Shown one piece after another: positions 1 to 64,000 of a stretch of DNA of 64,000 nt (positions are counted from its first letter, which is position 1; each line of letters opens with the position of its first letter). The notes under the pieces are model-generated. The model searched no databases. It saw only the letters and a program-made list of their open reading frames with translations, and was not told the origin of the DNA. Made by a program: the position numbers and the translations under genes. The stretch comes from Rhizobium sp. 18065 (lineage in GTDB: Bacteria > Pseudomonadota > Alphaproteobacteria > Rhizobiales > Rhizobiaceae), in NCBI RefSeq assembly GCF_902706095.1, contig NZ_CACSJP010000001.1:248001-312000 (forward strand), given 5' to 3'.

Positions 1-1
1 C

Positions 2-343
2 ATCAAGAGCGGCCTCGCACCCGCCGTCCGCCGGCGGATCACAGATTACATCGAGGCGCATCTCGACCATCAGGTGAGCCTGGCTGACCTCGCCGCGATT
101 GCCGGCCTCAGCGAATTCCACCTGCAGCGCATGTTCCGGGCGAGTTGCGGTGTCTCTCCGCATGGCTGGGTCCAGCATCGGCGGCTTGCCCGCGCCAAGA
201 CACTGCTGGCCGGCGCCGATCCGATTGCCCAGATCGCGTCGGCCTGCGGCTTCAGCAGCCAGAGCCACCTGACCCGGGTGTTCAAGACGATGACCGGCAC
301 GACGCCATCGGCTTACCGACACAGCGTCGCCGGCAGCGCCTGA
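2..343 (+). CDS. AraC-family transcriptional regulator, C-terminal part
   Basis: The gene begins upstream of the window: the frame is open from base 2, and 113 residues precede the TGA at 341-343. The visible part is an AraC/XylS DNA-binding domain. The first helix-turn-helix includes LADLAAIAGLSEFHLQRMF, followed by the F-R-x-x-x-G-V-S-P-H-x-W linker typical of the family. The second helix-turn-helix includes IAQIASACGFSSQSHLTRVF, and the C-terminal signature is G-T-T-P-S-A-Y-R. The effector-binding N-terminal domain is not in view, so the inducer and targets cannot be guessed. It runs convergently towards the aldo/keto reductase gene, with 10 nt between the stops. Confidence 0.9.
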   Translation: MKSGLAPAVRRRITDYIEAHLDHQVSLADLAAIAGLSEFHLQRMFRASCGVSPHGWVQHRRLARAKTLLAGADPIAQIASACGFSSQSHLTRVFKTMTGTTPSAYRHSVAGSA

Positions 344-353
344 CACCTTGGCG

Positions 354-1352
<999 letters not shown>

Positions 1353-1450
1353 GGTCTTCAACCTTTCGCGGGGAGCGCTCTGGATGCGCTGATGATGGTC
1401 GCAGAATATCATAAGGATTGAACAGGATAATGGCTGTAATTTCGCGGTAC

Positions 1451-1471
1451 TTGTTCTATTGAATAGTACAA
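1451..1471. promoter_or_regulatory. Inverted repeat, candidate LysR operator
   Basis: The arm TTGTTCTATT (1451-1460) and the arm AATAGTACAA (1462-1471) are reverse complements at 9 of 10 positions around a single G at 1461. The repeat ends at the first base of the ATG of the downstream LysR gene and lies in the shared promoter region with the divergent aldo/keto reductase. This fits an autoregulatory operator, but no binding data exist here. Confidence 0.55.
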
Positions 1472-2382
1472 TGAACAGGATCCAGCTCTCCCAACTGGCG
1501 GTGCTCGCCACCGTCGCCGAGACCCGCAGCTTTCGCAAGGCGGCTGACGAGCTTGCCATTGCGCCATCGGCCGTCAGCCATGCGGTCGCTTCGCTGGAGG
1601 CAAGCCTTGGCGTGCGCCTGCTCGCCCGCACCACCCGCAGCGTCGCGCCGACGGAGGAGGGCAGGCGGCTGCTGGAGACGCTGGCGCCGGCGCTGGCCGA
1701 TATCGATACGGCACTGGCGGCACTGGCAGACGATAGAAGCGTGCCGGCCGGCCCGCTGCGCATCACCATGCCGATGCTGGCCGCCGAAGACCTGATTGCG
1801 CCGCGGCTGGGTGCGTTCCTGCGGACCTATCCGCGGATCGAACTCGATATCGTCACCAATGACCGCTTCGAGGATATCGTCGCCGAAGGGTTCGACGCGG
1901 GTCTGCGACTTGGCGAACATCTGGAAGCCGACATGATCGCGGTCAAGGCGAGCGGCCCGCAGCGCGGCGTGATCGTCGGATCGCCTGCCTGTATCGCCGA
2001 ACACGGCATGCCACGCACGCCGCAGGACCTGATGCGGCATCGCTGCATCCGCCGCCGGTTCAGCAGCGGCCGGATCTATCGCTGGGAACTGGAGCAGAAT
2101 GGCAAGCTACTCGCTGTCGATGTGCAGGGACCGCTGATTGTCTCTGACCAGCGACTGGCCCGCATCGCGGCTCTTGATGGCGTCGGGCTGGCCTTCCTGT
2201 TCGACGAGCGGGTGAATGAGGATATCCGCGAAGGACGTCTGGTGCCGGTGCTCACCGACTGGTCGCCGCCGTTCGATGGTTTCTACATCTACTACACCTC
2301 ACGCCGGCAAATGCGCCCGGCGCTGCGGGCATTCGTCGATTTCTTCCGTTTTACGGCTGGTGCGGGTCACGGGCGCGAATGA
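1471..2382 (+). CDS. LysR-family transcriptional regulator
   Basis: A 303-residue LysR-type regulator. The N-terminal winged helix-turn-helix (about residues 1-60) contains FRKAADELAIAPSAVSHAV and LEASLGVRLLARTTRSV. The remainder is a substrate-binding domain of the CrgA/AaeR-like subgroup (GPLRITMPMLAAEDLIAP onward). The ATG at 1471 is preferred to an in-frame TTG at 1459 because family homology starts MNRIQLSQLAVL. Neither start has a convincing ribosome-binding site, and a near-perfect inverted repeat abuts the ATG. It is divergent from the aldo/keto reductase, the classical arrangement for a LysR activator and its target. Its last 32 nt overlap, on the opposite strand, the 3' end of the toxin gene. 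Confidence 0.93.
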   Translation: MNRIQLSQLAVLATVAETRSFRKAADELAIAPSAVSHAVASLEASLGVRLLARTTRSVAPTEEGRRLLETLAPALADIDTALAALADDRSVPAGPLRITMPMLAAEDLIAPRLGAFLRTYPRIELDIVTNDRFEDIVAEGFDAGLRLGEHLEADMIAVKASGPQRGVIVGSPACIAEHGMPRTPQDLMRHRCIRRRFSSGRIYRWELEQNGKLLAVDVQGPLIVSDQRLARIAALDGVGLAFLFDERVNEDIREGRLVPVLTDWSPPFDGFYIYYTSRRQMRPALRAFVDFFRFTAGAGHGRE

Positions 2383-2656
2383 CCCGCCGGCTTCTTTCAG
2401 AGTAAACCGTGCTACGATGCGCCACTCTGACGACTAGAATATAGCCGTTGTCTTCCCGCAGAATCTGGCAAACCAGTCGGATGTCGCCAATTCTCAATTT
2501 CCAGAAATCCTTGAGGTCGCCGCTATAGGGCCGGAGGCGCTGTCTTGGGTCTTCCAGTGGAAGCAGCAGGTCCAGCGCCTTCTTGATGCGCCGTTGATGG
2601 TCAGTTCCGAGCTGCCTGAGTTCCTCGATAGCAGCGGGATGCCATTCAATCCGCAA
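2351..2656 (-). CDS. RelE/ParE-family toxin
   Basis: A 101-residue protein of the RelE/ParE fold: it begins MRIEWHPAAIEELRQLG, has an alpha-hairpin rich in Lys/Arg, a central LKDFWKLRIGDIRLVCQI strand pair, and ends with the basic VRVAHRSTVYSERSRR segment. Known members either cleave mRNA on the ribosome or inhibit gyrase; which applies here cannot be told. The start is TTG at 2656, with AAGGAA seven bases upstream inside the antitoxin gene. The two genes overlap by 11 nt and are probably translationally coupled. The 3' end overlaps the end of the convergent LysR gene by 32 nt. Confidence 0.85.
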   Translation of the reverse strand: MRIEWHPAAIEELRQLGTDHQRRIKKALDLLLPLEDPRQRLRPYSGDLKDFWKLRIGDIRLVCQILREDNGYILVVRVAHRSTVYSERSRRVIRARDPHQP

Positions 2657-2864
2657 GCCCGAGTTCCTTCCAGACCTGTTCGTTTGGCACCGGCTCGAAT
2701 GGCTCTTTCAGCCGAGCTTCGACGGCGTAGAGATCTTCCAGCTCTTCAAGTTTTTCGACAAGCGCGTCGTGGAACATTTCGGCGCGGTCGAGGCCATGAG
2801 CCTTGGCAATCTTTTCCCAGCGGGCCTCTATCTCGTCGTCAATCCGGATGTTTACGGTTGCCAT
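2646..2864 (-). CDS. Ribbon-helix-helix-type antitoxin
   Basis: A 72-residue antitoxin lying directly upstream of, and overlapping by 11 nt, the RelE/ParE-type toxin. The N-terminal MATVNIRIDDEIEARWEKIA is the strand-helix part of a ribbon-helix-helix DNA-binding domain. The C-terminal half (VEARLKEPFEPVPNEQVW) is acidic and proline-containing, as expected of the segment that wraps the toxin. A good ribosome-binding site (AGGAGA) precedes the ATG at 2864. It probably represses its own promoter, located in 2865-2915. No clear operator palindrome was found there. Confidence 0.85.
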   Translation of the reverse strand: MATVNIRIDDEIEARWEKIAKAHGLDRAEMFHDALVEKLEELEDLYAVEARLKEPFEPVPNEQVWKELGLAD

Positions 2865-2915
2865 CGCTGGTCTCCTTCATGCCGAATTCTAGTACAGTCT
2901 TTGGTCCGATACAAA

Positions 2916-3362
2916 CTATGCCAATGTCATCCGATAGCGCACATGCCCGTCTTCCTTCGCATAGCTGTCATAGAGTTTGCGGGCGGTCGCATTGTCGTGA
3001 TTGGTATGCCAGTAGAGCCGCGACCAGCCCTGGGTCTTGGCAAGCGCGATCAGGTCGTCGATCAGCGCGCGGCCGATGCCCTGTCCGCGAAAGCGGGCGT
3101 CGAGGAACAGGTCTTCGAGATAACAGTCCGGCGTCATCACCCAGGTGCTGTCGTGAAAATGGTGGATGGCAAAGCCGGCCAGCTGCCCGTCGATCTCGGC
3201 GACACGCATGGCAACGCGCGAGGCTGGATCGAGGATGCGCGCCCAGGTGTGGTCGGTGATCTTGGCGGCAAGATCGACCTTGTAGAAGGTCAGGTAACCC
3301 GTCCAGAGATAGCGCCAGGCGGCTTCGTCGGCCGCTGTCGCATCGCGAATGACAAGGGTCAT
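2916..3362 (-). CDS. GNAT-family N-acetyltransferase
   Basis: A 148-residue GNAT-fold acetyltransferase. The acetyl-CoA pyrophosphate-binding motif A is LFLDARFRGQGIGRALIDDL (R-x-x-G-x-G/A), preceded by the beta4 strand CYLEDLF. The C-terminal WHTNHDNATARKLYDS motif is characteristic of the subgroup in which an Asn and a Tyr orient the substrate. The start is the ATG at 3362 (MTLVIRDATAADEA). It follows the aldo/keto reductase gene after only 2 nt, so the two are probably co-transcribed. The acceptor amine is unknown. Confidence 0.9.
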   Translation of the reverse strand: MTLVIRDATAADEAAWRYLWTGYLTFYKVDLAAKITDHTWARILDPASRVAMRVAEIDGQLAGFAIHHFHDSTWVMTPDCYLEDLFLDARFRGQGIGRALIDDLIALAKTQGWSRLYWHTNHDNATARKLYDSYAKEDGHVRYRMTLA

Positions 3363-3364
3363 GC

Positions 3365-4315
3365 TCAGGCACCCGCCGCGTTGAGCAGGGCCATCTGCTG
3401 ATCCGAGAGCTGCAGATTTCCAGCGGCGATCAGGCTGTCGAGCTGGCGAAGGCTGGTTGCCGATGCGATCGGTGCGGTGATGCCGGGACGGGCGGCAACC
3501 CAGGCGATGGCGACGGTTGCCGGCGTGGTTCCGGTCTCGGCGGCGATCTGGTCGAGGGTGGCGAGGATCTTCAATCCCTTGTCGTTCAGGTAGTTGCCGA
3601 CGCGGTAGGAGCGGGCGACACCGGCCGTATCCTCGTGTTTGCGGTATTTGCCGGTGAGGAAGCCGGCGGCCAGCGCATAGTAGCTGATCACGCCGATGTC
3701 TTCGGCGACACACAGATCGGCAAGCGGTCCCTCGAAGCGGTCGCGTGTATAGAGATTGTATTCCGGCTGTACGACGTCGAAGCGCGGCAGGCCGTTTTTC
3801 GCCGAGGCATCAAGGGCCGCCTGCAACTGCTCGCCATCATAGTTGGAGCAGCCGATGGCGCGCACCTTGCCGGCCCTGATCAGCGTGCCGAAGGCTTCCA
3901 GCGTTTCCTCGATCGGGGTCTTTTCATCCGGCTTGTGGGCCAGATAGAGGTCGACATAGTCGGTCTGCAGGCGTTTCAGCGATGCCTCGACCGCGTCCGC
4001 GATCCAGGTCTTGCCAAGGCCGGTCTCGCGGCCATTGTTGTCGAAGCCGACCTTGGTGACGATGATCGCCTTGTCGCGGGAAATGCTGCTGCGCTTCAGC
4101 CACTTGCCGATGATCGCTTCGCTTTCGCCGCCGACATGACCATCGACCCAGGCGGAATAGACATCGGCCGTGTCGATCGTATTGTAGCCGGCGTCGAAAA
4201 AGGCATCGAGCAGGGCAAACGAGGTCGCCTCGTCGGCCGTCCAGCCGAAAACATTACCGCCGAAGACGACGGGTGCGATGGAAAGACCGGTGCGGCCGAG
4301 GGCGCGCTTCTGCAT
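3365..4315 (-). CDS. Aldo/keto reductase
   Basis: A 316-residue aldo/keto reductase, related only distantly to the one at 354-1352. The catalytic Asp48 and Tyr53 are in NTIDTADVYS, the Lys88 in IIVTKVGF, and the His in LYLAHKPD. It starts at the ATG at 4315 (MQKRALGRTGLSIAPVVFGG). Upstream lies a 115-nt gap holding a perfect 7-bp inverted repeat (4374-4393). The GlxA-type regulator gene further upstream reads in the same direction, and the GNAT gene follows after 2 nt. The substrate is not predictable from sequence. Confidence 0.92.
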   Translation of the reverse strand: MQKRALGRTGLSIAPVVFGGNVFGWTADEATSFALLDAFFDAGYNTIDTADVYSAWVDGHVGGESEAIIGKWLKRSSISRDKAIIVTKVGFDNNGRETGLGKTWIADAVEASLKRLQTDYVDLYLAHKPDEKTPIEETLEAFGTLIRAGKVRAIGCSNYDGEQLQAALDASAKNGLPRFDVVQPEYNLYTRDRFEGPLADLCVAEDIGVISYYALAAGFLTGKYRKHEDTAGVARSYRVGNYLNDKGLKILATLDQIAAETGTTPATVAIAWVAARPGITAPIASATSLRQLDSLIAAGNLQLSDQQMALLNAAGA

Positions 4316-4373
4316 GACATGATCCTTTCGAGGGACGATTGGACCGGACGGTAGCAATCGGCTTCTTGATGCA

Positions 4374-4393
4374 CCATTCAAATTGGTGAATGG
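4374..4393. promoter_or_regulatory. Inverted repeat in aldo/keto reductase promoter
   Basis: CCATTCA (4374-4380) and TGAATGG (4387-4393) are perfect 7-bp inverted repeats separated by AATTGG. They lie 59 nt upstream of the aldo/keto reductase ATG (4315, minus strand). The spacing and position suit a dimeric repressor or activator site; the regulator is unknown. Confidence 0.45.
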
Positions 4394-4430
4394 GTCCGAT
4401 CCATCAAGGGGCTGGGGGGCGAGGTTCCGC

Positions 4431-5435
4431 TCAGGTGTCGGGCCGTCGATCGCGGCGAAACTGGCTGGGTGGCGCTGCGTGATGCTCCGACCAGACCCGC
4501 CGCAAATGCCGTGTCGAGGAAAATCCGGCCCGCTCGGCGACGCTTTCCATATCGAACCGGCTCTGCGACAACAGGTCATGCGCCAGCGCAACCCGGATCG
4601 TGTTGATATAGGCTGTAACCGACAGGCCGGTATGCTCGCGAAACAGCCGGGTCATATGCCGTTCGCTGAGCGCCGCAAGCCGCGACAGTTCGCCAAGGCT
4701 CCAGTCACGTGCCGGATCGGCCATGACGGCGTCCTGCATCCGGTGGATCGCCGGATGGATATGGTTGCGGCCCGAAAGCCAGGGCGAAAGCTGCGGGTCA
4801 GAGCCGCTGCGACGCAGATAGATGACCATCATGCGCGCCACCGCCAGCGCCACCTGGGCCGAGGTCAATTTTGCGACGACATGCAACATCAGGTCGATCC
4901 CGGTCGAGATGCCGGCACTGGAGAAGCGGTTGCGGTCCTCGACATAGAGCCGGTTTTCCAGAACGTTGGCAGTTGGCGCCAACGCCTTCAGTTCGTCGAT
5001 GCACTCGGCATGGGTGGTACAGGCATGGCCTTCCAAAAGGCCGGCCGCACCCGCCAGCAACGCGCCGGAGCAGATCGTCACCAGTCTCGTGTCCGCTGCA
5101 ACAACATTGCGCAGCCATGTGCGGAGGGCAGCAAGTTCGGCATTCGCAGCAAGCGCCTGTTCGCCAACCGCAAGACTGCCGGAAATAACCAGCATGGCAC
5201 CGCTGGGCAGGCTTTCGGGCAATGGCTCCAACCCGTCCAGCATCAGCCCGATGGAGGTCTGCTGTCGGGCATGCGTGGAGATATAGCGGTAGTCGAATTG
5301 AACCGCACTCTGCTCGCTATTGGCATAGCGCAGCACTTCCAGCGGCCCTGCGATATCGATCAGCAGGGCCTCCGGCGGAACCAGAATGTAGACCGGAAGG
5401 ATCTCCGGTGCTGACAGGTTCGTCTGTTCGCTCAA
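4431..5435 (-). CDS. GlxA-family transcriptional regulator (DJ-1/PfpI plus AraC HTH)
   Basis: A 334-residue two-domain regulator. Residues about 10-190 form a class-I-amidotransferase-like DJ-1/PfpI domain, with the nucleophile-elbow Cys122 in VTICSGALLAG. Residues about 230-325 form an AraC-type double helix-turn-helix (LGELSRLAALSERHMTRLF and SVAERAGFSSTRHLRRVW). Its ATG (5435) overlaps the stop of the isochorismatase-like gene by 4 nt (ATGA), so the two are translationally coupled. This pairing suggests the regulator controls its own operon in response to an amide or amino-acid-like ligand (inference). Usual length for the family is 310-340. Confidence 0.92.
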   Translation of the reverse strand: MSEQTNLSAPEILPVYILVPPEALLIDIAGPLEVLRYANSEQSAVQFDYRYISTHARQQTSIGLMLDGLEPLPESLPSGAMLVISGSLAVGEQALAANAELAALRTWLRNVVAADTRLVTICSGALLAGAAGLLEGHACTTHAECIDELKALAPTANVLENRLYVEDRNRFSSAGISTGIDLMLHVVAKLTSAQVALAVARMMVIYLRRSGSDPQLSPWLSGRNHIHPAIHRMQDAVMADPARDWSLGELSRLAALSERHMTRLFREHTGLSVTAYINTIRVALAHDLLSQSRFDMESVAERAGFSSTRHLRRVWSEHHAAPPSQFRRDRRPDT

Positions 5436-5992
5436 GCCGTTTTCCTTGCTGCACCGAGTGCGTCTTCGACAGTTGCGATGCGGGCGAAACGACCGGCCAG
5501 AACCAACTCTGTGCGCATGCGAATCTCGGCCGGCGAGAAGCTGACGCCGGACGCATGGGTCATGGCAAAGGTGAGCATGGCTTCGCTGACGAAATCGACG
5601 TCGTATCCGGTATCAGCCGCGTTGCGTGTCGTGGTTTCACAGCATTGTTCGGTACGGATGCCGGAGATGATCAGGCGGGTGATGTCGTTCGCCTTCAGCC
5701 AGTCCTCGAGGCCGGTGCCGACCAGGGCCGAATGCACGGTCTTGTGGAATGTCACGTCCGGACTGATCTTGAGTTCGGCAAGCGTCGTGACGAAACCGCT
5801 ATCGAGCGTGAACGGTGCATCGCTGTCGACATGGAAAATCTGCACGATCGGAATGCTGGCCGCCTTGGCGCCGTCGATCAGTGCCTGCTGTTTCTCGACA
5901 TAGGCGGCAAGGTCGTCATTCGTCCAGAACGCGCATTGGCGAAAGGACTCCTGGGCATCGATGACAATCAGTGCATTTTTCTCTGCGGACAT
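5432..5992 (-). CDS. Isochorismatase-family cysteine hydrolase
   Basis: A 186-residue hydrolase of the isochorismatase-like fold. The catalytic triad is visible as Asp12 (LIVIDAQESF), Lys84 (TFHKTVHSAL) and Cys117 (GIRTEQCCET), with the cis-peptide region just before the Cys. Family members include nicotinamidase, N-carbamoylsarcosine amidase and many uncharacterised amidases; the substrate cannot be chosen. The start is the ATG at 5992 (MSAEKNALIVIDAQ). It is the first gene of a two-gene operon with the GlxA-type regulator (4-nt overlap) and is divergent from the Gfo/Idh gene. Confidence 0.9.
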   Translation of the reverse strand: MSAEKNALIVIDAQESFRQCAFWTNDDLAAYVEKQQALIDGAKAASIPIVQIFHVDSDAPFTLDSGFVTTLAELKISPDVTFHKTVHSALVGTGLEDWLKANDITRLIISGIRTEQCCETTTRNAADTGYDVDFVSEAMLTFAMTHASGVSFSPAEIRMRTELVLAGRFARIATVEDALGAARKTA

Positions 5993-6186
5993 TTCAGGCT
6001 CTCCAGTGTTTTCAACGATAGCCGAAGTTATCCTGTCTGGAGAGCAGAAAAAGCAGGCGGCCGGACGAAGAGTGGACATTTTCGGCCAACAGGGTGCACG
6101 GGCAAGGAGCGCCACCTGCCGCGAGCCGGATTGCGCCGCTCACGAACCTCGCTTAATGTCCGGCCGATATTTTCAGGGAGGAAATC

Positions 6187-7173
6187 ATGTTGCGTTTCGG
6201 AATTATGTCGACGGCCAAGATCGGCCGCGAGCTTGTCGTGCCGGCCATCCAGGACGCGGAAAATGCCGTGGTCACGGCGATTGCCAGCCGGGATATGGCA
6301 AAGGCCCGCGCCATGGCCGACCGCTTTTCCGTGCCGCATGCCTTCGGCTCCTATGAGGACATGCTGGCCTCAGACGTGATCGATGCAGTCTACATTCCGC
6401 TGCCGACTTCTCAACATGTCGAATGGTCGATCAAGGCCGCCAATGCAGGCAAGCATGTGCTGTGCGAAAAGCCGATCGCGCTGAAGGCCGACGAGATCGA
6501 CGCAATCATCGAAGCCCGCGACCGCAACAAGGTCGTCGTCTCCGAAGCCTTCATGGTCACCTACACACCGGTCTGGCACAAGGTCCGCGAACTGCTGGCG
6601 GCAGGCGCCATCGGTCAGTTGAAGATGGTCCAGGGTTCGTTCACCTATTTCAACCGCGATCCGGGCAATATGCGCAACATTCCCGAACTCGGCGGCGGCG
6701 CGCTGCCGGATATCGGCGTCTATCCGACGATCACCACGCGCTTTGCCACCGGCAAGGAGCCGCAGCGCATCCAGGCGACGATCGAGCGCGACCCGCAATT
6801 CGGCACCGACATCTATTCGAGCGTGAAGGCAGATTTCGGCGATTTCGAACTGAATTTCTACATCTCGACGCAGATGGCCAACCGCCAGCTGATGGTCTTC
6901 CACGGTACGGATGGCTTCATCGAGGTGAAGTCGCCGTTCAACGCCGACCGCTGGGGTGCCGAAGAGGTCGAACTGACCAATCGCAGTCATGACGGTTCGC
7001 AGATCTTCCGCTTCCCCGACAGCCGCCAGTACAAGCTGGAGACCGAGGCCTTTGCACGGGCGGTTGCCGGGACTACAGGCGAAGTGGTGACGCTGGAGAA
7101 TTCCAAGGCGAACCAGCGCTTCATCGATGCGATCTACCGCGCGGCGGCCAAGGACGGTTGGGAAACGGTATAA
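6187..7173 (+). CDS. Gfo/Idh/MocA-family oxidoreductase
   Basis: A 328-residue NAD(P)-dependent oxidoreductase. The N-terminal Rossmann fold starts [20 protein letters not shown]. The family signature CEKPIA (nucleotide- and substrate-contacting EKP) lies near residue 97, and the C-terminal alpha/beta domain contains [12 protein letters not shown]. Members oxidise or reduce sugars, inositols and related polyols, or act on aldoses and glycosides. A strong ribosome-binding site (GGGAGG) precedes the ATG at 6187. The promoter region (5993-6186) is shared with the divergent isochorismatase-like operon. The stop is 22 nt from the convergent gtrA-like gene. Confidence 0.92.
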
Positions 7174-7195
7174 AGTTAGCCGGCTACTGATGTCG

Positions 7196-7570
7196 CTATC
7201 GTCTGAAGACGAAGCGCGAATAGCCGAAAAAGCTGAACAGCATGGCGGCGATGGAGGCAAAGACCAGCGCCGCATAGGGGCTGAGCAGCGGCGCCATGAT
7301 CAGCAGCCCGGCATAGATGCCGTAATTGACCAGCGACGTGATCACTGCGATCACGCCGTAGCGGAAGCCCTCGACCACGACCGAGCGTTTCGAGGCGCCG
7401 AAGGTGAAGCTGCGGTTGAGCAGCCAGGTGGCGGTCATCGCGAGCGCAATCGCGATGACCCGTGCGCTGAGCGGTCCGAGCGGTGTGAAAGACAAAAGCA
7501 GCCACAGCGTGCCGGCATCGACCACGAAGCCGGTTGCGCCGACGATGGCGAAGCGGATGAATTTCTTCAT
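7196..7570 (-). CDS. GtrA-family membrane protein
   Basis: A 124-residue protein with four predicted membrane helices (about residues 5-27, 33-55, 70-92 and 96-118). The family signature regions are RFAIVGATGFVVDAGTLWLL near the N-terminus and TWLLNRSFTFG in the middle. GtrA-type proteins are thought to flip or present polyprenyl-phosphate-linked sugars. The ATG at 7570 overlaps the stop of the upstream GT2 gene by 4 nt, so the two are coupled: the glycosyltransferase would charge the lipid and this protein would help move it across the membrane (inference from family). Confidence 0.9.
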   Translation of the reverse strand: MKKFIRFAIVGATGFVVDAGTLWLLLSFTPLGPLSARVIAIALAMTATWLLNRSFTFGASKRSVVVEGFRYGVIAVITSLVNYGIYAGLLIMAPLLSPYAALVFASIAAMLFSFFGYSRFVFRR

Positions 7571-8592
7571 GCGGCTTTCGAGGTGCGCTTGCTGGGCGTA
7601 GCGGATTTCGCCGCCGCCGCCGGTGTGTTGACCGGCTTCTGTTCGCTGTCAGGTCGCTTCAGTGCCGGCAGGTTCATGTAGTGGATGCGCAGCTGCTCGG
7701 CCCGTGATCGGGCAACCGAATCGAGGATCAGCGCTGCGGTGAAGCTGAGGAAAGACATCATCATCAGCGCCATGGCGGCAATCCAGGTCGGCATGCGCGA
7801 CACCAGGCCGGTGGTGAAGAATTCGTAGAGGACCGGGGCCATGAAGCCGAGGCTCATGCCCATCAGGCCGGCGCTGATCAGACCGAAAAAGGCAAAAGGC
7901 CTTGTCTCTTTCATCAGCATGGCAAACATCCAGAGGATCCTTGCACCGTCCTCGAATGTCGAGAGCTTGGAATGCGAGCCTTCCGGCCGGCGGCCGTAGT
8001 CGAGTTCCAGTTCGCAGACCGGCAGCTTCAGCCGCGAGGCATGCACCGACATTTCGGTTTCGATCTCGAAGCCGCCGGAGACGGCCGGGAAGCTTTTCAC
8101 GTAGCGGCGCGAAAACGCCCGGTATCCGGACAGGATGTCGGTGAAGTCATTGCCGAACAGCAGGCGGTAAAGCGTGTTGAACAGCCGGTTGCCAAAGGCA
8201 TGGCCCTGTCGTCCCGCATCGTCATGCACGCCGCGCCGTGTGCCGACCACCATGTCGGCGCGCTCGGTGATCAGCGTGCGGACCAGTTCTTCCGCGTCCT
8301 GCGGCGCATAGGTGCCGTCGCCATCGGCCATCACATAGATATCGGCGTCGATGTCGCAGAACATCCGGCGCACGACATGGCCCTTGCCCTGGCGGCGCTC
8401 GCGAACGACGGTGGCACCGGCCAGCATGGCGGTGAGCGCCGTGCCGTCGGTGGAATTGTTGTCATAGACGAAGATACGGGCCTGCGGCAGGGCGGTGCGG
8501 AAATCGCGCACGACGTCGCCGATCGTCGCCGCCTCGTTGTAGCAGGGCAGCAAGACGGCAATGTCGGGATAGGCGGAGGCCGAACCACTCAT
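7567..8592 (-). CDS. Polyprenyl-phosphate glycosyltransferase, family 2
   Basis: A 341-residue membrane-anchored GT2 enzyme of the DPM1/GtrB type. The GT-A domain starts IAVLLPCYNEAATIGDVV, has VYDNNSTDGT and the metal-binding DxD in YVMADGDGTY (about residue 90), and the acceptor-side SGYRAFSRRYVKSFP. Two C-terminal membrane helices (about 225-250 and 260-290) are followed by a Lys/Ala-rich tail. The ATG at 8592 is preferred to a GTG at 8604: AGGTG lies about 9 nt upstream of the ATG, while the GTG has no such site. It is co-translated with the gtrA-like gene and divergent from the GT-C-like membrane protein gene, pointing to lipid-linked sugar transfer at the cell envelope. Confidence 0.9.
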   Translation of the reverse strand: MSGSASAYPDIAVLLPCYNEAATIGDVVRDFRTALPQARIFVYDNNSTDGTALTAMLAGATVVRERRQGKGHVVRRMFCDIDADIYVMADGDGTYAPQDAEELVRTLITERADMVVGTRRGVHDDAGRQGHAFGNRLFNTLYRLLFGNDFTDILSGYRAFSRRYVKSFPAVSGGFEIETEMSVHASRLKLPVCELELDYGRRPEGSHSKLSTFEDGARILWMFAMLMKETRPFAFFGLISAGLMGMSLGFMAPVLYEFFTTGLVSRMPTWIAAMALMMMSFLSFTAALILDSVARSRAEQLRIHYMNLPALKRPDSEQKPVNTPAAAAKSATPSKRTSKAA

Positions 8593-8737
8593 CGAAAAGC
8601 GCACCTGTTGAAAGATCGAGCAGCCTTCGTGACCGCATCCGGCTTTACTATTTCTTGAGAAGGTTAAGGCTAGGTTTCGCCAGACCTTGCTCCTGGACTA
8701 TTTCGCATAACGGCTGCGAAATGCCGCCCTCTTGAGG

Positions 8738-10585
8738 ATGAAACGATTGACGGCAGCATCTTCCTCACCCGCCCTGCCTGCAAGACGTCGCCTGGAGCGC
8801 CTGCCGGCTGCCATTGCCCTCTATTCGGGCCTGACGATCCTCATCCTCTCTGTCCTCAACCTGCCGGGTGCGCGCGACTATGTCGGTATCGACAACGACG
8901 ATGTGATGCGCCTGGTCCAGGTGCGCGATTTGCTCGCAGGCCAATCCTGGTTCGACCTGATGCAATATCGCCTCGGCCTTCCGGGTGGCACGCTGATGCA
9001 TTGGTCGCGGATCATCGATCTGCCGATCGCAGCGCTGATCAAGATGTTTTCGCTGGCGCTGCCGAGCGAGCGTGCCGAGGCACTGGCGCTTCTGGTCTGG
9101 CCGTTTTTCCTCGTCATTCCGCTGATGACAGCGGTCGCCGTTGCGGCGCGCAGGATCGGCGATACGGCGGTCATGCATATCGCCCTGATGCTGGCGGCCG
9201 TCTTCGTCGTTACGGGCAACCGCTTCCTTCCGGGCGCCATCGATCACCACAATGTCCAACTGGTCCTGGTTGCCACCATCGCCGCCTGCCTGCTGGATCC
9301 CGCCCGCCGGGCGGGAAGCTTTGCTTTGGCCGGTTTTGCCTCAGCCCTTGCCATCGCCATTGGCGCCGAGACCACCCCGCTGATTGCGGTGGTCTGTGTG
9401 GTGGTGGCGCTGCTGTGGGCACTGGAAGGAGCACGGAGCCGCACAGCCGCAAGGGCGTTTTCGCTGTCGCTTCTGCTGTCGATCTCGGCGCTGTTTCTGG
9501 CGACCGTGCCGCCTGAGCATTATCGTCTCGTCACCTGCGACAGCCTGTCGATCGGCTATTACGCGATCATCGCCGCAGGCGCGGGCGCGCTGTTCGTCGC
9601 AACCTTGCTGCCCGCCCGCCTTGGCCTTGCCGGGCGCAGCGCGGCGCTCGTGACCATAGGCGCACTCGTCTTGCTAGCAGCACTGGCCGTCGCTCCACAA
9701 TGCCTGCAGAATCCGCTGAACGAACTGGATCCGCTGCTGCAGACGATGTGGCTTGACGGCGTGCTGGAAGCGCAGTCCTTCCTGCGCTGGCTGGAGGTCG
9801 AGCCTGCGAGCTTCGGCGGCTTCTACGCCGTGCCGGTCTTTGCCCTCGCCGTCTGCCTGTTCCGGGTGATCCGCGGCGACGATGTGCGCAGCCATGCCAT
9901 TCTCCTTGCCTTGCTGCTGATCAGCTTCGTCATCGCGCTGGTCCAGGTGCGCGGCGCCGCATTTGCAAACCTGCTCGCCATTTTGCCGGTGGCGCTCCTG
10001 ATTGCCGACCTTCGGCACAATTCCAATGCCGAGCCCGACAATATCGGTGCCGGCTTCTTCTTCGTTGTCGTGACGCTGATCTCGGTGCCCAGCGTCTGGA
10101 TCCTCAGCGGCGTCTTCATCGTCGAGGGAACGATGGGCATCTCCAACCGGATGCGGTCGCTGGTTGCATCGGGGCCAGCGAGTGGCACTGATGCCGGCGC
10201 CGCCTGCGAGACGTTGCAGTCCCTGGCGCAGTTGAATGACCTGCCGGCGGGCACGGTGGTGGCGCCGTCCGACTATGGCGCGGACATTCTGCGGATTACC
10301 CCGCACCGCGTGCTGAGCGGCCCCTATCACCGCAACCAGGGTGGCATGCTGACCGAACTGCATATCGGCCTTGCCGAACCTGCAGAGGCGGCAGCCTTCC
10401 TGCGCGGTTCGAAATCGACGATCCTCGCCTTTTGCCCGACCAATATTCAGACCGAGAAAATAGCAAAAATGAAGCCGGACGGGCTTTATGCGGCTCTCGA
10501 AGCCGGCAGGGTTCCCGACTATCTGCAGCCGCTGCCGCAGGATCCACAGTCCGGTCTGACGATCTACCGGGTCGTTCTGCCCTGA
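8738..10585 (+). CDS. Polytopic membrane protein, probable GT-C-type glycosyltransferase
   Basis: A 615-residue integral membrane protein with about 11-12 hydrophobic segments and a soluble C-terminal region of roughly 140 residues. After the first helix, the loop VGIDNDDVMRLVQVRDLL carries acidic residues, and a later loop contains PGAIDHHNVQL. Acidic first loops and a DHH element are seen in GT-C enzymes such as STT3/PglB and ArnT/PMT relatives. Together with the neighbouring GT2 and GtrA genes, this suggests it transfers sugars from a lipid carrier on the periplasmic side (inference). The ATG at 8738 is chosen; a TTG at 8732 is possible, and neither has a clear ribosome-binding site. Exact function is unassigned. 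Confidence 0.8.
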   Translation: MKRLTAASSSPALPARRRLERLPAAIALYSGLTILILSVLNLPGARDYVGIDNDDVMRLVQVRDLLAGQSWFDLMQYRLGLPGGTLMHWSRIIDLPIAALIKMFSLALPSERAEALALLVWPFFLVIPLMTAVAVAARRIGDTAVMHIALMLAAVFVVTGNRFLPGAIDHHNVQLVLVATIAACLLDPARRAGSFALAGFASALAIAIGAETTPLIAVVCVVVALLWALEGARSRTAARAFSLSLLLSISALFLATVPPEHYRLVTCDSLSIGYYAIIAAGAGALFVATLLPARLGLAGRSAALVTIGALVLLAALAVAPQCLQNPLNELDPLLQTMWLDGVLEAQSFLRWLEVEPASFGGFYAVPVFALAVCLFRVIRGDDVRSHAILLALLLISFVIALVQVRGAAFANLLAILPVALLIADLRHNSNAEPDNIGAGFFFVVVTLISVPSVWILSGVFIVEGTMGISNRMRSLVASGPASGTDAGAACETLQSLAQLNDLPAGTVVAPSDYGADILRITPHRVLSGPYHRNQGGMLTELHIGLAEPAEAAAFLRGSKSTILAFCPTNIQTEKIAKMKPDGLYAALEAGRVPDYLQPLPQDPQSGLTIYRVVLP

Positions 10586-10675
10586 TCCCGAAATCGACTG
10601 CGCACGAAGATGAAATCTGCTCAGGACCGCAAGGCCGAGGCTGATCTTTGCCGGCTTTTGCGATAATCAGGACGC

Positions 10676-12292
10676 ATGAGCAATTTCTTCGCTGACGATT
10701 CGCCGAGCAATCTGACCGAGTTCACCGTTTCGGAGCTTTCGGGCTCGATCAAGCGCACGGTCGAGACCGCCTTCGACCATGTCCGGGTGCGCGGCGAGAT
10801 CTCCGGTTTTCGCGGCCAGCATTCGTCCGGGCATGCCTATTTCTCGCTGAAGGACGACAAGTCGCGCATCGATGCGGTGATCTGGAAAGGTTCGTTTGCC
10901 AAACTGAAATACCGCCCGGAAGAAGGCATGGAGGTGATCGCCACCGGCCGCATCACCACATTCCCCGGTTCGTCGAAATACCAGATCGTCATCGAGCAGA
11001 TGGAGCCGGCCGGCGCCGGCGCGCTGATGGCGCTGATCGAGGAACGCAAGCGACGTTTCACGGCGGAAGGCCTTTTCGATCCGGCGACTAAGCAATTGCT
11101 GCCCTTCATGCCCAAGGTCATCGGCGTGATCACCTCGCCGACCGGCGCCGTCATCCGCGATATTCTCCACCGCATCTCCGACCGCTTCCCGGTCCATGTC
11201 ATGGTCTGGCCGGTCAAGGTCCAGGGCGAGGGGTCCGGCGACGAGGTGGCCAATGCCATCATCGGCTTCAACGCCATTGAGCCCGGTGGGCCGGTCGCAC
11301 GGCCAGACGTGCTGATCGTGGCGCGAGGCGGTGGCAGTCTTGAAGATCTGTGGAGTTTCAATGACGAGGCCGTCGTTCGGGCCGCTGCTGCCAGCGACAT
11401 TCCGCTGATCTCGGCGGTCGGCCATGAGACCGACTGGACCCTGATCGACTACGCGGCGGATGTGCGCGCGCCGACGCCGACCGGGGCGGCTGAAATGGCC
11501 GTGCCGGTGAAAGCCGATCTGCAAGCCCAGATCGCGACACTCGCTGCCCGTCTTTCGGGTGCGACCAGCCGCCAGATGGATTATCGCAGCCAAAGCCTGC
11601 GCGCGCTGGCCCGTGCCCTACCATCGCTCGACCAGTTGCTGGCGCTGCCGCGCCGCCGCTTCGACGAGGCGTCGAGTGGTCTCGGCCGCAGTCTCGAGCT
11701 CAACACGATGAACAAGCGGCGCAGTTTCGAGCGCGCCGCAGCCAGGCTCTCGCCCGATATGCTGACGCGACGCCTTGTCGAGCGCCAGCAGAGGCTGGGC
11801 GAGCAGGCGACGCGGGCCGAACGCGTGATCGAACGCCTGATCGAGCGCAACAAGGCCCGTCTGGGTCGTTTCGATGCGACACTGACGGCGGTGCCGGCGC
11901 GGCTGCAGGCGCTGACCGCCCGCTCGAAAGACCGGCTGGAAAGCCTTGGCCGGCGTGCCGATAGCGCGGTGATCCATGACCTGCGCCGCGCCCGGACGCT
12001 GGTCGTGGCACAGGACCGGATGCTGCACTCCCTGTCCTACAAGAACGTGCTGCAGCGTGGATATGCGGTGATCCGCGACGAGCAAGACCGACCGATCTCA
12101 CGGGCAGCAGCGCTTGGTGCATCCCAGCCAGTCGCGATCGAGTTTGCCGATGGTCGCATTGCGGCGGTGATCGGCGAGGGCGTGCCGCCGCCCGGCAGCG
12201 CAGATCTGCAGTCGACTTCTTCCAGGCCACAGCCTGCGGCGAAACCGGCGCGGAAACCCGAACCGCCGGCCGGCCAGGGCAGCCTGTTCTGA
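10676..12292 (+). CDS. xseA: Exodeoxyribonuclease VII large subunit
   Basis: A 538-residue XseA. The N-terminal OB-fold (about residues 15-110) begins [16 protein letters not shown] and includes [23 protein letters not shown], characteristic of XseA. The catalytic core has [18 protein letters not shown] and [17 protein letters not shown]. It is followed by the long coiled-coil region (about 290-450) that binds the small XseB subunits. The C-terminus has a proline-rich tail longer than in E. coli XseA (456 residues). The enzyme degrades single-stranded DNA to acid-soluble oligonucleotides. xseB is not adjacent, as is common in rhizobia. The ATG at 10676 has a weak GGA upstream. Confidence 0.97.
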
Positions 12293-12594
12293 TGTCTGCC
12301 TGATGCCTCCCGGTCGTCCTGCAATGGTGGTTCAATCTGCCGGCGAACATAGAGAATTTTATCGGCTGGGCGTGCCGGCCGGCTGATTGCGCGCCAGACC
12401 AATATCCGCCCATTCTGCGTGGTGACCACGACCGGGTCTGCCTGCTTGATCCTCACGCAAAGGGTCGCCGCGCTTCTGCGCAGGAAGGCCTGATGCCGCT
12501 GCATGGCATGGACACGGTGACCACCGGGAAACGCCGCCTTGTCCCCGGCAGGCTGTGCCTTAGCTTCGGCCGGATTTGATGCTTTGTGGCGCAT
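12037..12594 (-). CDS. Candidate small protein gene, unassigned
   Basis: An open frame of 185 residues starts at the ATG at 12594 ([12 protein letters not shown]). Its first 95 residues lie in the otherwise unexplained gap after xseA. They show orderly codon use and a plausible basic protein ([13 protein letters not shown], then [16 protein letters not shown] and [16 protein letters not shown]). GC content drops sharply just upstream of the ATG, as at a gene boundary. Against it, the frame only closes inside xseA, 256 nt antisense to that gene, and the AAGGG upstream of the ATG is too close to act as a normal ribosome-binding site. It may be a real gene with a lost stop, a pseudogene, or chance. 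No function is proposed. Confidence 0.3.
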
Positions 12595-12699
12595 CCCTTG
12601 GTTGTATTTGAGCTGTTGCAAAATCTGAAATTTCAGCAAAAACGTCGGAATTTCAGGCTTCTCCCGAGTGCCGTAAAGGGCAAAGAGAAAAACCAATGG

Positions 12700-12871
12700 T
12701 TGACATTCTTTAGGAAACTCTCTATATGCCAATCATCGATATTTGCTTGCTGAGCTTTGGTTACCGCGCATTTAGCAACCGCGCCCTGAACGAACCTTCC
12801 TTTCAAAAATCGCTATCATCTCCGCAGCGCATCGGCGTTGCGGTAACTCTTATGCTATGAAAGGGTTCATC
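12700..12871 (+). promoter_or_regulatory. cspA promoter and long 5' leader
   Basis: TTGACA at 12700-12705 and TATATG at 12723-12728 are separated by exactly 17 nt, a near-consensus housekeeping promoter. Transcription would start near 12735, giving a leader of about 137 nt before the cspA ATG at 12872. The leader is more AT-rich than its surroundings. Long structured leaders are known thermosensors in cspA genes of other bacteria; temperature control here is inferred from that precedent. Confidence 0.65.
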
Positions 12872-13081
12872 ATGACCACTGGCACAGTAAAATGGTTTAA
12901 CGCCACCAAGGGCTTCGGCTTCATTCAGCCTGACAACGGCGGCCCGGACGCATTTGTCCATATCTCGGCAGTCGAACGCGCTGGCATGCGCGAAATCGTC
13001 GAAGGCCAGAAGCTGAGCTACGAACTCGAGCGCGACAACAAGTCGGGCAAGATGTCGGCTGGCAATCTTCAGGCTGCCTAA
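12872..13081 (+). CDS. cspA: Cold-shock-domain protein, CspA family
   Basis: A 69-residue single cold-shock domain, the standard family length. Both RNA-binding motifs are intact: RNP1 KGFGFIQ (residues 13-19) and RNP2 DAFVHI (26-31). The protein opens TGTVKWFNATKG. The start is the ATG at 12872, served by AAAGGG six bases upstream; an in-frame ATG at 12857 would overlap that site and add five residues foreign to the family. It binds single-stranded nucleic acid and probably acts as an RNA chaperone. It has its own strong promoter and long leader upstream and a terminator at 13144-13172 downstream. Confidence 0.96.
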   Translation: MTTGTVKWFNATKGFGFIQPDNGGPDAFVHISAVERAGMREIVEGQKLSYELERDNKSGKMSAGNLQAA

Positions 13082-13143
13082 ATCGGTATCTGCTTTCCCT
13101 TGACCACGGATGTACTGGCACTGTCGAGAGCAAGATCCAACCG

Positions 13144-13172
13144 AGGTCAGGCACATTGCCTGGCCTTTTTTA
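13144..13172 (+). terminator. Rho-independent terminator after cspA
   Basis: AGGTCAGGC (13144-13152) pairs with GCCTGGCCT (13158-13166), one G-U pair, across a 5-nt loop, and is followed by a run of five to six T on the plus strand. It lies 63 nt after the cspA stop. Confidence 0.85.
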
Positions 13173-13212
13173 TTGCCGCTCGCCGACCCGAGCACCCCAG
13201 AGGAGGACGAGC

Positions 13213-13437
13213 TTGACAGAAAACTTCAGCAAACCGCGTCAACAGGCGGAGATCGCCTTTGGCAAGACCCAGTCGCAATTCTTCGCCCGCGAGCGCGCGT
13301 TCGAAGAACTGGACACAATCGTGTCTGCGCGCGAAGAAAAGACCCTGAGGCTGCGCGAGGCCCGTCTTGCCAAGGAATTGCAAGACAGCAACAAGCCGGC
13401 ACCAAGCCCCGTTACGAAACGTGCCAGAAAGGCCTGA
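13213..13437 (+). CDS. Small charged protein, unknown function
   Basis: A 74-residue protein starting at TTG 13213 (read as MTENFSKPRQQAEIAFGKTQ). A perfect AGGAGG lies six bases upstream at 13201-13206, and no ATG alternative exists. The sequence is hydrophilic and helical (ARERAFEELDTIVSAREEKTLRLREARLAKEL), with a Lys/Pro-rich C-terminus. I do not recognise a named domain. It lies between the cspA terminator and the DUF6481-like gene, all on the same strand, so low-level read-through from cspA is possible. No function is proposed. Confidence 0.75.
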   Translation: MTENFSKPRQQAEIAFGKTQSQFFARERAFEELDTIVSAREEKTLRLREARLAKELQDSNKPAPSPVTKRARKA

Positions 13438-13472
13438 CATAGCCGGCATGGCATTCCAACTGGAATAGACAA

Positions 13473-13853
13473 TTGAGAAATATAAAGAATACCGAACTTT
13501 CCGACCGCCGCAGCACGGCTGCCGATGCAAAGGCCGCTCTCCTTCAGGCCTATCGCGCCGCCAAGGAGGCTGCACAGCCGAACCTCGAAGCCAAGCAGGC
13601 CGAGCGCATGGCCGTCGCCGAAGCCCGTGAAGCACGCCGCGTCGAGCGCGAGCGGTTGAAGAACGAAGAACGCGATCGCCTCAAGGCTGAGGCCGCCGAG
13701 CGGGAAGCTGCTATCGCGGCGGCTGCAAATGCTGAAGCCGAAGCACGCGAAGCGGCTGAAGCCAGCCGCATTTCCCGCGTCGTCGAAGACGAAGCTGCCC
13801 GCAAGGCCGAGCGTGACAGGCGTTATGCCAATCGCAAGGCAAGACAGTCCTGA
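13473..13853 (+). CDS. DUF6481-like coiled-coil protein
   Basis: A 126-residue Ala/Glu/Arg-rich protein predicted to be almost entirely helical coiled coil. An N-terminal region DRRSTAADAKAALLQAYRAA is followed by heptad-like EARRVERERLKNEERDRLK and a basic end (RRYANRKARQS). This pattern matches the DUF6481 family found in alphaproteobacteria, often near cold-shock genes. The likely start is TTG at 13473 without a clear ribosome-binding site; no in-frame ATG fits, so the exact N-terminus is uncertain. The function of the family is unknown. A strong terminator follows at 13898. Confidence 0.78.
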   Translation: MRNIKNTELSDRRSTAADAKAALLQAYRAAKEAAQPNLEAKQAERMAVAEAREARRVERERLKNEERDRLKAEAAEREAAIAAAANAEAEAREAAEASRISRVVEDEAARKAERDRRYANRKARQS

Positions 13854-13897
13854 GGCAGGGGCCACCACCGGGCCATCTCGATCTATGCATCTGTTCG

Positions 13898-13924
13898 AAG
13901 GCCGGCCCATCGCCGGCCTTTTCT
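13898..13924 (+). terminator. Rho-independent terminator
   Basis: AAGGCCGGC (13898-13906) and GCCGGCCTT (13912-13920) form a perfect 9-bp stem with loop CCATC, followed by TTC. It lies 44 nt after the stop of the DUF6481-like gene. Confidence 0.8.
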
Positions 13925-14090
13925 GCGTCAGGGCGATGCGCAGCCGTCGCGTTCATCGAATTGTGACCGGCGCCGGCCTTACAAATCGGTAACGCAATTC
14001 CCATTTCCATAAAACTATGTCAGCGAAAACGTGGCAGGTTGCGTCAGGCGCCTTTGTGCGGTGCCGCTGTTACGTCATGGAGATTTGACT

Positions 14091-14444
14091 ATGAAAATGA
14101 AGAATGCTGCGGTTCTGGCCGGGATTCTGCCCTGGATTCTGGCTGCAACGGTCGGCGCGGCTCCAGCTCTGGCCGACCAGTCCGAACTGTCGCGGATACT
14201 GTTTGGCAGGAGCTTCAACGACAATGTCACAGCGGTCAAAGTGGGTCCCTCGTGGCACGATACGGATGGCACCGTGCCGTTTTTCGTGCAGAAGCCGCAT
14301 CCGGTCCGCATCCGGACAGCGCAGGCCGAAGTTGCTGCCGATGCAGGGCTGCGCGATGCGTTGGAACTGCGTAAGATTGCTGCGAAGAACGTGATCTGGG
14401 TCCAGACTGCCGCCAATGGCGGCAAGATCGTCTACTACCGCTGA
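14091..14444 (+). CDS. Exported hypothetical protein
   Basis: A 117-residue protein with a clear signal peptide: a basic MKMK start, a hydrophobic core and AAPALA before a likely cut at residue 28. The mature part (about 90 residues, starting DQSELSRILFG) has no recognised domain. It ends VIWVQTAANGGKIVYYR. The ATG at 14091 has GGAG about eight bases upstream. It is a lone gene: a terminator precedes it and a convergent gene follows. Periplasmic location is inferred from the signal peptide; the function is unknown. Confidence 0.75.
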   Translation: MKMKNAAVLAGILPWILAATVGAAPALADQSELSRILFGRSFNDNVTAVKVGPSWHDTDGTVPFFVQKPHPVRIRTAQAEVAADAGLRDALELRKIAAKNVIWVQTAANGGKIVYYR

Positions 14445-14471
14445 CCTCCGCAGGTTCGACCGATATCGGGC

Positions 14472-14494
14472 TGCCGGCGGACGAACCGCCGGCA
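14472..14494. terminator. Stem-loop between convergent genes
   Basis: TGCCGGCGG (14472-14480) and CCGCCGGCA (14486-14494) form a perfect 9-bp stem with loop ACGAA, between the stops of the exported protein gene (+) and the aminopeptidase gene (-). There is no T tract on either side, so it may be a weak bidirectional terminator or a transcript-stabilising hairpin. Confidence 0.45.
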
Positions 14495-14506
14495 ATCGGG
14501 TCATGA

Positions 14507-15760
14507 TCAGGCCCACTCGCCCTTGCGCATGACCGGCACCTTCGAGCCATCCGCTCCCACGCCATCGATATCCACCTTGTTCGAGCCGATCATCCAGTCG
14601 ATATGGATCAGCGAGGCATTGCCGCCCTGCGCCTTGATCTGGTCCTGGCTGAGCGAGGCGCCATCAAGGAAGCACTTTGAATAGCACTGGCCGAGCGCGA
14701 TATGGCACGAGGCATTTTCATCGAACAGCGTGTTGTAGAACAGGATGCCGGAGGCCGAGATCGGTGATGAATGCGGCACCAGCGCCACCTCGCCAAGACG
14801 ACGGGCGCCCTCGTCGGTGTCGAGCACCTTCAACAGCACTTCCTCGCCCTTGCTCGCCTTGGCCTCGACAATCCGGCCCACTTCGAAGCGCACCTGGATA
14901 TTGTCGATCAGCGTGCCCTGATGGGAAAGCGGCTTGGTCGACGAGACATGGCCCTCGACCTTGAGCGCATGTGGCGTGGTGAAGACCTCTTCCGTCGGGA
15001 TGTTGGGATTGCAGGTGATGCCATTCTTGGCAACAGAGGCGCCGCCATGCCATTCGTGGCCATCGGCAAGGCCAACGGTCAGATCTGTGCCGGGACCGGT
15101 AAAATGAAGGGCCGAGAAGCGCTGGCCGTTCAGCCAGCCGGAACGCTTTGCCAGTTCGCTATTATGGGTTTTCCAGGCAGCGACCGGGTCGGCCTGGTCG
15201 ACGCGCGAGGCAGCGAAGATCGCGTCGGCCAGTTTTGCCACGGCAATCTCGACCGGCACATCCGGAAACACCAGCTTCGCCCAGGACGGGTTCGGATAGG
15301 AGCAGATGTTCCAGTTGATGTCGAAATTCGAGATATATTCAAGCGCCGGCTTGTAGGCGATCGAATTGGCCTTGTTGGCGCGTCCTACCTTGGCCGGATC
15401 CTGGCCCGACAGCAGCATCGGATTGTCGCCGGCGACCGCAAGCCGGGCCGCACCATTGGCATAGGCCTTGGCCATGCCGTCGTAGAGCCAGCCGGATGCC
15501 TTGTCGAAGCTCTCGTCCGAACCATGGATATAGCGGGAAAGCGTCGTTTCTTCGTCGGAATAGAAGGTGGTAACAATGCCGGCACCGGCCAGATAGGCAT
15601 GTTTAGTGATATGACGGACCAAGGCGAGGGCTGAGATCGGCGCCGTGATCACCAGATCCTGGCCCTTCTGCAGCTGGAGCCCGACCTTGACGGCCACTTC
15701 GCCCAGCTTTTCAAGTTTGGCCGGATCGATCGCATTGCTGAAGTCGGGCGCTACTGTCAT
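14507..15760 (-). CDS. M29-family aminopeptidase
   Basis: A 417-residue metallo-aminopeptidase of the M29 (thermophilic aminopeptidase T / AmpS) family, full length. The C-terminal catalytic half shows the expected metal-binding landmarks: PTEEVFTTPH, VEGHV, GEVALVPHSSP and NASCHIALG, with a final IHIDWMIGS. Members are cytoplasmic exopeptidases with a broad preference for N-terminal hydrophobic residues and two divalent metals per subunit. The ATG at 15760 (MTVAPDFSNAIDPAKLEK) fits the family N-terminus. It follows the AstE-arsC-ybaK gene set on the same strand after 95 nt and might be read with it. Confidence 0.92.
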   Translation of the reverse strand: MTVAPDFSNAIDPAKLEKLGEVAVKVGLQLQKGQDLVITAPISALALVRHITKHAYLAGAGIVTTFYSDEETTLSRYIHGSDESFDKASGWLYDGMAKAYANGAARLAVAGDNPMLLSGQDPAKVGRANKANSIAYKPALEYISNFDINWNICSYPNPSWAKLVFPDVPVEIAVAKLADAIFAASRVDQADPVAAWKTHNSELAKRSGWLNGQRFSALHFTGPGTDLTVGLADGHEWHGGASVAKNGITCNPNIPTEEVFTTPHALKVEGHVSSTKPLSHQGTLIDNIQVRFEVGRIVEAKASKGEEVLLKVLDTDEGARRLGEVALVPHSSPISASGILFYNTLFDENASCHIALGQCYSKCFLDGASLSQDQIKAQGGNASLIHIDWMIGSNKVDIDGVGADGSKVPVMRKGEWA

Positions 15761-15855
15761 GGGGACCTGCCATAATTCTTGTTGGGTTGGTGATAGACTT
15801 AGGGAGCTTTGCGGCGAAAATGAAGGTCTCAAGCGCGAAAAGCGCTGGTCGCAGA

Positions 15856-16329
15856 TCAGGCGACAATCGACGCAGCAATCGCACCCGAGGCCATTTGTGC
15901 ATCCTTTGGATCGAGCCGCACCTGCAACCCGCGCTGGCCGCCATTGATGTACACGTAGTCTTCGTCGAGGGCTGCAATCTCGATGGCGGTCGGCACCTGT
16001 TTCTTCTGGCCGAACGGGCTGATGCCGCCGACGACGAAGCCGGTGAGCTTCTCCGCCAGAGCGGGTTTCATCATCGCCGCCGACTTGCCGCCGAACGCCG
16101 CTGCCAGCTTCTTCATGCTGACCTCCTTGTCGGAGGGTATCACGACGCAGACCGGCTTGCCGTCAAGCTCGGCCATCAGCGTCTTGAACACCCGCACCGG
16201 ATCCTCCCCCAGTGCCTCCGCCGCCTGCATGCCGATCCGCTCGGCATGAGGGTCGTAGTCATAGGTGTGAACGGTAAAGCTGACACCGGCCTTGGCCAGC
16301 GCCTGGGTGGCACGCGTGGTCTTCGACAT
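15856..16329 (-). CDS. ybaK: Cys-tRNA(Pro) deacylase, YbaK/EbsC family
   Basis: A 157-residue free-standing editing-domain protein, the usual length for YbaK. It opens MSKTTRATQALAKAGVSFTVHTYDYDP and has the VFKTLMAELDG strand with the essential Lys. GKSAAMMKPALAEKLTGFVVGGISPFGQKK then forms the acyl-binding pocket region. It hydrolyses Cys mis-attached to tRNA(Pro). It is separated by 2 nt from the arsC-like gene upstream, so it belongs to the three-gene AstE-like/arsC-like/ybaK operon. No link between the three activities is obvious. Confidence 0.93.
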   Translation of the reverse strand: MSKTTRATQALAKAGVSFTVHTYDYDPHAERIGMQAAEALGEDPVRVFKTLMAELDGKPVCVVIPSDKEVSMKKLAAAFGGKSAAMMKPALAEKLTGFVVGGISPFGQKKQVPTAIEIAALDEDYVYINGGQRGLQVRLDPKDAQMASGAIAASIVA

Positions 16330-16331
16330 CG

Positions 16332-16694
16332 TTATTTCCCGAGTTCTGCCGCGTAGACCTCCGGCTTGAAGCCGATCAACAGCTTGCCGCCGATCTCCAG
16401 CCCCAATTCAAGCACCGGCCGCTTGATCATCGACGGCTGTGCCAGCATCAGGTCGATCGCCTTTGGCCGATCAAGATCCGCCTTGGCCTCGTCGGGCAAC
16501 TTCTTGAACGTCGTGCCGGCCCGGTTGAGTACCGTTTCCCAGCCGGCCTTCTCGGTCCAGGTTTCGAGGTGGCCGCGATCGATGCCGGTCGCCTTGTAGT
16601 CGTGGAAAGCGTAGGCGACACCGTGATCGTCCAGCCACTGGCGGGCCTTCTTCATCGTGTCGCAGTTCTTGATGCCGTAGATCGTCGCGGTCAT
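16332..16694 (-). CDS. ArsC/Spx-family reductase-like protein
   Basis: A 120-residue thioredoxin-fold protein of the ArsC/Spx/YffB group. It begins TATIYGIKNCDTMKKARQWL with a single N-terminal Cys (KNCDT) rather than a CxxC, and ends near IKRPVLELG, the conserved cis-Pro region. Such YffB-like proteins use glutathione or act as uncharacterised reductases; arsenate reduction is not established. The ATG at 16694 with AGGA about seven bases upstream is preferred to a TTG at 16700. Gaps of 2 nt on both sides tie it into an operon. Confidence 0.9.
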   Translation of the reverse strand: MTATIYGIKNCDTMKKARQWLDDHGVAYAFHDYKATGIDRGHLETWTEKAGWETVLNRAGTTFKKLPDEAKADLDRPKAIDLMLAQPSMIKRPVLELGLEIGGKLLIGFKPEVYAAELGK

Positions 16695-16696
16695 GG

Positions 16697-17758
16697 TCAA
16701 TCCTCAAGGGCTCCCGCCTTGCGCAATGTGCGGCTCGGCTGGTCACAGGCAATTTTCATCAGGTCGGCGCGGCGACGCACCAGCCGGTCGGATATGCGTG
16801 TCACGATCAGGCCGGCCTGTGGCGCGCGGATTTCCACGCTGCCGTCAGGCTGGCCCGGGCGGGTGACGATGGTCGCCAGAAGGTCACCTTCGACAACCGG
16901 GTCGCCGATGTCGCGGTGAAAGAGAACGGTTCCGGCTTCGGAACTGCGGATCATCTCGATATTGTCGAGCGGCACGGCCGGGCCGACGAAGGTCGGCAGG
17001 GACACGTTTGCATCGACGACCACGCCACGGGCGGCGAGGAAGGCGAAGATCCCGCCCGCATCCTTGCGGGCCACATCGGGATAGACGTCGCGCAGGCCGC
17101 GCAACTCGAGGGTGACGGCAAGCTTGCCGGGCAGCGGGCTGCGCTTCTCGCCGGGCGTCTCATATTTCCAGGCATGACCGACGGCTTCTTCGAAAGCCGA
17201 GCTTTCTCCGTCGGAGAGGAAGACGGCATCCATGTCGAGCGCGGCAGCCAGATCGCTTGCTTCCGGCCAGAAGGCGTCGTCGATATAGGCATATTGCAGC
17301 GACTCGTCATCGCAATGCAGATCGAGCACCAGATCGGCACTGAGCGCCATATGCAGCAACTGGCGCTTCAACTGTTCCGTCGCCGGATGGCGTGGCAGGT
17401 CGGCCAGCAGCGTCTCGCGATCACGCAGCGAGATCAGCGGGAAGTCGCGGTTGAAATTGGTGCGCGTGCCGAGTTCGAATCGGCCCTGCAACGCGCCGAA
17501 ATGCGATTGTGAAGCACCAATCGGATTGGCCTGCGGCACAATGACGATCGATCCGGCGATCCGGCCCTTCGCTTCTGCCTCGCGCAGTGTCTGGCAGAGG
17601 AAATGCAGCACGGCCGTCCCGGGAAGCTCGTTGGCATGCAGGGCGGCCTGCATGTAGACGCTCGGGGCATCCGGGTTGCTGCCTTCGAAGCGCAGCACCG
17701 GCAGGCGCCATTCGAGACCCGGCGTATCGCCGGCAAAGATGATTTCGGATATTTCCAC
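16697..17758 (-). CDS. Succinylglutamate desuccinylase/aspartoacylase-family protein
   Basis: A 353-residue M14-type zinc hydrolase. The zinc ligands are visible in QAALHANELPGTAV (HxxE) and further on in LVLDLHCDDES (His). A C-terminal beta-rich domain (AGTVLFHRDIGDPVVEGDLLATI) resembles a lipoyl/biotinyl-carrier fold, as in related rhizobial deacylases. The substrate is unknown; N-acyl amino acids are the likely class. The start is GTG at 17758 with GGAG eight bases upstream; an ATG much further upstream would add a segment without family likeness. First gene of the operon with the ArsC-like and ybaK genes, divergent from ogt. Confidence 0.88.
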   Translation of the reverse strand: MEISEIIFAGDTPGLEWRLPVLRFEGSNPDAPSVYMQAALHANELPGTAVLHFLCQTLREAEAKGRIAGSIVIVPQANPIGASQSHFGALQGRFELGTRTNFNRDFPLISLRDRETLLADLPRHPATEQLKRQLLHMALSADLVLDLHCDDESLQYAYIDDAFWPEASDLAAALDMDAVFLSDGESSAFEEAVGHAWKYETPGEKRSPLPGKLAVTLELRGLRDVYPDVARKDAGGIFAFLAARGVVVDANVSLPTFVGPAVPLDNIEMIRSSEAGTVLFHRDIGDPVVEGDLLATIVTRPGQPDGSVEIRAPQAGLIVTRISDRLVRRRADLMKIACDQPSRTLRKAGALED

Positions 17759-17999
17759 ACTGACCACTCCGCAAAATGTGCTGGCACGAGCTTTATGCGA
17801 ACCCTGCCTGCCCATGCAAGCCGTTGTCTGGCCGAATGAAGCCGGCTGACGCGCGCAAAACGTCTGAAGGGAAAGTTGGCGCCGGATCCGCCCGTTCCCG
17901 GGAGATCTGCATGTCGATTGCAGCGGCTGACACAAGAATCGGGTTGAATTGCCGCACTGGGCGGAGGATCCTGACCCGGACGACAACGGAAGCGGCGAC

Positions 18000-18563
18000 A
18001 TGAGCCCGGCAAGATATCACCATTGCATCTTCGAGACAGCCGGCGGCTTCTGCGGCATCGCATGGAGCGCCGATGGCATCGTCCGATTCCAGTTGCCGAC
18101 CGGCGAAGCAGCCGAAACGGAGCGGCTCCTGCTGCGGCGTGTGCCGGGCTCCGCAAGAGCACAGGCGCCGGGCGCCGTTGCCGAGGTAGTCGAAGCGGTG
18201 AAACGGCATTTTGCCGGCGAAACGGTGGATTTTTCCAGTGTGGTGCTCGACCTGGACAGCCAGGACGATTTCCGGCGCGACATCTACGCCGCCGCGCGCC
18301 GGATTGGCTGGGGGCGCACGACGACCTACGGCGCTCTTGCCAAGGCTCTGGGGCTTGGGCCGGAGGCAGCACGAGACGTTGGCCAGGCTATGGCGAAGAA
18401 CCCTGTGGCACTGATCATTCCCTGCCACCGGGTACTGGCCGCAGGCGGCAAGCTCGGCGGCTTTTCAGCGCCGGGCGGATCGCAGTCCAAAGTCCGGATG
18501 CTGGAGCTCGAAGGCGTGAAGCTGGCACCAGCGGAGCCGGTGCAAACCTCGTTAAATTTCTAA
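18000..18563 (+). CDS. ogt: Methylated-DNA--protein-cysteine methyltransferase
   Basis: A 187-residue suicide DNA-repair protein that removes methyl groups from O6-methylguanine. The active-site motif IPCHRVL contains the acceptor Cys142, followed by GGKLGGFSAPGG. The DNA-binding helix region is RIGWGRTTTYGALAKALG. The N-terminal domain is short, as in Ogt-type rather than Ada-type proteins. The ATG at 18000 is chosen over a TTG at 17949. It is divergent from the AstE-like gene (241-nt shared upstream region) and its stop is 16 nt from the convergent guaA stop. No terminator was seen between them. Confidence 0.93.
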   Translation: MSPARYHHCIFETAGGFCGIAWSADGIVRFQLPTGEAAETERLLLRRVPGSARAQAPGAVAEVVEAVKRHFAGETVDFSSVVLDLDSQDDFRRDIYAAARRIGWGRTTTYGALAKALGLGPEAARDVGQAMAKNPVALIIPCHRVLAAGGKLGGFSAPGGSQSKVRMLELEGVKLAPAEPVQTSLNF

Positions 18564-18579
18564 GCGGCAGAGATAACGA

Positions 18580-20142
<1,563 letters not shown>

Positions 20143-20218
20143 GCCGAGCCTTTAAAGAAAAGTGGCCCTTCTTTCAACCGCAGAATGCCGGCTGTGCTTG
20201 AATATTTGATGAAGGTTA

Positions 20219-20857
20219 TCAGAACCAGAAGACGCCGTCTTCCAGCGCCGATTGCAGGCCGTCGACGGCCAGCGCCAGCTTCTTGTCGATCAGATGCAGA
20301 TACTGCGTCCAGTCGTCGATATGGTTGACGTCGTGGCGACCGTCGGAAATGCCACGCAGACCGATCAGCGGCAGGTTGAAGGCCTGGCAGGCGCGCATCA
20401 CGGCAAAGCTCTCCATGTCGACCATATCCGCGTCGATGGCCTGATAGGCCAGGCCCGAGACGACATTGGCACCGGTGGACAGGCTGGCGGCTGGAATGCC
20501 CGGAATGCGCAGCGGCAGGTCGACGGAGACCGGCAGATCGAGAAAGGGTGTCTTGCCCTTCTCGAAGCCAAAGGCCGAGGCATCCATGTCGCGGTAGGAG
20601 ACGGCAGACACCTGATAGACTTCGGCCTGAGTGAGCTTCGCCGATCCGGCGGAGCCGAGCGAGACGACGAGGTCGGGCAGGACGCCCTGATGGTCGAGGC
20701 GGGTGAGTTCGCGGGTCAGCACCACGGCAGCCTCGACGGGACCGACGCCGGTCATCAGCGGCGCAATGCGGGTGCGCAGAAATACGCCATACTCGGCGTC
20801 GGCCGCCATGACGAACAGCACGTCTTTGCCCGAAATGGACCGGACTTCGTATCTCAT
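20219..20857 (-). CDS. mtnN: 5'-methylthioadenosine/S-adenosylhomocysteine nucleosidase
   Basis: A 212-residue purine-nucleoside-phosphorylase-fold protein. Landmarks are VLFVMAADAEYGVFL at the N-terminus, PLMTGVGPVEAA, LVVSLGSAGS, the substrate-binding DMVDMESFAVMRAC (Met-Glu pair), and the catalytic-Asp region GLRGISDGRHDV. It hydrolyses MTA and SAH, recycling the adenine and clearing inhibitors of methylation. It is somewhat shorter than E. coli MtnN (232), with a divergent sequence, so a related nucleosidase is possible. The ATG at 20857 overlaps the stop of the thioesterase gene by 4 nt. Confidence 0.85.
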   Translation of the reverse strand: MRYEVRSISGKDVLFVMAADAEYGVFLRTRIAPLMTGVGPVEAAVVLTRELTRLDHQGVLPDLVVSLGSAGSAKLTQAEVYQVSAVSYRDMDASAFGFEKGKTPFLDLPVSVDLPLRIPGIPAASLSTGANVVSGLAYQAIDADMVDMESFAVMRACQAFNLPLIGLRGISDGRHDVNHIDDWTQYLHLIDKKLALAVDGLQSALEDGVFWF

Positions 20858-21303
20858 CCGGAAATGCCCTCGCGACCGCGGATGACCATCATCGTGCTGG
20901 TCATCGATGCGATCAGCTTGGCCGGCCCGTCGGTCAGCGCATAGCCGCGACCATCGGCGACGATGATGTTGGAGCCGGGCTTGGTGATTTCGCCGCGAAA
21001 GAGAAACCGGTCGCCACGCCCGGGCGACATCAGGTTGACCTTGAATTCGATGGTCAGAAGTGAGGCATCCGGCTCGATCACCGTATAGGCGGCGTAGCTG
21101 CAAGCCGTATCGAGGGCGGCGGAAATCACGCCGGCATGCAGGAAGCCATGCTGCTGGGTCAGCTTCGGATCGAAGGCGAGTTCGATCTCCACCACGCCCT
21201 GACTGATCCGGGTCAGTTCGGCGCCGAGGGTTTCCATGGCGCCTTGCCGGGCGAAACTTGCCCGGATTCTTTCGTCTACCGTATCGCTGTCGATGTCTGT
21301 CAT
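20854..21303 (-). CDS. PaaI-family hotdog-fold thioesterase
   Basis: A 149-residue hotdog-fold acyl-CoA thioesterase of the PaaI group. The signature QQHGFLHAGVISAALDTACSYAA holds the HGG-like active-site region with a catalytic Asp. LLTIEFKVNLMSPGRGDRFLFRGEI follows, the central beta-strand set. It is translationally coupled (4-nt overlap) to the downstream nucleosidase gene. The acyl-CoA substrate is unknown. Confidence 0.9.
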   Translation of the reverse strand: MTDIDSDTVDERIRASFARQGAMETLGAELTRISQGVVEIELAFDPKLTQQHGFLHAGVISAALDTACSYAAYTVIEPDASLLTIEFKVNLMSPGRGDRFLFRGEITKPGSNIIVADGRGYALTDGPAKLIASMTSTMMVIRGREGISG

Positions 21304-21373
21304 GCCGCCTGCCTCTTCGAAGCGGCGAAATTGGCATGCGCGGTTGAGACAGGCAAGCGTTGTCGCGGCGAAT

Positions 21374-21826
21374 TCAGTTCAGCAGGAAAATGCTGGTGTT
21401 GAGGAGCGTCGCGAAGCCGACCCAGGCCAGATAGGGGATGAAAAGCAGCATCGATGGCCGGTCGATCGGCGCGGCCTTGCGCATGAAGACCACGATCGTG
21501 GCCAGCAGCATCAGGATGACCACCAGCGCCAGGCCCGGATTTTCCAGACCGAAGAAGGATGGCGACCACATCATGTTGAGGGCGATCTGGGCAAACCACA
21601 GCTGCATGGCCGCAGACCGCGGCACCTTCAGCCAGATCCGCGCTCCGGCAATGGCGATCAGCACATAGAGCAGGGTCCAGACCGGCCCGAAGATCCACGG
21701 CGGCGGATTGAAGAACGGCTTTTCGAGTGTCTGGTACCACTCGCCGGGCATGTTGGTGAGGCCGGACAGCAGTCCGGCACCGACGACGAGAAAAATGAAG
21801 AGGCCATAGGTCAGGATGGTGCGCAT
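21374..21826 (-). CDS. tspO: TspO/MBR-family protein
   Basis: A 150-residue membrane protein with five predicted helices, the TspO (mitochondrial benzodiazepine receptor) fold. Typical residues are visible: WYQTLEKPFFNPPPWIFGPVWTLLY after helix 1, the ALNMMWSPSFFGLENPGLAL region, and the aromatic C-terminal helix. TspO binds tetrapyrroles and cholesterol-like ligands. In alphaproteobacteria it modulates pigment and stress responses. It lies between the thioesterase gene and the DUF1513 gene on the same strand, with gaps of 70 and 38 nt. Confidence 0.92.
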   Translation of the reverse strand: MRTILTYGLFIFLVVGAGLLSGLTNMPGEWYQTLEKPFFNPPPWIFGPVWTLLYVLIAIAGARIWLKVPRSAAMQLWFAQIALNMMWSPSFFGLENPGLALVVILMLLATIVVFMRKAAPIDRPSMLLFIPYLAWVGFATLLNTSIFLLN

Positions 21827-21864
21827 GATCTCAACTTAGAACACCGACGGCGGAACTCAAGTCG

Positions 21865-22944
21865 TCAGAGACGGGTAATATGCTGATCAAAGGCAACCGC
21901 GCTGCGCGTGCCGAGGAAGTCGCCGCGATAGGAGGAGACGGCGAAGCTTGATGGAGAGGCGGCAATGCCGGCGGCGTCCGTCAGGATGGTTTCCGACAGC
22001 AAGCGTCCGTCGCGTCCGTCGAGCACCGCCCAGAGGCCGTTTTTCGGCGAGGCGATGCCGATAAGACCTTCGCTTTGGTTGACCGCAATGGCGCCGACAT
22101 AATTGCCGAGCCGGTCGGTCGTGTCCTCCGGCAGATGGATGAGTGACAGGGCCTCGCCCTTGCCAAAATGGCCGACCAGCGGAGGCCGATCGGTGCGCGG
22201 TCCCTCATGCTGGCAGGCAAACCAGATACGGCCGTCGGCTGCGATATCGAGATGCCGGGTCGACAGCTGGTTGAGCGCGGCTGGCAAGGTATGCTTCTCG
22301 ATCAGGGCGCCGGTCTTCGCGTCCGCGAGTACCAGCGAAGGCTCCATGTGGTCGAGATTGAGCTTGGTGCGGCCGAAATCGGGATGCGTCTCGATACCGC
22401 CATTGGCGATGACCAGCATCGTGCCATCGGAACTCACCGTCATGTCATGCGTGCCGATGCCATGCGCCGGGATCTCCCCGATGCGAGAAAAGTCTGCCCG
22501 CGTGTCGTAGATCCCGATCATACCGCGATTGGCGACGAAGTCGTTTTCGCTGGCATAGAACAGCCGTCCGTCCGGTGAAAAGGCGCCATGGCCAAAATAG
22601 TGCCGCTCGTCCGGCGCGTGGATGATCCGCGGTTCGAGCTGGCTTTTGTTGTCGAAGACGACGGCAAATGTGCCGGGACGGCGGGCAAAGGCGACGGAGA
22701 GACCTGTCGCCTTGCTGTGGCAGAGGCCATGCACGCGGCCGGGCAGGGCGATTTCGTCGATCAGTTCGCCAGTTTCGCTGACAAGTCCGATGGCAAAGCG
22801 GCCATCGGCGCGCTTCAGGCCCGAGGCATAGACCGCATCCGCCCGCGACAGTGCAAAGGCGGAGCGTGGTGCGAGACCGGCGACGAAGGCAAGGCCCGCT
22901 GCCCGGATGAATGATCGCCGGTCGATCAGGCCGCTGCCGATCAT
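21865..22944 (-). CDS. DUF1513 protein, Tat-exported, imelysin operon
   Basis: A 359-residue exported protein. The N-terminus has a twin-arginine signal (DRRSFIRAAGLAFVAG) with a cleavage region near PRSAFA, so folding in the cytoplasm before export is likely. The mature part is a seven-bladed beta-propeller-like DUF1513 domain with repeated motifs such as GHGAFSPDGRLFYASEND and GTHDMTVSSDGTMLVIANGG. It is the last gene of the imelysin, DUF1111, imelysin, DUF1513 operon; its ATG is 1 nt past the upstream stop. The DUF1513 function is unknown. The context suggests a periplasmic role in iron handling. Confidence 0.88.
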   Translation of the reverse strand: MIGSGLIDRRSFIRAAGLAFVAGLAPRSAFALSRADAVYASGLKRADGRFAIGLVSETGELIDEIALPGRVHGLCHSKATGLSVAFARRPGTFAVVFDNKSQLEPRIIHAPDERHYFGHGAFSPDGRLFYASENDFVANRGMIGIYDTRADFSRIGEIPAHGIGTHDMTVSSDGTMLVIANGGIETHPDFGRTKLNLDHMEPSLVLADAKTGALIEKHTLPAALNQLSTRHLDIAADGRIWFACQHEGPRTDRPPLVGHFGKGEALSLIHLPEDTTDRLGNYVGAIAVNQSEGLIGIASPKNGLWAVLDGRDGRLLSETILTDAAGIAASPSSFAVSSYRGDFLGTRSAVAFDQHITRL

Positions 22945-22945
22945 C

Positions 22946-24049
22946 TCAGTCTCCGTCGGAAAACGAGAAACCGGCGGCAAGGCCAATGCCGCCACCGAGA
23001 TCATTGTTGAGGCGCAGGATCAGGTCGCGGCTGTTCAGCAGCAGGAAGTCGAGCTTGGCCGTTTCTGCCGGATCGCCAAGCGCCTCTTCGACATTCGGCT
23101 GGATGTCGTTCACCACCCGCAACAGCGAGCGGGCGACAAAATCGATGGAACTGACGGTAGAACGGCTGTCTTCGGAGAGCAAATCGACCATGCCTGACGT
23201 TTTCAGGAGGTCGCGGACGCCTTCGAGATTGCCGGCGATCGAGCGGAATGTATTGCCCGAGCGCCAATAGATCGCCTGGCGTGGCAGGGCTTTCTTTGGG
23301 TCGCCCTTGTAGAAGCTTTCCATGCGCTGGTCGCGGATCGTCTCTGCCGCATGCACCAGAATGCCGAGAAGGGCATTGGCGGCTTCCCTTTCGTCGCGGA
23401 ACAGCGGGTTATCGGGGCCGGGCTTCTCCCAGGCGGCCTGCACGCCATCGGGTGCGTCCCACGCCGCTGAGAGTTCACCGCCGAGCCGCTCAAGATTGGC
23501 GGCAATCGCCGCACCATAGCGGCAGCGATACGCGCCCTGAGCGTCGCTGAGAACTTCGTGCCCCGTGCCGAACAGCACAAATTCCAGCGCGCCCAGGCCC
23601 TGCATGGCGACGCTCTTTTCTTTCAGCGTCGTCACCTGGGTGACACTGTCATCCGGTTTGGCCAGAGCCGCCTGAACCTGCTTCATGCCGGTGCTTTTGC
23701 GGTCGGGGAAAAACAGCACGCGCTCGAAGCGGTTGTCCTCGATCACCGGGCCGATCCGGACGATCTCGATCCGCGACCAGGCATCGATCGTGTCGTTGAA
23801 AGCGCCGTGCGCAGCATCGACAGCGGCGGCCGACGGCGTGGCGCAGAGTGCTTCCATGCTGGTCTTCAGTCTGCCTGCGGTGTCCTGGAAGTGGTGATAA
23901 CCGGGGCGAATGAAATCATCGACCGCCCGCGTCATCACACTTGGCACCAGTGCGGTATTCAGCACGGCTGGCCCGGCATTGCTTTCCTGTGCCATTGCAC
24001 CGGAGGAAATCGACAGGGCAAGAACCAGGCTCGTCAGGGCAAAACGCAT
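22946..24049 (-). CDS. Imelysin-family periplasmic protein (second copy)
   Basis: A 367-residue protein with a signal peptide (cut near residue 20, SSGAMA). The mature part is an all-helical imelysin/insulin-cleaving-membrane-protease-like domain, M75 family. Imelysins carry a GxHxxE motif thought to bind metal. Here the corresponding segment GLGALEFVLFG has Gly153 in place of the His and keeps Glu156. It shares a single base with the stop of the upstream DUF1111 gene (TGATG) and sits one base before the DUF1513 gene. The family name implies proteolysis, but an iron-uptake role is better supported for such operons. Confidence 0.88.
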   Translation of the reverse strand: MRFALTSLVLALSISSGAMAQESNAGPAVLNTALVPSVMTRAVDDFIRPGYHHFQDTAGRLKTSMEALCATPSAAAVDAAHGAFNDTIDAWSRIEIVRIGPVIEDNRFERVLFFPDRKSTGMKQVQAALAKPDDSVTQVTTLKEKSVAMQGLGALEFVLFGTGHEVLSDAQGAYRCRYGAAIAANLERLGGELSAAWDAPDGVQAAWEKPGPDNPLFRDEREAANALLGILVHAAETIRDQRMESFYKGDPKKALPRQAIYWRSGNTFRSIAGNLEGVRDLLKTSGMVDLLSEDSRSTVSSIDFVARSLLRVVNDIQPNVEEALGDPAETAKLDFLLLNSRDLILRLNNDLGGGIGLAAGFSFSDGD

Positions 24050-25599
24050 CAGAGAGACTCCAGAAATGTGATCAGCGCCTTCCGGTCGTCGGGCGCCTGG
24101 GCTGCAAAGGCATCGCGGGCTTTTTGTGCTTCGCCGCCATGCCAGAGGATGGCTTCGGTCAGGTTTCGCGCCCGCCCGTCATGCAGGAAGAAAGTATGCC
24201 CGCTGACGGTCTGGGTCAGACCGATACCCCAGAGCGGCGGCGTGCGCCACTCCTGTCCGCTGGCATCGCCAACCTGTTGGCCATCGGCAAGGCCGTCACC
24301 CATGTCATGCAGCAGGAAGTCGGAATAGGGCCAGATCAGCTGGAAGGCCTGGGCCTTGTTGCCGGCATCGCGGCGCGTCACGTATTTCGGCGTATGGCAG
24401 GCGATGCAGCCGCTTTGATAAAACAGCTGCTTGCCGCGCAGCACGTCCGGGCTCGAGACGTCGCGCCGGATCGGCGGGGCAAGGTTTTCCGCGTAGAATG
24501 TTACCAGGGCAAGCACCGGATCCGGTGCTTCCGTATCGCCAAGCCGTGGCTGTACCCCGGTTGACAAAGACGTGCAGGCGGTTTGCAGCACCGTGCAATC
24601 GCCCCAATGCCTGGCCGTATCCGGGGTGGAAATGCCGATATCGCCGGCAAAGGCGCTGGCACTCTGGTCACGAACCGAACCGTTCTGCGCCTTCCAGCCG
24701 AAGCGGCCGAGCACGATCTCGCCGGTGCGATGGTCGCGCGCCCGTGCCGCGCGGCCGGAGATCCCATCAGCGTCCTTGTCGTCGGGATCGGCGTGCGAGC
24801 GAATATCTTCCGGCGCGATGGCCTCGATCAGGCCGAGCCCGGTCATCGGATTGGCGATGCGTGGCGACAGCGTCGTATGTGGGTCGAGCGGGCCATAGGC
24901 AAGATCGGATACGGAATAGTGCGGCTTGCGCAGGGACACGGTCTCGCCACCGGCGAGCGTCACCCTCTGTTCTTCGTAGGAAATGACCAAACGGCCTTCG
25001 GCGGCAAGGCCGGGCACGGCCTGATCCTGCAATTGGCTGCCATAGACCGGGTCCGGAAAATTGACCACCTCGAGCGCATCCCGCTTGGCCCGCTCCTCTG
25101 GCGTGCGTGCGGGACGCGCCAGCCGCAGGAACATCGAGGTCGCATCAGGGTCAGCCTCGGGCGGATGGCCACGGCCGTCCTTCAGGTGGCAGCTCTGGCA
25201 GGCGCGTGCATTAAATAGCGGGCCGAGCCCATCGGAAGCCTGTGTGGATGAGGGCGACGACACCCAGAGTTTGCGAAACAGCGCATTGCCGAGCTTGAAA
25301 TCCTGCTCTTCGGCGAAGGTGATGTTTTCGGAAAACTGCGAAAAGGCATCGGCATTGGGGGAGTGCCGCGATGTCGAGGCACCACCCGGTTTGGCTTCGA
25401 AGGCTTCAGCCTTATCGAATATGGTCGTCGGCGCTGTCACCTTCGCGACCCGCGCGCGATCCTTGTCACTCAGATCGGGACGGCTTGGCTGGTCGTCGGC
25501 CCTCGAGGGGGAGAGTACGAGGCCAAGGGCCAGTACAAAAAATGCCAGCGCCGTGCAGGCGGAGAAATGCGCCCGCAGGCGCCGAAGAAACAGGCTCAT
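24049..25599 (-). CDS. Diheme DUF1111-family protein (thiol-oxidoreductase-like)
   Basis: A 516-residue exported c-type cytochrome-like protein. The signal peptide (AFFVLALGLVLSPSRA) is followed by a DUF1111 domain with two CxxCH heme-attachment sites: CQSCH near residue 134 and CIACH near residue 406. These proteins resemble MauG/cytochrome-c-peroxidase-type diheme enzymes. In cyanobacteria and proteobacteria they pair with imelysins (IrpA/IrpB-like). The ATG at 25599 is chosen because it places the signal peptide normally; an ATG at 25626 would add nine residues, and neither has a clear ribosome-binding site. Second gene of the operon; its stop shares one base with the next ATG. Confidence 0.88.
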   Translation of the reverse strand: MSLFLRRLRAHFSACTALAFFVLALGLVLSPSRADDQPSRPDLSDKDRARVAKVTAPTTIFDKAEAFEAKPGGASTSRHSPNADAFSQFSENITFAEEQDFKLGNALFRKLWVSSPSSTQASDGLGPLFNARACQSCHLKDGRGHPPEADPDATSMFLRLARPARTPEERAKRDALEVVNFPDPVYGSQLQDQAVPGLAAEGRLVISYEEQRVTLAGGETVSLRKPHYSVSDLAYGPLDPHTTLSPRIANPMTGLGLIEAIAPEDIRSHADPDDKDADGISGRAARARDHRTGEIVLGRFGWKAQNGSVRDQSASAFAGDIGISTPDTARHWGDCTVLQTACTSLSTGVQPRLGDTEAPDPVLALVTFYAENLAPPIRRDVSSPDVLRGKQLFYQSGCIACHTPKYVTRRDAGNKAQAFQLIWPYSDFLLHDMGDGLADGQQVGDASGQEWRTPPLWGIGLTQTVSGHTFFLHDGRARNLTEAILWHGGEAQKARDAFAAQAPDDRKALITFLESL

Positions 25600-25646
25600 G
25601 TGAAGATCGGGCCGCCTGATGGTCATCGGGCGGCCCGCCTTTTTAC

Positions 25647-26927
25647 TTATTGGAAGACAGCGTTAGGGTTATCCAGGCTGTCGGAACCTTCAAGCTCAAT
25701 CGCACCCAGGTCCAGCGACGCAATGACGCGCTGGATGGTCTGGGTCTGGTCGATCAGGCCGTCGATGGCGGCCTGTACGGTAGCATTGCCCTCGGCATTG
25801 CCTTCGCCGATCATCTGGTCATAGGCCTCGACTGTTTCGGCGCGCTTGGCCATGGCATTCATCGCAGCGAGCGTCTTGTCGAGCTTGCCCTTCATCTCGG
25901 CGTCGAGTGCTGAATCCTTGGCAACGACCAGTTCCGACAGTGACGGCCCGGTCAGCTTGGTGCCGTCGACGCGGGTGTATTCGCCGGTATAGGCCGATGC
26001 GATGCCGATGGCGTCGTTCAGATGCGAGGCGTGCGTGTTGTCGGAGAAGCAATCATGCTCTTCTTCCGGATCATGCAGCAGAACGCCGAGCTTCATGCGC
26101 TCGCCGGCCAGTTCGCCATAGGAGAGCGAGCCCATGCCGGTCAGGATGGTCGAGAGACCAGCCTTTTCATCGGCCAGCACCGACTTGGTCGCTTCGCCAT
26201 CCGGCGCCCATGCGGTGACCATGTCCTGCAGGTCGTTGACCAGCAAGGTGGAGGCGGATTTCAGATAGGCCGCGCGGCGGTCGCAATTGCCGTTGGTGCA
26301 GGCCTTGGTATCGAAGTCGGTATAGGGGCGGTTGCCGGCGCCTGGACCGGTGCCGTTCAGGTCCTGGCCCCAGAGCAGGAATTCGATGGCGTGGTAGCCG
26401 CTGGCGACATTCGCCTCGACTTCGCCGGCTTCGTGCAGGGTGTCGGCGATCAGTTCCGGATTGATGGTGGTCGCATCGACATCGGCGCCGTTGATCTTGA
26501 TCTTCGGGTTGGCGATGACATTGGCGACGTAGAGTGCGTTGCCGTCGCTTTCCGTGCCGTAGCCGGCATCGACATAGTCGATCAGGCCTTCATCGAGCGG
26601 CCAGGCGTTGACCTTGCCTTCCCAGTCGTCAACGATCGCGTTGCCGAAACGATAGACTTCCGTCTGCTGATACGGCACGCGGGCCTTAATCCAGGCAGCG
26701 CGCGCAGCTTTCAGCGTTTCGTCGCTCGGGGTTGCGATCAGCGCGTCGATGGCGGTGTCCAGAGCCTTGGCCGTGGTCAGCGCATCCTCGAACTTGGCAT
26801 GGGCGAGCACGCTATAGTGCGTGAGCACCTCTGCCGGTGACGGCGCGGCAAATGCCGGACCGGTAAAGATGGCGGCGGAAGCGACCAGAAGCGCGACAGA
26901 CGCGCCGATGATGGATTTCCGGATCAT
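25647..26927 (-). CDS. Imelysin-family periplasmic protein (first copy)
   Basis: A 426-residue protein with a signal peptide (MIRKSIIGASVALLVASAAI, cut after AFA near residue 27) and a helical imelysin (peptidase M75-like) domain. The GxHxxE motif is intact: Gly177, His179 and Glu182 in ASGYHAIEFLLWGQD. It is acidic, with EEEHDCFSDNTHAS in the second half. First gene of the iron-type operon, with a good AAGGAGA ribosome-binding site. The upstream region contains a perfect 6-bp inverted repeat and a candidate promoter. Binding of iron at the periplasmic face or outer membrane is the likely role (from IrpA-type relatives). Confidence 0.93.
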   Translation of the reverse strand: MIRKSIIGASVALLVASAAIFTGPAFAAPSPAEVLTHYSVLAHAKFEDALTTAKALDTAIDALIATPSDETLKAARAAWIKARVPYQQTEVYRFGNAIVDDWEGKVNAWPLDEGLIDYVDAGYGTESDGNALYVANVIANPKIKINGADVDATTINPELIADTLHEAGEVEANVASGYHAIEFLLWGQDLNGTGPGAGNRPYTDFDTKACTNGNCDRRAAYLKSASTLLVNDLQDMVTAWAPDGEATKSVLADEKAGLSTILTGMGSLSYGELAGERMKLGVLLHDPEEEHDCFSDNTHASHLNDAIGIASAYTGEYTRVDGTKLTGPSLSELVVAKDSALDAEMKGKLDKTLAAMNAMAKRAETVEAYDQMIGEGNAEGNATVQAAIDGLIDQTQTIQRVIASLDLGAIELEGSDSLDNPNAVFQ

Positions 26928-27014
26928 GGGGTTCTCCTTCGACGCCGAGGCGCCCTCTCGATAAAACGGACGCCATGTCTTGGCCGAAAACCAAACTGGT
27001 GTCAAACAGTCGAC

Positions 27015-27049
27015 TATAAGAATGAGCGACTGGACTTGACACCTGTCAA
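27015..27049 (-). promoter_or_regulatory. Candidate promoter and operator of the imelysin operon
   Basis: Reading the minus strand, TTGACA and TGTCAA (27036-27049) are perfect 6-bp inverted repeats with a 2-nt spacer. TGTCAA can serve as a -35 element, with TATAGT 17 nt further on as the -10. The palindrome therefore overlaps the -35 region and also the stop codon of the upstream rRNA methyltransferase gene. It does not match the published Fur, Irr or RirA box patterns I know, so the regulator is open. Confidence 0.4.
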
Positions 27050-28344
27050 TCCGTGCCGGTCTTGCGGCGCATCCGGCAGAAGAAGAAGCCGTCTGTGTCC
27101 ATGCTGGCGGGGCTGAGCGTGATGGTCCGGCCATCGGCCGAGCGTGGCTTCGGAGCCTTGTCGCCGAACAGCCGCTTCCAGTCCTCCAGTGCCGAAACGA
27201 TCTCGAACTGTGGGTTGGTTTCGCAGAAGGCACGCACCTGCGCATCGTTTTCAGCCGGCAGCACGGAACAGGTAACATAGAGCAGCGACCCGCCCGGCTT
27301 CACATAGGCCGAGGCTTCGGTCAGGGCATCCTGCTGCTGGATCACGCGCTCCTCGAGATTGCGCTGTGTCAGGCGCCACTTGGTATCCGGGCGCCGACGC
27401 CATGTGCCGGTACCGGTGCAGGGCGCATCGACCAGCACACGGTCGAATTTTTCCTTGAGGCTGTTCAGGCTCTTGAGCGCATCATGTACCTGCACATTAT
27501 GCGTGCCGGCGCGCTTCAGTCGCTCGATGATCGGCGCCAGGCGCTTGCGATCGGAATCGTAGGCGTGCACCTGCCCCTTGTTGTTCATCGCGGCCGCCAT
27601 GGCGAGCGTCTTGCCGCCGCCGCCGGCGCAGAAGTCGAGAACCTGATCGCCCTCGCGCGCATCGACCAGATCGGCGACGATCTGCGATCCTTCATCCTGC
27701 ACTTCGAACCAGCCCTTCTGAAAGCTGAGTTCGGCCGTGACATTGGGAAGGCGCGATGGCCCTTCGCCGGCGGGAACCCGCATTCCGAAGCGCGCGATCG
27801 GAGAGGCCACGGCTCCGGCGCGATCCAGCGCTTTCAGAACCTTCTCGCGATGGGCCTTCAAGGTATTGACGCGCAGGTCGAGTGTCGGACGAGTGGCAAG
27901 CGCCTTGGCTTCGGTCAGCCAGTCCTCGCCAAAGGCGGCCTCAAAGGCGGGTTCCACCCAGTCGGGAATGTCGCCCTGGACATGCAGCGGAGCGTCGGCG
28001 AGATTGCGGCCGGCAAAAGCCTGGGCCTGGGATTCACTCAGTGGAGCAGGTGCGAAATTGTCGCCGTCGAATTCGGACGCCAATTGATCGGCGCTATAGC
28101 CCCATTGGCGCAGCAGCACGGCCCAGCCAAGGGCGTGCGCGCTGTCGTCATCCATCAGAAAGGCATGCGAAAGCTTCATGCGCAGGGCGTCATAGACAAT
28201 ATTGCCGATGGCCGCACGGTCGCCGGAACCGGCAAAGCGATGCGACAGGCCCCAATCCTTCAGGGCGTCGGCAACAGGACGGCGACGGGTTTCGATATCG
28301 CTCAAAACTTCGATCGCACCGGCAAGACGGCCGCCCAAGCGCAT
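27046..28344 (-). CDS. RsmB/NOP-family RNA (cytosine-5) methyltransferase
   Basis: A 432-residue SAM-dependent m5C methyltransferase. An N-terminal NusB-like helical region (about 1-150) is followed by the catalytic domain. SAM binding is at QVLDFCAGGGGKTLAMAAAM, motif IV is VLVDAPCTGTGTWRRRPD with one catalytic Cys, and motif VI is LLYVTCSVLPAEND with the second. The substrate is most likely 16S rRNA, as for RsmB, though NOP-family members also modify tRNA. The ATG at 28344 is preferred to that at 28350 because AGGAG sits at normal spacing only for the former. Confidence 0.92.
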   Translation of the reverse strand: MRLGGRLAGAIEVLSDIETRRRPVADALKDWGLSHRFAGSGDRAAIGNIVYDALRMKLSHAFLMDDDSAHALGWAVLLRQWGYSADQLASEFDGDNFAPAPLSESQAQAFAGRNLADAPLHVQGDIPDWVEPAFEAAFGEDWLTEAKALATRPTLDLRVNTLKAHREKVLKALDRAGAVASPIARFGMRVPAGEGPSRLPNVTAELSFQKGWFEVQDEGSQIVADLVDAREGDQVLDFCAGGGGKTLAMAAAMNNKGQVHAYDSDRKRLAPIIERLKRAGTHNVQVHDALKSLNSLKEKFDRVLVDAPCTGTGTWRRRPDTKWRLTQRNLEERVIQQQDALTEASAYVKPGGSLLYVTCSVLPAENDAQVRAFCETNPQFEIVSALEDWKRLFGDKAPKPRSADGRTITLSPASMDTDGFFFCRMRRKTGTD

Positions 28345-28453
28345 ATTCATTCTCCTCTAAAAGAAGAGAGCGTGGTAACGGCGAACCGGATGAAGAGCAA
28401 GCGCTTTGGCCTGCGATCCGGCATTTCGCCGCGACAGGTGTTGAAAGCGCGGA

Positions 28454-28816
28454 TCAGCGGATGATTTCGTAGCAAACCTTGGCGTGGCCGGAACGGATCA
28501 TGCCGATGTTCTGGGCGGCGGCCTTCGACAGGTCGAGCACGCGGCCGCGGATGAACGGGCCACGATCGTTGACGCGGACCACGACGCTCTTGCCATTGTT
28601 GCGGTTGGTCACCTTGATCTTGGTGCCGAAGCGCAGGCTCTTGTGAGCGGCGGTCATTTGCGACGGGTTCATACGTTCACCGGACGCTGTCTTGGAGTGC
28701 AGGGCGTACCAGGACGCGCCGCCACAGGAAGAAGCGGCCTCTGCACTGATCGGTGCGAAAGCACAGAGTGCAGCTATAGTTGCAGCGGTGAAAATAGAGC
28801 GTCGGTTATTCGTCAA
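28454..28816 (-). CDS. RlpA-family septal-ring lytic transglycosylase-like protein
   Basis: A 120-residue exported protein. A signal peptide ([16 protein letters not shown]) precedes a double-psi beta-barrel: [37 protein letters not shown], and [19 protein letters not shown] with the catalytic Asp. The SPOR domain found in longer RlpA proteins is absent, so septal targeting by denuded glycan is not expected. It probably cleaves or binds peptidoglycan in the periplasm. The start is TTG at 28816 with GGGAA about eight bases upstream; an ATG eight bases upstream opens a five-codon frame that ends just inside the gene. Confidence 0.88.
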
Positions 28817-29185
28817 GTTTCATTTCCCTAATCGTTGACACGAGCTTTTTTTTGCGTGGAAACGGCTAAGTAGGGTAAAAAGTGGCAAAAACGTGCCCTT
28901 GACTAATCACGTAATGTTACATGGGGTAGCATACGTGATTGATTCGCGAAAAATATTCACCTTAATGAAGTGTAAATGGGAAGAAAAAACCTATTGATTC
29001 CAGCCTGAATCGCGGAATCCGATTCCTCGGGTCACCCAAGGGTGCGCGATCACGAAATAAACGAAGAAAAATTCTTCCAGATCGCCACATTTGCTGCCCT
29101 AATTGTGGCTGTCCTCTGGCCGAGGCCCAAACTGTAGGGCCAGTCGGGCTTGGTGCAGATACAACCTGACCCGGTAAAACGACTT
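28817..29185. other. Non-coding region upstream of rlpA, AT-rich
   Basis: This 369-nt gap between rlpA and the SDR gene (both minus strand) is clearly more AT-rich than its neighbours, especially 28817-29000. It must hold the rlpA promoter. The only notable structure is a 9-bp inverted repeat at 28905-28940. I see no tRNA or small gene in it. The segment 29050-29185 looks like a 3' untranslated region of the SDR gene. Confidence 0.6.
28905..28940. promoter_or_regulatory. Inverted repeat upstream of rlpA
   Basis: AATCACGTA (28905-28913) and TACGTGATT (28932-28940) are perfect 9-bp inverted repeats separated by 18 nt, about 90-125 nt upstream of the rlpA start. Each arm contains the palindromic core ACGT. 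It could be a paired operator or a transcript hairpin. Confidence 0.45.
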
Positions 29186-30079
29186 TCAGGCCGGTTTGTT
29201 CCAGCGACCGGAGGACAGTAGATCCTCCAGCGACTGGTAGTAATTCGGAAAGTGGAAATCAAATCCGAGCGCTTTGATCTTGGCGTTGGAAACCCGCTTG
29301 TTCTCGCCATAGAAGGAGCGCGCCATCGGTGTGAGGTCCGCGGTCTCGAACGGTTGTTCGGCCGGTGCATCAATCCCCATCAGCCGGGCTGCCTCGCTCA
29401 CCACATCCTGCGGCGGGCTCGGCATGTCGTCGGTGACATTGAAGACACCGGCTGTCCGTGGCCCTGCCAGAAACGCGGTGGCAGACGCGATGTCCTCGAC
29501 ACGGATGCGGTTGAACACCTGGTCCTTCTTCACCAGCCGGCGCGCCGTTCCCTGGGTGAGATTGATGAAGGTGTTGCGGCCGGGGCCATAGATGCCCGAC
29601 AGACGGAGGATGGCAAGCGGCAGATCCTCGCGCTGAGCCAGAGCCGTCCATGCCGTTTCGGCCTCGACGCGCTCGACCGATCGCACAGAGACCGGCTTGA
29701 GTGCCGTCTCCTCATTCACCCAGGCGCCATCATGATCGCCGTAGACGCCAACGGTGGAGAGATAGCAGAGCCATTCAAGTTTGGGCATCGCGGCGCGCAA
29801 ACCGTTTTCACCAAACAGCCGGATCAGCGGATCGCCATCGCGGCCCGGCGCAATCGACTGGACCAGATGCGTGACACCTGTGAGGGCATGCGCGAGATCG
29901 TCGGACAGAACCTGTCCGTCATAGATATAAGGTTGAAGCCCGACTTCACGAAGCGTCTCGGCCTTGTCCGCGCTGCGGCTCGTGCCGCCGACCCAGATGT
30001 CCTGGATGGCGCCCTGCGCGGCCATCTGGCGGCCGATCGCCTTGCCCGAGTATCCGGCTCCGAAAATCATCATGCGCAT
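29186..30079 (-). CDS. NAD-dependent epimerase/SDR-family protein
   Basis: A 297-residue extended short-chain dehydrogenase-like protein of the YeeZ type. The Rossmann motif is MMIFGAGYSGKAIG. The central strand leads to YLSTVGVYGDHDG, in which the Tyr of an SDR active site is present; ILRLSGIYGPGRNTF is the substrate loop typical of nucleotide-sugar-epimerase relatives. The ATG at 30079 has GGAGA eight bases upstream. It starts 3 nt after the queG stop, so gst, queG and this gene form an operon. The substrate is unknown. Confidence 0.88.
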   Translation of the reverse strand: MRMMIFGAGYSGKAIGRQMAAQGAIQDIWVGGTSRSADKAETLREVGLQPYIYDGQVLSDDLAHALTGVTHLVQSIAPGRDGDPLIRLFGENGLRAAMPKLEWLCYLSTVGVYGDHDGAWVNEETALKPVSVRSVERVEAETAWTALAQREDLPLAILRLSGIYGPGRNTFINLTQGTARRLVKKDQVFNRIRVEDIASATAFLAGPRTAGVFNVTDDMPSPPQDVVSEAARLMGIDAPAEQPFETADLTPMARSFYGENKRVSNAKIKALGFDFHFPNYYQSLEDLLSSGRWNKPA

Positions 30080-30082
30080 GTA

Positions 30083-31237
30083 TCAGCTCTCCATCATCCA
30101 TTCCGCCCGGACCGTGTCGTCGGCTTCCCTGATCAGACGCTCGTCGCGCAGCGTAGCGAGGCGATCGGGTGAAATCAGCCGCGTCAGCGCCCAGACAGCC
30201 ATGCCGCGCACATCGGCCGAGACATCGTCCAGCAGGCTTTCGCAGGCCGGAGCAAAGGCTGCCGAACCGGAATTGCCCGCCGCGATCAGCACGTTGCGCA
30301 CAAAACGGTCTCGCCCGATGCGTTTTACCGGCGAGCCGCTGAAATAGGTGCGAAACCCGCTGTCGTCCAGCGTCAGGAAGTAGCCAATATCCGGCGCCTT
30401 CAAATCGTCGCGGGCCTTGAGCTTCATCTCGCGCGCTTCGGCGGCAAACTTGTTCCACGGGCAGGCCGCCAGACAGTCGTCGCAGCCATAGATCCGATTG
30501 CCGAAGGCCGGCCTGAGCGCGGGATCGATGACGCCCTTGTGCTCGATCGTCAGGTAGGAAATGCAGCGCCGCGCATCGATCTGGTAGGGTGCCGGAAAGG
30601 CATCGGTCGGGCAGGCATCGAGGCAGGCCCGGCAGGAGCCGCAATGGTCGCGCTCGCCATCGTCGATGTCCAGCTCGGCTGTGGTAAACAGGCTGCCGAG
30701 AAACAGCCAGGAACCGAATTCACGGCTGACCAGATTGGTGTGTTTCCCCTGCCAACCCAGGCCTGCCGCCGCGGCCAGCGGTTTCTCCATGACCGGGGCC
30801 GTGTCGACGAAGACCTTTACATCAGCGCCGGCTCTGGCGGCAAAGCGGGTCGCGATCTCCTTCAGTCGGCCCTTGATGACATCATGATAGTCGCGGTTGC
30901 GGGCATAGACCGAGATGGCCGCCTTATCCGGCAGCGCCTGCAGCGCGCGGGGATCTTCGTCGGGGCCGTAGTTCATCCCGAACATGACGATCGAGCGCAC
31001 CTCGGACCAGAGCACCTTCGGATCGCCGCGACGCTCTATCGTCTCTTCCATCCAGGCCATCGTGCCATGGCGTCCGGCATCAACGAATTGTTGCAGTCGC
31101 TCCGGCGCCTCGGGAATGGCATCCGGCAGCGTGATCCGACAGAGATCGAAGCCTTGCGCCTCCGCCTCCTTGCGCAGGAAGCCGGTGAGATCGGTCCGTC
31201 GCTTGATGGCCTTCGGATCGTTCTGCGGCTGGTCCAT
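30083..31237 (-). CDS. queG: Epoxyqueuosine reductase
   Basis: A 384-residue QueG. Two ferredoxin-type [4Fe-4S] motifs are visible: [16 protein letters not shown] (about residues 202-217) and [13 protein letters not shown] (about 259-271). The DUF1730 N-terminal half contains [15 protein letters not shown] and [16 protein letters not shown], part of the cobalamin-binding region. The C-terminus has HEAT-like repeats ([13 protein letters not shown]). It carries out the last step of queuosine synthesis in tRNA, reducing the epoxide with cobalamin. The ATG at 31237 ([14 protein letters not shown]) is the family-like start. It lies 11 nt after the gst stop. Confidence 0.96.
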
Positions 31238-31248
31238 GGCCGGTGCCG

Positions 31249-31941
31249 TCAGAAATCGAGATCGGCGTAGTGCGAGACGGGGGTCAGGCCGCGCACGCGC
31301 TCCGTCAGCAACGGGCGGAAGGAGGGGCGCGACTTCAGTCGCTGGTACCATTCCTTGGCAACCGGGAATTCCGCCCAGTCGATCTCGCCGAGATAGTCGA
31401 GCACGGAAACGGCGGAGGCCGCTGCCAGGTCGGCATAGCTCAGCCGTTCGCCTGCCAACCATTGCCGCGATCCGGCAAGCCAGCTGAGATATTTCATGTG
31501 CTGGCGAATATTGCTGCGCGCGGTGCGCAGGATCTTGGAATCAGGTGCGCCGCCGCCAAGGCCGTTCGGAATGATCAGCTTGTGCACCCGTTCGCGCACC
31601 AGCGGCTTGGTGACGTCCTGCTCCATCTTCTGCAGGAACCATTCCGTCAATCGGCGGATTTCCGCGCGCTGGAACGGATCCTCGGCCAGCAGCCGCCGGT
31701 CGCGCTTCAGGACGCCGTGCGTCTCGTCCAGGAATTCGGAGATCACCATCGGCCCGCACAGCGCACGCATGTTGTCGTCAACATACACCGGCAGGGTGCC
31801 TGACGGATTGTAGGCGAGGAACTCGCGGCGCTTTTCCCATGTCTGTTCTTCGACAAGATCGACCTGGAAGCCGTATTCGGAGAGCACCAGACGGATAAAC
31901 CGCGACGATGTGGACATGGAATGGTGGTAGAGGGTCGGCAT
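31249..31941 (-). CDS. Glutathione S-transferase family protein
   Basis: A 230-residue GST. The N-terminal thioredoxin-fold domain starts [25 protein letters not shown], with a Ser-rich SMSTSSR stretch as the candidate glutathione-activating site, followed by [14 protein letters not shown], the cis-Pro. The C-terminal helical domain includes [17 protein letters not shown] with the conserved N-capping Asp. The ATG at 31941 is chosen; a GTG at 31947 is possible. First gene of the gst-queG-SDR operon, divergent from uppP with 142 nt between. The substrate is unknown. Confidence 0.92.
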
Positions 31942-32083
31942 TGTCACTCGAATTCTTGGGATTTCGCCTGCCGGTACGCCCGTGCGAGAGGCGACTGGTC
32001 ATGACCTCGGCTTCCAAGCTATAGGAGCTTGGTTATCGCAATACAAGCAGATCGCTTCGCCATCCCGCCCTGAAAGAGTTTCC

Positions 32084-32890
32084 ATGGAAGACCAATCCAT
32101 CATCAGCGCCCTCGTGCTCGGCCTTATCGAGGGTTTGACGGAATTCATCCCCGTTTCCTCGACCGCGCATGTCCTTCTCGCCGGCCATTTCCTTGGTTTC
32201 GAATCACCGGGCAACACCTTCGCCGTGCTGATTCAACTGGGTGCGATCCTGGCGATCCTCAGTGTCTATTTCACCAAGCTGCTCGGCATTGCGCTGTCGC
32301 TGCCGTCCAGTCCCGAAAGCCGCCGTTTCGTGATGGCTATACTGATCGGCTTCCTGCCGGCAGCCGTGATCGGCGCGCTGGCGCATGACTTCATTAAGAC
32401 CGTGCTGTTCGAGACACCGATGCTGATCTGTGTCGTGCTGATCCTCGGCGGGTTCGTGCTTTTGTGGATCGATCGCCAGCCATTGACGCCGAAATATACC
32501 GACGTCACGCAATATCCCTTGTCGCTCGCCCTGAAGATCGGTTTTTGCCAGTGCGTGGCGATGATCCCCGGCACATCGCGGTCCGGCGCGACCATCGTTG
32601 GTGCGCTGCTGCTCGGTGCGGACAAACGGTCGGCGGCCGAGTTCTCGTTCTTCCTCGCCATGCCGACCATGGCCGGCGCCTTCGCGCTTGATCTCTACAA
32701 GAACCGCGACGCGCTGAGCTTCGATGATGGCACGATCATCGCGATCGGCTTTGTCGCGGCCTTTGTCACGGCGCTGCTGGTGGTCAGGTCGCTGCTGGAT
32801 TTTGTCTCGAAGCGTGGCTATGCGCCGTTCGCCTGGTGGCGCATCGCGATCGGCAGCATCGGGCTTATAGCCTTGCTTATCAGCCGTTGA
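32084..32890 (+). CDS. uppP: Undecaprenyl-diphosphatase
   Basis: A 268-residue integral membrane phosphatase (BacA/UppP) with about eight helices. Both family motifs are present: [15 protein letters not shown] near residue 16 and [15 protein letters not shown] near residue 162, which carry the catalytic Glu, Ser, Arg and His residues. It dephosphorylates undecaprenyl diphosphate on the periplasmic side to recycle the carrier for peptidoglycan and polysaccharide synthesis, and contributes to bacitracin resistance. The ATG at 32084 has GAAAGAG upstream. A strong bidirectional terminator follows at 32913. Confidence 0.97.
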
Positions 32891-32912
32891 GCCGCGCCGC
32901 ATCTGTATGCAG

Positions 32913-32956
32913 GACACAAAAAAAGGCCACCGACGGGGTGGCCTTTTTTTTGTGTC
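32913..32956. terminator. Bidirectional Rho-independent terminator
   Basis: GACACAAAAAAAGGCCACC (32913-32931) pairs with its complement at 32937-32956 across a 5-nt loop. The GC core is flanked by A and T runs on both sides, so it terminates uppP on the plus strand and the 52-residue protein gene on the minus strand. Confidence 0.9.
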
Positions 32957-33115
32957 TTATTCGGACGCCGTGATCGAACTCGTGCTGCACGGATCGACAC
33001 CATAGGCTGGTGAGCAATTGCCCTTGCGGGCCGCGACTGTCGAAGGCGCGAGGAACGAACCGGCGATGATCACCAATGCCGCACACGCAAAGAACAGTGC
33101 GATGGACTTGCCCAT
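32957..33115 (-). CDS. Small secreted protein, 52 residues
   Basis: An unannotated-size open frame of 52 residues with an ATG at 33115 and an ideal AAGAGG ribosome-binding site six bases upstream. The first 29 residues are a signal peptide: MGKSI, hydrophobic core LFFACAALVIIAGSFL, then APSTVAA. The mature part is only about 24 residues, KGNCSPAYGVDPCSTSSIT plus a short end. It contains two Cys that could form one disulfide. It lies directly against the bidirectional terminator shared with uppP, which supports it being a real transcription unit. I know no function; export to the periplasm is inferred. Confidence 0.72.
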   Translation of the reverse strand: MGKSIALFFACAALVIIAGSFLAPSTVAARKGNCSPAYGVDPCSTSSITASE

Positions 33116-33307
33116 AAAATGCCTCTTGAGGGTATAAATGAAGATGGGCTAGCGATCATTCCCGCCCTGCCGTTGGCGCCGAGTCTTTACGCATTGCCGT
33201 CAGAGGCATCAATAGAAGATCTTGCTTTATTCGAGGTTAACGCAGGTGTTTCCGCAACTGCGTCATTTGTGCAACGTCGAAACAGCAGACGCTCCGTTGG
33301 GCCGCCC

Positions 33308-34288
33308 TCATGCGGCCTTGCCGGAACCGGTGAACTGTCCGTGCGGACGGAAATGCACCAGATAGGTCGGCAGGATGGAGGCGACTTTCACCGGCTGGAT
33401 CCCCATGCCTTCGAGGGTGCGGCCTTCGGCCTTGGCACTGTCCGACACGACATTGTCGCGCTTCAGCAGCGTCACCTGGTCGCTGGTCAGCGGCGGGCTG
33501 ATCAGCGGGATTGCCGATGCGATGCTGCCGATCATCGAAGCGATGCCGAACGGAAGCGGCACGAGCGCACGCTTGCGGCCGATCACTTCGAGCATGGTCT
33601 GCAGACACTGCTTGAAGGTCAGCACGTCGCGACCGCCCAGTTCGTAGATCTTGCCCGACGCGATCCGGCCATCCACCGAGAGCGCAATGGCTTCGGCGAC
33701 ATCTTCGACATAGACCGGCTGGAACTTCGTCTTGCCGCCGCCCACCAGCGGCAGGAAAGGCGAGATGCGGGCCATGGCGGCGAACTTGTTGAAGAAGCTG
33801 TCTTCCGGTCCAAAGACGATTGACGGACGCAGGATCGTCGCGTCGGGAAGGATGGACTGGATTGCAGCTTCGGCGCGGCCCTTGGTCGAGGCGTAGATCG
33901 AAGAGGACTGCGCGTCTGCGCCAATGGCCGAAACATGCGTCAGGCGGGCACCCGCTGCGCGCGCGGCTTCGGCGACCGCACGGGCACCGAATTCCTGCAC
34001 GGCGTCAAAGCTGTTCTTGCCGCTTTCAAACAGGATGCCGACGCAGTTGACCACATGGTCGGCGCCCTGCACGGCCTTGTCGATCGATCCCCGGTAACGC
34101 AGGTTCGCCTGCACGAAGGAAATCTGCCCGACATTGCCGAGCGGCTGCAGGAAGCCTGCGAGATCCGGACGGCGAACGGCGACGCGGATGCGATACCCGC
34201 GACGTGCGAGAGCCCGAACGACATGCCGCCCCACGAAGCCCGAGCCTCCGAAGACGGTGACGAGCGGCGGAAGGTTCGACAAGGTCAT
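33308..34288 (-). CDS. NDUFA9-like NAD-dependent epimerase/dehydratase family protein
   Basis: A 326-residue atypical SDR of the complex I NDUFA9 subunit family. The nucleotide-binding motif is VTVFGGSGFVGRHVVRAL. NCVGILFESG and THVSAIGADAQSSSIYASTKGRAEAAI follow, keeping a Tyr-x-x-x-Lys-like pair (YASTK). The C-terminal region includes KRALVPLPFG. The bacterial members are usually encoded away from nuo genes, and their role (quinone biosynthesis or complex I assembly) is unsettled. The ATG at 34288 is the family start. It is monocistronic by spacing. Confidence 0.92.
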   Translation of the reverse strand: MTLSNLPPLVTVFGGSGFVGRHVVRALARRGYRIRVAVRRPDLAGFLQPLGNVGQISFVQANLRYRGSIDKAVQGADHVVNCVGILFESGKNSFDAVQEFGARAVAEAARAAGARLTHVSAIGADAQSSSIYASTKGRAEAAIQSILPDATILRPSIVFGPEDSFFNKFAAMARISPFLPLVGGGKTKFQPVYVEDVAEAIALSVDGRIASGKIYELGGRDVLTFKQCLQTMLEVIGRKRALVPLPFGIASMIGSIASAIPLISPPLTSDQVTLLKRDNVVSDSAKAEGRTLEGMGIQPVKVASILPTYLVHFRPHGQFTGSGKAA

Positions 34289-34427
34289 GATGGGCTCCCC
34301 TGAACTGCAACTGAATGGTGATTGAACGGCATTGGCACGGAATGCGCCTTGGATCTTGGCTTCTCTTAGCCGAATCGCAGCCGCAGCGAAAGGGCTGTTC
34401 CGGTGCCGTCAGGCGAGACTGACGGCC

Positions 34428-34715
34428 TCAGATACCCTCAACGACCATCATGTCCGCATCAGCCACTTCCTGGCGGATTTTTGCAGCAATCTGGTATTCT
34501 GGCGAATTATAGCAATCGACCGCCGCCTGATGCGACGGAAACTCGATGATCACGTTGCGCGGCCGGACATGGCCTTCCAACTCGGTCACCTCACCGCCGC
34601 GGGCAAGGAAGTTTGCACCGTATTTTTCAAAGGCAGGCTTGGCCGCAGCGACATAGTCCTTGTAGCGCTCTGCGTCACGAATGGTGACATGCGCGATCCA
34701 GTAACCCTTGGCCAT
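34428..34715 (-). CDS. DUF1330-domain protein
   Basis: A 95-residue small alpha/beta-barrel (dimeric ferredoxin-like) protein. It begins MAKGYWIAHVTIRDAERYKDY and has the conserved RGGEVTELEGHVRPRNVIIEF and YNSPEYQIAAKIRQ segments that define DUF1330. The ATG at 34715 has GGGAGAGA upstream. It lies 34 nt after pyrF on the same strand and is probably co-transcribed with it. The function of the family is unknown; structural relatives bind small ligands or act as monooxygenases. Confidence 0.93.
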   Translation of the reverse strand: MAKGYWIAHVTIRDAERYKDYVAAAKPAFEKYGANFLARGGEVTELEGHVRPRNVIIEFPSHQAAVDCYNSPEYQIAAKIRQEVADADMMVVEGI

Positions 34716-34749
34716 GCTCTTCTCTCCCTTTTCGTGAATGTACCGTCTT

Positions 34750-35454
34750 TCAGCGAGCGGCTTGAAGTGTTGTGTCCATCTCGGCAAGGATTGCCAGGGC
34801 CGCAGCCTTGGGGTCTGCAGCCTTGACGATCGGCCGGCCAACCACGAGATGGCTCGAGCCGGCTTTCAGCGCATCGGCAGGCGTCATCACCCGCTTCTGG
34901 TCACCTTTGTCGGCACCGGCCGGCCGAATGCCCGGTGTCACCAGCGCCATGTCCGGGCCGATGATCGAACGCACGGCGGCGGATTCTTCGGCCGAACAGA
35001 CGATGCCACCCATGCCGGCGGCACGCGCCTGCTCGGCGCGCTTCAGCACCAGCGTATGCGGATCATATTCGTAGCCGGCATCGACTAGGTCCTGCTCGTC
35101 CATCGAGGTCAGCACCGTGACGCCGAGCAGGCAGAGATCCGAACCCCTGGCGGCTTCGACGGCGGCGCGCATGGCCTTCGGATAGGCATGCAGCGTCAGC
35201 ATCGACATGCCCATCTTGGCGATGTTTTCAACGCCCGAGGCGACAGTATTGTCGATGTCGAGCAGCTTCATGTCGAGAAAGATCTTCTTGCCGCTCTGGG
35301 CAAGGTCACGGGCAAATTCCAGGCCGCCGGCAAAGACGAGCTGGTAGCCGATCTTGTAGAAGGAAACACTGTCCCCGAGCTTGGCAACGATGGCCTCGGC
35401 CTCGGCAATGGTGGGGACGTCCAGTCCGACGATGAGACGGTCTCGTGCGCTCAA
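34750..35454 (-). CDS. pyrF: Orotidine-5'-phosphate decarboxylase
   Basis: A 234-residue OMP decarboxylase, normal bacterial length. The catalytic Asp-Lys-Asp array is in [13 protein letters not shown] (about residues 57-70). The phosphate-binding end is [21 protein letters not shown] and VVGRPI. It makes UMP, the last step of pyrimidine synthesis. The start is TTG at 35454 ([13 protein letters not shown] follows), with AGGAG eight bases upstream; no ATG lies close by. Confidence 0.96.
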
Positions 35455-35580
35455 GGGGCTTACTCCTGTCAGATCTCCATGGCCGTCCAGTCGCATGAGA
35501 CGGGCAGATCTGCAAGGGAGAAGACGCTGCTTTCATCGGCTTGGTCCCCTGTTTTGCAAGGCAGGGCACGCATGAGCCGA

Positions 35581-35614
35581 AAACGGACATGGGCGGGAAG
35601 ATCCCGCCCATGTC
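35581..35614 (-). terminator. Rho-independent terminator of the RND efflux operon
   Basis: On the minus strand, GACATGGGCGGG and CCCGCCCATGTC (35603-35614 and 35586-35597) form a perfect 12-bp stem with a 5-nt loop, followed by CGTTTTC. It lies 23 nt past the stop of the RND permease gene. Confidence 0.75.
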
Positions 35615-35637
35615 ATCAGCTTGGAGGAGTGGTCATG

Positions 35638-38600
35638 TCATTCCGCAGCGACGGAATGCTCCACGGCTGTGGCCGTCTGGCTGTTGGCAGGTTCCCGGTC
35701 ATGCTGGATCAGCGGCCGGTTGCCGGCAAGCTTGCGCAGCAGCACATAGAAGACCGGCGTCATGAAGATGCCGAAGAAGGTCACGCCGATCATGCCGGAA
35801 AACACCGCGACACCCATCGCCGAGCGCATTTCGGCACCCGCACCGGTGGACACGACCAGCGGCACGACGCCCATGATGAAGGCCATCGACGTCATCAGGA
35901 TCGGACGCAGGCGCAACTTGCTGGCCTCGATCGCTGCCCGAACCGGCGTTCGTCCCTCGAACTCCAGTTCCCGGGCGAATTCGACGATCAGGATGGCGTT
36001 CTTCGCCGAAAGTCCGACAAGCACCACCAGACCGATCTGGGTGAAGATGTTGTTGTCTCCCCCCGTCAGCCATACGCCGGTCAATGCAGCAAGCACACCC
36101 ATCGGCACGATCATGATGATCGCGATCGGCAGGGTCAGGCTCTCATACTGGGCAGCCAGCACCAGATAGACGAGCAGCAATGCCAGCGGGAAGACCACGA
36201 TGGACGAATTGCCGGCAAGGATCTGCTGATAGGTGAGATCCGTCCATTCGAAGTCGATCCCGGCGGGCAGGGTTTCCGCCGCGATCTGCTCGATCGCCGC
36301 CTGGGCCTGGCCCGACGAGAAGCCTGGAGCCGGACCGCCGTTTATGTCGGCGGCCAGGAAGCCGTTGTAGCGCGTCGTGCGTTCCGGTCCGGTCGTGGCA
36401 TCGACCTTCAGCAGTGCTGACAGCGGGATCATCTGGCCCGACTGCGAGCGCACCTTCAACTGGCTGATATCCTCCGCCTTGGCGCGGAACTTGGCATCGG
36501 CCTGGACGCGCACGCTGTAGGTGCGGCCAAACGCGTTGAAGTCGTTGACATAGAGCGAGCCGAGATAGATCTGCAGCGTTTCGAAGACATCCGAGACGGA
36601 GACACCGAGCTGTTCAGCCTTGGCGCGATCGAGATCGGCGTAGAGCTGCGGCACGTTGATCTGGTAGCTCGAGAAGATGCCGGCCAGTTCCGGCGTCTGG
36701 TAAGCCTTGGCGATGAAGGCCTTGGTGGCTTCATCAAGAGCCTGGTTGCCGAGACCGGCGCGGTCCTCGATCTGCAGCTTGAAACCGCCGGTCGAGCCGA
36801 GGCCGTTGACCGGCGGCGGCGGGAACATGGCGATGAAGGCATCCTGGATGCCGGCATATTTCTGGTTCAGCGCCATGGCGATGGCACCGCCCGAAAGCTC
36901 AGGCGACGTGCGTTCCTCGAAATCGTCGAGAACCGCGAACACGATGCCGGCGTTGGAGCCGATGGTGAAGCCGTTGATCGACAGGCCGGGGAAGGCGATG
37001 GCATGGGCTACGCCGGGCTGTTCCAGCGCGATGTCGCTCATCTTCTTGATTACCTCTTCCGTACGGTCGAGGGTGGCACCGTCCGGCAACTGGGCAAAGC
37101 CGATCAGATACTGCTTGTCCTGCGCCGGCACGAAGCCGCCGGGAACGGCGCTGAAGGCCGTATAGGTCAAGGCCACCAGGCCAAGATAGACGATCATCAC
37201 CAGCGACTTGCGCGACAGCAAACCACCAACGCCGCGGGCATAGCTGTTCGATGCCGCGCCGAATGCCCGGTTGAAGCCACGGAAGAACCAGCCGAAGATC
37301 CGGTCCATGAAGCGGGTCAGCCAGTCCTTCGGCGCGTGATGGTCCTTCAGGAGAAGGGCAGCCAGCGCCGGAGACAGGGTCAGCGAGTTGATCGCCGAAA
37401 TGACGGTCGAGATCGCGATCGTCAGGGCGAACTGCCGGTAGAACTGACCGGACAGACCGGAGATGAACGCCAGTGGCACGAAGACGGCGACCAGTACCAG
37501 CGCGATCGCGATGATCGGGCCGGACACTTCCTTCATCGCCTTGTAGGTCGCATCACGGGGGCTGAGGCCGTTTTCGATATTACGCTCGACGTTTTCGACA
37601 ACGACGATCGCGTCATCGACCACAATGCCGATGGCCAGCACGAGACCGAACAGCGTCAGTGCGTTGATCGAGAAGCCGAAGGCATACATCACGGCGAATG
37701 TGCCGATGATCGAGACGGGTACGGCGATCAGCGGGATGATCGACGCGCGCCAGGTTTGCAGGAAGATGATCACCACGAGCACGACGAGGGCAACGGCCTC
37801 GAGCAGCGTGTCGACGACCTTTTCGATCGAGGCGCGCACGAACTTGGTCGTGTCATAGGCGATTTCGTATTTCACCCCTGTCGGCATTGCCAATTGCAAC
37901 TCGTCCATGGTGGCACGGACATTGTCGGCAATCTCGATGGCGTTCGAGCCGGGGGCCTGAAGCACGGCGACCGCGACCGCCGGCTGGCCGTCAAGCAGCG
38001 AGCGCAGCGTATAATCGGCTGCACCTAGTTCGATGCGGGCGACATCGCGCAGACGCGTGATCTCGCCGTTTGCACCGCTCTTCACGATGATGTTGCCGAA
38101 TTCCTCCGGCGTCTGCAGACGGCCCTGGGCATTGACGTTGAGCTGCAGGTCGACGCCGGGCACGCTGGGCGAGGCGCCGATGGTGCCGGCAGCGGCCTGG
38201 ACGTTCTGGCCGCGGATGGCATCGGTGATGTCGCTGGCAGCCAGCGAATGTTCGGCCGCCTTCTGCGGATCGATCCACACGCGCATCGAATAGTCGCCGG
38301 CGCCGAAGACCTGCACCTGGCCGACGCCCTGGATACGGGCAAGCCGGTCCTTGACGTTGAGCGTCGCGTAATTGCGCAGATAGGTAATGTCGTAGTCATC
38401 CACGGTCGAGACGAGGTTGACCACCATGATGAAGTCGGGCGAGCTCTTGACCGTGGTCACGCCGAGCGCACGCACTTCCGCCGGAAGACGCGGTTCCGCC
38501 TGCGAGACGCGGTTCTGCACCAGTTGCTGCGCCTTGTCGGCATCGGTGCCGAGCTTGAAGGTCACGGTCAGCGTCAGCACGCCATCCGACGTCGCCTGGC

Positions 38601-38844
38601 TGGACATGTAAAGCATGTCCTCGACGCCGTTGACCTGCTCTTCGAGCGGGGTTGCCACCGTCTCGGCGATCACGGTCGGGTTTGCACCCGGATAGACGGC
38701 GCGAACCACGATCGATGGCGGAACGACGTCGGGATATTCGGAGATCGGCAGGGATCGCATTCCGATCAGACCTGCGACCATGATCAGGATCGACAGCACG
38801 CCGGCAAAGACCGGCCGGTCGATAAAGAACCTGGAGATATTCAT
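35638..38844 (-). CDS. RND multidrug efflux permease (AcrB/MexB-type HAE1)
   Basis: A 1068-residue inner-membrane proton/drug antiporter of full length, with 12 helices and two large periplasmic loops. It begins NISRFFIDRPVFAGVLSILI, as HAE1 permeases do. The proton-relay residues are present: the Asp-Asp pair in LAIGIVVDDAIVVVENVE (helix 4) and the Lys in VGLSAKNAILIVEFA (helix 10). It exports amphipathic compounds from the membrane and periplasm with the adaptor encoded 125 nt upstream. The outer-membrane channel gene is absent here, so a TolC encoded elsewhere is expected. The actual substrates are unknown. Confidence 0.95.
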   Translation of the reverse strand: MNISRFFIDRPVFAGVLSILIMVAGLIGMRSLPISEYPDVVPPSIVVRAVYPGANPTVIAETVATPLEEQVNGVEDMLYMSSQATSDGVLTLTVTFKLGTDADKAQQLVQNRVSQAEPRLPAEVRALGVTTVKSSPDFIMVVNLVSTVDDYDITYLRNYATLNVKDRLARIQGVGQVQVFGAGDYSMRVWIDPQKAAEHSLAASDITDAIRGQNVQAAAGTIGASPSVPGVDLQLNVNAQGRLQTPEEFGNIIVKSGANGEITRLRDVARIELGAADYTLRSLLDGQPAVAVAVLQAPGSNAIEIADNVRATMDELQLAMPTGVKYEIAYDTTKFVRASIEKVVDTLLEAVALVVLVVIIFLQTWRASIIPLIAVPVSIIGTFAVMYAFGFSINALTLFGLVLAIGIVVDDAIVVVENVERNIENGLSPRDATYKAMKEVSGPIIAIALVLVAVFVPLAFISGLSGQFYRQFALTIAISTVISAINSLTLSPALAALLLKDHHAPKDWLTRFMDRIFGWFFRGFNRAFGAASNSYARGVGGLLSRKSLVMIVYLGLVALTYTAFSAVPGGFVPAQDKQYLIGFAQLPDGATLDRTEEVIKKMSDIALEQPGVAHAIAFPGLSINGFTIGSNAGIVFAVLDDFEERTSPELSGGAIAMALNQKYAGIQDAFIAMFPPPPVNGLGSTGGFKLQIEDRAGLGNQALDEATKAFIAKAYQTPELAGIFSSYQINVPQLYADLDRAKAEQLGVSVSDVFETLQIYLGSLYVNDFNAFGRTYSVRVQADAKFRAKAEDISQLKVRSQSGQMIPLSALLKVDATTGPERTTRYNGFLAADINGGPAPGFSSGQAQAAIEQIAAETLPAGIDFEWTDLTYQQILAGNSSIVVFPLALLLVYLVLAAQYESLTLPIAIIMIVPMGVLAALTGVWLTGGDNNIFTQIGLVVLVGLSAKNAILIVEFARELEFEGRTPVRAAIEASKLRLRPILMTSMAFIMGVVPLVVSTGAGAEMRSAMGVAVFSGMIGVTFFGIFMTPVFYVLLRKLAGNRPLIQHDREPANSQTATAVEHSVAAE

Positions 38845-38969
38845 GTCAAAACCCTCTCTCTGGGGATGAACAAGAGGCGAAAAAACAGCCTGTCCCGCAG
38901 CTCGAGAGCTGCAGGAGACCGTGGCGGTGGATCAAAGTGGACCGGCGGCCCGGGGGCAGCCGGCCGAAA

Positions 38970-40154
38970 TCAGTTGTTGGCGACCTTGGCTTCCGCCTGC
39001 GGGTCGACGACGACGCCTGGACGGATGCGCTGCAGGCCGTTGACGACGATGCGATCGCCGGCGGTCAGGCCCTTTTCGACAATGCGCATGCCATCGACGG
39101 AAAGACCAAGCACGACCTGCCGATAGGCAACCGTGTTGTTCGCATCGACGACGAAGACGAATTTCTTGTCCTGGTCCGTACCGATGGCCTTTTCGCTGAT
39201 GAGAAGCTGGTTGTCGCTTTCCGGCTGGCCCATGCGCACACGGACGAACTGGCCAGGGATCATCCTGCCATCGGGATTGTCAAAGACGGCCCGCACGCGG
39301 ATCGTGCCACTTGCGGCATTGACCTCGTTGTCGATCAACTGCAGCTTGCCATGGATCGGGGTGCCGTCATCGGCAAGCGTGCCGATTTCAACCGGGATCC
39401 GCTCGATGGCCGGAAGACCGTTTTCCACCGGCAGGCTGGCCAGTGCCCGGCTGACCAGTTCCTCGCCCGCATCGAAGCTGGCATAGATCGGGTCGGACGA
39501 TACAAGGGTGGTCAGGGGCGTGGAGGCGGAGCCTTCGGCGACCAGGTTGCCGGGTGTGATTTCCAGCTTGCCGACACGGCCGCTGATCGGTGCGCGGATG
39601 TCGGTATAATCCAGATTGAGTTGTGCAGACGTGAGCTGAGCCGTGGCCGATTGCAGGGCAGCCAGCGCCTCCTTGTGGGTGCTTTCGCGCTGCGCCAGGT
39701 CGCTCTGCGATATGGTGTTGCGCGATGACAGCGTCTTGCCGCGCTCAAGCTCGGTCAGTGCCAGATCGACGCGTGCCTGGGCGGAAGCCACCTGGCCTTC
39801 AGCCTGGGAAACCAGAGCGGCATAGGGTGCTGGATCGATGGTGATCAGGCGGTCGCCGGCCTTGACCATGCTGCCTTCGCGAAAGTGAACCGACTGCACG
39901 GCACCGGCCACCCGCGACCGGAGTTCAACGCGGTCGACGGCTTCGAGCCGGCCGGAGAACTCCTGCCAGATTGTCACCTTGCGTGGCTCGACGGCGGTCA
40001 CGGTGACCGGCACGGCGGGGGCCGCAGCGGCTGCTTCCGTCGACGCGGCATTGGCGGCGGTCGGCGGTGTGAAGTAGAACGCCGCACCTGTTACGGACGC
40101 AGCAACACTCATGCCGGCGCCCCACAGGGCCCAGCGTAGCTTCTTCGATGTCAT
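38970..40154 (-). CDS. RND efflux periplasmic adaptor (AcrA/MexA-type)
   Basis: A 394-residue membrane-fusion protein. An N-terminal membrane anchor or signal (ALWGAGMSVAASVTGAAFYF) is followed by a lipoyl half-motif (RVAGAVQSVHFREGSMVKAGD). A helical hairpin spans about residues 100-170 (LTELERGKTLSSRNTIS), then come the second lipoyl half-motif and the beta-barrel domain (LTTLVSSDPIYASFDAGEEL). It joins the RND permease to an outer-membrane channel. AAGGAGA precedes the ATG at 40154. Gene order is hydrolase-like gene, adaptor, permease, all on the minus strand, with a divergent LysR gene. Confidence 0.95.
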   Translation of the reverse strand: MTSKKLRWALWGAGMSVAASVTGAAFYFTPPTAANAASTEAAAAAPAVPVTVTAVEPRKVTIWQEFSGRLEAVDRVELRSRVAGAVQSVHFREGSMVKAGDRLITIDPAPYAALVSQAEGQVASAQARVDLALTELERGKTLSSRNTISQSDLAQRESTHKEALAALQSATAQLTSAQLNLDYTDIRAPISGRVGKLEITPGNLVAEGSASTPLTTLVSSDPIYASFDAGEELVSRALASLPVENGLPAIERIPVEIGTLADDGTPIHGKLQLIDNEVNAASGTIRVRAVFDNPDGRMIPGQFVRVRMGQPESDNQLLISEKAIGTDQDKKFVFVVDANNTVAYRQVVLGLSVDGMRIVEKGLTAGDRIVVNGLQRIRPGVVVDPQAEAKVANN

Positions 40155-40207
40155 CTTGGTCTCCTTGGCTCGAAACCGAGCCGATGGTTCTGGTCTAAAT
40201 GCTCATT

Positions 40208-41017
40208 TCAATGTTTTAAGTTCTCGACGAAACTTTTGAATTGGCTGCAAAGGGGATCCAGCCAGTCGCCGCTTTCATCGCTGTAGATGCCCGTCCATCC
40301 GGAGGAGGCCGGGAAACTGTGTTGCGTGACCGGCACGCCCGCTTTTTTCAGCCGTGTCGCGTAAGCGATTGCCTCGTCACGAAGCGGATCGTTGTCGGCC
40401 GTCAGCACCAGAGCTGGCGCCAGGCCGGCGAGCCGGGTGCATTGGCAAAGGGCTGCATAGGGATGGGCAAAATTGCCCACCATCGAAAGATAGCGGCTCC
40501 AGCCGTCCGACCAGCGCTGCCGCATGCCGATCCGGTCGGCCTCGCGAAACGACACCGTCGCCATCCGCGGGTCGATCATCGGCGACAGCAGGATCTGCCC
40601 GCTCAATTCGCCCGGAATGAGATCGCGTGCCTTGAGCGCCACCCCCGCAGCGACATTGCCGCCGGCCTCTTCGCCAACCACCAGAAGCAGCGATTTTGCG
40701 CTTCCATAAGTCTTGCGCCGGCTGTTGAGGCAGCTCAACGCACTGAATGCCAGTTCCAGCGCCTCCGGAAAGGCGTTGTGCGACGGGCTGCTGTAGTCAG
40801 CCTCGACCACCACCGCGCCTGTATCCGCCAGCGCCCGCGCCACCGGCCGTTCGTTGGCCTCGGGCGCGGAGTCGAGAAACGCCCCGCCCCGCAGGTACAG
40901 CACGAGGGGCGGTGCTTTCGGCAGATCCGCGCCCTGGTAAACACGCACGCTCAATGGCGATGCCGATGGCCTGTTCGAGGCGATGTTTTCCCATTGCGCT
41001 GTCATTGAAATACCCAT
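40208..41017 (-). CDS. Alpha/beta-hydrolase-fold protein, nucleophile Ser replaced
   Basis: A 269-residue protein of the hormone-sensitive-lipase (alpha/beta hydrolase 3) type. The oxyanion-loop equivalent is YLRGGAFLDS (normally HGGG), and the nucleophile elbow reads VVGEEAGGNVAAG, with Glu117 where GDSAGG has Ser. The acid (ADNDPLRDEA) and a C-terminal His (TQHSFPASSG) remain. Classical serine-esterase chemistry is therefore unlikely. GGGAG lies five bases upstream of the ATG at 41017. It stands 53 nt before the RND adaptor gene and probably leads that operon. A ligand-binding or structural role is possible (inference). Confidence 0.82.
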   Translation of the reverse strand: MGISMTAQWENIASNRPSASPLSVRVYQGADLPKAPPLVLYLRGGAFLDSAPEANERPVARALADTGAVVVEADYSSPSHNAFPEALELAFSALSCLNSRRKTYGSAKSLLLVVGEEAGGNVAAGVALKARDLIPGELSGQILLSPMIDPRMATVSFREADRIGMRQRWSDGWSRYLSMVGNFAHPYAALCQCTRLAGLAPALVLTADNDPLRDEAIAYATRLKKAGVPVTQHSFPASSGWTGIYSDESGDWLDPLCSQFKSFVENLKH

Positions 41018-41116
41018 GGCGGCTCCCCATAAAAGGGGGACGAAAGCCGACGCTTGCTTGGGAACAAATATGATTGTCCCGAATAAACTGCACAAGTCAG
41101 CGAATTGTGATTATAC

Positions 41117-41135
41117 TATTCCAAATTTCGGAATA
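41117..41135. promoter_or_regulatory. Inverted repeat between LysR gene and efflux operon
   Basis: TATTCC (41117-41122) and GGAATA (41130-41135) are perfect 6-bp arms around a 7-nt AT-rich centre, itself nearly palindromic. It lies 27 nt before the LysR start and about 100 nt from the divergent operon start, the place expected for a LysR regulatory site. A TATACT -10-like element overlaps its left edge. Confidence 0.5.
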
Positions 41136-41161
41136 ATGGTGCGGCGCACAAGGAGGCTCAT

Positions 41162-42106
41162 TTGGACCAGCTGTCGGCGATGCGCGTTTTCGTCCGTGTA
41201 GTCGAGACGGGCAATTTCACCCGTGCGGCCAGCAGCCTCAGTATGCCGAAGACCTCGGTGACCAATCTCATACAGAGCCTTGAGGGGCATTTGCGGACCC
41301 GGCTGCTGAACCGCACGACGAGGCGGGTGATGGTGACGACGGAAGGTGCGCTCTACTACGAGCGCGCGACGCAGCTGCTCAGTGAACTGGAGGAACTCGA
41401 TGGCAGTTTCTCCAGCGCCCAGACCCAGCCCTCCGGACGTCTTCGCGTGGAAATGGCGGGTGTTTTCGCCGATCTTGTCGTCATGCCGGCCATCTGCGAT
41501 TTCTATATGCGCTACCCCGATATTCGCCTCGATATCGGCGTCGGCGATCGCCTTGTCGACTACATCGCCGAAAATGTCGACTGTGCGCTCCGGGCCGGAA
41601 CGCCGACCGATCAGTCGCTGGTGGCGCGCAAGGTCGGGGAGCTGGAGATGCACACCTACGCCGCACCGTTCTACGTCGAGAGATTCGGCCTGCCGCAGCA
41701 TCCGAGAGAGCTTGAAGCCGAGCATTTCTGTGTCGGTTATCTGAATGCCCAGTCGGGCCGCATCATGCCGATGGAATTCGACCGTGACGGCGAGGCGCTT
41801 GAGATTGCACCCAATTACATCGTCTCGATCAATGACAGTCGCTCATACGTCAACGCTGCGATTTCCGGCATGGGCGTGGTTCAGGTACCCGAATTCATGG
41901 TCAAAACCTCGGTGGACAGGGGAGAGCTCGTCCCCGTCCTGACCGAATGGCATCGTGATCCGCTACCGCTTTACGTCGTCTATCCGCAGACCAGGCATTT
42001 GAGCAACAAGGTGCGCGTCTTCGTCGACTGGCTTGCCAAGGAGCTTCAGGCTGTCGGGCGTGAGCCGAAAGTTGCCCGGACCGCAAGTTGCTCAGTCTCG
42101 GCCTGA
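41162..42106 (+). CDS. LysR-family transcriptional regulator of the efflux operon
   Basis: A 314-residue LysR-type regulator. The N-terminal helix-turn-helix is in NFTRAASSLSMPKTSVTNLI, with LRTRLLNRTTRRVMVTTEG as the wing. The effector-binding domain has the CrgA-like GRLRVEMAGVFADLVVMPAI. The start is TTG at 41162, with an excellent AAGGAGG five bases upstream; the protein then begins DQLSAMRVFVRVVETGN, exactly as family members do. It is divergent from the hydrolase-RND operon and is the obvious candidate regulator of it (inference from arrangement). Confidence 0.93.
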   Translation: MDQLSAMRVFVRVVETGNFTRAASSLSMPKTSVTNLIQSLEGHLRTRLLNRTTRRVMVTTEGALYYERATQLLSELEELDGSFSSAQTQPSGRLRVEMAGVFADLVVMPAICDFYMRYPDIRLDIGVGDRLVDYIAENVDCALRAGTPTDQSLVARKVGELEMHTYAAPFYVERFGLPQHPRELEAEHFCVGYLNAQSGRIMPMEFDRDGEALEIAPNYIVSINDSRSYVNAAISGMGVVQVPEFMVKTSVDRGELVPVLTEWHRDPLPLYVVYPQTRHLSNKVRVFVDWLAKELQAVGREPKVARTASCSVSA

Positions 42107-42168
42107 TGGCGTGCTCTGACGGTATGCCTGGACGGTATGTCCTGACGGGGCGATCCCTTTAGCTTTGC

Positions 42169-42930
42169 TCACGAACTGCTTTCCAGCCGGTAGCGACTGC
42201 CGGGATAGAGAAGCCTGACGGATGTGACGATCCGATCCGCCGACCATGTGCGCCGCCGGATCAGCAGGCAGGGCTCCGAGCGGGCAATCGACAGATGTTT
42301 GCATTCCCACGGCTGCGGCAGCACCGCCTCGACAAACTGTTCCGTATGCGAGATCGGCGCTATGCGGGTCAGGTAGGCGTTCGGCGTGATCGCCTGAAAA
42401 TCCTGGCCGAGATAGTCGGGCGCCACGGCCGGATTGACGAAACGGTCCTCGAGTTGGATCGGCACTTCGTCCTCGTGATGCAGGATAACCGAGTGAAACG
42501 CCGATAGCCCGACCTCGATGTTCATCGCCTCGGCAAGCTCGTGGCCGCAAACTTCGGTCTGGGCAAGGATGACCTGTGCCGTATGGATCGCGCCGCGCTC
42601 GTTGATCTCGTCGGCAATGTTGCGAACGCCCATGAAGGGAGCGCTGCGCTTCTTGGTCGCGACGAAGGATCCGCGCCCCTGCACACGCACGATCACGCCT
42701 TCGCTCGCCAGTTCGCGCAAGGCACGATTGGCCGTCATCCGGCTGACATTCAGGGTTTCGGCAATCTCGTTTTCCGACGGAACGCGATGATGCGGTGGCC
42801 ATTCGCCGGTTTCGATCCGCTTCTTGATGTCGGCCTTCAGGCGCTCGTAGAGCGGAATGTCGCGCGCGCCCCCAGTTTGGCCTGCTGCAGTCCGGCCCTC
42901 AGCCTCGATCGTCCGGTCGCCTTCGGCCAT
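42169..42930 (-). CDS. hutC: Histidine utilisation repressor HutC
   Basis: A 253-residue GntR/HutC-type repressor. The winged helix-turn-helix (about residues 25-95) contains VPSENEIAETLNVSRMTANRAL and GVIVRVQGRGSFVA. The UTRA ligand-binding domain follows (GHELAEAMNIEVGLSAF, LEDRFVNPAVAPDYL). In known systems urocanate binds HutC and lifts repression of hut genes. The ATG at 42930 has a strong GGGGAGA upstream; ATGs at 42957 and 42963 lack one. It is divergent from hutF, placing its likely operators in 42931-43066. Confidence 0.95.
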   Translation of the reverse strand: MAEGDRTIEAEGRTAAGQTGGARDIPLYERLKADIKKRIETGEWPPHHRVPSENEIAETLNVSRMTANRALRELASEGVIVRVQGRGSFVATKKRSAPFMGVRNIADEINERGAIHTAQVILAQTEVCGHELAEAMNIEVGLSAFHSVILHHEDEVPIQLEDRFVNPAVAPDYLGQDFQAITPNAYLTRIAPISHTEQFVEAVLPQPWECKHLSIARSEPCLLIRRRTWSADRIVTSVRLLYPGSRYRLESSS

Positions 42931-42958
42931 GCTCGGTTCTCCCCGTCGTTCCGTCATG

Positions 42959-42975
42959 TGCATACAAAATACGCA
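42959..42975. promoter_or_regulatory. Candidate HutC operator
   Basis: The 17-bp element TGCATACAAAATACGCA has matching TGCxTA and TAxGCA ends around an AT-rich centre, in the hutC-hutF intergenic region. A second similar half-site (TATACAACTTG) lies at 43042-43052, near the hutF start. Known HutC sites are AT-rich palindromes with TGTATA/TATACA cores, so both are reasonable but unproven. Confidence 0.35.
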
Positions 42976-43066
42976 TCGGAAATAAAGCACAAAGTTTTTG
43001 CGAGCCTACTTGCCGCTTTTCAAAAACTCTGCCATCTTCCCTATACAACTTGCTAAGGTTACGCAA

Positions 43067-44437
43067 ATGACGGCGGCTCGCTCTCTCCTCTGCAAACAGA
43101 TATTGCTGCCGCAAGGCTGGGCATCGGACGTCTTGGTGCGCGTTGGCGACGATGGCAGCATTGTCGCGATCGAAATCGGTTCCGACGATGTTCCGCATCT
43201 GGAGCGCATCAGTGGCCCGGTCGTTCCGGCCCTGCAAAACCTGCACTCACACGCATTTCAACGCGCCATGGCCGGTCTCGCGGAGCTGGCCGGGTCTACC
43301 GACGACAGTTTCTGGACCTGGCGCGACGCGATGTATCGGCTTGTCGGGCGAATGTCGCCGGACGATATCGAGATTGTCGCAACAAAGTTGTATAGTGAAC
43401 TACTGAAGGGTGGCTTCGGCCACATCGTCGAGTTTCACTATTTCCATCATGCTGCCGGCGGTCGTCGCTATGGTAATGTGGCCGAGACATCCCTGCGGAT
43501 CCTGCGTGCGGCGCAAGCGTCTGGCATCGGCCTGACCCATCTGCCGGTCTTCTACGCACATGCCGGTTTCGGCGGCACGGAGCCGGGCGAGGGGCAGCGT
43601 CCCTTCATTCATGATGTCGATCAGTTTCTGGGCCTGCTGGATGCGCTGAAGCCTGAGTGTGATGCCGTGGGCGCTACCCTCGGCTTGGCCATTCATTCGC
43701 TGCGGGCAGCGACGCCGGATGAAATGCGCACCATCCTGTCGGCCGAAAAGACCGGCGGCCCGATCCATATACACGTCGCCGAACAGGAGCGGGAGGTCGA
43801 GGATTGCCTCGGCTGGAGCGGCCGTCGGCCGGTTGAATACCTGCTCGATGAAATGCCGATGGACGCACGCTGGTGCGCCATCCACGCGACGCATATGACG
43901 CCGGATGAAACGGCACGGCTGGCACGGTCCGGTGCGGTGGCAGGCCTTTGCCCGGCAACCGAAGCCAATCTTGGCGACGGAATTTTCCCGGCGACCGATT
44001 ATGTCGGCCATGGCGGCGCGTTCGGTATCGGTACCGACAGCCATATTGCAACGACCGTTGCCGAAGAATTGCGCCTGCTCGAATATGGCCAAAGGCTGCG
44101 TGACCGCCGCCGCAACCGTCTGGCAAGCGGCCCCGGCGCATCCGTTGGCCGAACCCTGTTCGATGCGGCTCTGAACGGTGGCGCACAGGCTGCCGGCATG
44201 CGCACCAGCGGCATTCGCGTCGGCGCGCGTGCCGATCTAGTGGTTCTCAACGACGACAATCCGTTCATCGGCACGGCATCGGGCGATCAGGTTCTCGATC
44301 GCTGGCTGTTTGCCACCGGCAATGACGCCGTGCGCGATGTGATGGTCGGCGGCCGGTGGGTGGTCCGTGACGGTCGACATCACAACGAGGAAACAATTGA
44401 TCGCGATTTCCGCGAGGTGCTTCTGCGGCTCGCTTAG
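43067..44437 (+). CDS. hutF: Formimidoylglutamate deiminase
   Basis: A 456-residue amidohydrolase that converts N-formimino-L-glutamate to N-formyl-L-glutamate and ammonia, the fourth step of the five-step histidine route. Metal-binding landmarks are LQNLHSHAFQRAMAG (HxH near residue 57), IHIHVAEQEREVEDC, and the late GTDSHIA Asp. The FWTWRDAMY stretch is typical of HutF. The ATG at 43067 is the family-like start (AGG eight bases upstream). It opens the hut operon, divergent from hutC, with the hutX ATG 47 nt after its stop. Confidence 0.95.
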   Translation: MTAARSLLCKQILLPQGWASDVLVRVGDDGSIVAIEIGSDDVPHLERISGPVVPALQNLHSHAFQRAMAGLAELAGSTDDSFWTWRDAMYRLVGRMSPDDIEIVATKLYSELLKGGFGHIVEFHYFHHAAGGRRYGNVAETSLRILRAAQASGIGLTHLPVFYAHAGFGGTEPGEGQRPFIHDVDQFLGLLDALKPECDAVGATLGLAIHSLRAATPDEMRTILSAEKTGGPIHIHVAEQEREVEDCLGWSGRRPVEYLLDEMPMDARWCAIHATHMTPDETARLARSGAVAGLCPATEANLGDGIFPATDYVGHGGAFGIGTDSHIATTVAEELRLLEYGQRLRDRRRNRLASGPGASVGRTLFDAALNGGAQAAGMRTSGIRVGARADLVVLNDDNPFIGTASGDQVLDRWLFATGNDAVRDVMVGGRWVVRDGRHHNEETIDRDFREVLLRLA

Positions 44438-44484
44438 CCTTTGAGCCGAATTTCATTCATCAGCAAATCAAAAAGGGGAATCTC

Positions 44485-45522
44485 ATGCTGAATGCCAAAC
44501 TGAAATATACACTTCTTGCCACGGCTCTGATGCTCGGCGGCTCCGCCATGAGTGCCAGTGCCGCGTCCTATTGCGCCGACGGCAAGACCGTCACCTTCGC
44601 CGGAATCGACTGGGAAAGCGGCGCGCTGATCACCGAAGTGATGAAGGAGATCCTGTCGAAGGGCTATGATTGCAAGGTGGATTCGATCCCCGGCAATTCG
44701 GTGACGCTGGAGCAGGCGACCGCCAACAATGACGTACAGATCTTTGCCGAGGAATGGATCGGCCGTTCCGACGTCTGGAACAATGCCGCGGCGGCCGGTC
44801 AGGTGACGTCGGTCGGCAAGACCTTTGTCGGCGCAGCCGAAGGCTGGTTCGTGCCCGAATATCTCGTCAAGGGTGACGAAGCCCGCGGCATCAAGGCCGC
44901 AGCCCCTGATCTGAAGAGCGTTTCGCAGCTGTCCGATCCGAAGTTCGTCGAACTCTTCAAGGATCCGGAAGAGCCTTCCAAGGGCCGCTTCCTCAACTGC
45001 CCGTCCGGCTGGACCTGCGAAGGCGTCAACTCCGCCAAGCTCGAGGCCTACAAGCTGACGGATGCCTATGTGAATTTCCGTCCGGGCACCGGCACCGCGC
45101 TCGATGCAGCGATCAGCTCGGCCTATCTTCAGGGCGAGCCGGTGCTGTTCTACTACTGGAGCCCGACGGCCGTGATGGGCAAGTTCAAGCTGGTTCAGCT
45201 TGAAGAGCCGGCTTACGATGAGGCCTGCTGGAAGGAACTGACAAGCGCCACCGGCAAGCGTGAAGCCGGCTGCGCCTTCCCGGCGGTCGAGGTCGCCTAC
45301 GGGGTCAACAGCACGTTCGCCAAGGAAGCGCCGGAGATTATCGAAATTCTCTCCAAGGCAACATTCCCGCTGGACGACGTCAATGCCAGCCTCGCGTACA
45401 TGACGGATGAAAAGGCCGATGCGGTTGCCGCCGCCAGCCAGTTCCTCAAGACCAAGGGCGACGTCTGGGGCGCCTGGGTTTCTGCCGATGCCAAAGCGAA
45501 GATCGAAGCTGCGCTGAAATAG
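44485..45522 (+). CDS. hutX: ABC transporter periplasmic binding protein HutX
   Basis: A 345-residue binding protein of the OpuAC/ProX class (glycine-betaine/proline/histidine group). The signal peptide is cut near residue 26 (MSASA, then ASYCADG). The mature protein includes IDWESGALITEVMKEILSKG and several aromatic residues for a quaternary-amine or imidazole cage (AEEWIGR, PVLFYYWSP). In Sinorhizobium, HutXWV imports histidine and proline betaine. A stem-loop directly after the stop (45529-45558) may let this protein be made in excess over the membrane parts. AAAGGGG precedes the ATG. Confidence 0.92.
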   Translation: MLNAKLKYTLLATALMLGGSAMSASAASYCADGKTVTFAGIDWESGALITEVMKEILSKGYDCKVDSIPGNSVTLEQATANNDVQIFAEEWIGRSDVWNNAAAAGQVTSVGKTFVGAAEGWFVPEYLVKGDEARGIKAAAPDLKSVSQLSDPKFVELFKDPEEPSKGRFLNCPSGWTCEGVNSAKLEAYKLTDAYVNFRPGTGTALDAAISSAYLQGEPVLFYYWSPTAVMGKFKLVQLEEPAYDEACWKELTSATGKREAGCAFPAVEVAYGVNSTFAKEAPEIIEILSKATFPLDDVNASLAYMTDEKADAVAAASQFLKTKGDVWGAWVSADAKAKIEAALK

Positions 45523-45528
45523 CATGAA

Positions 45529-45558
45529 ATGGCCGCATGCCCTGTGGCGTGCGGCCAT
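45529..45558 (+). repeat. Stem-loop after hutX
   Basis: ATGGCCGCATGCC (45529-45541) pairs with GGCGTGCGGCCAT (45546-45558), a 13-bp stem with one G-U pair and a 4-nt loop, starting 7 nt after the hutX stop. There is no T run, so it is more likely an mRNA-stabilising or partial-attenuation hairpin than a full terminator. Confidence 0.7.
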
Positions 45559-45629
45559 ATCCATACGCCGTATCCCAGCGATCCGTTGGGCGGGCACGTA
45601 GGCGAATTGCCATTCCAAGGATCTGAGCG

Positions 45630-46487
45630 ATGTTTCCCGACGCCTTCCATATCTCCATCCGCGGGCCGATCAACGATGCGGTCCAGGCGCTGGTGGTCAA
45701 TTACGGCTTTGTCTTCAAGGCTATCTCGCAGACCATTCTGCAGGCCATTCTGTTCATCGAATGGATCGTCCGTGGTCTGCCATGGTGGCTGATGATCATC
45801 GCCTTCATGGCACTGACATGGCAGGCAACCCGCAAGGTCACGCTTGTCGCGACCGTTGCCGTTCTGCTGTTTGCCATCGGCGCGCTTGGTCTCTGGGATC
45901 TGGCCATGCAGACTTTGGCGCTGATGTTGATGGCGACACTGATTTCGGTGGCGATCGGGGTGCCGGTCGGCATCTGGCTGGCCAAGAGCCGACTGATGCG
46001 CAGCATCACGCTGCCGGTACTCGACGTCATGCAGACGATGCCGAGCTTCGTCTATCTTATTCCCGCGATCATGCTGTTCGGTCTCGGCAAGGTGCCGGCC
46101 GTCCTGGCAACCATTGTCTATGCCGTGCCGCCGCTGATCCGCCTGACGGATCTCGGCATCCGCCAGGTCGACAGCGAGGTTGTCGAGGCGGCAACTGCCT
46201 TTGGCGGCAGCCCGCGGCAGATCCTGTTCGGCGTCGAGCTTCCTCTGGCCACGCCGACGATCATGGCCGGGCTGAACCAGACGATCATGATGGCGCTTTC
46301 CATGGTCGTGGTCGCGTCGATGATCGGTGCCCGCGGTCTTGGCGAGCAGGTCTTGAACGGCATTCAGACGCTTGATGTCGGCAAGGGACTGGAAGCGGGC
46401 CTCGGCATCGTCATCCTCGCCATCGTGCTCGATCGTATCACCCAGGGCTTCGGCCGCTCCAGCCAGGAGGATGGCCAGAATGGCTGA
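45630..46487 (+). CDS. hutW: ABC transporter permease HutW
   Basis: A 285-residue membrane permease of the OpuAB/ProW type, with about six helices. The binding-protein-dependent transport signature lies in the loop EAATAFGGSPRQILFGVELP (EAA-x-x-x-G). The N-terminal segment and IARDITLPLLD-like core (RSITLPVLDVMQTMPSFVYL) are typical. It forms the membrane channel of the HutXWV importer. AAGGA lies about eight bases upstream of the ATG at 45630. The end overlaps hutV by 8 nt. Confidence 0.94.
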   Translation: MFPDAFHISIRGPINDAVQALVVNYGFVFKAISQTILQAILFIEWIVRGLPWWLMIIAFMALTWQATRKVTLVATVAVLLFAIGALGLWDLAMQTLALMLMATLISVAIGVPVGIWLAKSRLMRSITLPVLDVMQTMPSFVYLIPAIMLFGLGKVPAVLATIVYAVPPLIRLTDLGIRQVDSEVVEAATAFGGSPRQILFGVELPLATPTIMAGLNQTIMMALSMVVVASMIGARGLGEQVLNGIQTLDVGKGLEAGLGIVILAIVLDRITQGFGRSSQEDGQNG

Positions 46488-47310
46488 GATTGAAATCCAC
46501 AATGTCTACAAGATCTTCGGCCGCAATTCGCAGGAAGCGCTCGTAATGGCGCGCGGGGGTGCGGAGAAGAGCGAGATCCTCGAGCGCACCGGATGCAGCG
46601 TCGGTCTGAACGATATCAGCCTGAAAATCGGCGCGTCGCGTATCTTCGTCATCATGGGCCTGTCGGGATCGGGCAAGTCGACGCTGGTGCGCCATATCAA
46701 CCGGCTGATCGAGCCGACCAGCGGCGAGATCCTCGTCGATGGCGGCAACGTGCTTGATCTTGGCCCGCGCGATCTGCGCGAGTTCCGGACCCGCCGGGTC
46801 AGCATGGTGTTCCAGAGCTTCGGCCTGATGCCGCACCGGACCGTGATGCAGAACGTCGTTTACGGCCAGCGGGTTCGCGGGTTGAGCAAGGCCGATGCCC
46901 ATCCCATCGGCATGAAATGGATCGAGACGGTCGGCCTGCTCGGCTACGAGAACAAATACCCGCATCAGCTCTCGGGCGGCATGAAGCAGCGCGTCGGTCT
47001 GGCCCGTGCGCTGGCGGCAGACACCGACGTGATCCTGATGGACGAGGCCTTTTCGGCGCTCGATCCGCTGATCCGCAGCGACATGCAGGACCAGTTGCTG
47101 CAGCTGGAAAAGAACCTGTCAAAGACGATCGTCTTCATCACCCACGATCTCGACGAGGCACTGCGTATTGGTGCCGAGATCGCGATCCTCAAGGATGGCA
47201 GGCTGGTTCAGGTCGGTACGCCGAGCCAGATCCTCAATACACCGGCGGATGACTATGTCGCCCGTTTTGTCCAGCGTCGTGCCGGCGCGGAGGTGGCGCA
47301 GCATGGCTGA
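46480..47310 (+). CDS. hutV: ABC transporter ATP-binding protein HutV
   Basis: A 276-residue ATPase of the OpuAA/ProV type. It has the Walker A GLSGSGKST, Q-loop MVFQSFGLMPHRT, signature LSGGMKQRVGLARAL, Walker B DVILMDEAFSALDP and the switch His in FITHDLDEAL. It lacks the C-terminal CBS domains of ProV/OpuAA and ends soon after the core. The ATG at 46480 (AGGAGG about nine bases upstream) is preferred to that at 46471. It overlaps hutW by 8 nt and the HAL-like gene by 8 nt, so it is embedded in one transcript. Confidence 0.94.
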   Translation: MAEIEIHNVYKIFGRNSQEALVMARGGAEKSEILERTGCSVGLNDISLKIGASRIFVIMGLSGSGKSTLVRHINRLIEPTSGEILVDGGNVLDLGPRDLREFRTRRVSMVFQSFGLMPHRTVMQNVVYGQRVRGLSKADAHPIGMKWIETVGLLGYENKYPHQLSGGMKQRVGLARALAADTDVILMDEAFSALDPLIRSDMQDQLLQLEKNLSKTIVFITHDLDEALRIGAEIAILKDGRLVQVGTPSQILNTPADDYVARFVQRRAGAEVAQHG

Positions 47311-48811
47311 TCGCATCATTCTCGATGGTGCCCTGGACTGGCAGGACATCGCGACCGTTGCAAACGGAGCGGAACTCGTTCTGTCCGCGGCGACGTGGAG
47401 CCGCATTGATGCCGCGCGGGCCATCGTCGACGCACTGGTGGAACGCGAGATCCGCGGCTATGGCATCAACACCGGCGTCGGCGCACTCTGCGATGTAATC
47501 ATCAGTCGCGCGGATCAGCAGACCCTGTCGCGCAACATCATCCCCAGTCATGCCTGTGGCGTTGGCGAGCCGCTGGGCAAGGCGGAGACGCGCGCGGTGA
47601 TGGCCGCGCAGATCGCCAATTTCGCCCACGGCTATTCCGGCGTCAGCAGGCCGGTGGTCGAGACGCTTCTGGCGCTGCTCAATGCCGATATGCTGCCCAT
47701 CATCCCGTCGCGCGGCTCGGTTGGATATCTGACCCACGCCGCCGCCATCGGCCTCGTGCTGATCGGTGAGGGCGAATGCCGCCATGGCGGCACGTTGATT
47801 TCCGGCAGCGAGGCTCTCGACCGGCTTGGCCGGGTGCCGCTCGCCCTGCAGGCCAAGGAAGGCCTCAGCCTTGTCAACGGCACGCCCTGCGCCACCGGTC
47901 TCGGTGCGCTTGCCGTGTCGCGTCTCTCCCATCTGGCCGATTGGGCCGATGCTGCCGCCGCGATGACCTATGAGAACCTTGGCGCCCAGTCCGATCCGTT
48001 TGCCGAAATGCCGCTGGCGCTTCGCCACTCGCCCGGCCTGCAACAGGTCGGCCGTAATCTGCGCCAATGGCTCGCGGGCAGCGCGCTTCTGGCGCAATCG
48101 GCAGGAAGCCGCACCCAGGATCCGTTGAGCCTGCGCGCTGTGCCGCAGATCCATGGCGCCGTGCGCGATGCCTTGGTGCATGTTGCAGACGTCGTCGATC
48201 GGGAACTGGCCAGCGTGACGGACAACCCGGTCGTCGCCGGATCGCCGGAGGCGCCCGAAGTGCATTCGCAGGCGCATGCCGTGGGAGCCGCACTCGGTCT
48301 CACGATGGACAGCCTCGCGACCGCTGCCGCAGAACTCGCAGCGATTTCCGAACGCCGGATCGACCGTTTGGTCAATCCGCTGGTCAGCGGATTGCCGGCC
48401 TTTCTCGCGGCTGGAAGTGGCGTATGCTCCGGTTTCATGATCATTCAATATACCGCAGCCGCCCTCGTGGCGGAAAACCGGCGGCTGGCAGCACCCGCCA
48501 GCCTCGATGGCGGCATCACGTCGGCGCTGCAGGAGGATATCCTGACCCATGCGACGCCCGCCGCCGACAAGGCCTTGGCGATCCTCGGCAACTTGCAGAC
48601 CATTCTGGCCATCGAAGTCATGGCGGGGGCCCAAGCCTACGACCTGCAGTCAGGTTCGGCAGACAAGGCAAAGCGGACTGCAGCACTTTATCAGCGCGTC
48701 CGCCAGAATGTACCCTTCTACCGCGACGACCGGCCGCTCAACGCCGAGGTAGCCAAGGTTCGTGCGATGATCGGTATCCTGTCGGCACAGCTGGACGGAG
48801 ACGCACGATGA
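47303..48811 (+). CDS. HAL/PAL-family paralogue lacking the MIO triplet
   Basis: A 502-residue relative of histidine ammonia-lyase in the middle of the hut operon. YGINTG begins at residue 53 in both this protein and the neighbouring HutH, and both proteins then run 89 residues without a gap to GSVG (138-141). HutH continues Ala-Ser-Gly-Asp-Leu, whereas this one continues Tyr-Leu-Thr-His. From there to KEGL-x-L-x-NGT it is exactly three residues shorter, so the triplet that forms the MIO cofactor appears cleanly deleted. The QDP, Arg, and QED positions are kept; the NFH near residue 329 of HutH is QAH here. Rhizobial hut loci often carry such a second gene called hutH2. It overlaps hutV (8 nt) and hutI (4 nt). 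Its activity is unknown. Confidence 0.9.
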
Positions 48812-50028
48812 AAACGTTGCTGTGCAATGCAAGACTGGCGACGCTGGCGCCCAATCTTCCGGGCCTCGGCATCATCGAGGATGGTGCCATCCTGATAGAA
48901 GACGGCCGCATCGCCTATGTCGGTCACGCGGTCGATGCGCCGACCGATGGCGCGGCCACAATGGTGGATTGCCAACGCCGGTGGATCACGCCGGGCCTGA
49001 TCGACTGCCACACGCATCTCGTCCATGCCGGCAATCGCGCACGGGAATTCGAGATGCGTCTGGCCGGCGCCTCCTATGAGGAAATTGCCCGTGCCGGCGG
49101 CGGCATCGTCTCGTCGGTGCGCCAGGTGCGGGATGCAAGCGAGGCCGATCTGGTTGCTGAGACTTTGCCGCGCCTCGATGCCTTGATCGCCGAAGGGGTG
49201 ACCACGGTCGAGGTTAAGTCCGGTTACGGCCTGGCGGTCGAGGCCGAATTGAAGATGCTGCGCGCGGCGCGGTCTCTGGGCGACCAGCGTCCGGTCAATC
49301 TCACCACCACCTATCTCGGCGCCCATGCGACACCGGCCGATTACAAGGGCCGCAATGGCGATTTCATTCGCGATGTGGTCCTGCCCGGTCTGGAAGCCGC
49401 CCATGCGCAAGGGCTCGTCGATGCCGTCGATGGTTTCTGCGAAGGCATTGCCTTTTCGCCTGCAGAAATGCGCGTGGTTTTCGATGCGGCCAAGGCGTTG
49501 GGTCTGCCGGTCAAGCTGCATGCCGACCAGTTGTCCAATCTGCATGGGGCAGCGCTGGCAGCAAGCTATGGCGCGCTCTCGGCCGATCATCTGGAATATA
49601 CCGACGACGAGGGCGCGGCGGCCATGACCCGGGCCAGCACCGTCGCCGTCCTTTTGCCGGGCGCCTATTATTTCATTCGCGAAACGAAGAAGCCGCCAGT
49701 CGAGCTGTTCCGCAAACATGCAACAAAAATGGCGCTCGCCACCGATTGCAACCCCGGTACATCGCCACTGACCTCGCTGCTTTTGACGATGAACATGGGT
49801 GCGACGCTGTTTCACCTCACCGTCGAGGAATGCCTCGCCGGCGTCACGCGAGAGGCGGCACGGGCGCTCGGACGCCTGGAGACAATCGGCACGATAGAGA
49901 CCGGCAAGCAGGCCGATCTCGCCATCTGGAACGTCGAGAGCCCGGCCGAGCTGGTCTATCGCATCGGTTTCAATCCGCTGCATCAACGGATCTGGAACGG
50001 GAAAATTACCGGAGGACGTCACTCATGA
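48808..50028 (+). CDS. hutI: Imidazolonepropionase
   Basis: A 406-residue metal-dependent amidohydrolase, full length. It opens its ring substrate, 4-imidazolone-5-propionate, to formiminoglutamate. The HxH metal ligands are in [14 protein letters not shown], with further ligands in [16 protein letters not shown] and [12 protein letters not shown]. The VKSGYGL and [17 protein letters not shown] segments are diagnostic of HutI. The ATG at 48808 overlaps the stop of the HAL-like gene by 4 nt, and its own stop overlaps the hutH start by 4 nt (ATGA), so both junctions are translationally coupled. Confidence 0.97.
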
Positions 50029-51560
50029 CCATCACGCTTCATCCCGGCAGCGTATCGCTGGCCGAACTGGCGAATATTTACTGGAACAGCGAAAGCGTCG
50101 TGCTTGACCGCAGATTCGACGCGGGCATTGAACGCGCCGCCGCCCGCATCGCCGCGATCGCTGCCGGCAACGAGGCCGTCTATGGCATCAATACCGGCTT
50201 CGGCAAGCTCGCCTCGATCAGGATCGATGCGGCCGACACCGCGACGCTGCAGCGCAATCTGATCCTGTCGCATTGCTGTGGCGTCGGCCAGCCGATGCCT
50301 GAAAACATTGTCCGCCTGATCATGGCGCTGAAGCTGATCTCGCTTGGCCGTGGCGCGTCCGGCGTGAGGCTCGACCTGGTGCGCCTGATCGAGGGCATGC
50401 TGGACAAGGGCGTGACGCCGCTGATCCCGGAAAAGGGCTCGGTCGGGGCGTCGGGCGATCTGGCACCGCTTGCCCATATGGCGGCCGTGATGATGGGTGA
50501 GGCGGAAGCTTTTTATCTGGGCGAACGCCTTTCCGGTGGCGTGGCGCTTGAGCGGGCAGGCCTCAAGCCGGTCGTACTGGCCGCCAAGGAAGGGCTGGCG
50601 CTGATCAACGGCACGCAGGCCTCGACGGCTCTGGCACTCGCCGGTCTTTTCCGCGCCCATCGTGCGGCCCAGGCAGCGCTGATCACCGGCGCGCTGTCGA
50701 CCGACGCGGCCATGGGCTCCTCGGCGCCGTTCACCGCCGATATCCACACATTGCGCGGCCACAAGGGCCAGATCGACACCGCCGCCTCACTGCGCGGCCT
50801 GCTGGCCGGTTCGGTGATCCGCGAAAGCCATCTTCAGGGTGACGAGCGCGTGCAGGACCCTTATTGCATCCGCTGCCAGCCGCAGGTCGATGGCGCCTGC
50901 CTCGATTTGCTGCGCATGGCGGGTCGTACGCTTGAGATCGAAGCCAATGCGGTCACCGACAATCCGCTTGTACTCTCCGACGACAGTGTCGTTTCCGGTG
51001 GCAATTTCCACGCGGAACCTGTGGCCTTTGCCGCCGACCAGATCGCCATCGCGGTCTGCGAAATCGGCGCCATTGCCCAGCGCCGCATCGCGCTTCTGGT
51101 CGATCCGGCGCTGTCCTATGGCCTGCCGGCGTTTCTCGCCCGCAAGCCGGGCCTGAACTCGGGCCTCATGATCGCGGAAGTCACCTCGGCTGCGCTGATG
51201 AGCGAAAACAAGCAGATGTCGCATCCGGCTTCGGTCGACTCGACTCCGACATCGGCCAATCAGGAAGACCATGTTTCGATGGCCTGCCATGGCGCTCGCC
51301 GCCTGCTGCAGATGACGGAAAACCTGTTCTCGATCATCGGCATCGAGGCCCTTACGGCAGCGCAGGGCGTGGATTTTCGCGCGCCCTTGACCACCAGCCC
51401 CGAATTGCAGAGGGCGGTTTCCACCTTGCGCACTGTTGTCGCCACGCTGGACGAGGATCGCTTCATGGCGCCGGATCTGGCTGCGGCCAGCGCCCTGGTG
51501 GCGGATGGCTCGCTGGTGGCGAGCGTTTCGGATGGCTTGTTGCCGGGACTGGAGGGTTGA
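50025..51560 (+). CDS. hutH: Histidine ammonia-lyase
   Basis: A 511-residue canonical HutH. The catalytic MIO group forms from Ala142-Ser143-Gly144 in [14 protein letters not shown], and Tyr53 is in YGINTGFG. The substrate residues are in [20 protein letters not shown] and [11 protein letters not shown]. It deaminates L-histidine to trans-urocanate, the entry step and the source of the HutC inducer. GGAGG lies upstream of the ATG at 50025, which overlaps the hutI stop by 4 nt. After its stop the operon is interrupted by a large inverted repeat (51580-51725) before hutG. Confidence 0.98.
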
Positions 51561-51579
51561 GCATGGGTGTGATCGGTTC

Positions 51580-51725
51580 ACCCCCCTCTGTCCTGCCGGA
51601 CATCTCCCCCACACGGAGGGAGATCGAACTGCGGCACATCGCAATGCTTTCCATAAATCTGGATGGTTGCGGCGATCCGATCTCCCCCCTTGTGGGGGAG
51701 ATGGTCGGCAGACCAGAGGGGGGTG
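51580..51725. repeat. RIME-like intergenic inverted repeat in the hut operon
   Basis: The left arm (51580-51630, CACCCCCCTCTGTCCTGCC onward) and the right arm (51674-51725, ending GACCAGAGGGGGGTG) are near-complementary over about 50 nt. Each contains its own small ATCTCCCCC hairpin, and a 43-nt centre separates them. This layout is that of the rhizobial intergenic mosaic/palindromic elements (RIME/RPE). It sits in the transcribed gap between hutH and hutG, and a spurious 66-codon frame runs through it. Confidence 0.82.
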
Positions 51726-51753
51726 GTGTCGGGCACCAAGCGGGGTGGCTGCA

Positions 51754-52560
51754 ATGACGTTCGAAGTCACACAAGGCAACTCGCCGGTCATTCTCGCCTT
51801 TCCGCACACGGGCACCGAAGTCCCGCCCGCGATCTGGAGCCGGCTGAATGACAACGGCCGCATGCTGGCCGATACCGACTGGCATATTCATCAGCTCTAC
51901 GCAGGTCTCCTGCCGAACGTGACGACGGTGCGCGCCACCTTCCATCGTTATGTCATCGACGCCAATCGCGATCCGACCGGCACGAGCCTCTACCCCGGCC
52001 AGAACACCACCGGGCTGGTGCCTGTGACGGATTTCGATGGGGTGCCAATCTGGGCCGAAGGCGAAGAGCCGTCGGAATCCGATGTCGAACATCGGTTGAG
52101 AACGTTCCACGAGCCCTATCACGCGGCGCTGCTGGCGGAGATCGAACGGGTCAAGGCAATTCACGGCGTGGCTGTTCTCTACGACTGCCACTCGATCCGG
52201 TCGTTGATCCCCTTCCTGTTCGAAGGCCAGCTGCCGGATTTCAATATCGGCACGGACATGGGGCGGACCTGCGATCCGCGCATCGAGGCCGCCGCAGCAG
52301 AGGTCGCCCGCGCGGCCGAAGGTTGTACGTCGATCGTCAACGGCCGCTTCAAGGGCGGCTGGACCACCCGACACTACGGACAGCCACAGGATGGCGTTCA
52401 TGCCATCCAGATGGAACTGTCGCAGATATCACACCTCACCACCGAAGAGCCGCCCTTCGCCTATGACGACGAGAAGGCAGGGCGGCTGCGCATTCACCTG
52501 AACCAGATCCTGGCACGCATCGAAGCCGTTGCGGATCAACTGAAGACCAAGGGGAACTGA
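51754..52560 (+). CDS. hutG: N-formylglutamate deformylase
   Basis: A 268-residue N-formylglutamate amidohydrolase that releases glutamate and formate, the last step of the route that uses HutF. It starts [23 protein letters not shown] and contains [24 protein letters not shown] and [10 protein letters not shown], which supply the expected metal and active-site His, Asp and Glu residues. It shows HutF and HutG acting in sequence, as opposed to the direct formiminoglutamase route. The ATG at 51754 follows the RIME-like repeat; no strong ribosome-binding site is evident, only GGGGTGG nearby. hutU begins 1 nt after its stop. Confidence 0.95.
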
Positions 52561-52561
52561 G

Positions 52562-54247
52562 ATGACCAATCCACGCCACAACATCCGCGACGTGCGCTCG
52601 CCGCGCGGGACCGAGCTCAACGCCAAGAGCTGGATGACCGAAGCGCCCTTGCGCATGCTGATGAACAACCTCGATCCCGATGTCGCGGAAAACCCGCATG
52701 AACTGGTGGTCTATGGTGGCATCGGCCGCGCCGCCCGCACCTGGGAGGATTTCGACCGCATCGTCGCGACGCTGAAGACGCTGACCGAGGAGGAAACGCT
52801 TGTCGTGCAGTCCGGCAAGCCGGTCGGCGTTTTCCGCACCCACAAGGATGCGCCGCGTGTGCTGATCGCCAATTCCAACCTCGTGCCGCATTGGGCGACC
52901 TGGGACCATTTCAACGAACTGGATAAGAAGGGTCTCGCCATGTACGGCCAGATGACCGCCGGTTCGTGGATCTATATCGGCACCCAGGGCATCGTTCAGG
53001 GTACCTATGAGACCTTCGTGGAAGCGGGTCGTCAGCACTACGGTGGCAACCTCACGGGCAAGTGGATCCTGACCGGTGGCCTCGGTGGCATGGGCGGCGC
53101 CCAGCCGCTTGCCGCCGTCATGGCCGGCGCCTGCTGCCTTGCCGTCGAAAGCGACGAAACCCGCATCGATTTCCGCCTGCGCACCCGTTACGTCGATGAA
53201 AAGGCAAAGACGCTCGACGAAGCGCTTGAAATGATCGACCGGTGGACCAAGGCGGGTGAAGCCAAGTCCGTCGGCCTGCTCGGCAATGCCGCAGAGGTCT
53301 TCCCGGAACTGGTCAAGCGCATGCAGGCCGGCGGCCCACGCCCTGACATCGTCACCGACCAAACCTCTGCCCATGATCCGCTCAACGGCTATCTGCCGAT
53401 CGGCTGGACGGTTGCCGAGCACAAGGCCAAGCGCGAAAGCGATCCGAAGGCCGTCGAGGCTGCCGCACGCGCGTCGATGAAGAGCCATGTCGAGGCCATG
53501 GTTGCCTTCTGGGATGCCGGCGTGCCGACGTTCGACTATGGCAACAATATCCGCCAGGTCGCCAAGGAAGAGGGCCTTGAAAATGCCTTCGCCTTCCCGG
53601 GATTCGTACCGGCCTATATTCGCCCGCTGTTTTGCCGCGGTATCGGACCGTTCCGCTGGGCGGCGCTGTCGGGCGATCCGGAGGATATCTACAAGACGGA
53701 TGCCAAGGTGAAGGAACTGACGCCGGGCAACACCCATCTGCACAACTGGCTGGACATGGCGCGGGAGCGCATCGCCTTCCAGGGACTGCCGGCGCGCATC
53801 TGCTGGGTCGGCCTCGGTGACCGTCATCGTCTGGCGCTGGCCTTCAACGAAATGGTCAAGAACGGCGAACTGTCTGCGCCCGTGGTCATCGGCCGCGATC
53901 ATCTCGACAGTGGCTCGGTGGCCTCGCCAAACCGCGAGACCGAAGCGATGAAGGACGGCTCGGATGCCGTGTCCGACTGGCCGCTGCTGAATGCCCTGCT
54001 CAACACGGCGTCTGGCGCCACCTGGGTGTCGCTGCATCACGGCGGCGGCGTCGGCATGGGCTTTTCCCAGCATTCGGGCGTGGTCATCTGCGCCGACGGT
54101 TCCGACGATGCCGCCAAGCGGCTGGAACGGGTGCTGTGGAACGATCCGGCGACCGGTGTCATGCGCCACGCCGATGCGGGCTACGAGATCGCGCTTGATT
54201 GCGCCAAGGAAAAGGGCCTGCGCTTGCCGGGCATTCTCGGCAACTGA
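52562..54247 (+). CDS. hutU: Urocanate hydratase
   Basis: A 561-residue urocanase, the normal length. It hydrates urocanate to imidazolonepropionate, using tightly bound NAD+ as an electrophile. Diagnostic regions are the N-terminal [24 protein letters not shown] and [16 protein letters not shown] for NAD binding, plus the active-site [15 protein letters not shown] with the essential Cys. [17 protein letters not shown] and [15 protein letters not shown] also mark the family. It begins 1 nt after hutG. A perfect 10-bp stem-loop directly follows its stop, ahead of hutD. Confidence 0.98.
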
Positions 54248-54254
54248 GCCTGTC

Positions 54255-54280
54255 ATGGCGCCGCGACTGCGGCGCCATTT
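54255..54280 (+). terminator. Stem-loop between hutU and hutD
   Basis: ATGGCGCCGC (54255-54264) and GCGGCGCCAT (54269-54278) form a perfect 10-bp stem with loop GACT, starting 8 nt after the hutU stop. Only two T follow, so termination is likely partial. It probably lowers hutD expression or stabilises the upstream transcript. Confidence 0.6.
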
Positions 54281-54299
54281 GCGTTCAAGAGGGATAGCA

Positions 54300-54893
54300 A
54301 TGCCGTCGTCACCAGTCCTGCTGAAACCGTCCGACTATCGCCGCATGCCGTGGAAGAACGGTCTGGGCGAAACGATCGAGATCGCCGTTTTTCCGCCAGA
54401 TGCAGGCATCGGTGATTTCGACTGGCGGATCAGCATGGCGACGGTTGCCAGCGATGGTCCGTTCTCGCTGTTTCCGGGGATTGAACGCACGCTGTCGGTT
54501 CTGACGGGAGAGGGGCTCACGCTGCACCGTTCAGACGGCACCCGGCAGGACCTGAGGGTCGACAGCACACCCTATGCGTTTCCCGCAGACGAACAGGTCA
54601 GCGCGACGCTCGTGAATGGTGCGATTGCCGATCTCAACGTCATGACCCGGCGCGGTCGCTTCGTGCACAGGGTCGAGCGCCTTCTGCTTGACGGCGGTAT
54701 CACGATGCCGTCCAGACAGAATACGGTCCTGCTCTTCTGCCTCGAAGGACAGGCAAGGCTGGGTCAAGGCGACACGTCAGTGCCGCTCGTAGCTGGCGAA
54801 AGCAGGCTTTGCGATGGGGCTTGCCCTTCTACTGCACTCTCCGGGCAGGGCATCATCTTCATCATCGATCTTGTCGTGGCCAACAGCATCTGA
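54300..54893 (+). CDS. hutD: HutD-family protein
   Basis: A 197-residue HutD/Ves-type cupin. The family N-terminus is clear (SDYRRMPWKNGLGETIEIAVFP), followed by FDWRISMATVASDGPFSLFPGIERTL, a bicupin beta-barrel. HutD binds formylglutamate or urocanate in Pseudomonas and has been proposed to act as a governor that sets an upper limit on hut expression. AAGAGGG is well placed before the ATG at 54300. Last gene of the hut operon, separated from hutU by a 52-nt gap with a stem-loop. Convergent with the FMN reductase gene. Confidence 0.93.
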   Translation: MPSSPVLLKPSDYRRMPWKNGLGETIEIAVFPPDAGIGDFDWRISMATVASDGPFSLFPGIERTLSVLTGEGLTLHRSDGTRQDLRVDSTPYAFPADEQVSATLVNGAIADLNVMTRRGRFVHRVERLLLDGGITMPSRQNTVLLFCLEGQARLGQGDTSVPLVAGESRLCDGACPSTALSGQGIIFIIDLVVANSI

Positions 54894-54936
54894 CTGCCGG
54901 TATTGACGCAGCGGCATGAGGTAGAGGCACGACGTC

Positions 54937-55503
54937 TCAGGCTGCTTCAGCATTGTGTTTGGCAAACACTGCAAAAGCTGCGACAAAATCCGACAGCCTT
55001 TTGGCAATGGCCTCGTCGATCAGCTGGCCGTCACCATCGACGACGCTGCCCGCCTTGGAGACCATCAGCCGTTTGTCGGAAAAGGTGCGGGCACCGAGCG
55101 TGTGCAGGACCGGAAGCCAGGCGTTCTGGCTGAGTAACGTGCCGAAATTACCGGGCGAGGCGCCGAGAACCGCAAAGGCCTTGCTCCCGAAAACTCTGGC
55201 GATGTCGCTTGATGGTCGAGACAGCCAGTCGATCGCATTCTTGAAAACGCCGGGGATCGAGTTGTTGTATTCCGGGGTAAACAGGATGACGCCGTCGGCC
55301 GATGCGATCAGATCTTTCAACGTCTGCACGGCTTCGGGAATGCCGTCTGCCGTTTCCAGATCGCCATCATAGAGCGGAATGCCGCGAATGGTGCCAGCCA
55401 CAAGGCTGTAGCCTTCGCCCTGATTGGCAATCGCCGCATTCAGGAGAGCCGTATTGAACGAACCCCGACGAAGGCTGCCGGATATTCCAACCAGTTTCAC
55501 CAC
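54937..55503 (-). CDS. NADPH-dependent FMN reductase-family protein
   Basis: A 188-residue flavodoxin-like reductase of the ChrR/ArsH/SsuE group. The FMN phosphate-binding motif is GISGSLRRGSFNTALLNAA, and the flavin ring loop is FTPEYNNSIPGVFKNAIDWLSRP. The start is GTG at 55503, read as MVKLVGISGS, with AGGGAGA five bases upstream. An ATG at 55530 would add nine residues that the family lacks. Members reduce quinones, azo dyes or metals; the substrate is not predicted. Convergent with hutD. Confidence 0.88.
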   Translation of the reverse strand: MVKLVGISGSLRRGSFNTALLNAAIANQGEGYSLVAGTIRGIPLYDGDLETADGIPEAVQTLKDLIASADGVILFTPEYNNSIPGVFKNAIDWLSRPSSDIARVFGSKAFAVLGASPGNFGTLLSQNAWLPVLHTLGARTFSDKRLMVSKAGSVVDGDGQLIDEAIAKRLSDFVAAFAVFAKHNAEAA

Positions 55504-55820
55504 GCGCTTCTCCCTGTCTGCTTCGGCCATTTGCGCGAAACTAGAAGAAGTGAACGTCCTCGACAAGGAGCGTGGTCATGGGCAGCGCTATCCACGCATG
55601 TTCATCGTGCGATGAACATCGCGGAATGGCAGATGATACTGTGTCAGGGGATGAAGGCTATTGGTTGCGGAAATACATCCGCTGCGCCGGATATAGCCCG
55701 GAAAATCGGCCATTGAGGCCTTTAGCGTCAGGCGACGTCTGTCGCCCGCCAAGATGCCAAACGATTTTTTGGCATCTCTGTTTTCATCATGTCAATGACT
55801 GCGATCAGACGCAGCCGGCC
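55504..55820. other. Gap without convincing gene
   Basis: This 317-nt stretch lies between the FMN reductase start and the end of the 56-residue protein gene. The only structure seen is a 10-bp stem-loop at 55752-55777: AGATGCCAAA and TTTGGCATCT with loop CGATTT. On the plus strand it is followed by CTGTTTTC, so it could be a weak terminator. A plus-strand frame starting at 55578 has no family-like sequence and is not called. Confidence 0.5.
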
Positions 55821-55991
55821 TTAGAGCTTGGAGGTACCGGGAAAGGTGCCAGGCTCGATGCCGAGTGTGCGCAGGTCACGATCACGCGGGCGACGGTGGC
55901 CTTCAACGGCAGCGGCAGCGGCAGAAGCAGCGCCGAGGATGGCAAAAGCGCGACCGAAGAAATTCGAATGCTTGCTGTTGCGGAGGGACAT
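55821..55991 (-). CDS. Small conserved-type protein, 56 residues
   Basis: A 56-residue open frame that starts at the ATG at 55991 (MSLRNSKHSNFFGRAFAILG), with AAGAGAG about eight bases upstream. It is a compact domain-like sequence: a basic N-terminus, an Ala-rich helix (AASAAAAAVE), then GHRRPRDRDLRTLGIEPGTF and a short end. The DLRTLGIEP-type tail resembles small rhizobial proteins with a DLRxLGIDP end. AT-rich sequence upstream of the start suits a promoter. The Ala-rich helix may sit at a membrane or a partner protein; no function is known. Confidence 0.7.
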   Translation of the reverse strand: MSLRNSKHSNFFGRAFAILGAASAAAAAVEGHRRPRDRDLRTLGIEPGTFPGTSKL

Positions 55992-56078
55992 GGAAGTAAC
56001 TCTCTTTCTGGTTCATTAGACAGACGTAAAGTGGTCCTCTGCTTCCTCTTTTGCAATGCACAATAGATCAGGTCAGCT

Positions 56079-56114
56079 ATGCAAAACAAAGAGGCCGGAC
56101 TTAAGTCCGGCCTC
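56079..56114 (-). terminator. Terminator of the tctCBA operon
   Basis: A perfect 24-bp palindrome (56091-56114; arms GAGGCCGGACTT and AAGTCCGGCCTC) lies 31 nt after the tctA stop on the minus strand. On that strand it is followed by TTTGTTTTGC. It forms a very stable stem with a minimal loop, so it should act as a strong intrinsic terminator. Confidence 0.8.
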
Positions 56115-56145
56115 CTGACTGTTCAGATTTTGCATAGGTTTCAGT

Positions 56146-57663
56146 TTAGTCTTCGTTGGCCGCCAATTGAGCCAGAACCTGGCCGCGACCGCGTGCGCGC
56201 AGAACCAGCGGAACGATCAGGGCCGCAGCGGCAATCGCCAGCAGCACTGCGGCAATCGGCGAGGTGACCAGCACCGTCCAGTCGCCCTGGCTGATCGCAA
56301 GCGCCCGGCGCAGCTGCTGCTCGGCCAGCGGGCCGAGGATCAGGCCGACCACGACCGGCGCGATCGGATAACCGAACACCCGCATGATATAACCCATGAC
56401 GCCGAAGGCCAGCAGCATGCCGAGCTCGAAGACCGACGGGTTGGCGCCGATCGTGCCGAGCGTGGCAAACAGCAGGATACCGGCATAGAGCCAGGGCTTG
56501 GGGATCGTCAGCAGGCGAACCCAGAGGCCGATCAGCGGCAGGTTGAGCACCAGCAGCATGAAGTTGGCGATCAGCAGGCTGGCGATCAGACCCCAGACCA
56601 GTTGCGGGTTGGTAACGAACAGCAACGGGCCCGGCTGCAGGCCATACTGCTGGAAGCCGGCGAGCATGATCGCCGCCGTGGCCGTTGTCGGCAGGCCAAG
56701 CGTCAGAAGCGGAACCAGCGTGCCGGCAGCAGAAGCATTGTTGGCAGCCTCGGGACCGGCCACGCCTTCGATGGCGCCGTTACCGAATTCTTCCGGATGC
56801 TTGGTCAGGCGCTTTTCGGCCGCATAGGACAGGAACGTGCCGATCTCGGCGCCACCGGCCGGCATCGCGCCGATCGGGAAGCCGATCAATGTGCCGCGAA
56901 GCCAGGGCTTCCACGAGCGCGCCCAGTCCGTCTTGGTCATCCACAGCGAGCCTTTGACGGCCTCGATCGTTTCAGGCCCGCGGTTGCCCTGGGCTGCGAT
57001 GAACAGCGTCTCGCCGATGGCAAACATCGCCACGGCAAGTGTTGTCACTTCGATGCCGTCGAGCAGGTCGGGAACGCCGAAGCTGAGCCGCGTCTGGCCG
57101 GTCAACTGGTCGATGCCGATCATCGCCAGCGCAAAGCCGATGAAAAGCGAGGTAAGGCCGCGCAAGGTGCTGTCGCCGAAGGCTGACGAGACGGTGATGA
57201 AGGCGAGTACCATCAGTGCGAAATATTCGCGTGGTCCGAACACCAGCGCCAGCTTGACGATATAGGGCGCGATGAAGGCGAGGCCGATGGTGGCGATCAG
57301 GCCGGCGACGAAAGAGCCTATCGCCGCTGTCGCCAGGGCAGGTCCCCCGCGCCCGGCGCGGGCCATCTTGTTGCCCTCGAGTGCCGTCACGATCGAGGCG
57401 CTTTCGCCCGGCGTGTTGAGCAGGATCGAGGTTGTCGAGCCGCCATACATGCCGCCGTAGTAGATGCCGGCAAACATGATCAGCGAGCCAGCCGGATCGA
57501 GCTTATAGGTTACCGGCAGCAGCAGCGCGACGGTCAGGGCAGGGCCGATGCCCGGAAGCACGCCTACCGCGGTGCCAAGCGTCACGCCGATCAGGGCATA
57601 GAACAGGTTGATCGGCTGAAACGCGATCACCAGTCCCTGCAGGAGGAATTCAAAGGTGCTCAT
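56146..57663 (-). CDS. tctA: Tripartite tricarboxylate transporter, large membrane subunit TctA
   Basis: A 505-residue TctA with about 11-12 helices, the usual length. It begins [20 protein letters not shown] and has the conserved GxxGxxPGIG loop ([21 protein letters not shown] near residue 30). A second such loop is [20 protein letters not shown] near residue 255. It forms the main channel of a solute-binding-protein-dependent secondary transporter. It lies 12 nt after tctB, and a strong terminator follows. No tctDE two-component pair is nearby. Confidence 0.95.
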
Positions 57664-57675
57664 GGCAGTCGACCC

Positions 57676-58167
57676 TCAGATAAACAGGCGTTCGATCGGT
57701 CCAGCCGGCAGCGAGAGCTGCAGCAGCCGGGCGAAAATCAGCCAGACAACAAAGGACAGCACGATGCCGACGGGTATGGAGACCCACAGCTTGCGCCGCC
57801 CGAAGGCATAGGCGGTGGCGGCAAACAGCAGCCCCGTGGCGATCGAGAAGCCGGCTGCCTTGAGCAGCAGCATCTGCGCCGCCAGGCCGCCGATGATCCA
57901 GATGACCGGACCGATTTCCTGGTGTTCCCGTTCGGGGAAGTCCCGGCGCATCGCGGCAAAGACGGTCCAGACGGCCAGCCCGAGCAGGCCGAAGGCGACG
58001 ACATAGGGAACGGTCGCCGGTCCGACCGGCGAATAGGCGGTCAGCGCAGCCAGGTGTGCGGCATCCCAGAGGATGACGCCCGCGATCACGGCAAGAACGA
58101 CCGCCACGCCAAGCGCCGCCCCATCGGGGCGGCGTGGCGATGATTCGGGGAGGTTGTTCCCGCTCAT
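57676..58167 (-). CDS. tctB: Tripartite tricarboxylate transporter, small membrane subunit TctB
   Basis: A 163-residue TctB with four predicted helices (about residues 20-42, 52-72, 86-108 and 114-150). The region GPATVPYVVAFGLLGLAVW is characteristic of TctB families. It pairs with TctA in the membrane; TctB sequences are poorly conserved, so much of the call rests on position between tctC and tctA. The ATG at 58167 overlaps the tctC stop by 4 nt. Confidence 0.9.
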   Translation of the reverse strand: MSGNNLPESSPRRPDGAALGVAVVLAVIAGVILWDAAHLAALTAYSPVGPATVPYVVAFGLLGLAVWTVFAAMRRDFPEREHQEIGPVIWIIGGLAAQMLLLKAAGFSIATGLLFAATAYAFGRRKLWVSIPVGIVLSFVVWLIFARLLQLSLPAGPIERLFI

Positions 58168-59108
58168 TTCACCAATCCGATGTCTTTCAGGACGGTTTCC
58201 GTCGCTGCAACATCCTTGGCCAGCTGTTCATCAAACGCAGCGCCGGCCAGATAGGTATCCTGCCAGCCCTTGGTCTTCAGCGTTTCCTGCCAGCCGGCAG
58301 ACTTGGCCAGCTTTTCGATGTCGGCCGAAACAGCTGCCTTCTGTTCGTCCGTCAGGCCCGGAGCCGCGGCAATCATGCGCCAGTTTTCGACCACGACGTC
58401 GAGGCCGGATTCCTTCAGGGTAGGACCGTCGACATTGGCAAGGCGCTCGGCGCTGGAGATGGCGAGCAGGCGCAGGGTGCCGGACTTCACCTGGGATTCG
58501 AATTCGCCGTAACCGGAAATGCCGGCCGAAACCTGGCTGCCGAGAATGGCCGCAAGCGCTTCGCCACCGCCGGAGAATGCGATGTAGTTGATCTTGGTCG
58601 GATCAACACCGGCTGCTTTCGCAATCAGGCCGACTGCGATGTGGTCCGTGCCGCCGGCCGAGCCGCCGCCCCAGGAAACCGAACCCGGATCCTTCTTCAG
58701 CGCTTCGACCAGGTCGCCCATGGTCTGGAAGGGCGAGGAGGCCGGAACGACGATCGCTTCGTATTCGCCGGTCAGGCGTGCGATCGGTGTGACGTCCTTC
58801 AGGGTGACGGGCGACTTGTTGGTCAGGATGGCGCCGACCATGACATAGCCGCCGACGATCAGGGAGTTGGGATTGCCGGCAGCCTGGCTGGCAAACTGGG
58901 CAAGACCGATGGTGCCGCCGGCGCCAGGAACGTTCTGGACCTGGACGTTGCCGGAAATGCCTTCCTGCTGCATGACGGTCTGGATCGAGCGGGCCGTCTG
59001 GTCCCAGCCGCCGCCTGGATTGGCCGGTGCAATGATGGTGTAGTCGGCAGCGAATGCCGGCAGCGACATGGCGCCGGCGATCAGCGATGCGAGAAACAGT
59101 TTCTTCAA
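58164..59108 (-). CDS. tctC: Tripartite tricarboxylate transporter binding protein TctC
   Basis: A 314-residue periplasmic binding protein of the Bug/TctC family. The signal peptide is [19 protein letters not shown], cut before [20 protein letters not shown], the typical mature start. The [16 protein letters not shown] and [22 protein letters not shown] segments are family-typical. The start is TTG at 59108 with GGAGGA about six bases upstream; other in-frame starts upstream would bury the signal peptide. It captures an organic acid (citrate or other carboxylate) for TctAB; the exact substrate cannot be read from the sequence. Confidence 0.93.
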
Positions 59109-59345
59109 GGTGGTGTCCTCCGTTGTCGCGTCTTTGACGCGTTTAAAACTCATCGGGAGAGACTTGGGTGACACGCAGCGATCGCCGTCAAAGGCTGTGC
59201 GTGTTTAAGGGGGTTCCTCCCGAACCGTTCCACTCATCCGCCTCCACGGATGTTGGTGAACACTATGCACCACATGAAACTGTCAGCAACCTGTCATGGC
59301 CGAGGAAGGATGCAAATCGTCAAACGGAGGACATCCGACTTCAAA
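59109..59345. other. tctCBA upstream region
   Basis: This gap before tctC (minus strand) is followed by the MFS gene's terminator at 59346. It should hold the tctC promoter; I found no clear palindrome or near-consensus promoter, and no small gene. Confidence 0.5.
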
Positions 59346-59373
59346 TTGGAAAGGACGCGCCTGGGCGCGTCCC
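59346..59373 (-). terminator. Terminator of the MFS transporter gene
   Basis: GGACGCGC and GCGCGTCC (59353-59360 and 59365-59372) form an 8-9-bp GC stem with a 4-nt loop. On the minus strand it is followed by TTTCC, 42 nt after the MFS stop. Confidence 0.65.
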
Positions 59374-59414
59374 TCCGTCACTATTTCGCTGGGATGCCGG
59401 AGCCCGCACCACGG

Positions 59415-60614
59415 TCAGCGGTGGCCGGGCAGTCGTGGCAGCAGGATGGTCAGCAAACCCAGAAGCGGCAGGTAGGAGCAGATCCGGTAGACGAATTCGA
59501 TCCCCTCGCGATCGGCAAACACACCGAGCACCGCCGCACCGATCCCGCCGAAACCGAAGGCGAAACCGAAGAACATCCCGGCGACCAGACCGACACGGCC
59601 GGGCACGAGTTCCTGGGCGAAGACCACGATGGCCGAGAATGCGGAGGAGAAGATGAAGCCGATTAGCACAACGAGAACCGAGGTCCAGAACAGGTTGGCA
59701 TAAGGCAGCATCAGGGCGAAGGGGATGACGCCGAGGATCGAGAACCAGATCACGATGCGGGCGCCGAACCTGTCGCCGATCGGACCGCCGAGAAAGACGC
59801 CTGCCGCCGAAGCGCCGAGGAACAGGAACAGCAGCAACTGGGCATCCTGAACGGAGACCCCGAATTTCTCGATGGTGAAGAAGGTGAAGTAGCTCGACAG
59901 GCTGGCCAGATAGGCATTCTTGGTTGCCGTCAGCACGACGAGGACGACAAGCGTCATCAGAACCTTGTTGCGTGGCAGCGGCAAGGCGCGGCTGGCCGGC
60001 GCGCGGCCGGCGGTGCTGCGGCGATGACGGGTATACCAGACGCTGACCCAGGACAGCACGGCAAAGCCGACGAGCGCGATGACGGTAAAGCCGCTGAGGC
60101 TGGTCTGTCCGCGCGGGATGACGATGAAGGCAGCCAGCAGCGGCCCGATCGCCGTGCCCGTATTGCCACCCACCTGAAACAGTGACTGGGCAAAGCCATG
60201 TCGGCCGCCGGATGCGAGACGTGCGACGCGCGAGGCTTCCGGATGGAAGATCGCCGAGCCAATGCCGATCAGGCATGCGCCGATGATCAGCACGTAGAAT
60301 TCATGCGCGTAGGCGAGCGTGAACAGGCCGGCGCAGGTCGACAGCATGGCGGCAGGCAGCGAGAACGGCATCGGCCAGCGATCGGTGATGACGCCGACGG
60401 CCGGCTGCAGCAACGATGCCGTCACCTGGAAGGCGAAGGTCAGCAGGCCGATCTGCACGAAATCCAGCGCATAATTGGCCTTGAGAAGGGGGTAGAGCGA
60501 TGTCAGCAGCGACTGCATGATGTCGTTCAGCATGTGGCAGAAACTGGCAGCGACAATGATCGAATAGGCGGTCCGTTGCACGTCATGCCCGCCGGTTGCT
60601 GTTACGCTTGCCAT
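59415..60614 (-). CDS. MFS transporter, fosmidomycin-resistance family
   Basis: A 399-residue 12-helix major-facilitator exporter. It resembles Fsr: the AYSIIVAASFCHMLNDIMQSLLTSLYPLLK start is diagnostic of this subfamily. The GVITDRWP loop between helices 2 and 3 is followed by ASRVARLASGGRHGFAQSLFQVGGNTG. The second-half motif GGPIGDRFGARI repeats the motif A pattern. It presumably exports small toxic molecules. The ATG at 60614 has GGAGA upstream. It is divergent from the AraC-type gene at 60735, its probable regulator. Confidence 0.92.
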   Translation of the reverse strand: MASVTATGGHDVQRTAYSIIVAASFCHMLNDIMQSLLTSLYPLLKANYALDFVQIGLLTFAFQVTASLLQPAVGVITDRWPMPFSLPAAMLSTCAGLFTLAYAHEFYVLIIGACLIGIGSAIFHPEASRVARLASGGRHGFAQSLFQVGGNTGTAIGPLLAAFIVIPRGQTSLSGFTVIALVGFAVLSWVSVWYTRHRRSTAGRAPASRALPLPRNKVLMTLVVLVVLTATKNAYLASLSSYFTFFTIEKFGVSVQDAQLLLFLFLGASAAGVFLGGPIGDRFGARIVIWFSILGVIPFALMLPYANLFWTSVLVVLIGFIFSSAFSAIVVFAQELVPGRVGLVAGMFFGFAFGFGGIGAAVLGVFADREGIEFVYRICSYLPLLGLLTILLPRLPGHR

Positions 60615-60734
60615 ATCGATGTTCTCCAGTCGCCCATTCCGCCCTGTGCAATCTGCACGGCAGGACCGTGTGTTACAGAGATTGCTCATGGCCTGCTTTT
60701 GTGCTCTGGTCGTGTTCTTTCGAGAGTGGGCCAA

Positions 60735-61550
60735 ATGCGTATTATCGATCTGACCGGCGTCAAAAATCTGTTGGACAATGAGCATGCGCAGAGTCTGAAC
60801 TGGATCAATGCTGCAGCGGAGCCTGTTGTCGCGCTCGGCAGGCTGTATCCTGCCGGCTTCCGTGTTCCTTTGCATTCGCATAACAAGACCCAACTCTGGT
60901 GCGCGCGCCGTGGCGTGGTCCTGGTCAGCACCACCGATGGGCGGTGGATGATCCCGCCGGGGCACGGTCTGATCATTCCCGCGGGACTTGAGCATTCCAC
61001 CGAGATGATCAGCGAAGTCGAGATGCATTCGATCTATGTCGATCCGTCCGTTGCCGGAGCGAGCGGGCCGAAAGTTGTCGAGATCACCGGTCTTGGCAGG
61101 AGCCTGATGGAAGAGCTTGTGCTGGTTGATCTGCGGCCCTTGTCAGTTCGCCGGCAGAGGCTGATCATGGAGCTGCTGCTGGATGAAATCAGCCACTTGC
61201 AGGAGAGGCCGCTGGGTCTGCCGTTCCCGGAGGACGAACGACTGGCATGCCTCTGCCGCCGTTTTCTCAAGACACCCGCGGCCAATGCCGGCATTGATGA
61301 CTGGGCCCGTGACCTGGGCATGAGCCGGCGCTCCTTCACCCGCCTGTTCAGGTCCGAAACGGGCGTCAGTTTCGTCACCTGGCGACAGCAGGCCTGTCTG
61401 TTCGCTTCCCTGCCGAAACTGGCGGCAGGAGAACCGGTGACGAATGTGGCGCTTGATGCCGGCTATGAGAATATCGCAGCGTTCACCACCATGTTTCGCC
61501 GCATGCTGGGAAGTTCTCCCAGCACCTATCTCAGAGCGCGTTCAGCGTGA
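60735..61550 (+). CDS. AraC-family transcriptional regulator with cupin domain
   Basis: A 271-residue AraC regulator. Residues about 20-130 form a cupin-like ligand-binding domain (FRVPLHSHNKTQLWCARRG, HGLIIPAGLEHSTEM), and residues about 165-268 a double helix-turn-helix (IDDWARDLGMSRRSFTRLF, NVALDAGYENIAAFTTMF). The end GSSPSTYL is the family signature. The ATG at 60735 has GAGAGTGGG upstream. Its divergent partner, the MFS exporter, is 120 nt away; the intergenic region shows no strong palindrome. The inducer is unknown. Confidence 0.93.
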   Translation: MRIIDLTGVKNLLDNEHAQSLNWINAAAEPVVALGRLYPAGFRVPLHSHNKTQLWCARRGVVLVSTTDGRWMIPPGHGLIIPAGLEHSTEMISEVEMHSIYVDPSVAGASGPKVVEITGLGRSLMEELVLVDLRPLSVRRQRLIMELLLDEISHLQERPLGLPFPEDERLACLCRRFLKTPAANAGIDDWARDLGMSRRSFTRLFRSETGVSFVTWRQQACLFASLPKLAAGEPVTNVALDAGYENIAAFTTMFRRMLGSSPSTYLRARSA

Positions 61551-61750
61551 CGTAGCCTTTGCAGGTGCTGTGCGGGATGAGCGGTGGCAAAGGCACGTGG
61601 TTGCTACTTCAGGTTTGGAAAATGGCGGTCACCTGCTAGGGTGAATTGACAATCCACAAGAGCGTGGCGCCGTCGCATCGCGACGCCATCGACGGGCAAA
61701 TCCGCTGTGCTAGAGATGTCGAACAATTTCTATCGTTGGATATACAGTTC

Positions 61751-63256
61751 ATGTTTGCAGATATGGTTTCGATGCGGACGGTCAATGCCCTGGTCAAGCG
61801 CCGACTGCCGACGGCCTATCCCTATATCCTGGCTGTCCTGTCGGTCGCCTTGGCTTTCGCCATCCGGCTGGCGCTGGAGGGACTGCTTGCCGACAACGCA
61901 CCGTTCATAATCTTCATTCCGCCAATCCTACTGGTCGCCGCCGTCGGTGGCCTCAAGCCGACCCTGCTTGCCTTGATGCTGTCCTCTCTGGCGGCCGCCT
62001 CGATCATTGGCCATGCCGGCATGTCCGCTCTCGTGCCGCTGTCGATCTTCGCCTTTGTCGGCATCGCGATCGGCGTCGTTGGCGAAATGCTGCAGTCCGT
62101 TCGCCGGGTGATCCGGACGGCCGAAGCGACGCTTGCCTCGCGCGAGGCGCATCTCCGCTCGATCCTCGATACGGTCCTCGATGCGACGGTCGTCAGCACG
62201 CGCGATGGCACGATCGTCTCATTCAATGCCGCCGCCGTCCGGCAATTTGGCTATTCGGAAGACGAGGTTGTCGGTCAGAACCTGAGGATCCTGATGCCCG
62301 AGCCCTATCGGCGGGAACATGACGGCTATATCGAACGCTATCTTCATACCGGCGAAAAGCGGATCATCGGCGTCGACCGTGTGGTTGTCGGGCGGCGCAA
62401 GGACGGTTCGACCTTCCCGATGAAGCTGGCCGTCGGCGAAATGCATTCCGGCGGACAGACCTTTTTCACCGGCTTCATCCGCGACCTGACGGAACGTGAA
62501 GAAACGGCCGCGCGGTTGCATGAAACGCAGGGTGAACTGGCGCGGCTTGCCCGCATGAACGAGATGGGCGAAATGGCATCGACCCTCGCGCACGAACTCA
62601 ACCAGCCGCTGTCGGCAATAGCCAACTATGTTCACGGCTGTGTCCGCCTGCTCCAGGATGCAGGCGATCCGAAGATGGTGATGGTTCGTGAGGCCCTTGA
62701 GGCGGCGGCCGAGCAGTCGCTTCGGGCCGGGCAGATCATCAAGCACTTGCGTGAATTCGTCACCAAGGGCGAAACGGACAAGACGCCGGAGAACATCCGC
62801 CAGGTGATCGAGGAATCCGGTGCGCTGGCGCTGGCCGGCTCGAAGGAGAAGGGCGTTAGAACCGTCTTCGACTTCGCTCCCGGCGCCGAAATGGCGATGA
62901 TCGACCGCATCCAGATCCAGCAGATCCTGATCAATCTGATGCGCAATGCGATCGAGGCGATGAAGGATTCCCCCTACCGCGAATTGACCGTTCGAACCCG
63001 GCTGAACAGCGAAGGCGAAATCGCCGTGGAAGTACAGGACACGGGGCCTGGAATTTCCGATGAGATCGCCCAGGACCTGTTCAAGCCCTTCGTCACCACC
63101 AAGTCAGGCGGTATGGGCATTGGCCTGTCGATTTCGAAACGTATCGTCGAAGCGCATGGCGGGGAGATGACCGTGTCGAAAAACGCCTCGGGGGGCGCAA
63201 GCTTCCGCTTCACGCTCCCGTCGTTCAATGAGGGCATTGCCAATGCAGATCGCTGA
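61751..63256 (+). CDS. fixL: Oxygen-sensing histidine kinase FixL
   Basis: A 501-residue (from ATG 61751) membrane-bound sensor kinase. Four N-terminal hydrophobic segments are followed by a heme-binding PAS domain. Its proximal His190 is in [11 protein letters not shown] and the Arg210 that contacts bound O2 is in [10 protein letters not shown], 20 residues apart as in Bradyrhizobium FixL (H200, R220). The kinase domain has the phospho-acceptor His281 in [17 protein letters not shown] and the ATP-binding [18 protein letters not shown]. Under low O2 it should phosphorylate FixJ. Start choice is uncertain: TTG 61646 and ATGs at 61763 and 61772 are alternatives, and none has a good ribosome-binding site. 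It overlaps fixJ by 14 nt. Confidence 0.93.
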
Positions 63257-63863
63257 TTTCACCGTTCATATCGTCGATGACGAAGAACCTGTGCGCAAGT
63301 CGCTGGCTTTCCTGCTGACCATGAACGGTTTCGCTGTCCGCATTCATGAGACGGCAGCAGCCTTTGCGGAGTTTGCACCCAATGCCCGCAACGCGGTTCT
63401 GATCACCGATCTCAGAATGCCGGAAATGAGCGGCATCGACCTCGTGCGCCGGCTTGCCGCGATGAAACTGAAGGTCCCCTCCATCGTCATCACCGGCCAT
63501 GGTGACATCCCCATGGCCGTCGAGGCGATGAAGGCCGGTGCCTCGGATTTTATCGAAAAGCCGTTCGAGGATACGGTCATCATCGACGCGATCAGGCGTG
63601 CAGCGATCCAGCTTGCCGGTAGTGTGGATGATGGAGAAACGATCGTCGAGATTCGCGACCGGGTGGCCACCCTGAGCGAACGCGAAAGGCAGGTGCTGTC
63701 GGCGGTGGTCGCCGGCCTGCCCAACAAGAGCATTGCCTATGATCTCGATATCAGCCCGCGCACGGTAGAGGTTCACCGGGCGAATGTGATGACCAAGATG
63801 AAGGCAAAAAGCTTGCCGCAACTGGTGCGCATGGCGATGTCTGCCGGTTTCGGCCCGCAGTGA
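63243..63863 (+). CDS. fixJ: Response regulator FixJ
   Basis: A 206-residue LuxR-type response regulator (Sinorhizobium FixJ is 204). The receiver domain has the acidic pocket (HIVDDEEPV), the phospho-accepting Asp56 in [14 protein letters not shown] and the Lys in FIEKPFE. The C-terminal helix-turn-helix is [20 protein letters not shown] followed by [16 protein letters not shown]. Phosphorylated FixJ activates fixK and microaerobic genes in rhizobia. The start is the ATG at 63243, 14 nt inside the end of fixL, so translation is coupled. No fixK or fixNOQP gene is seen within the window. Confidence 0.96.
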
Positions 63864-63886
63864 TCGGGAAGGTGATTGCGAAACCT

Positions 63887-63900
63887 TTGATCTGGCGCAA
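63887..63900. promoter_or_regulatory. FixK/FNR-like box after fixJ
   Basis: TTGAT-CTGG-CGCAA fits the anaerobox consensus TTGAT-N4-ATCAA with a perfect left half and two mismatches in the right half. It lies 24 nt after the fixJ stop and about 70 nt before a possible start codon at 63970, so it could place the next gene under FixK or FnrN. Only one site was seen. Confidence 0.45.
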
Positions 63901-63969
63901 GGCATAATGGCGGCAAGTGGTCTAGCCATGCAGCATGGCGGATTGTCCGTCGAGATGTGAGAGACCGCC

Positions 63970-64000
63970 TTGCCTGCCGTCAAACCCATTGCCATTCTGG
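63970..64000 (+). CDS. Possible start of the next gene (truncated)
   Basis: A TTG at 63970 preceded by GAGAG at 6 nt spacing opens a frame (MPAVKPIAIL) that runs out of the window. Ten codons are too few to assign a family. Its position behind a FixK-like box and after fixJ suggests a microaerobically regulated gene, but this is conjecture. Confidence 0.25.
   Translation, partial: MPAVKPIAIL

Follow-up and report, generated by a model that had tools for sequence, protein, structure and literature searches.

In histidine ammonia-lyase (HAL), the MIO electrophile makes the amino group of the substrate a leaving group; a trimethylammonium group can leave without MIO. Hercynine (N-alpha-trimethyl-histidine, also called histidine betaine) is made by fungi and some bacteria. 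There is a precedent for a HAL relative devoid of MIO, namely ergothionase (PDB 6s7j), which releases trimethylamine (PMC13405746). The window analyzed here, a stretch of 64,000 nucleotides from Rhizobium sp. 18065, carries in its histidine utilization (hut) operon a HAL-family gene, P0001, in addition to canonical hutH (Table 1). Like the ergothionase of Treponema denticola (PDB 6s7j/6s7q), P0001 has the HAL fold without the MIO triplet and keeps the equivalents of Tyr53, His83, Gln277, Arg283 and Glu414, with Leu in place of Tyr280. Unlike it, P0001 is three residues short at the MIO site, where ergothionase is one residue short (SSIG-EG-D), and it has QED and Asn where ergothionase has IED and a Ser at the position of Asn195; the two proteins share 27% identity and lie on different branches of the tree. 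P0001 resembles HutH in identity (34-39%), fold, operon, and imidazole- and carboxylate-binding residues, but differs from it by the absence of ASG, D145, Y280 and F329 and by scores under the HutH cut-offs. We infer that P0001 is probably a working MIO-independent trimethylamine-lyase of the HAL fold, converting hercynine to urocanate with hutXWV as importer; activity, substrate, importer ligand and mechanism are all part of this inference.

A HutH paralog without the Ala-Ser-Gly triplet

The alignment of P0001 with the HutH of the same operon is gap-free from Tyr53 to Gly141 in both proteins, after which HutH reads ASG-DLAP and P0001 reads YLTHAA. The counterpart of HutH Asn195 is Asn192 in P0001, an offset of 3 residues, and P0001 is still 3 residues shorter at the KEGL-x-L-x-NGT segment. 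This confirms the first-pass annotation, which had claimed the exact loss of Ala142-Ser143-Gly144 in 47303-48811 and a paralog shorter by three residues until that segment. The same annotation had correctly placed the gene between hutV and hutI with overlapping ends (by 8 bases and 4 bases, respectively), but its description of HutH as adjacent does not hold, since hutI separates the two genes. No HutH-type triplet was found in P0001. Profile searches of its own genome assign P0001 to the aromatic amino-acid lyase fold (PF00221, 500.6 bits) and leave it below both HutH cut-offs (454.1 vs 539.15 bits for TIGR01225, 468 vs 524 for NF006871), while many public records call such MIO-less proteins "hutH: histidine ammonia-lyase". 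Three HAL-family genes are present in this genome: P0001, HutH and P0003, the latter located on another contig and also devoid of ASG.

Table 1. Features of the hut operon in the window
Feature	Position	Strand	Remarks
hutC, GntR-type regulator, divergent	42169..42990	-	relatives annotated histidine utilization repressor
hutF, formimidoylglutamate deiminase	42998..44437	+	start codon approximate
hutX, OpuAC-type (betaine) substrate-binding protein	44485..45522	+	Pfam PF04069 6.9e-59
hutW, permease	45630..46487	+	PF00528
hutV, ATPase	46474..47310	+	start codon approximate
P0001, MIO-less HAL-family lyase, proposed hercynine trimethylamine-lyase	47303..48811	+	502 aa, start ATG 47303
GSVG-YLTH codons (residues 138-145), site where Ala-Ser-Gly is absent	47714..47737	+	P0001/HutH alignment
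hutI, imidazolonepropionase	48808..50028	+	
hutH, canonical HutH, comparison protein, ASG at 142-144	50025..51560	+	731 bits vs NCBIfam cut-off 524
hutG, N-formylglutamate deformylase	51754..52560	+	start approximate
hutU, canonical urocanate hydratase	52562..54247	+	
hutD	54243..54893	+	start approximate

Active site and predicted structure

Residue conservation was counted in 119 aligned sequences selected by the GSxG-YL motif, using HutH numbering. The equivalents of Q277, R283, Q413 and E414 are present in all 119, those of Y53 and H83 in 118 (the odd one is probably a truncated ORF, L026) and that of N195 in 117. The alignment thus indicates that the whole imidazole- and carboxylate-binding set (Tyr53, His83, Asn195, Gln277, Arg283, Gln413-Glu414) is retained, which bears out and extends the earlier remark that several active-site residues are kept. 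Tyr142 and Leu143 (P0001 numbering) also occur in 119/119 sequences, the set itself having been chosen by that motif. Other positions have changed consistently: Tyr280 is replaced by Leu in 119/119 and Phe329 by Ala in 117/119 or Gly in 2/119, and Asp145 was lost in the P0001 family along with ASG142-144. The earlier claim that MIO cannot form at its usual place is supported, and these further MIO-linked residues are lost as well. Structures of D145A and F329G variants of Pseudomonas putida HAL exist, as their titles indicate, and we take Asp145 and Phe329 of this enzyme to be required for MIO formation. The one-residue-deletion proteins that were compared have Leu at Tyr280 too, but Ile, Val or Leu at Gln413.

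The predicted model of P0001 (pLDDT 92, pTM 0.92) matches over nearly its full length both HAL 1eb4 (Foldseek E 8.8e-36, TM 0.93) and ergothionase 6s7j (Foldseek TMq 0.90). The structure alignment comprised 53 of the 56 prepared rows, three loci from annotated plasmids being left out.

Fixation of the deletion, selection and phylogeny

The motif GS[VAIM]GYL is found in 117/117 ORFs of at least 350 aa matching P0001 best (101 of them distinct), gathered from named-genome loci, 151 genomes of the family, annotated plasmids and 8 further genomes or records. The scan of named genomes yielded 95 P0001 relatives; the counts below use 80 of these loci, the other 15 lying outside them. Conversely, ASG is present in 36 of the 37 ORFs matching HutH best, the exception being an Acidisoma protein (L128) with the three-residue deletion. 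The deletion is therefore fixed among the relatives examined, and a sequencing or assembly error is ruled out by its occurrence in all 117. P0001 evolves under purifying selection, with a dN/dS of 0.093-0.119 against 6 orthologs, compared with 0.032-0.067 for HutH at the same 6 loci. This ratio of about 0.1 also rules out a decaying gene, and only 1/80 named loci looks frameshifted. The latter, L113, is a plasmid copy in Rhizobium sp. 32-5/1 that appears split into two overlapping ORFs and stands outside the 117; the same genome also holds a subfamily-2 copy (L104).

The three-residue group (support 99/89), the ASG group (100/100) and the one-residue group (100/100), which consists of ergothionase, P0003 and others, each occupy one branch side in a tree of 66 rows, where P0001 lies outside the ergothionase-type branch. 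When two MIO aminomutases and the protein of a Klebsiella plasmid (see below) were added in a 30-row tree, support for the three-residue group dropped to 63/78 and that for the one-residue group stayed at 100/100. All MIO-less rows fall there on one side with a support of 67/78 (not starred), and several end branches are long. Given the fall from 99/89 to 63/78, the MIO-less forms may have had one origin or two.

Importers and gene neighborhoods

The closest solved relatives of HutX are binding proteins of the glycine betaine/proline type (7yle, 3.5e-35), and the majority of HutX tryptophans fall on tryptophans in 7yle; some tryptophans line the ligand cage in the OpuAC-type fold. HutXWV of Sinorhizobium meliloti transports histidine but takes betaines as well, so the presence of hutXWV alone does not demand a betaine. 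The association with these genes is widespread: hutX, hutW and hutV all lie within 5 kb in 54/80 named loci, and 44 of these 54 (44/80) have neither hutU nor hutH within 7 kb, some retaining hutF or hutD nearby. Four of the 80 loci (L036, L037, L084 and L099) have hutU without hutH within 7 kb, and the genomes of the first three carry an ASG HutH elsewhere. An Aureimonas plasmid (L115) likewise shows the row hutC, hutF, P0001 relative, hutI, hutG, hutU, hutD, with hutU and without hutH.

None of the tested hut genes was found at 6/80 loci, including L048, L065 and L069. On a plasmid of Rhizobium daejeonense (L119 8003-14755), a P0001 relative stands beside genes annotated as fatty acid desaturase, cytochrome c, 2Fe-2S protein and molybdopterin oxidoreductase, a neighborhood that L048 and L065 probably share.

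Twenty family loci were compared with 20 canonical HutH loci, both being the top rows of the 151-genome scan and not a random draw. A betaine-type binding protein, belonging to either of two different importer types, lies within 6 kb in 8/20 family loci vs 0/20 HutH loci (Fisher p 0.003), a difference to be read knowing that the binding-protein queries came from MIO-less loci, which favored finding them there; the profiles of these proteins had no match in the 20 control loci. Polar amino-acid binding proteins were found within 6 kb in 11/20 family loci vs 1/20 controls, 5 of the 11 also having solA (N-methyl-tryptophan-oxidase-like), and a single family locus of the 20 has neither importer. 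Subfamily 2 (L116, L118, L174-L186; 54-61% identity) is mostly coupled to an ABC importer of the polar amino-acid type, with solA following at several loci. A further MIO-less type, one residue short (GSIGAADL), adjoins hutC and a gene for a glycine-betaine binding protein on pRL12 of Rhizobium johnstonii (L146 5983-7488).

A distant MIO-less relative (motif GSVGYLIATAH) was also identified on a plasmid of Klebsiella pneumoniae (OW849440.1, cluster L142 3479-10533), annotated as a histidine or aromatic amino acid ammonia-lyase. It lies 3' of an OsmV/OpuBB/OpuBB/OpuCC importer, and genes for urocanate hydratase and, beyond it, imidazolonepropionase are on the opposite strand. At least 80% of this stretch is present in 164 plasmid records, and any match occurs in 265 records, of which 192 are from Klebsiella. 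A hercynine route would predict this combination, another betaine importer together with a distant MIO-less lyase and genes of the urocanate pathway, and this cluster may be a hercynine utilization island.

Urocanases, ergothionase-type cluster and alternative substrates

The window operon contains ordinary hut genes only, and no neighbors of the ergothionase-type thiourocanate pathway were found in it. Its HutU is 77-92% identical to the HutU of Klebsiella L142, Tistrella, Pseudogemmobacter, Aureimonas and Rhizobium NFR07, a range that includes L036, L084, L099, L115 and Klebsiella L142, and its identity to the HutU of a Leisingera operon that has an ASG HutH is 84%. Against the urocanase adjoining P0003 and the one from plasmid pAt of Agrobacterium tumefaciens Ach5, identity falls to 49-51%. 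As judged from these comparisons, the product of P0001 is most likely plain urocanate. P0003, which is one residue short at the MIO site, lies in a cluster (L141 1462-9940, G000:C3) with the divergent urocanase, a PF06032/PF20906 S-Me-THD protein, an M20 hydrolase and an amidohydrolase, a gene set that matches the bacterial ergothioneine pathway. It is a probable catabolic cluster for ergothioneine or S-methyl-ergothioneine, and this composition together with the divergent urocanase suggests that ergothioneine is handled elsewhere in this genome than at P0001.

These data make it rather unlikely that P0001 is an MIO-independent lyase for another histidine-type betaine, such as ergothioneine, ergothioneine sulfonate, S-methyl-ergothioneine or an N-methylated histidine other than hercynine, since its partner in the window and in the compared loci with hutU but not hutH is a canonical HutU, the operon around it is an ordinary one and the genome has a separate ergothionase-type cluster. 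What speaks for such a substrate comes from relatives, solA adjoining several subfamily-2 genes and a HAL-like gene on Ach5 pAt (L117 1-10494) being 60% identical to P0001 with the same 3-residue deletion and residue pattern. As in the window, an XWV-type importer lies directly upstream of the Ach5 lyase gene, but where the window has HutU/I/G, the Ach5 cluster has the divergent urocanase together with a molybdopterin S/N-oxide reductase, an amidohydrolase and a Zn hydrolase. This cluster may represent an ergothioneine-sulfonate pathway, its lyase being possibly the ergothioneine-sulfonate lyase named in a 2022 ACS Catal. title. Finding a relative of 60% identity in such a different cluster makes a change of substrate within the family probable. 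Substrates may differ by subfamily. Both the polar-importer subfamily, some members of which have solA nearby, and the Ach5 relative may act on N-methylated compounds that are related to, but distinct from, hercynine.

Alternative functions

The first-pass annotation had offered three functional options, of which a different chemistry fits best, while a pseudoenzyme bound to HutH and a ligand sensor are both disfavored. A catalytically dead relative, serving as a sensor of histidine or urocanate or as a regulatory subunit of HutH, would account for the loss of MIO in a HutH paralog and for a dN/dS somewhat above that of HutH. We consider it very unlikely, because catalytic Tyr53 and the binding residues are nearly invariant, some hut operons carry the gene instead of hutH, the importer is present while hutU and hutH are both absent within 7 kb at 44/80 loci, and other MIO-less types adjoin catabolic genes as well. 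The strictly kept residues and the hut operons where the gene replaces hutH argue specifically against a pure sensor. An obligate HutH partner is disfavored by the same 44/80 loci and by Pseudogemmobacter humi, whose PF00221 search gave two genes, a P0001 relative in a hut operon and a P0003-like gene; the HutH query matched the same two only, so that no canonical HutH was found in this genome, the completeness of which is unreported.

The P. humi gene content, the location in a hut operon and the retention of the tested histidine-ring and carboxylate residues would also suit an MIO-free histidine ammonia-lyase performing the HutH reaction by another mechanism. Such an enzyme is highly improbable: to our knowledge no chemistry releases the primary amine of histidine in the absence of MIO, the family is linked to betaine importers, and all 23 of the 151 genomes of the family that hold a close P0001 relative also hold a second HAL-family match that scores like HutH (220-248 bits, judged by score alone). 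Finally, a displaced or alternative prosthetic group elsewhere in P0001, for which the only argument is that the fold persists along with most active-site features, is scarcely credible given that the D145, Y280 and F329 equivalents are gone together with ASG.

Proposed hercynine route and its implications

For hercynine as the substrate, the following sequence of events can be proposed. HutXWV would import hercynine, which P0001 would bind by means of its conserved residues for the imidazole ring and the carboxylate; a base, Tyr53 or an equivalent, would take the beta-proton, and trimethylamine would depart to leave urocanate, which HutU, HutI, HutF and HutG would break down. Because a quaternary amine leaves unaided, the MIO electrophile, an activator of primary amines, would not be needed. 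The best reading, drawn by analogy, is that P0001 would work like ergothionase but on the sulfur-free betaine hercynine. More broadly, we lean slightly towards the existence of a dedicated and so far unrecognized hercynine route, in which a betaine importer and an MIO-less lyase yield urocanate and trimethylamine, common in rhizobia, where the gene goes by the name hutH or hutH2, and present on Klebsiella plasmids in a form with another importer and a distantly related lyase. A literature search covering titles and the beginnings of abstracts, which is no proof of absence, returned nothing on hercynine catabolism or on the chemistry of rhizobial hutH2.

If this route is real, many genes annotated as histidine ammonia-lyase would encode something else, and the family would illustrate how a cofactor can be dropped when the substrate brings its own leaving group. 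It would also account for the fact that the histidine operon of some rhizobia retains a betaine-type transporter along with two genes resembling hutH, and it would provide a fate for hercynine in soil and the rhizosphere as well as an additional bacterial source of trimethylamine.
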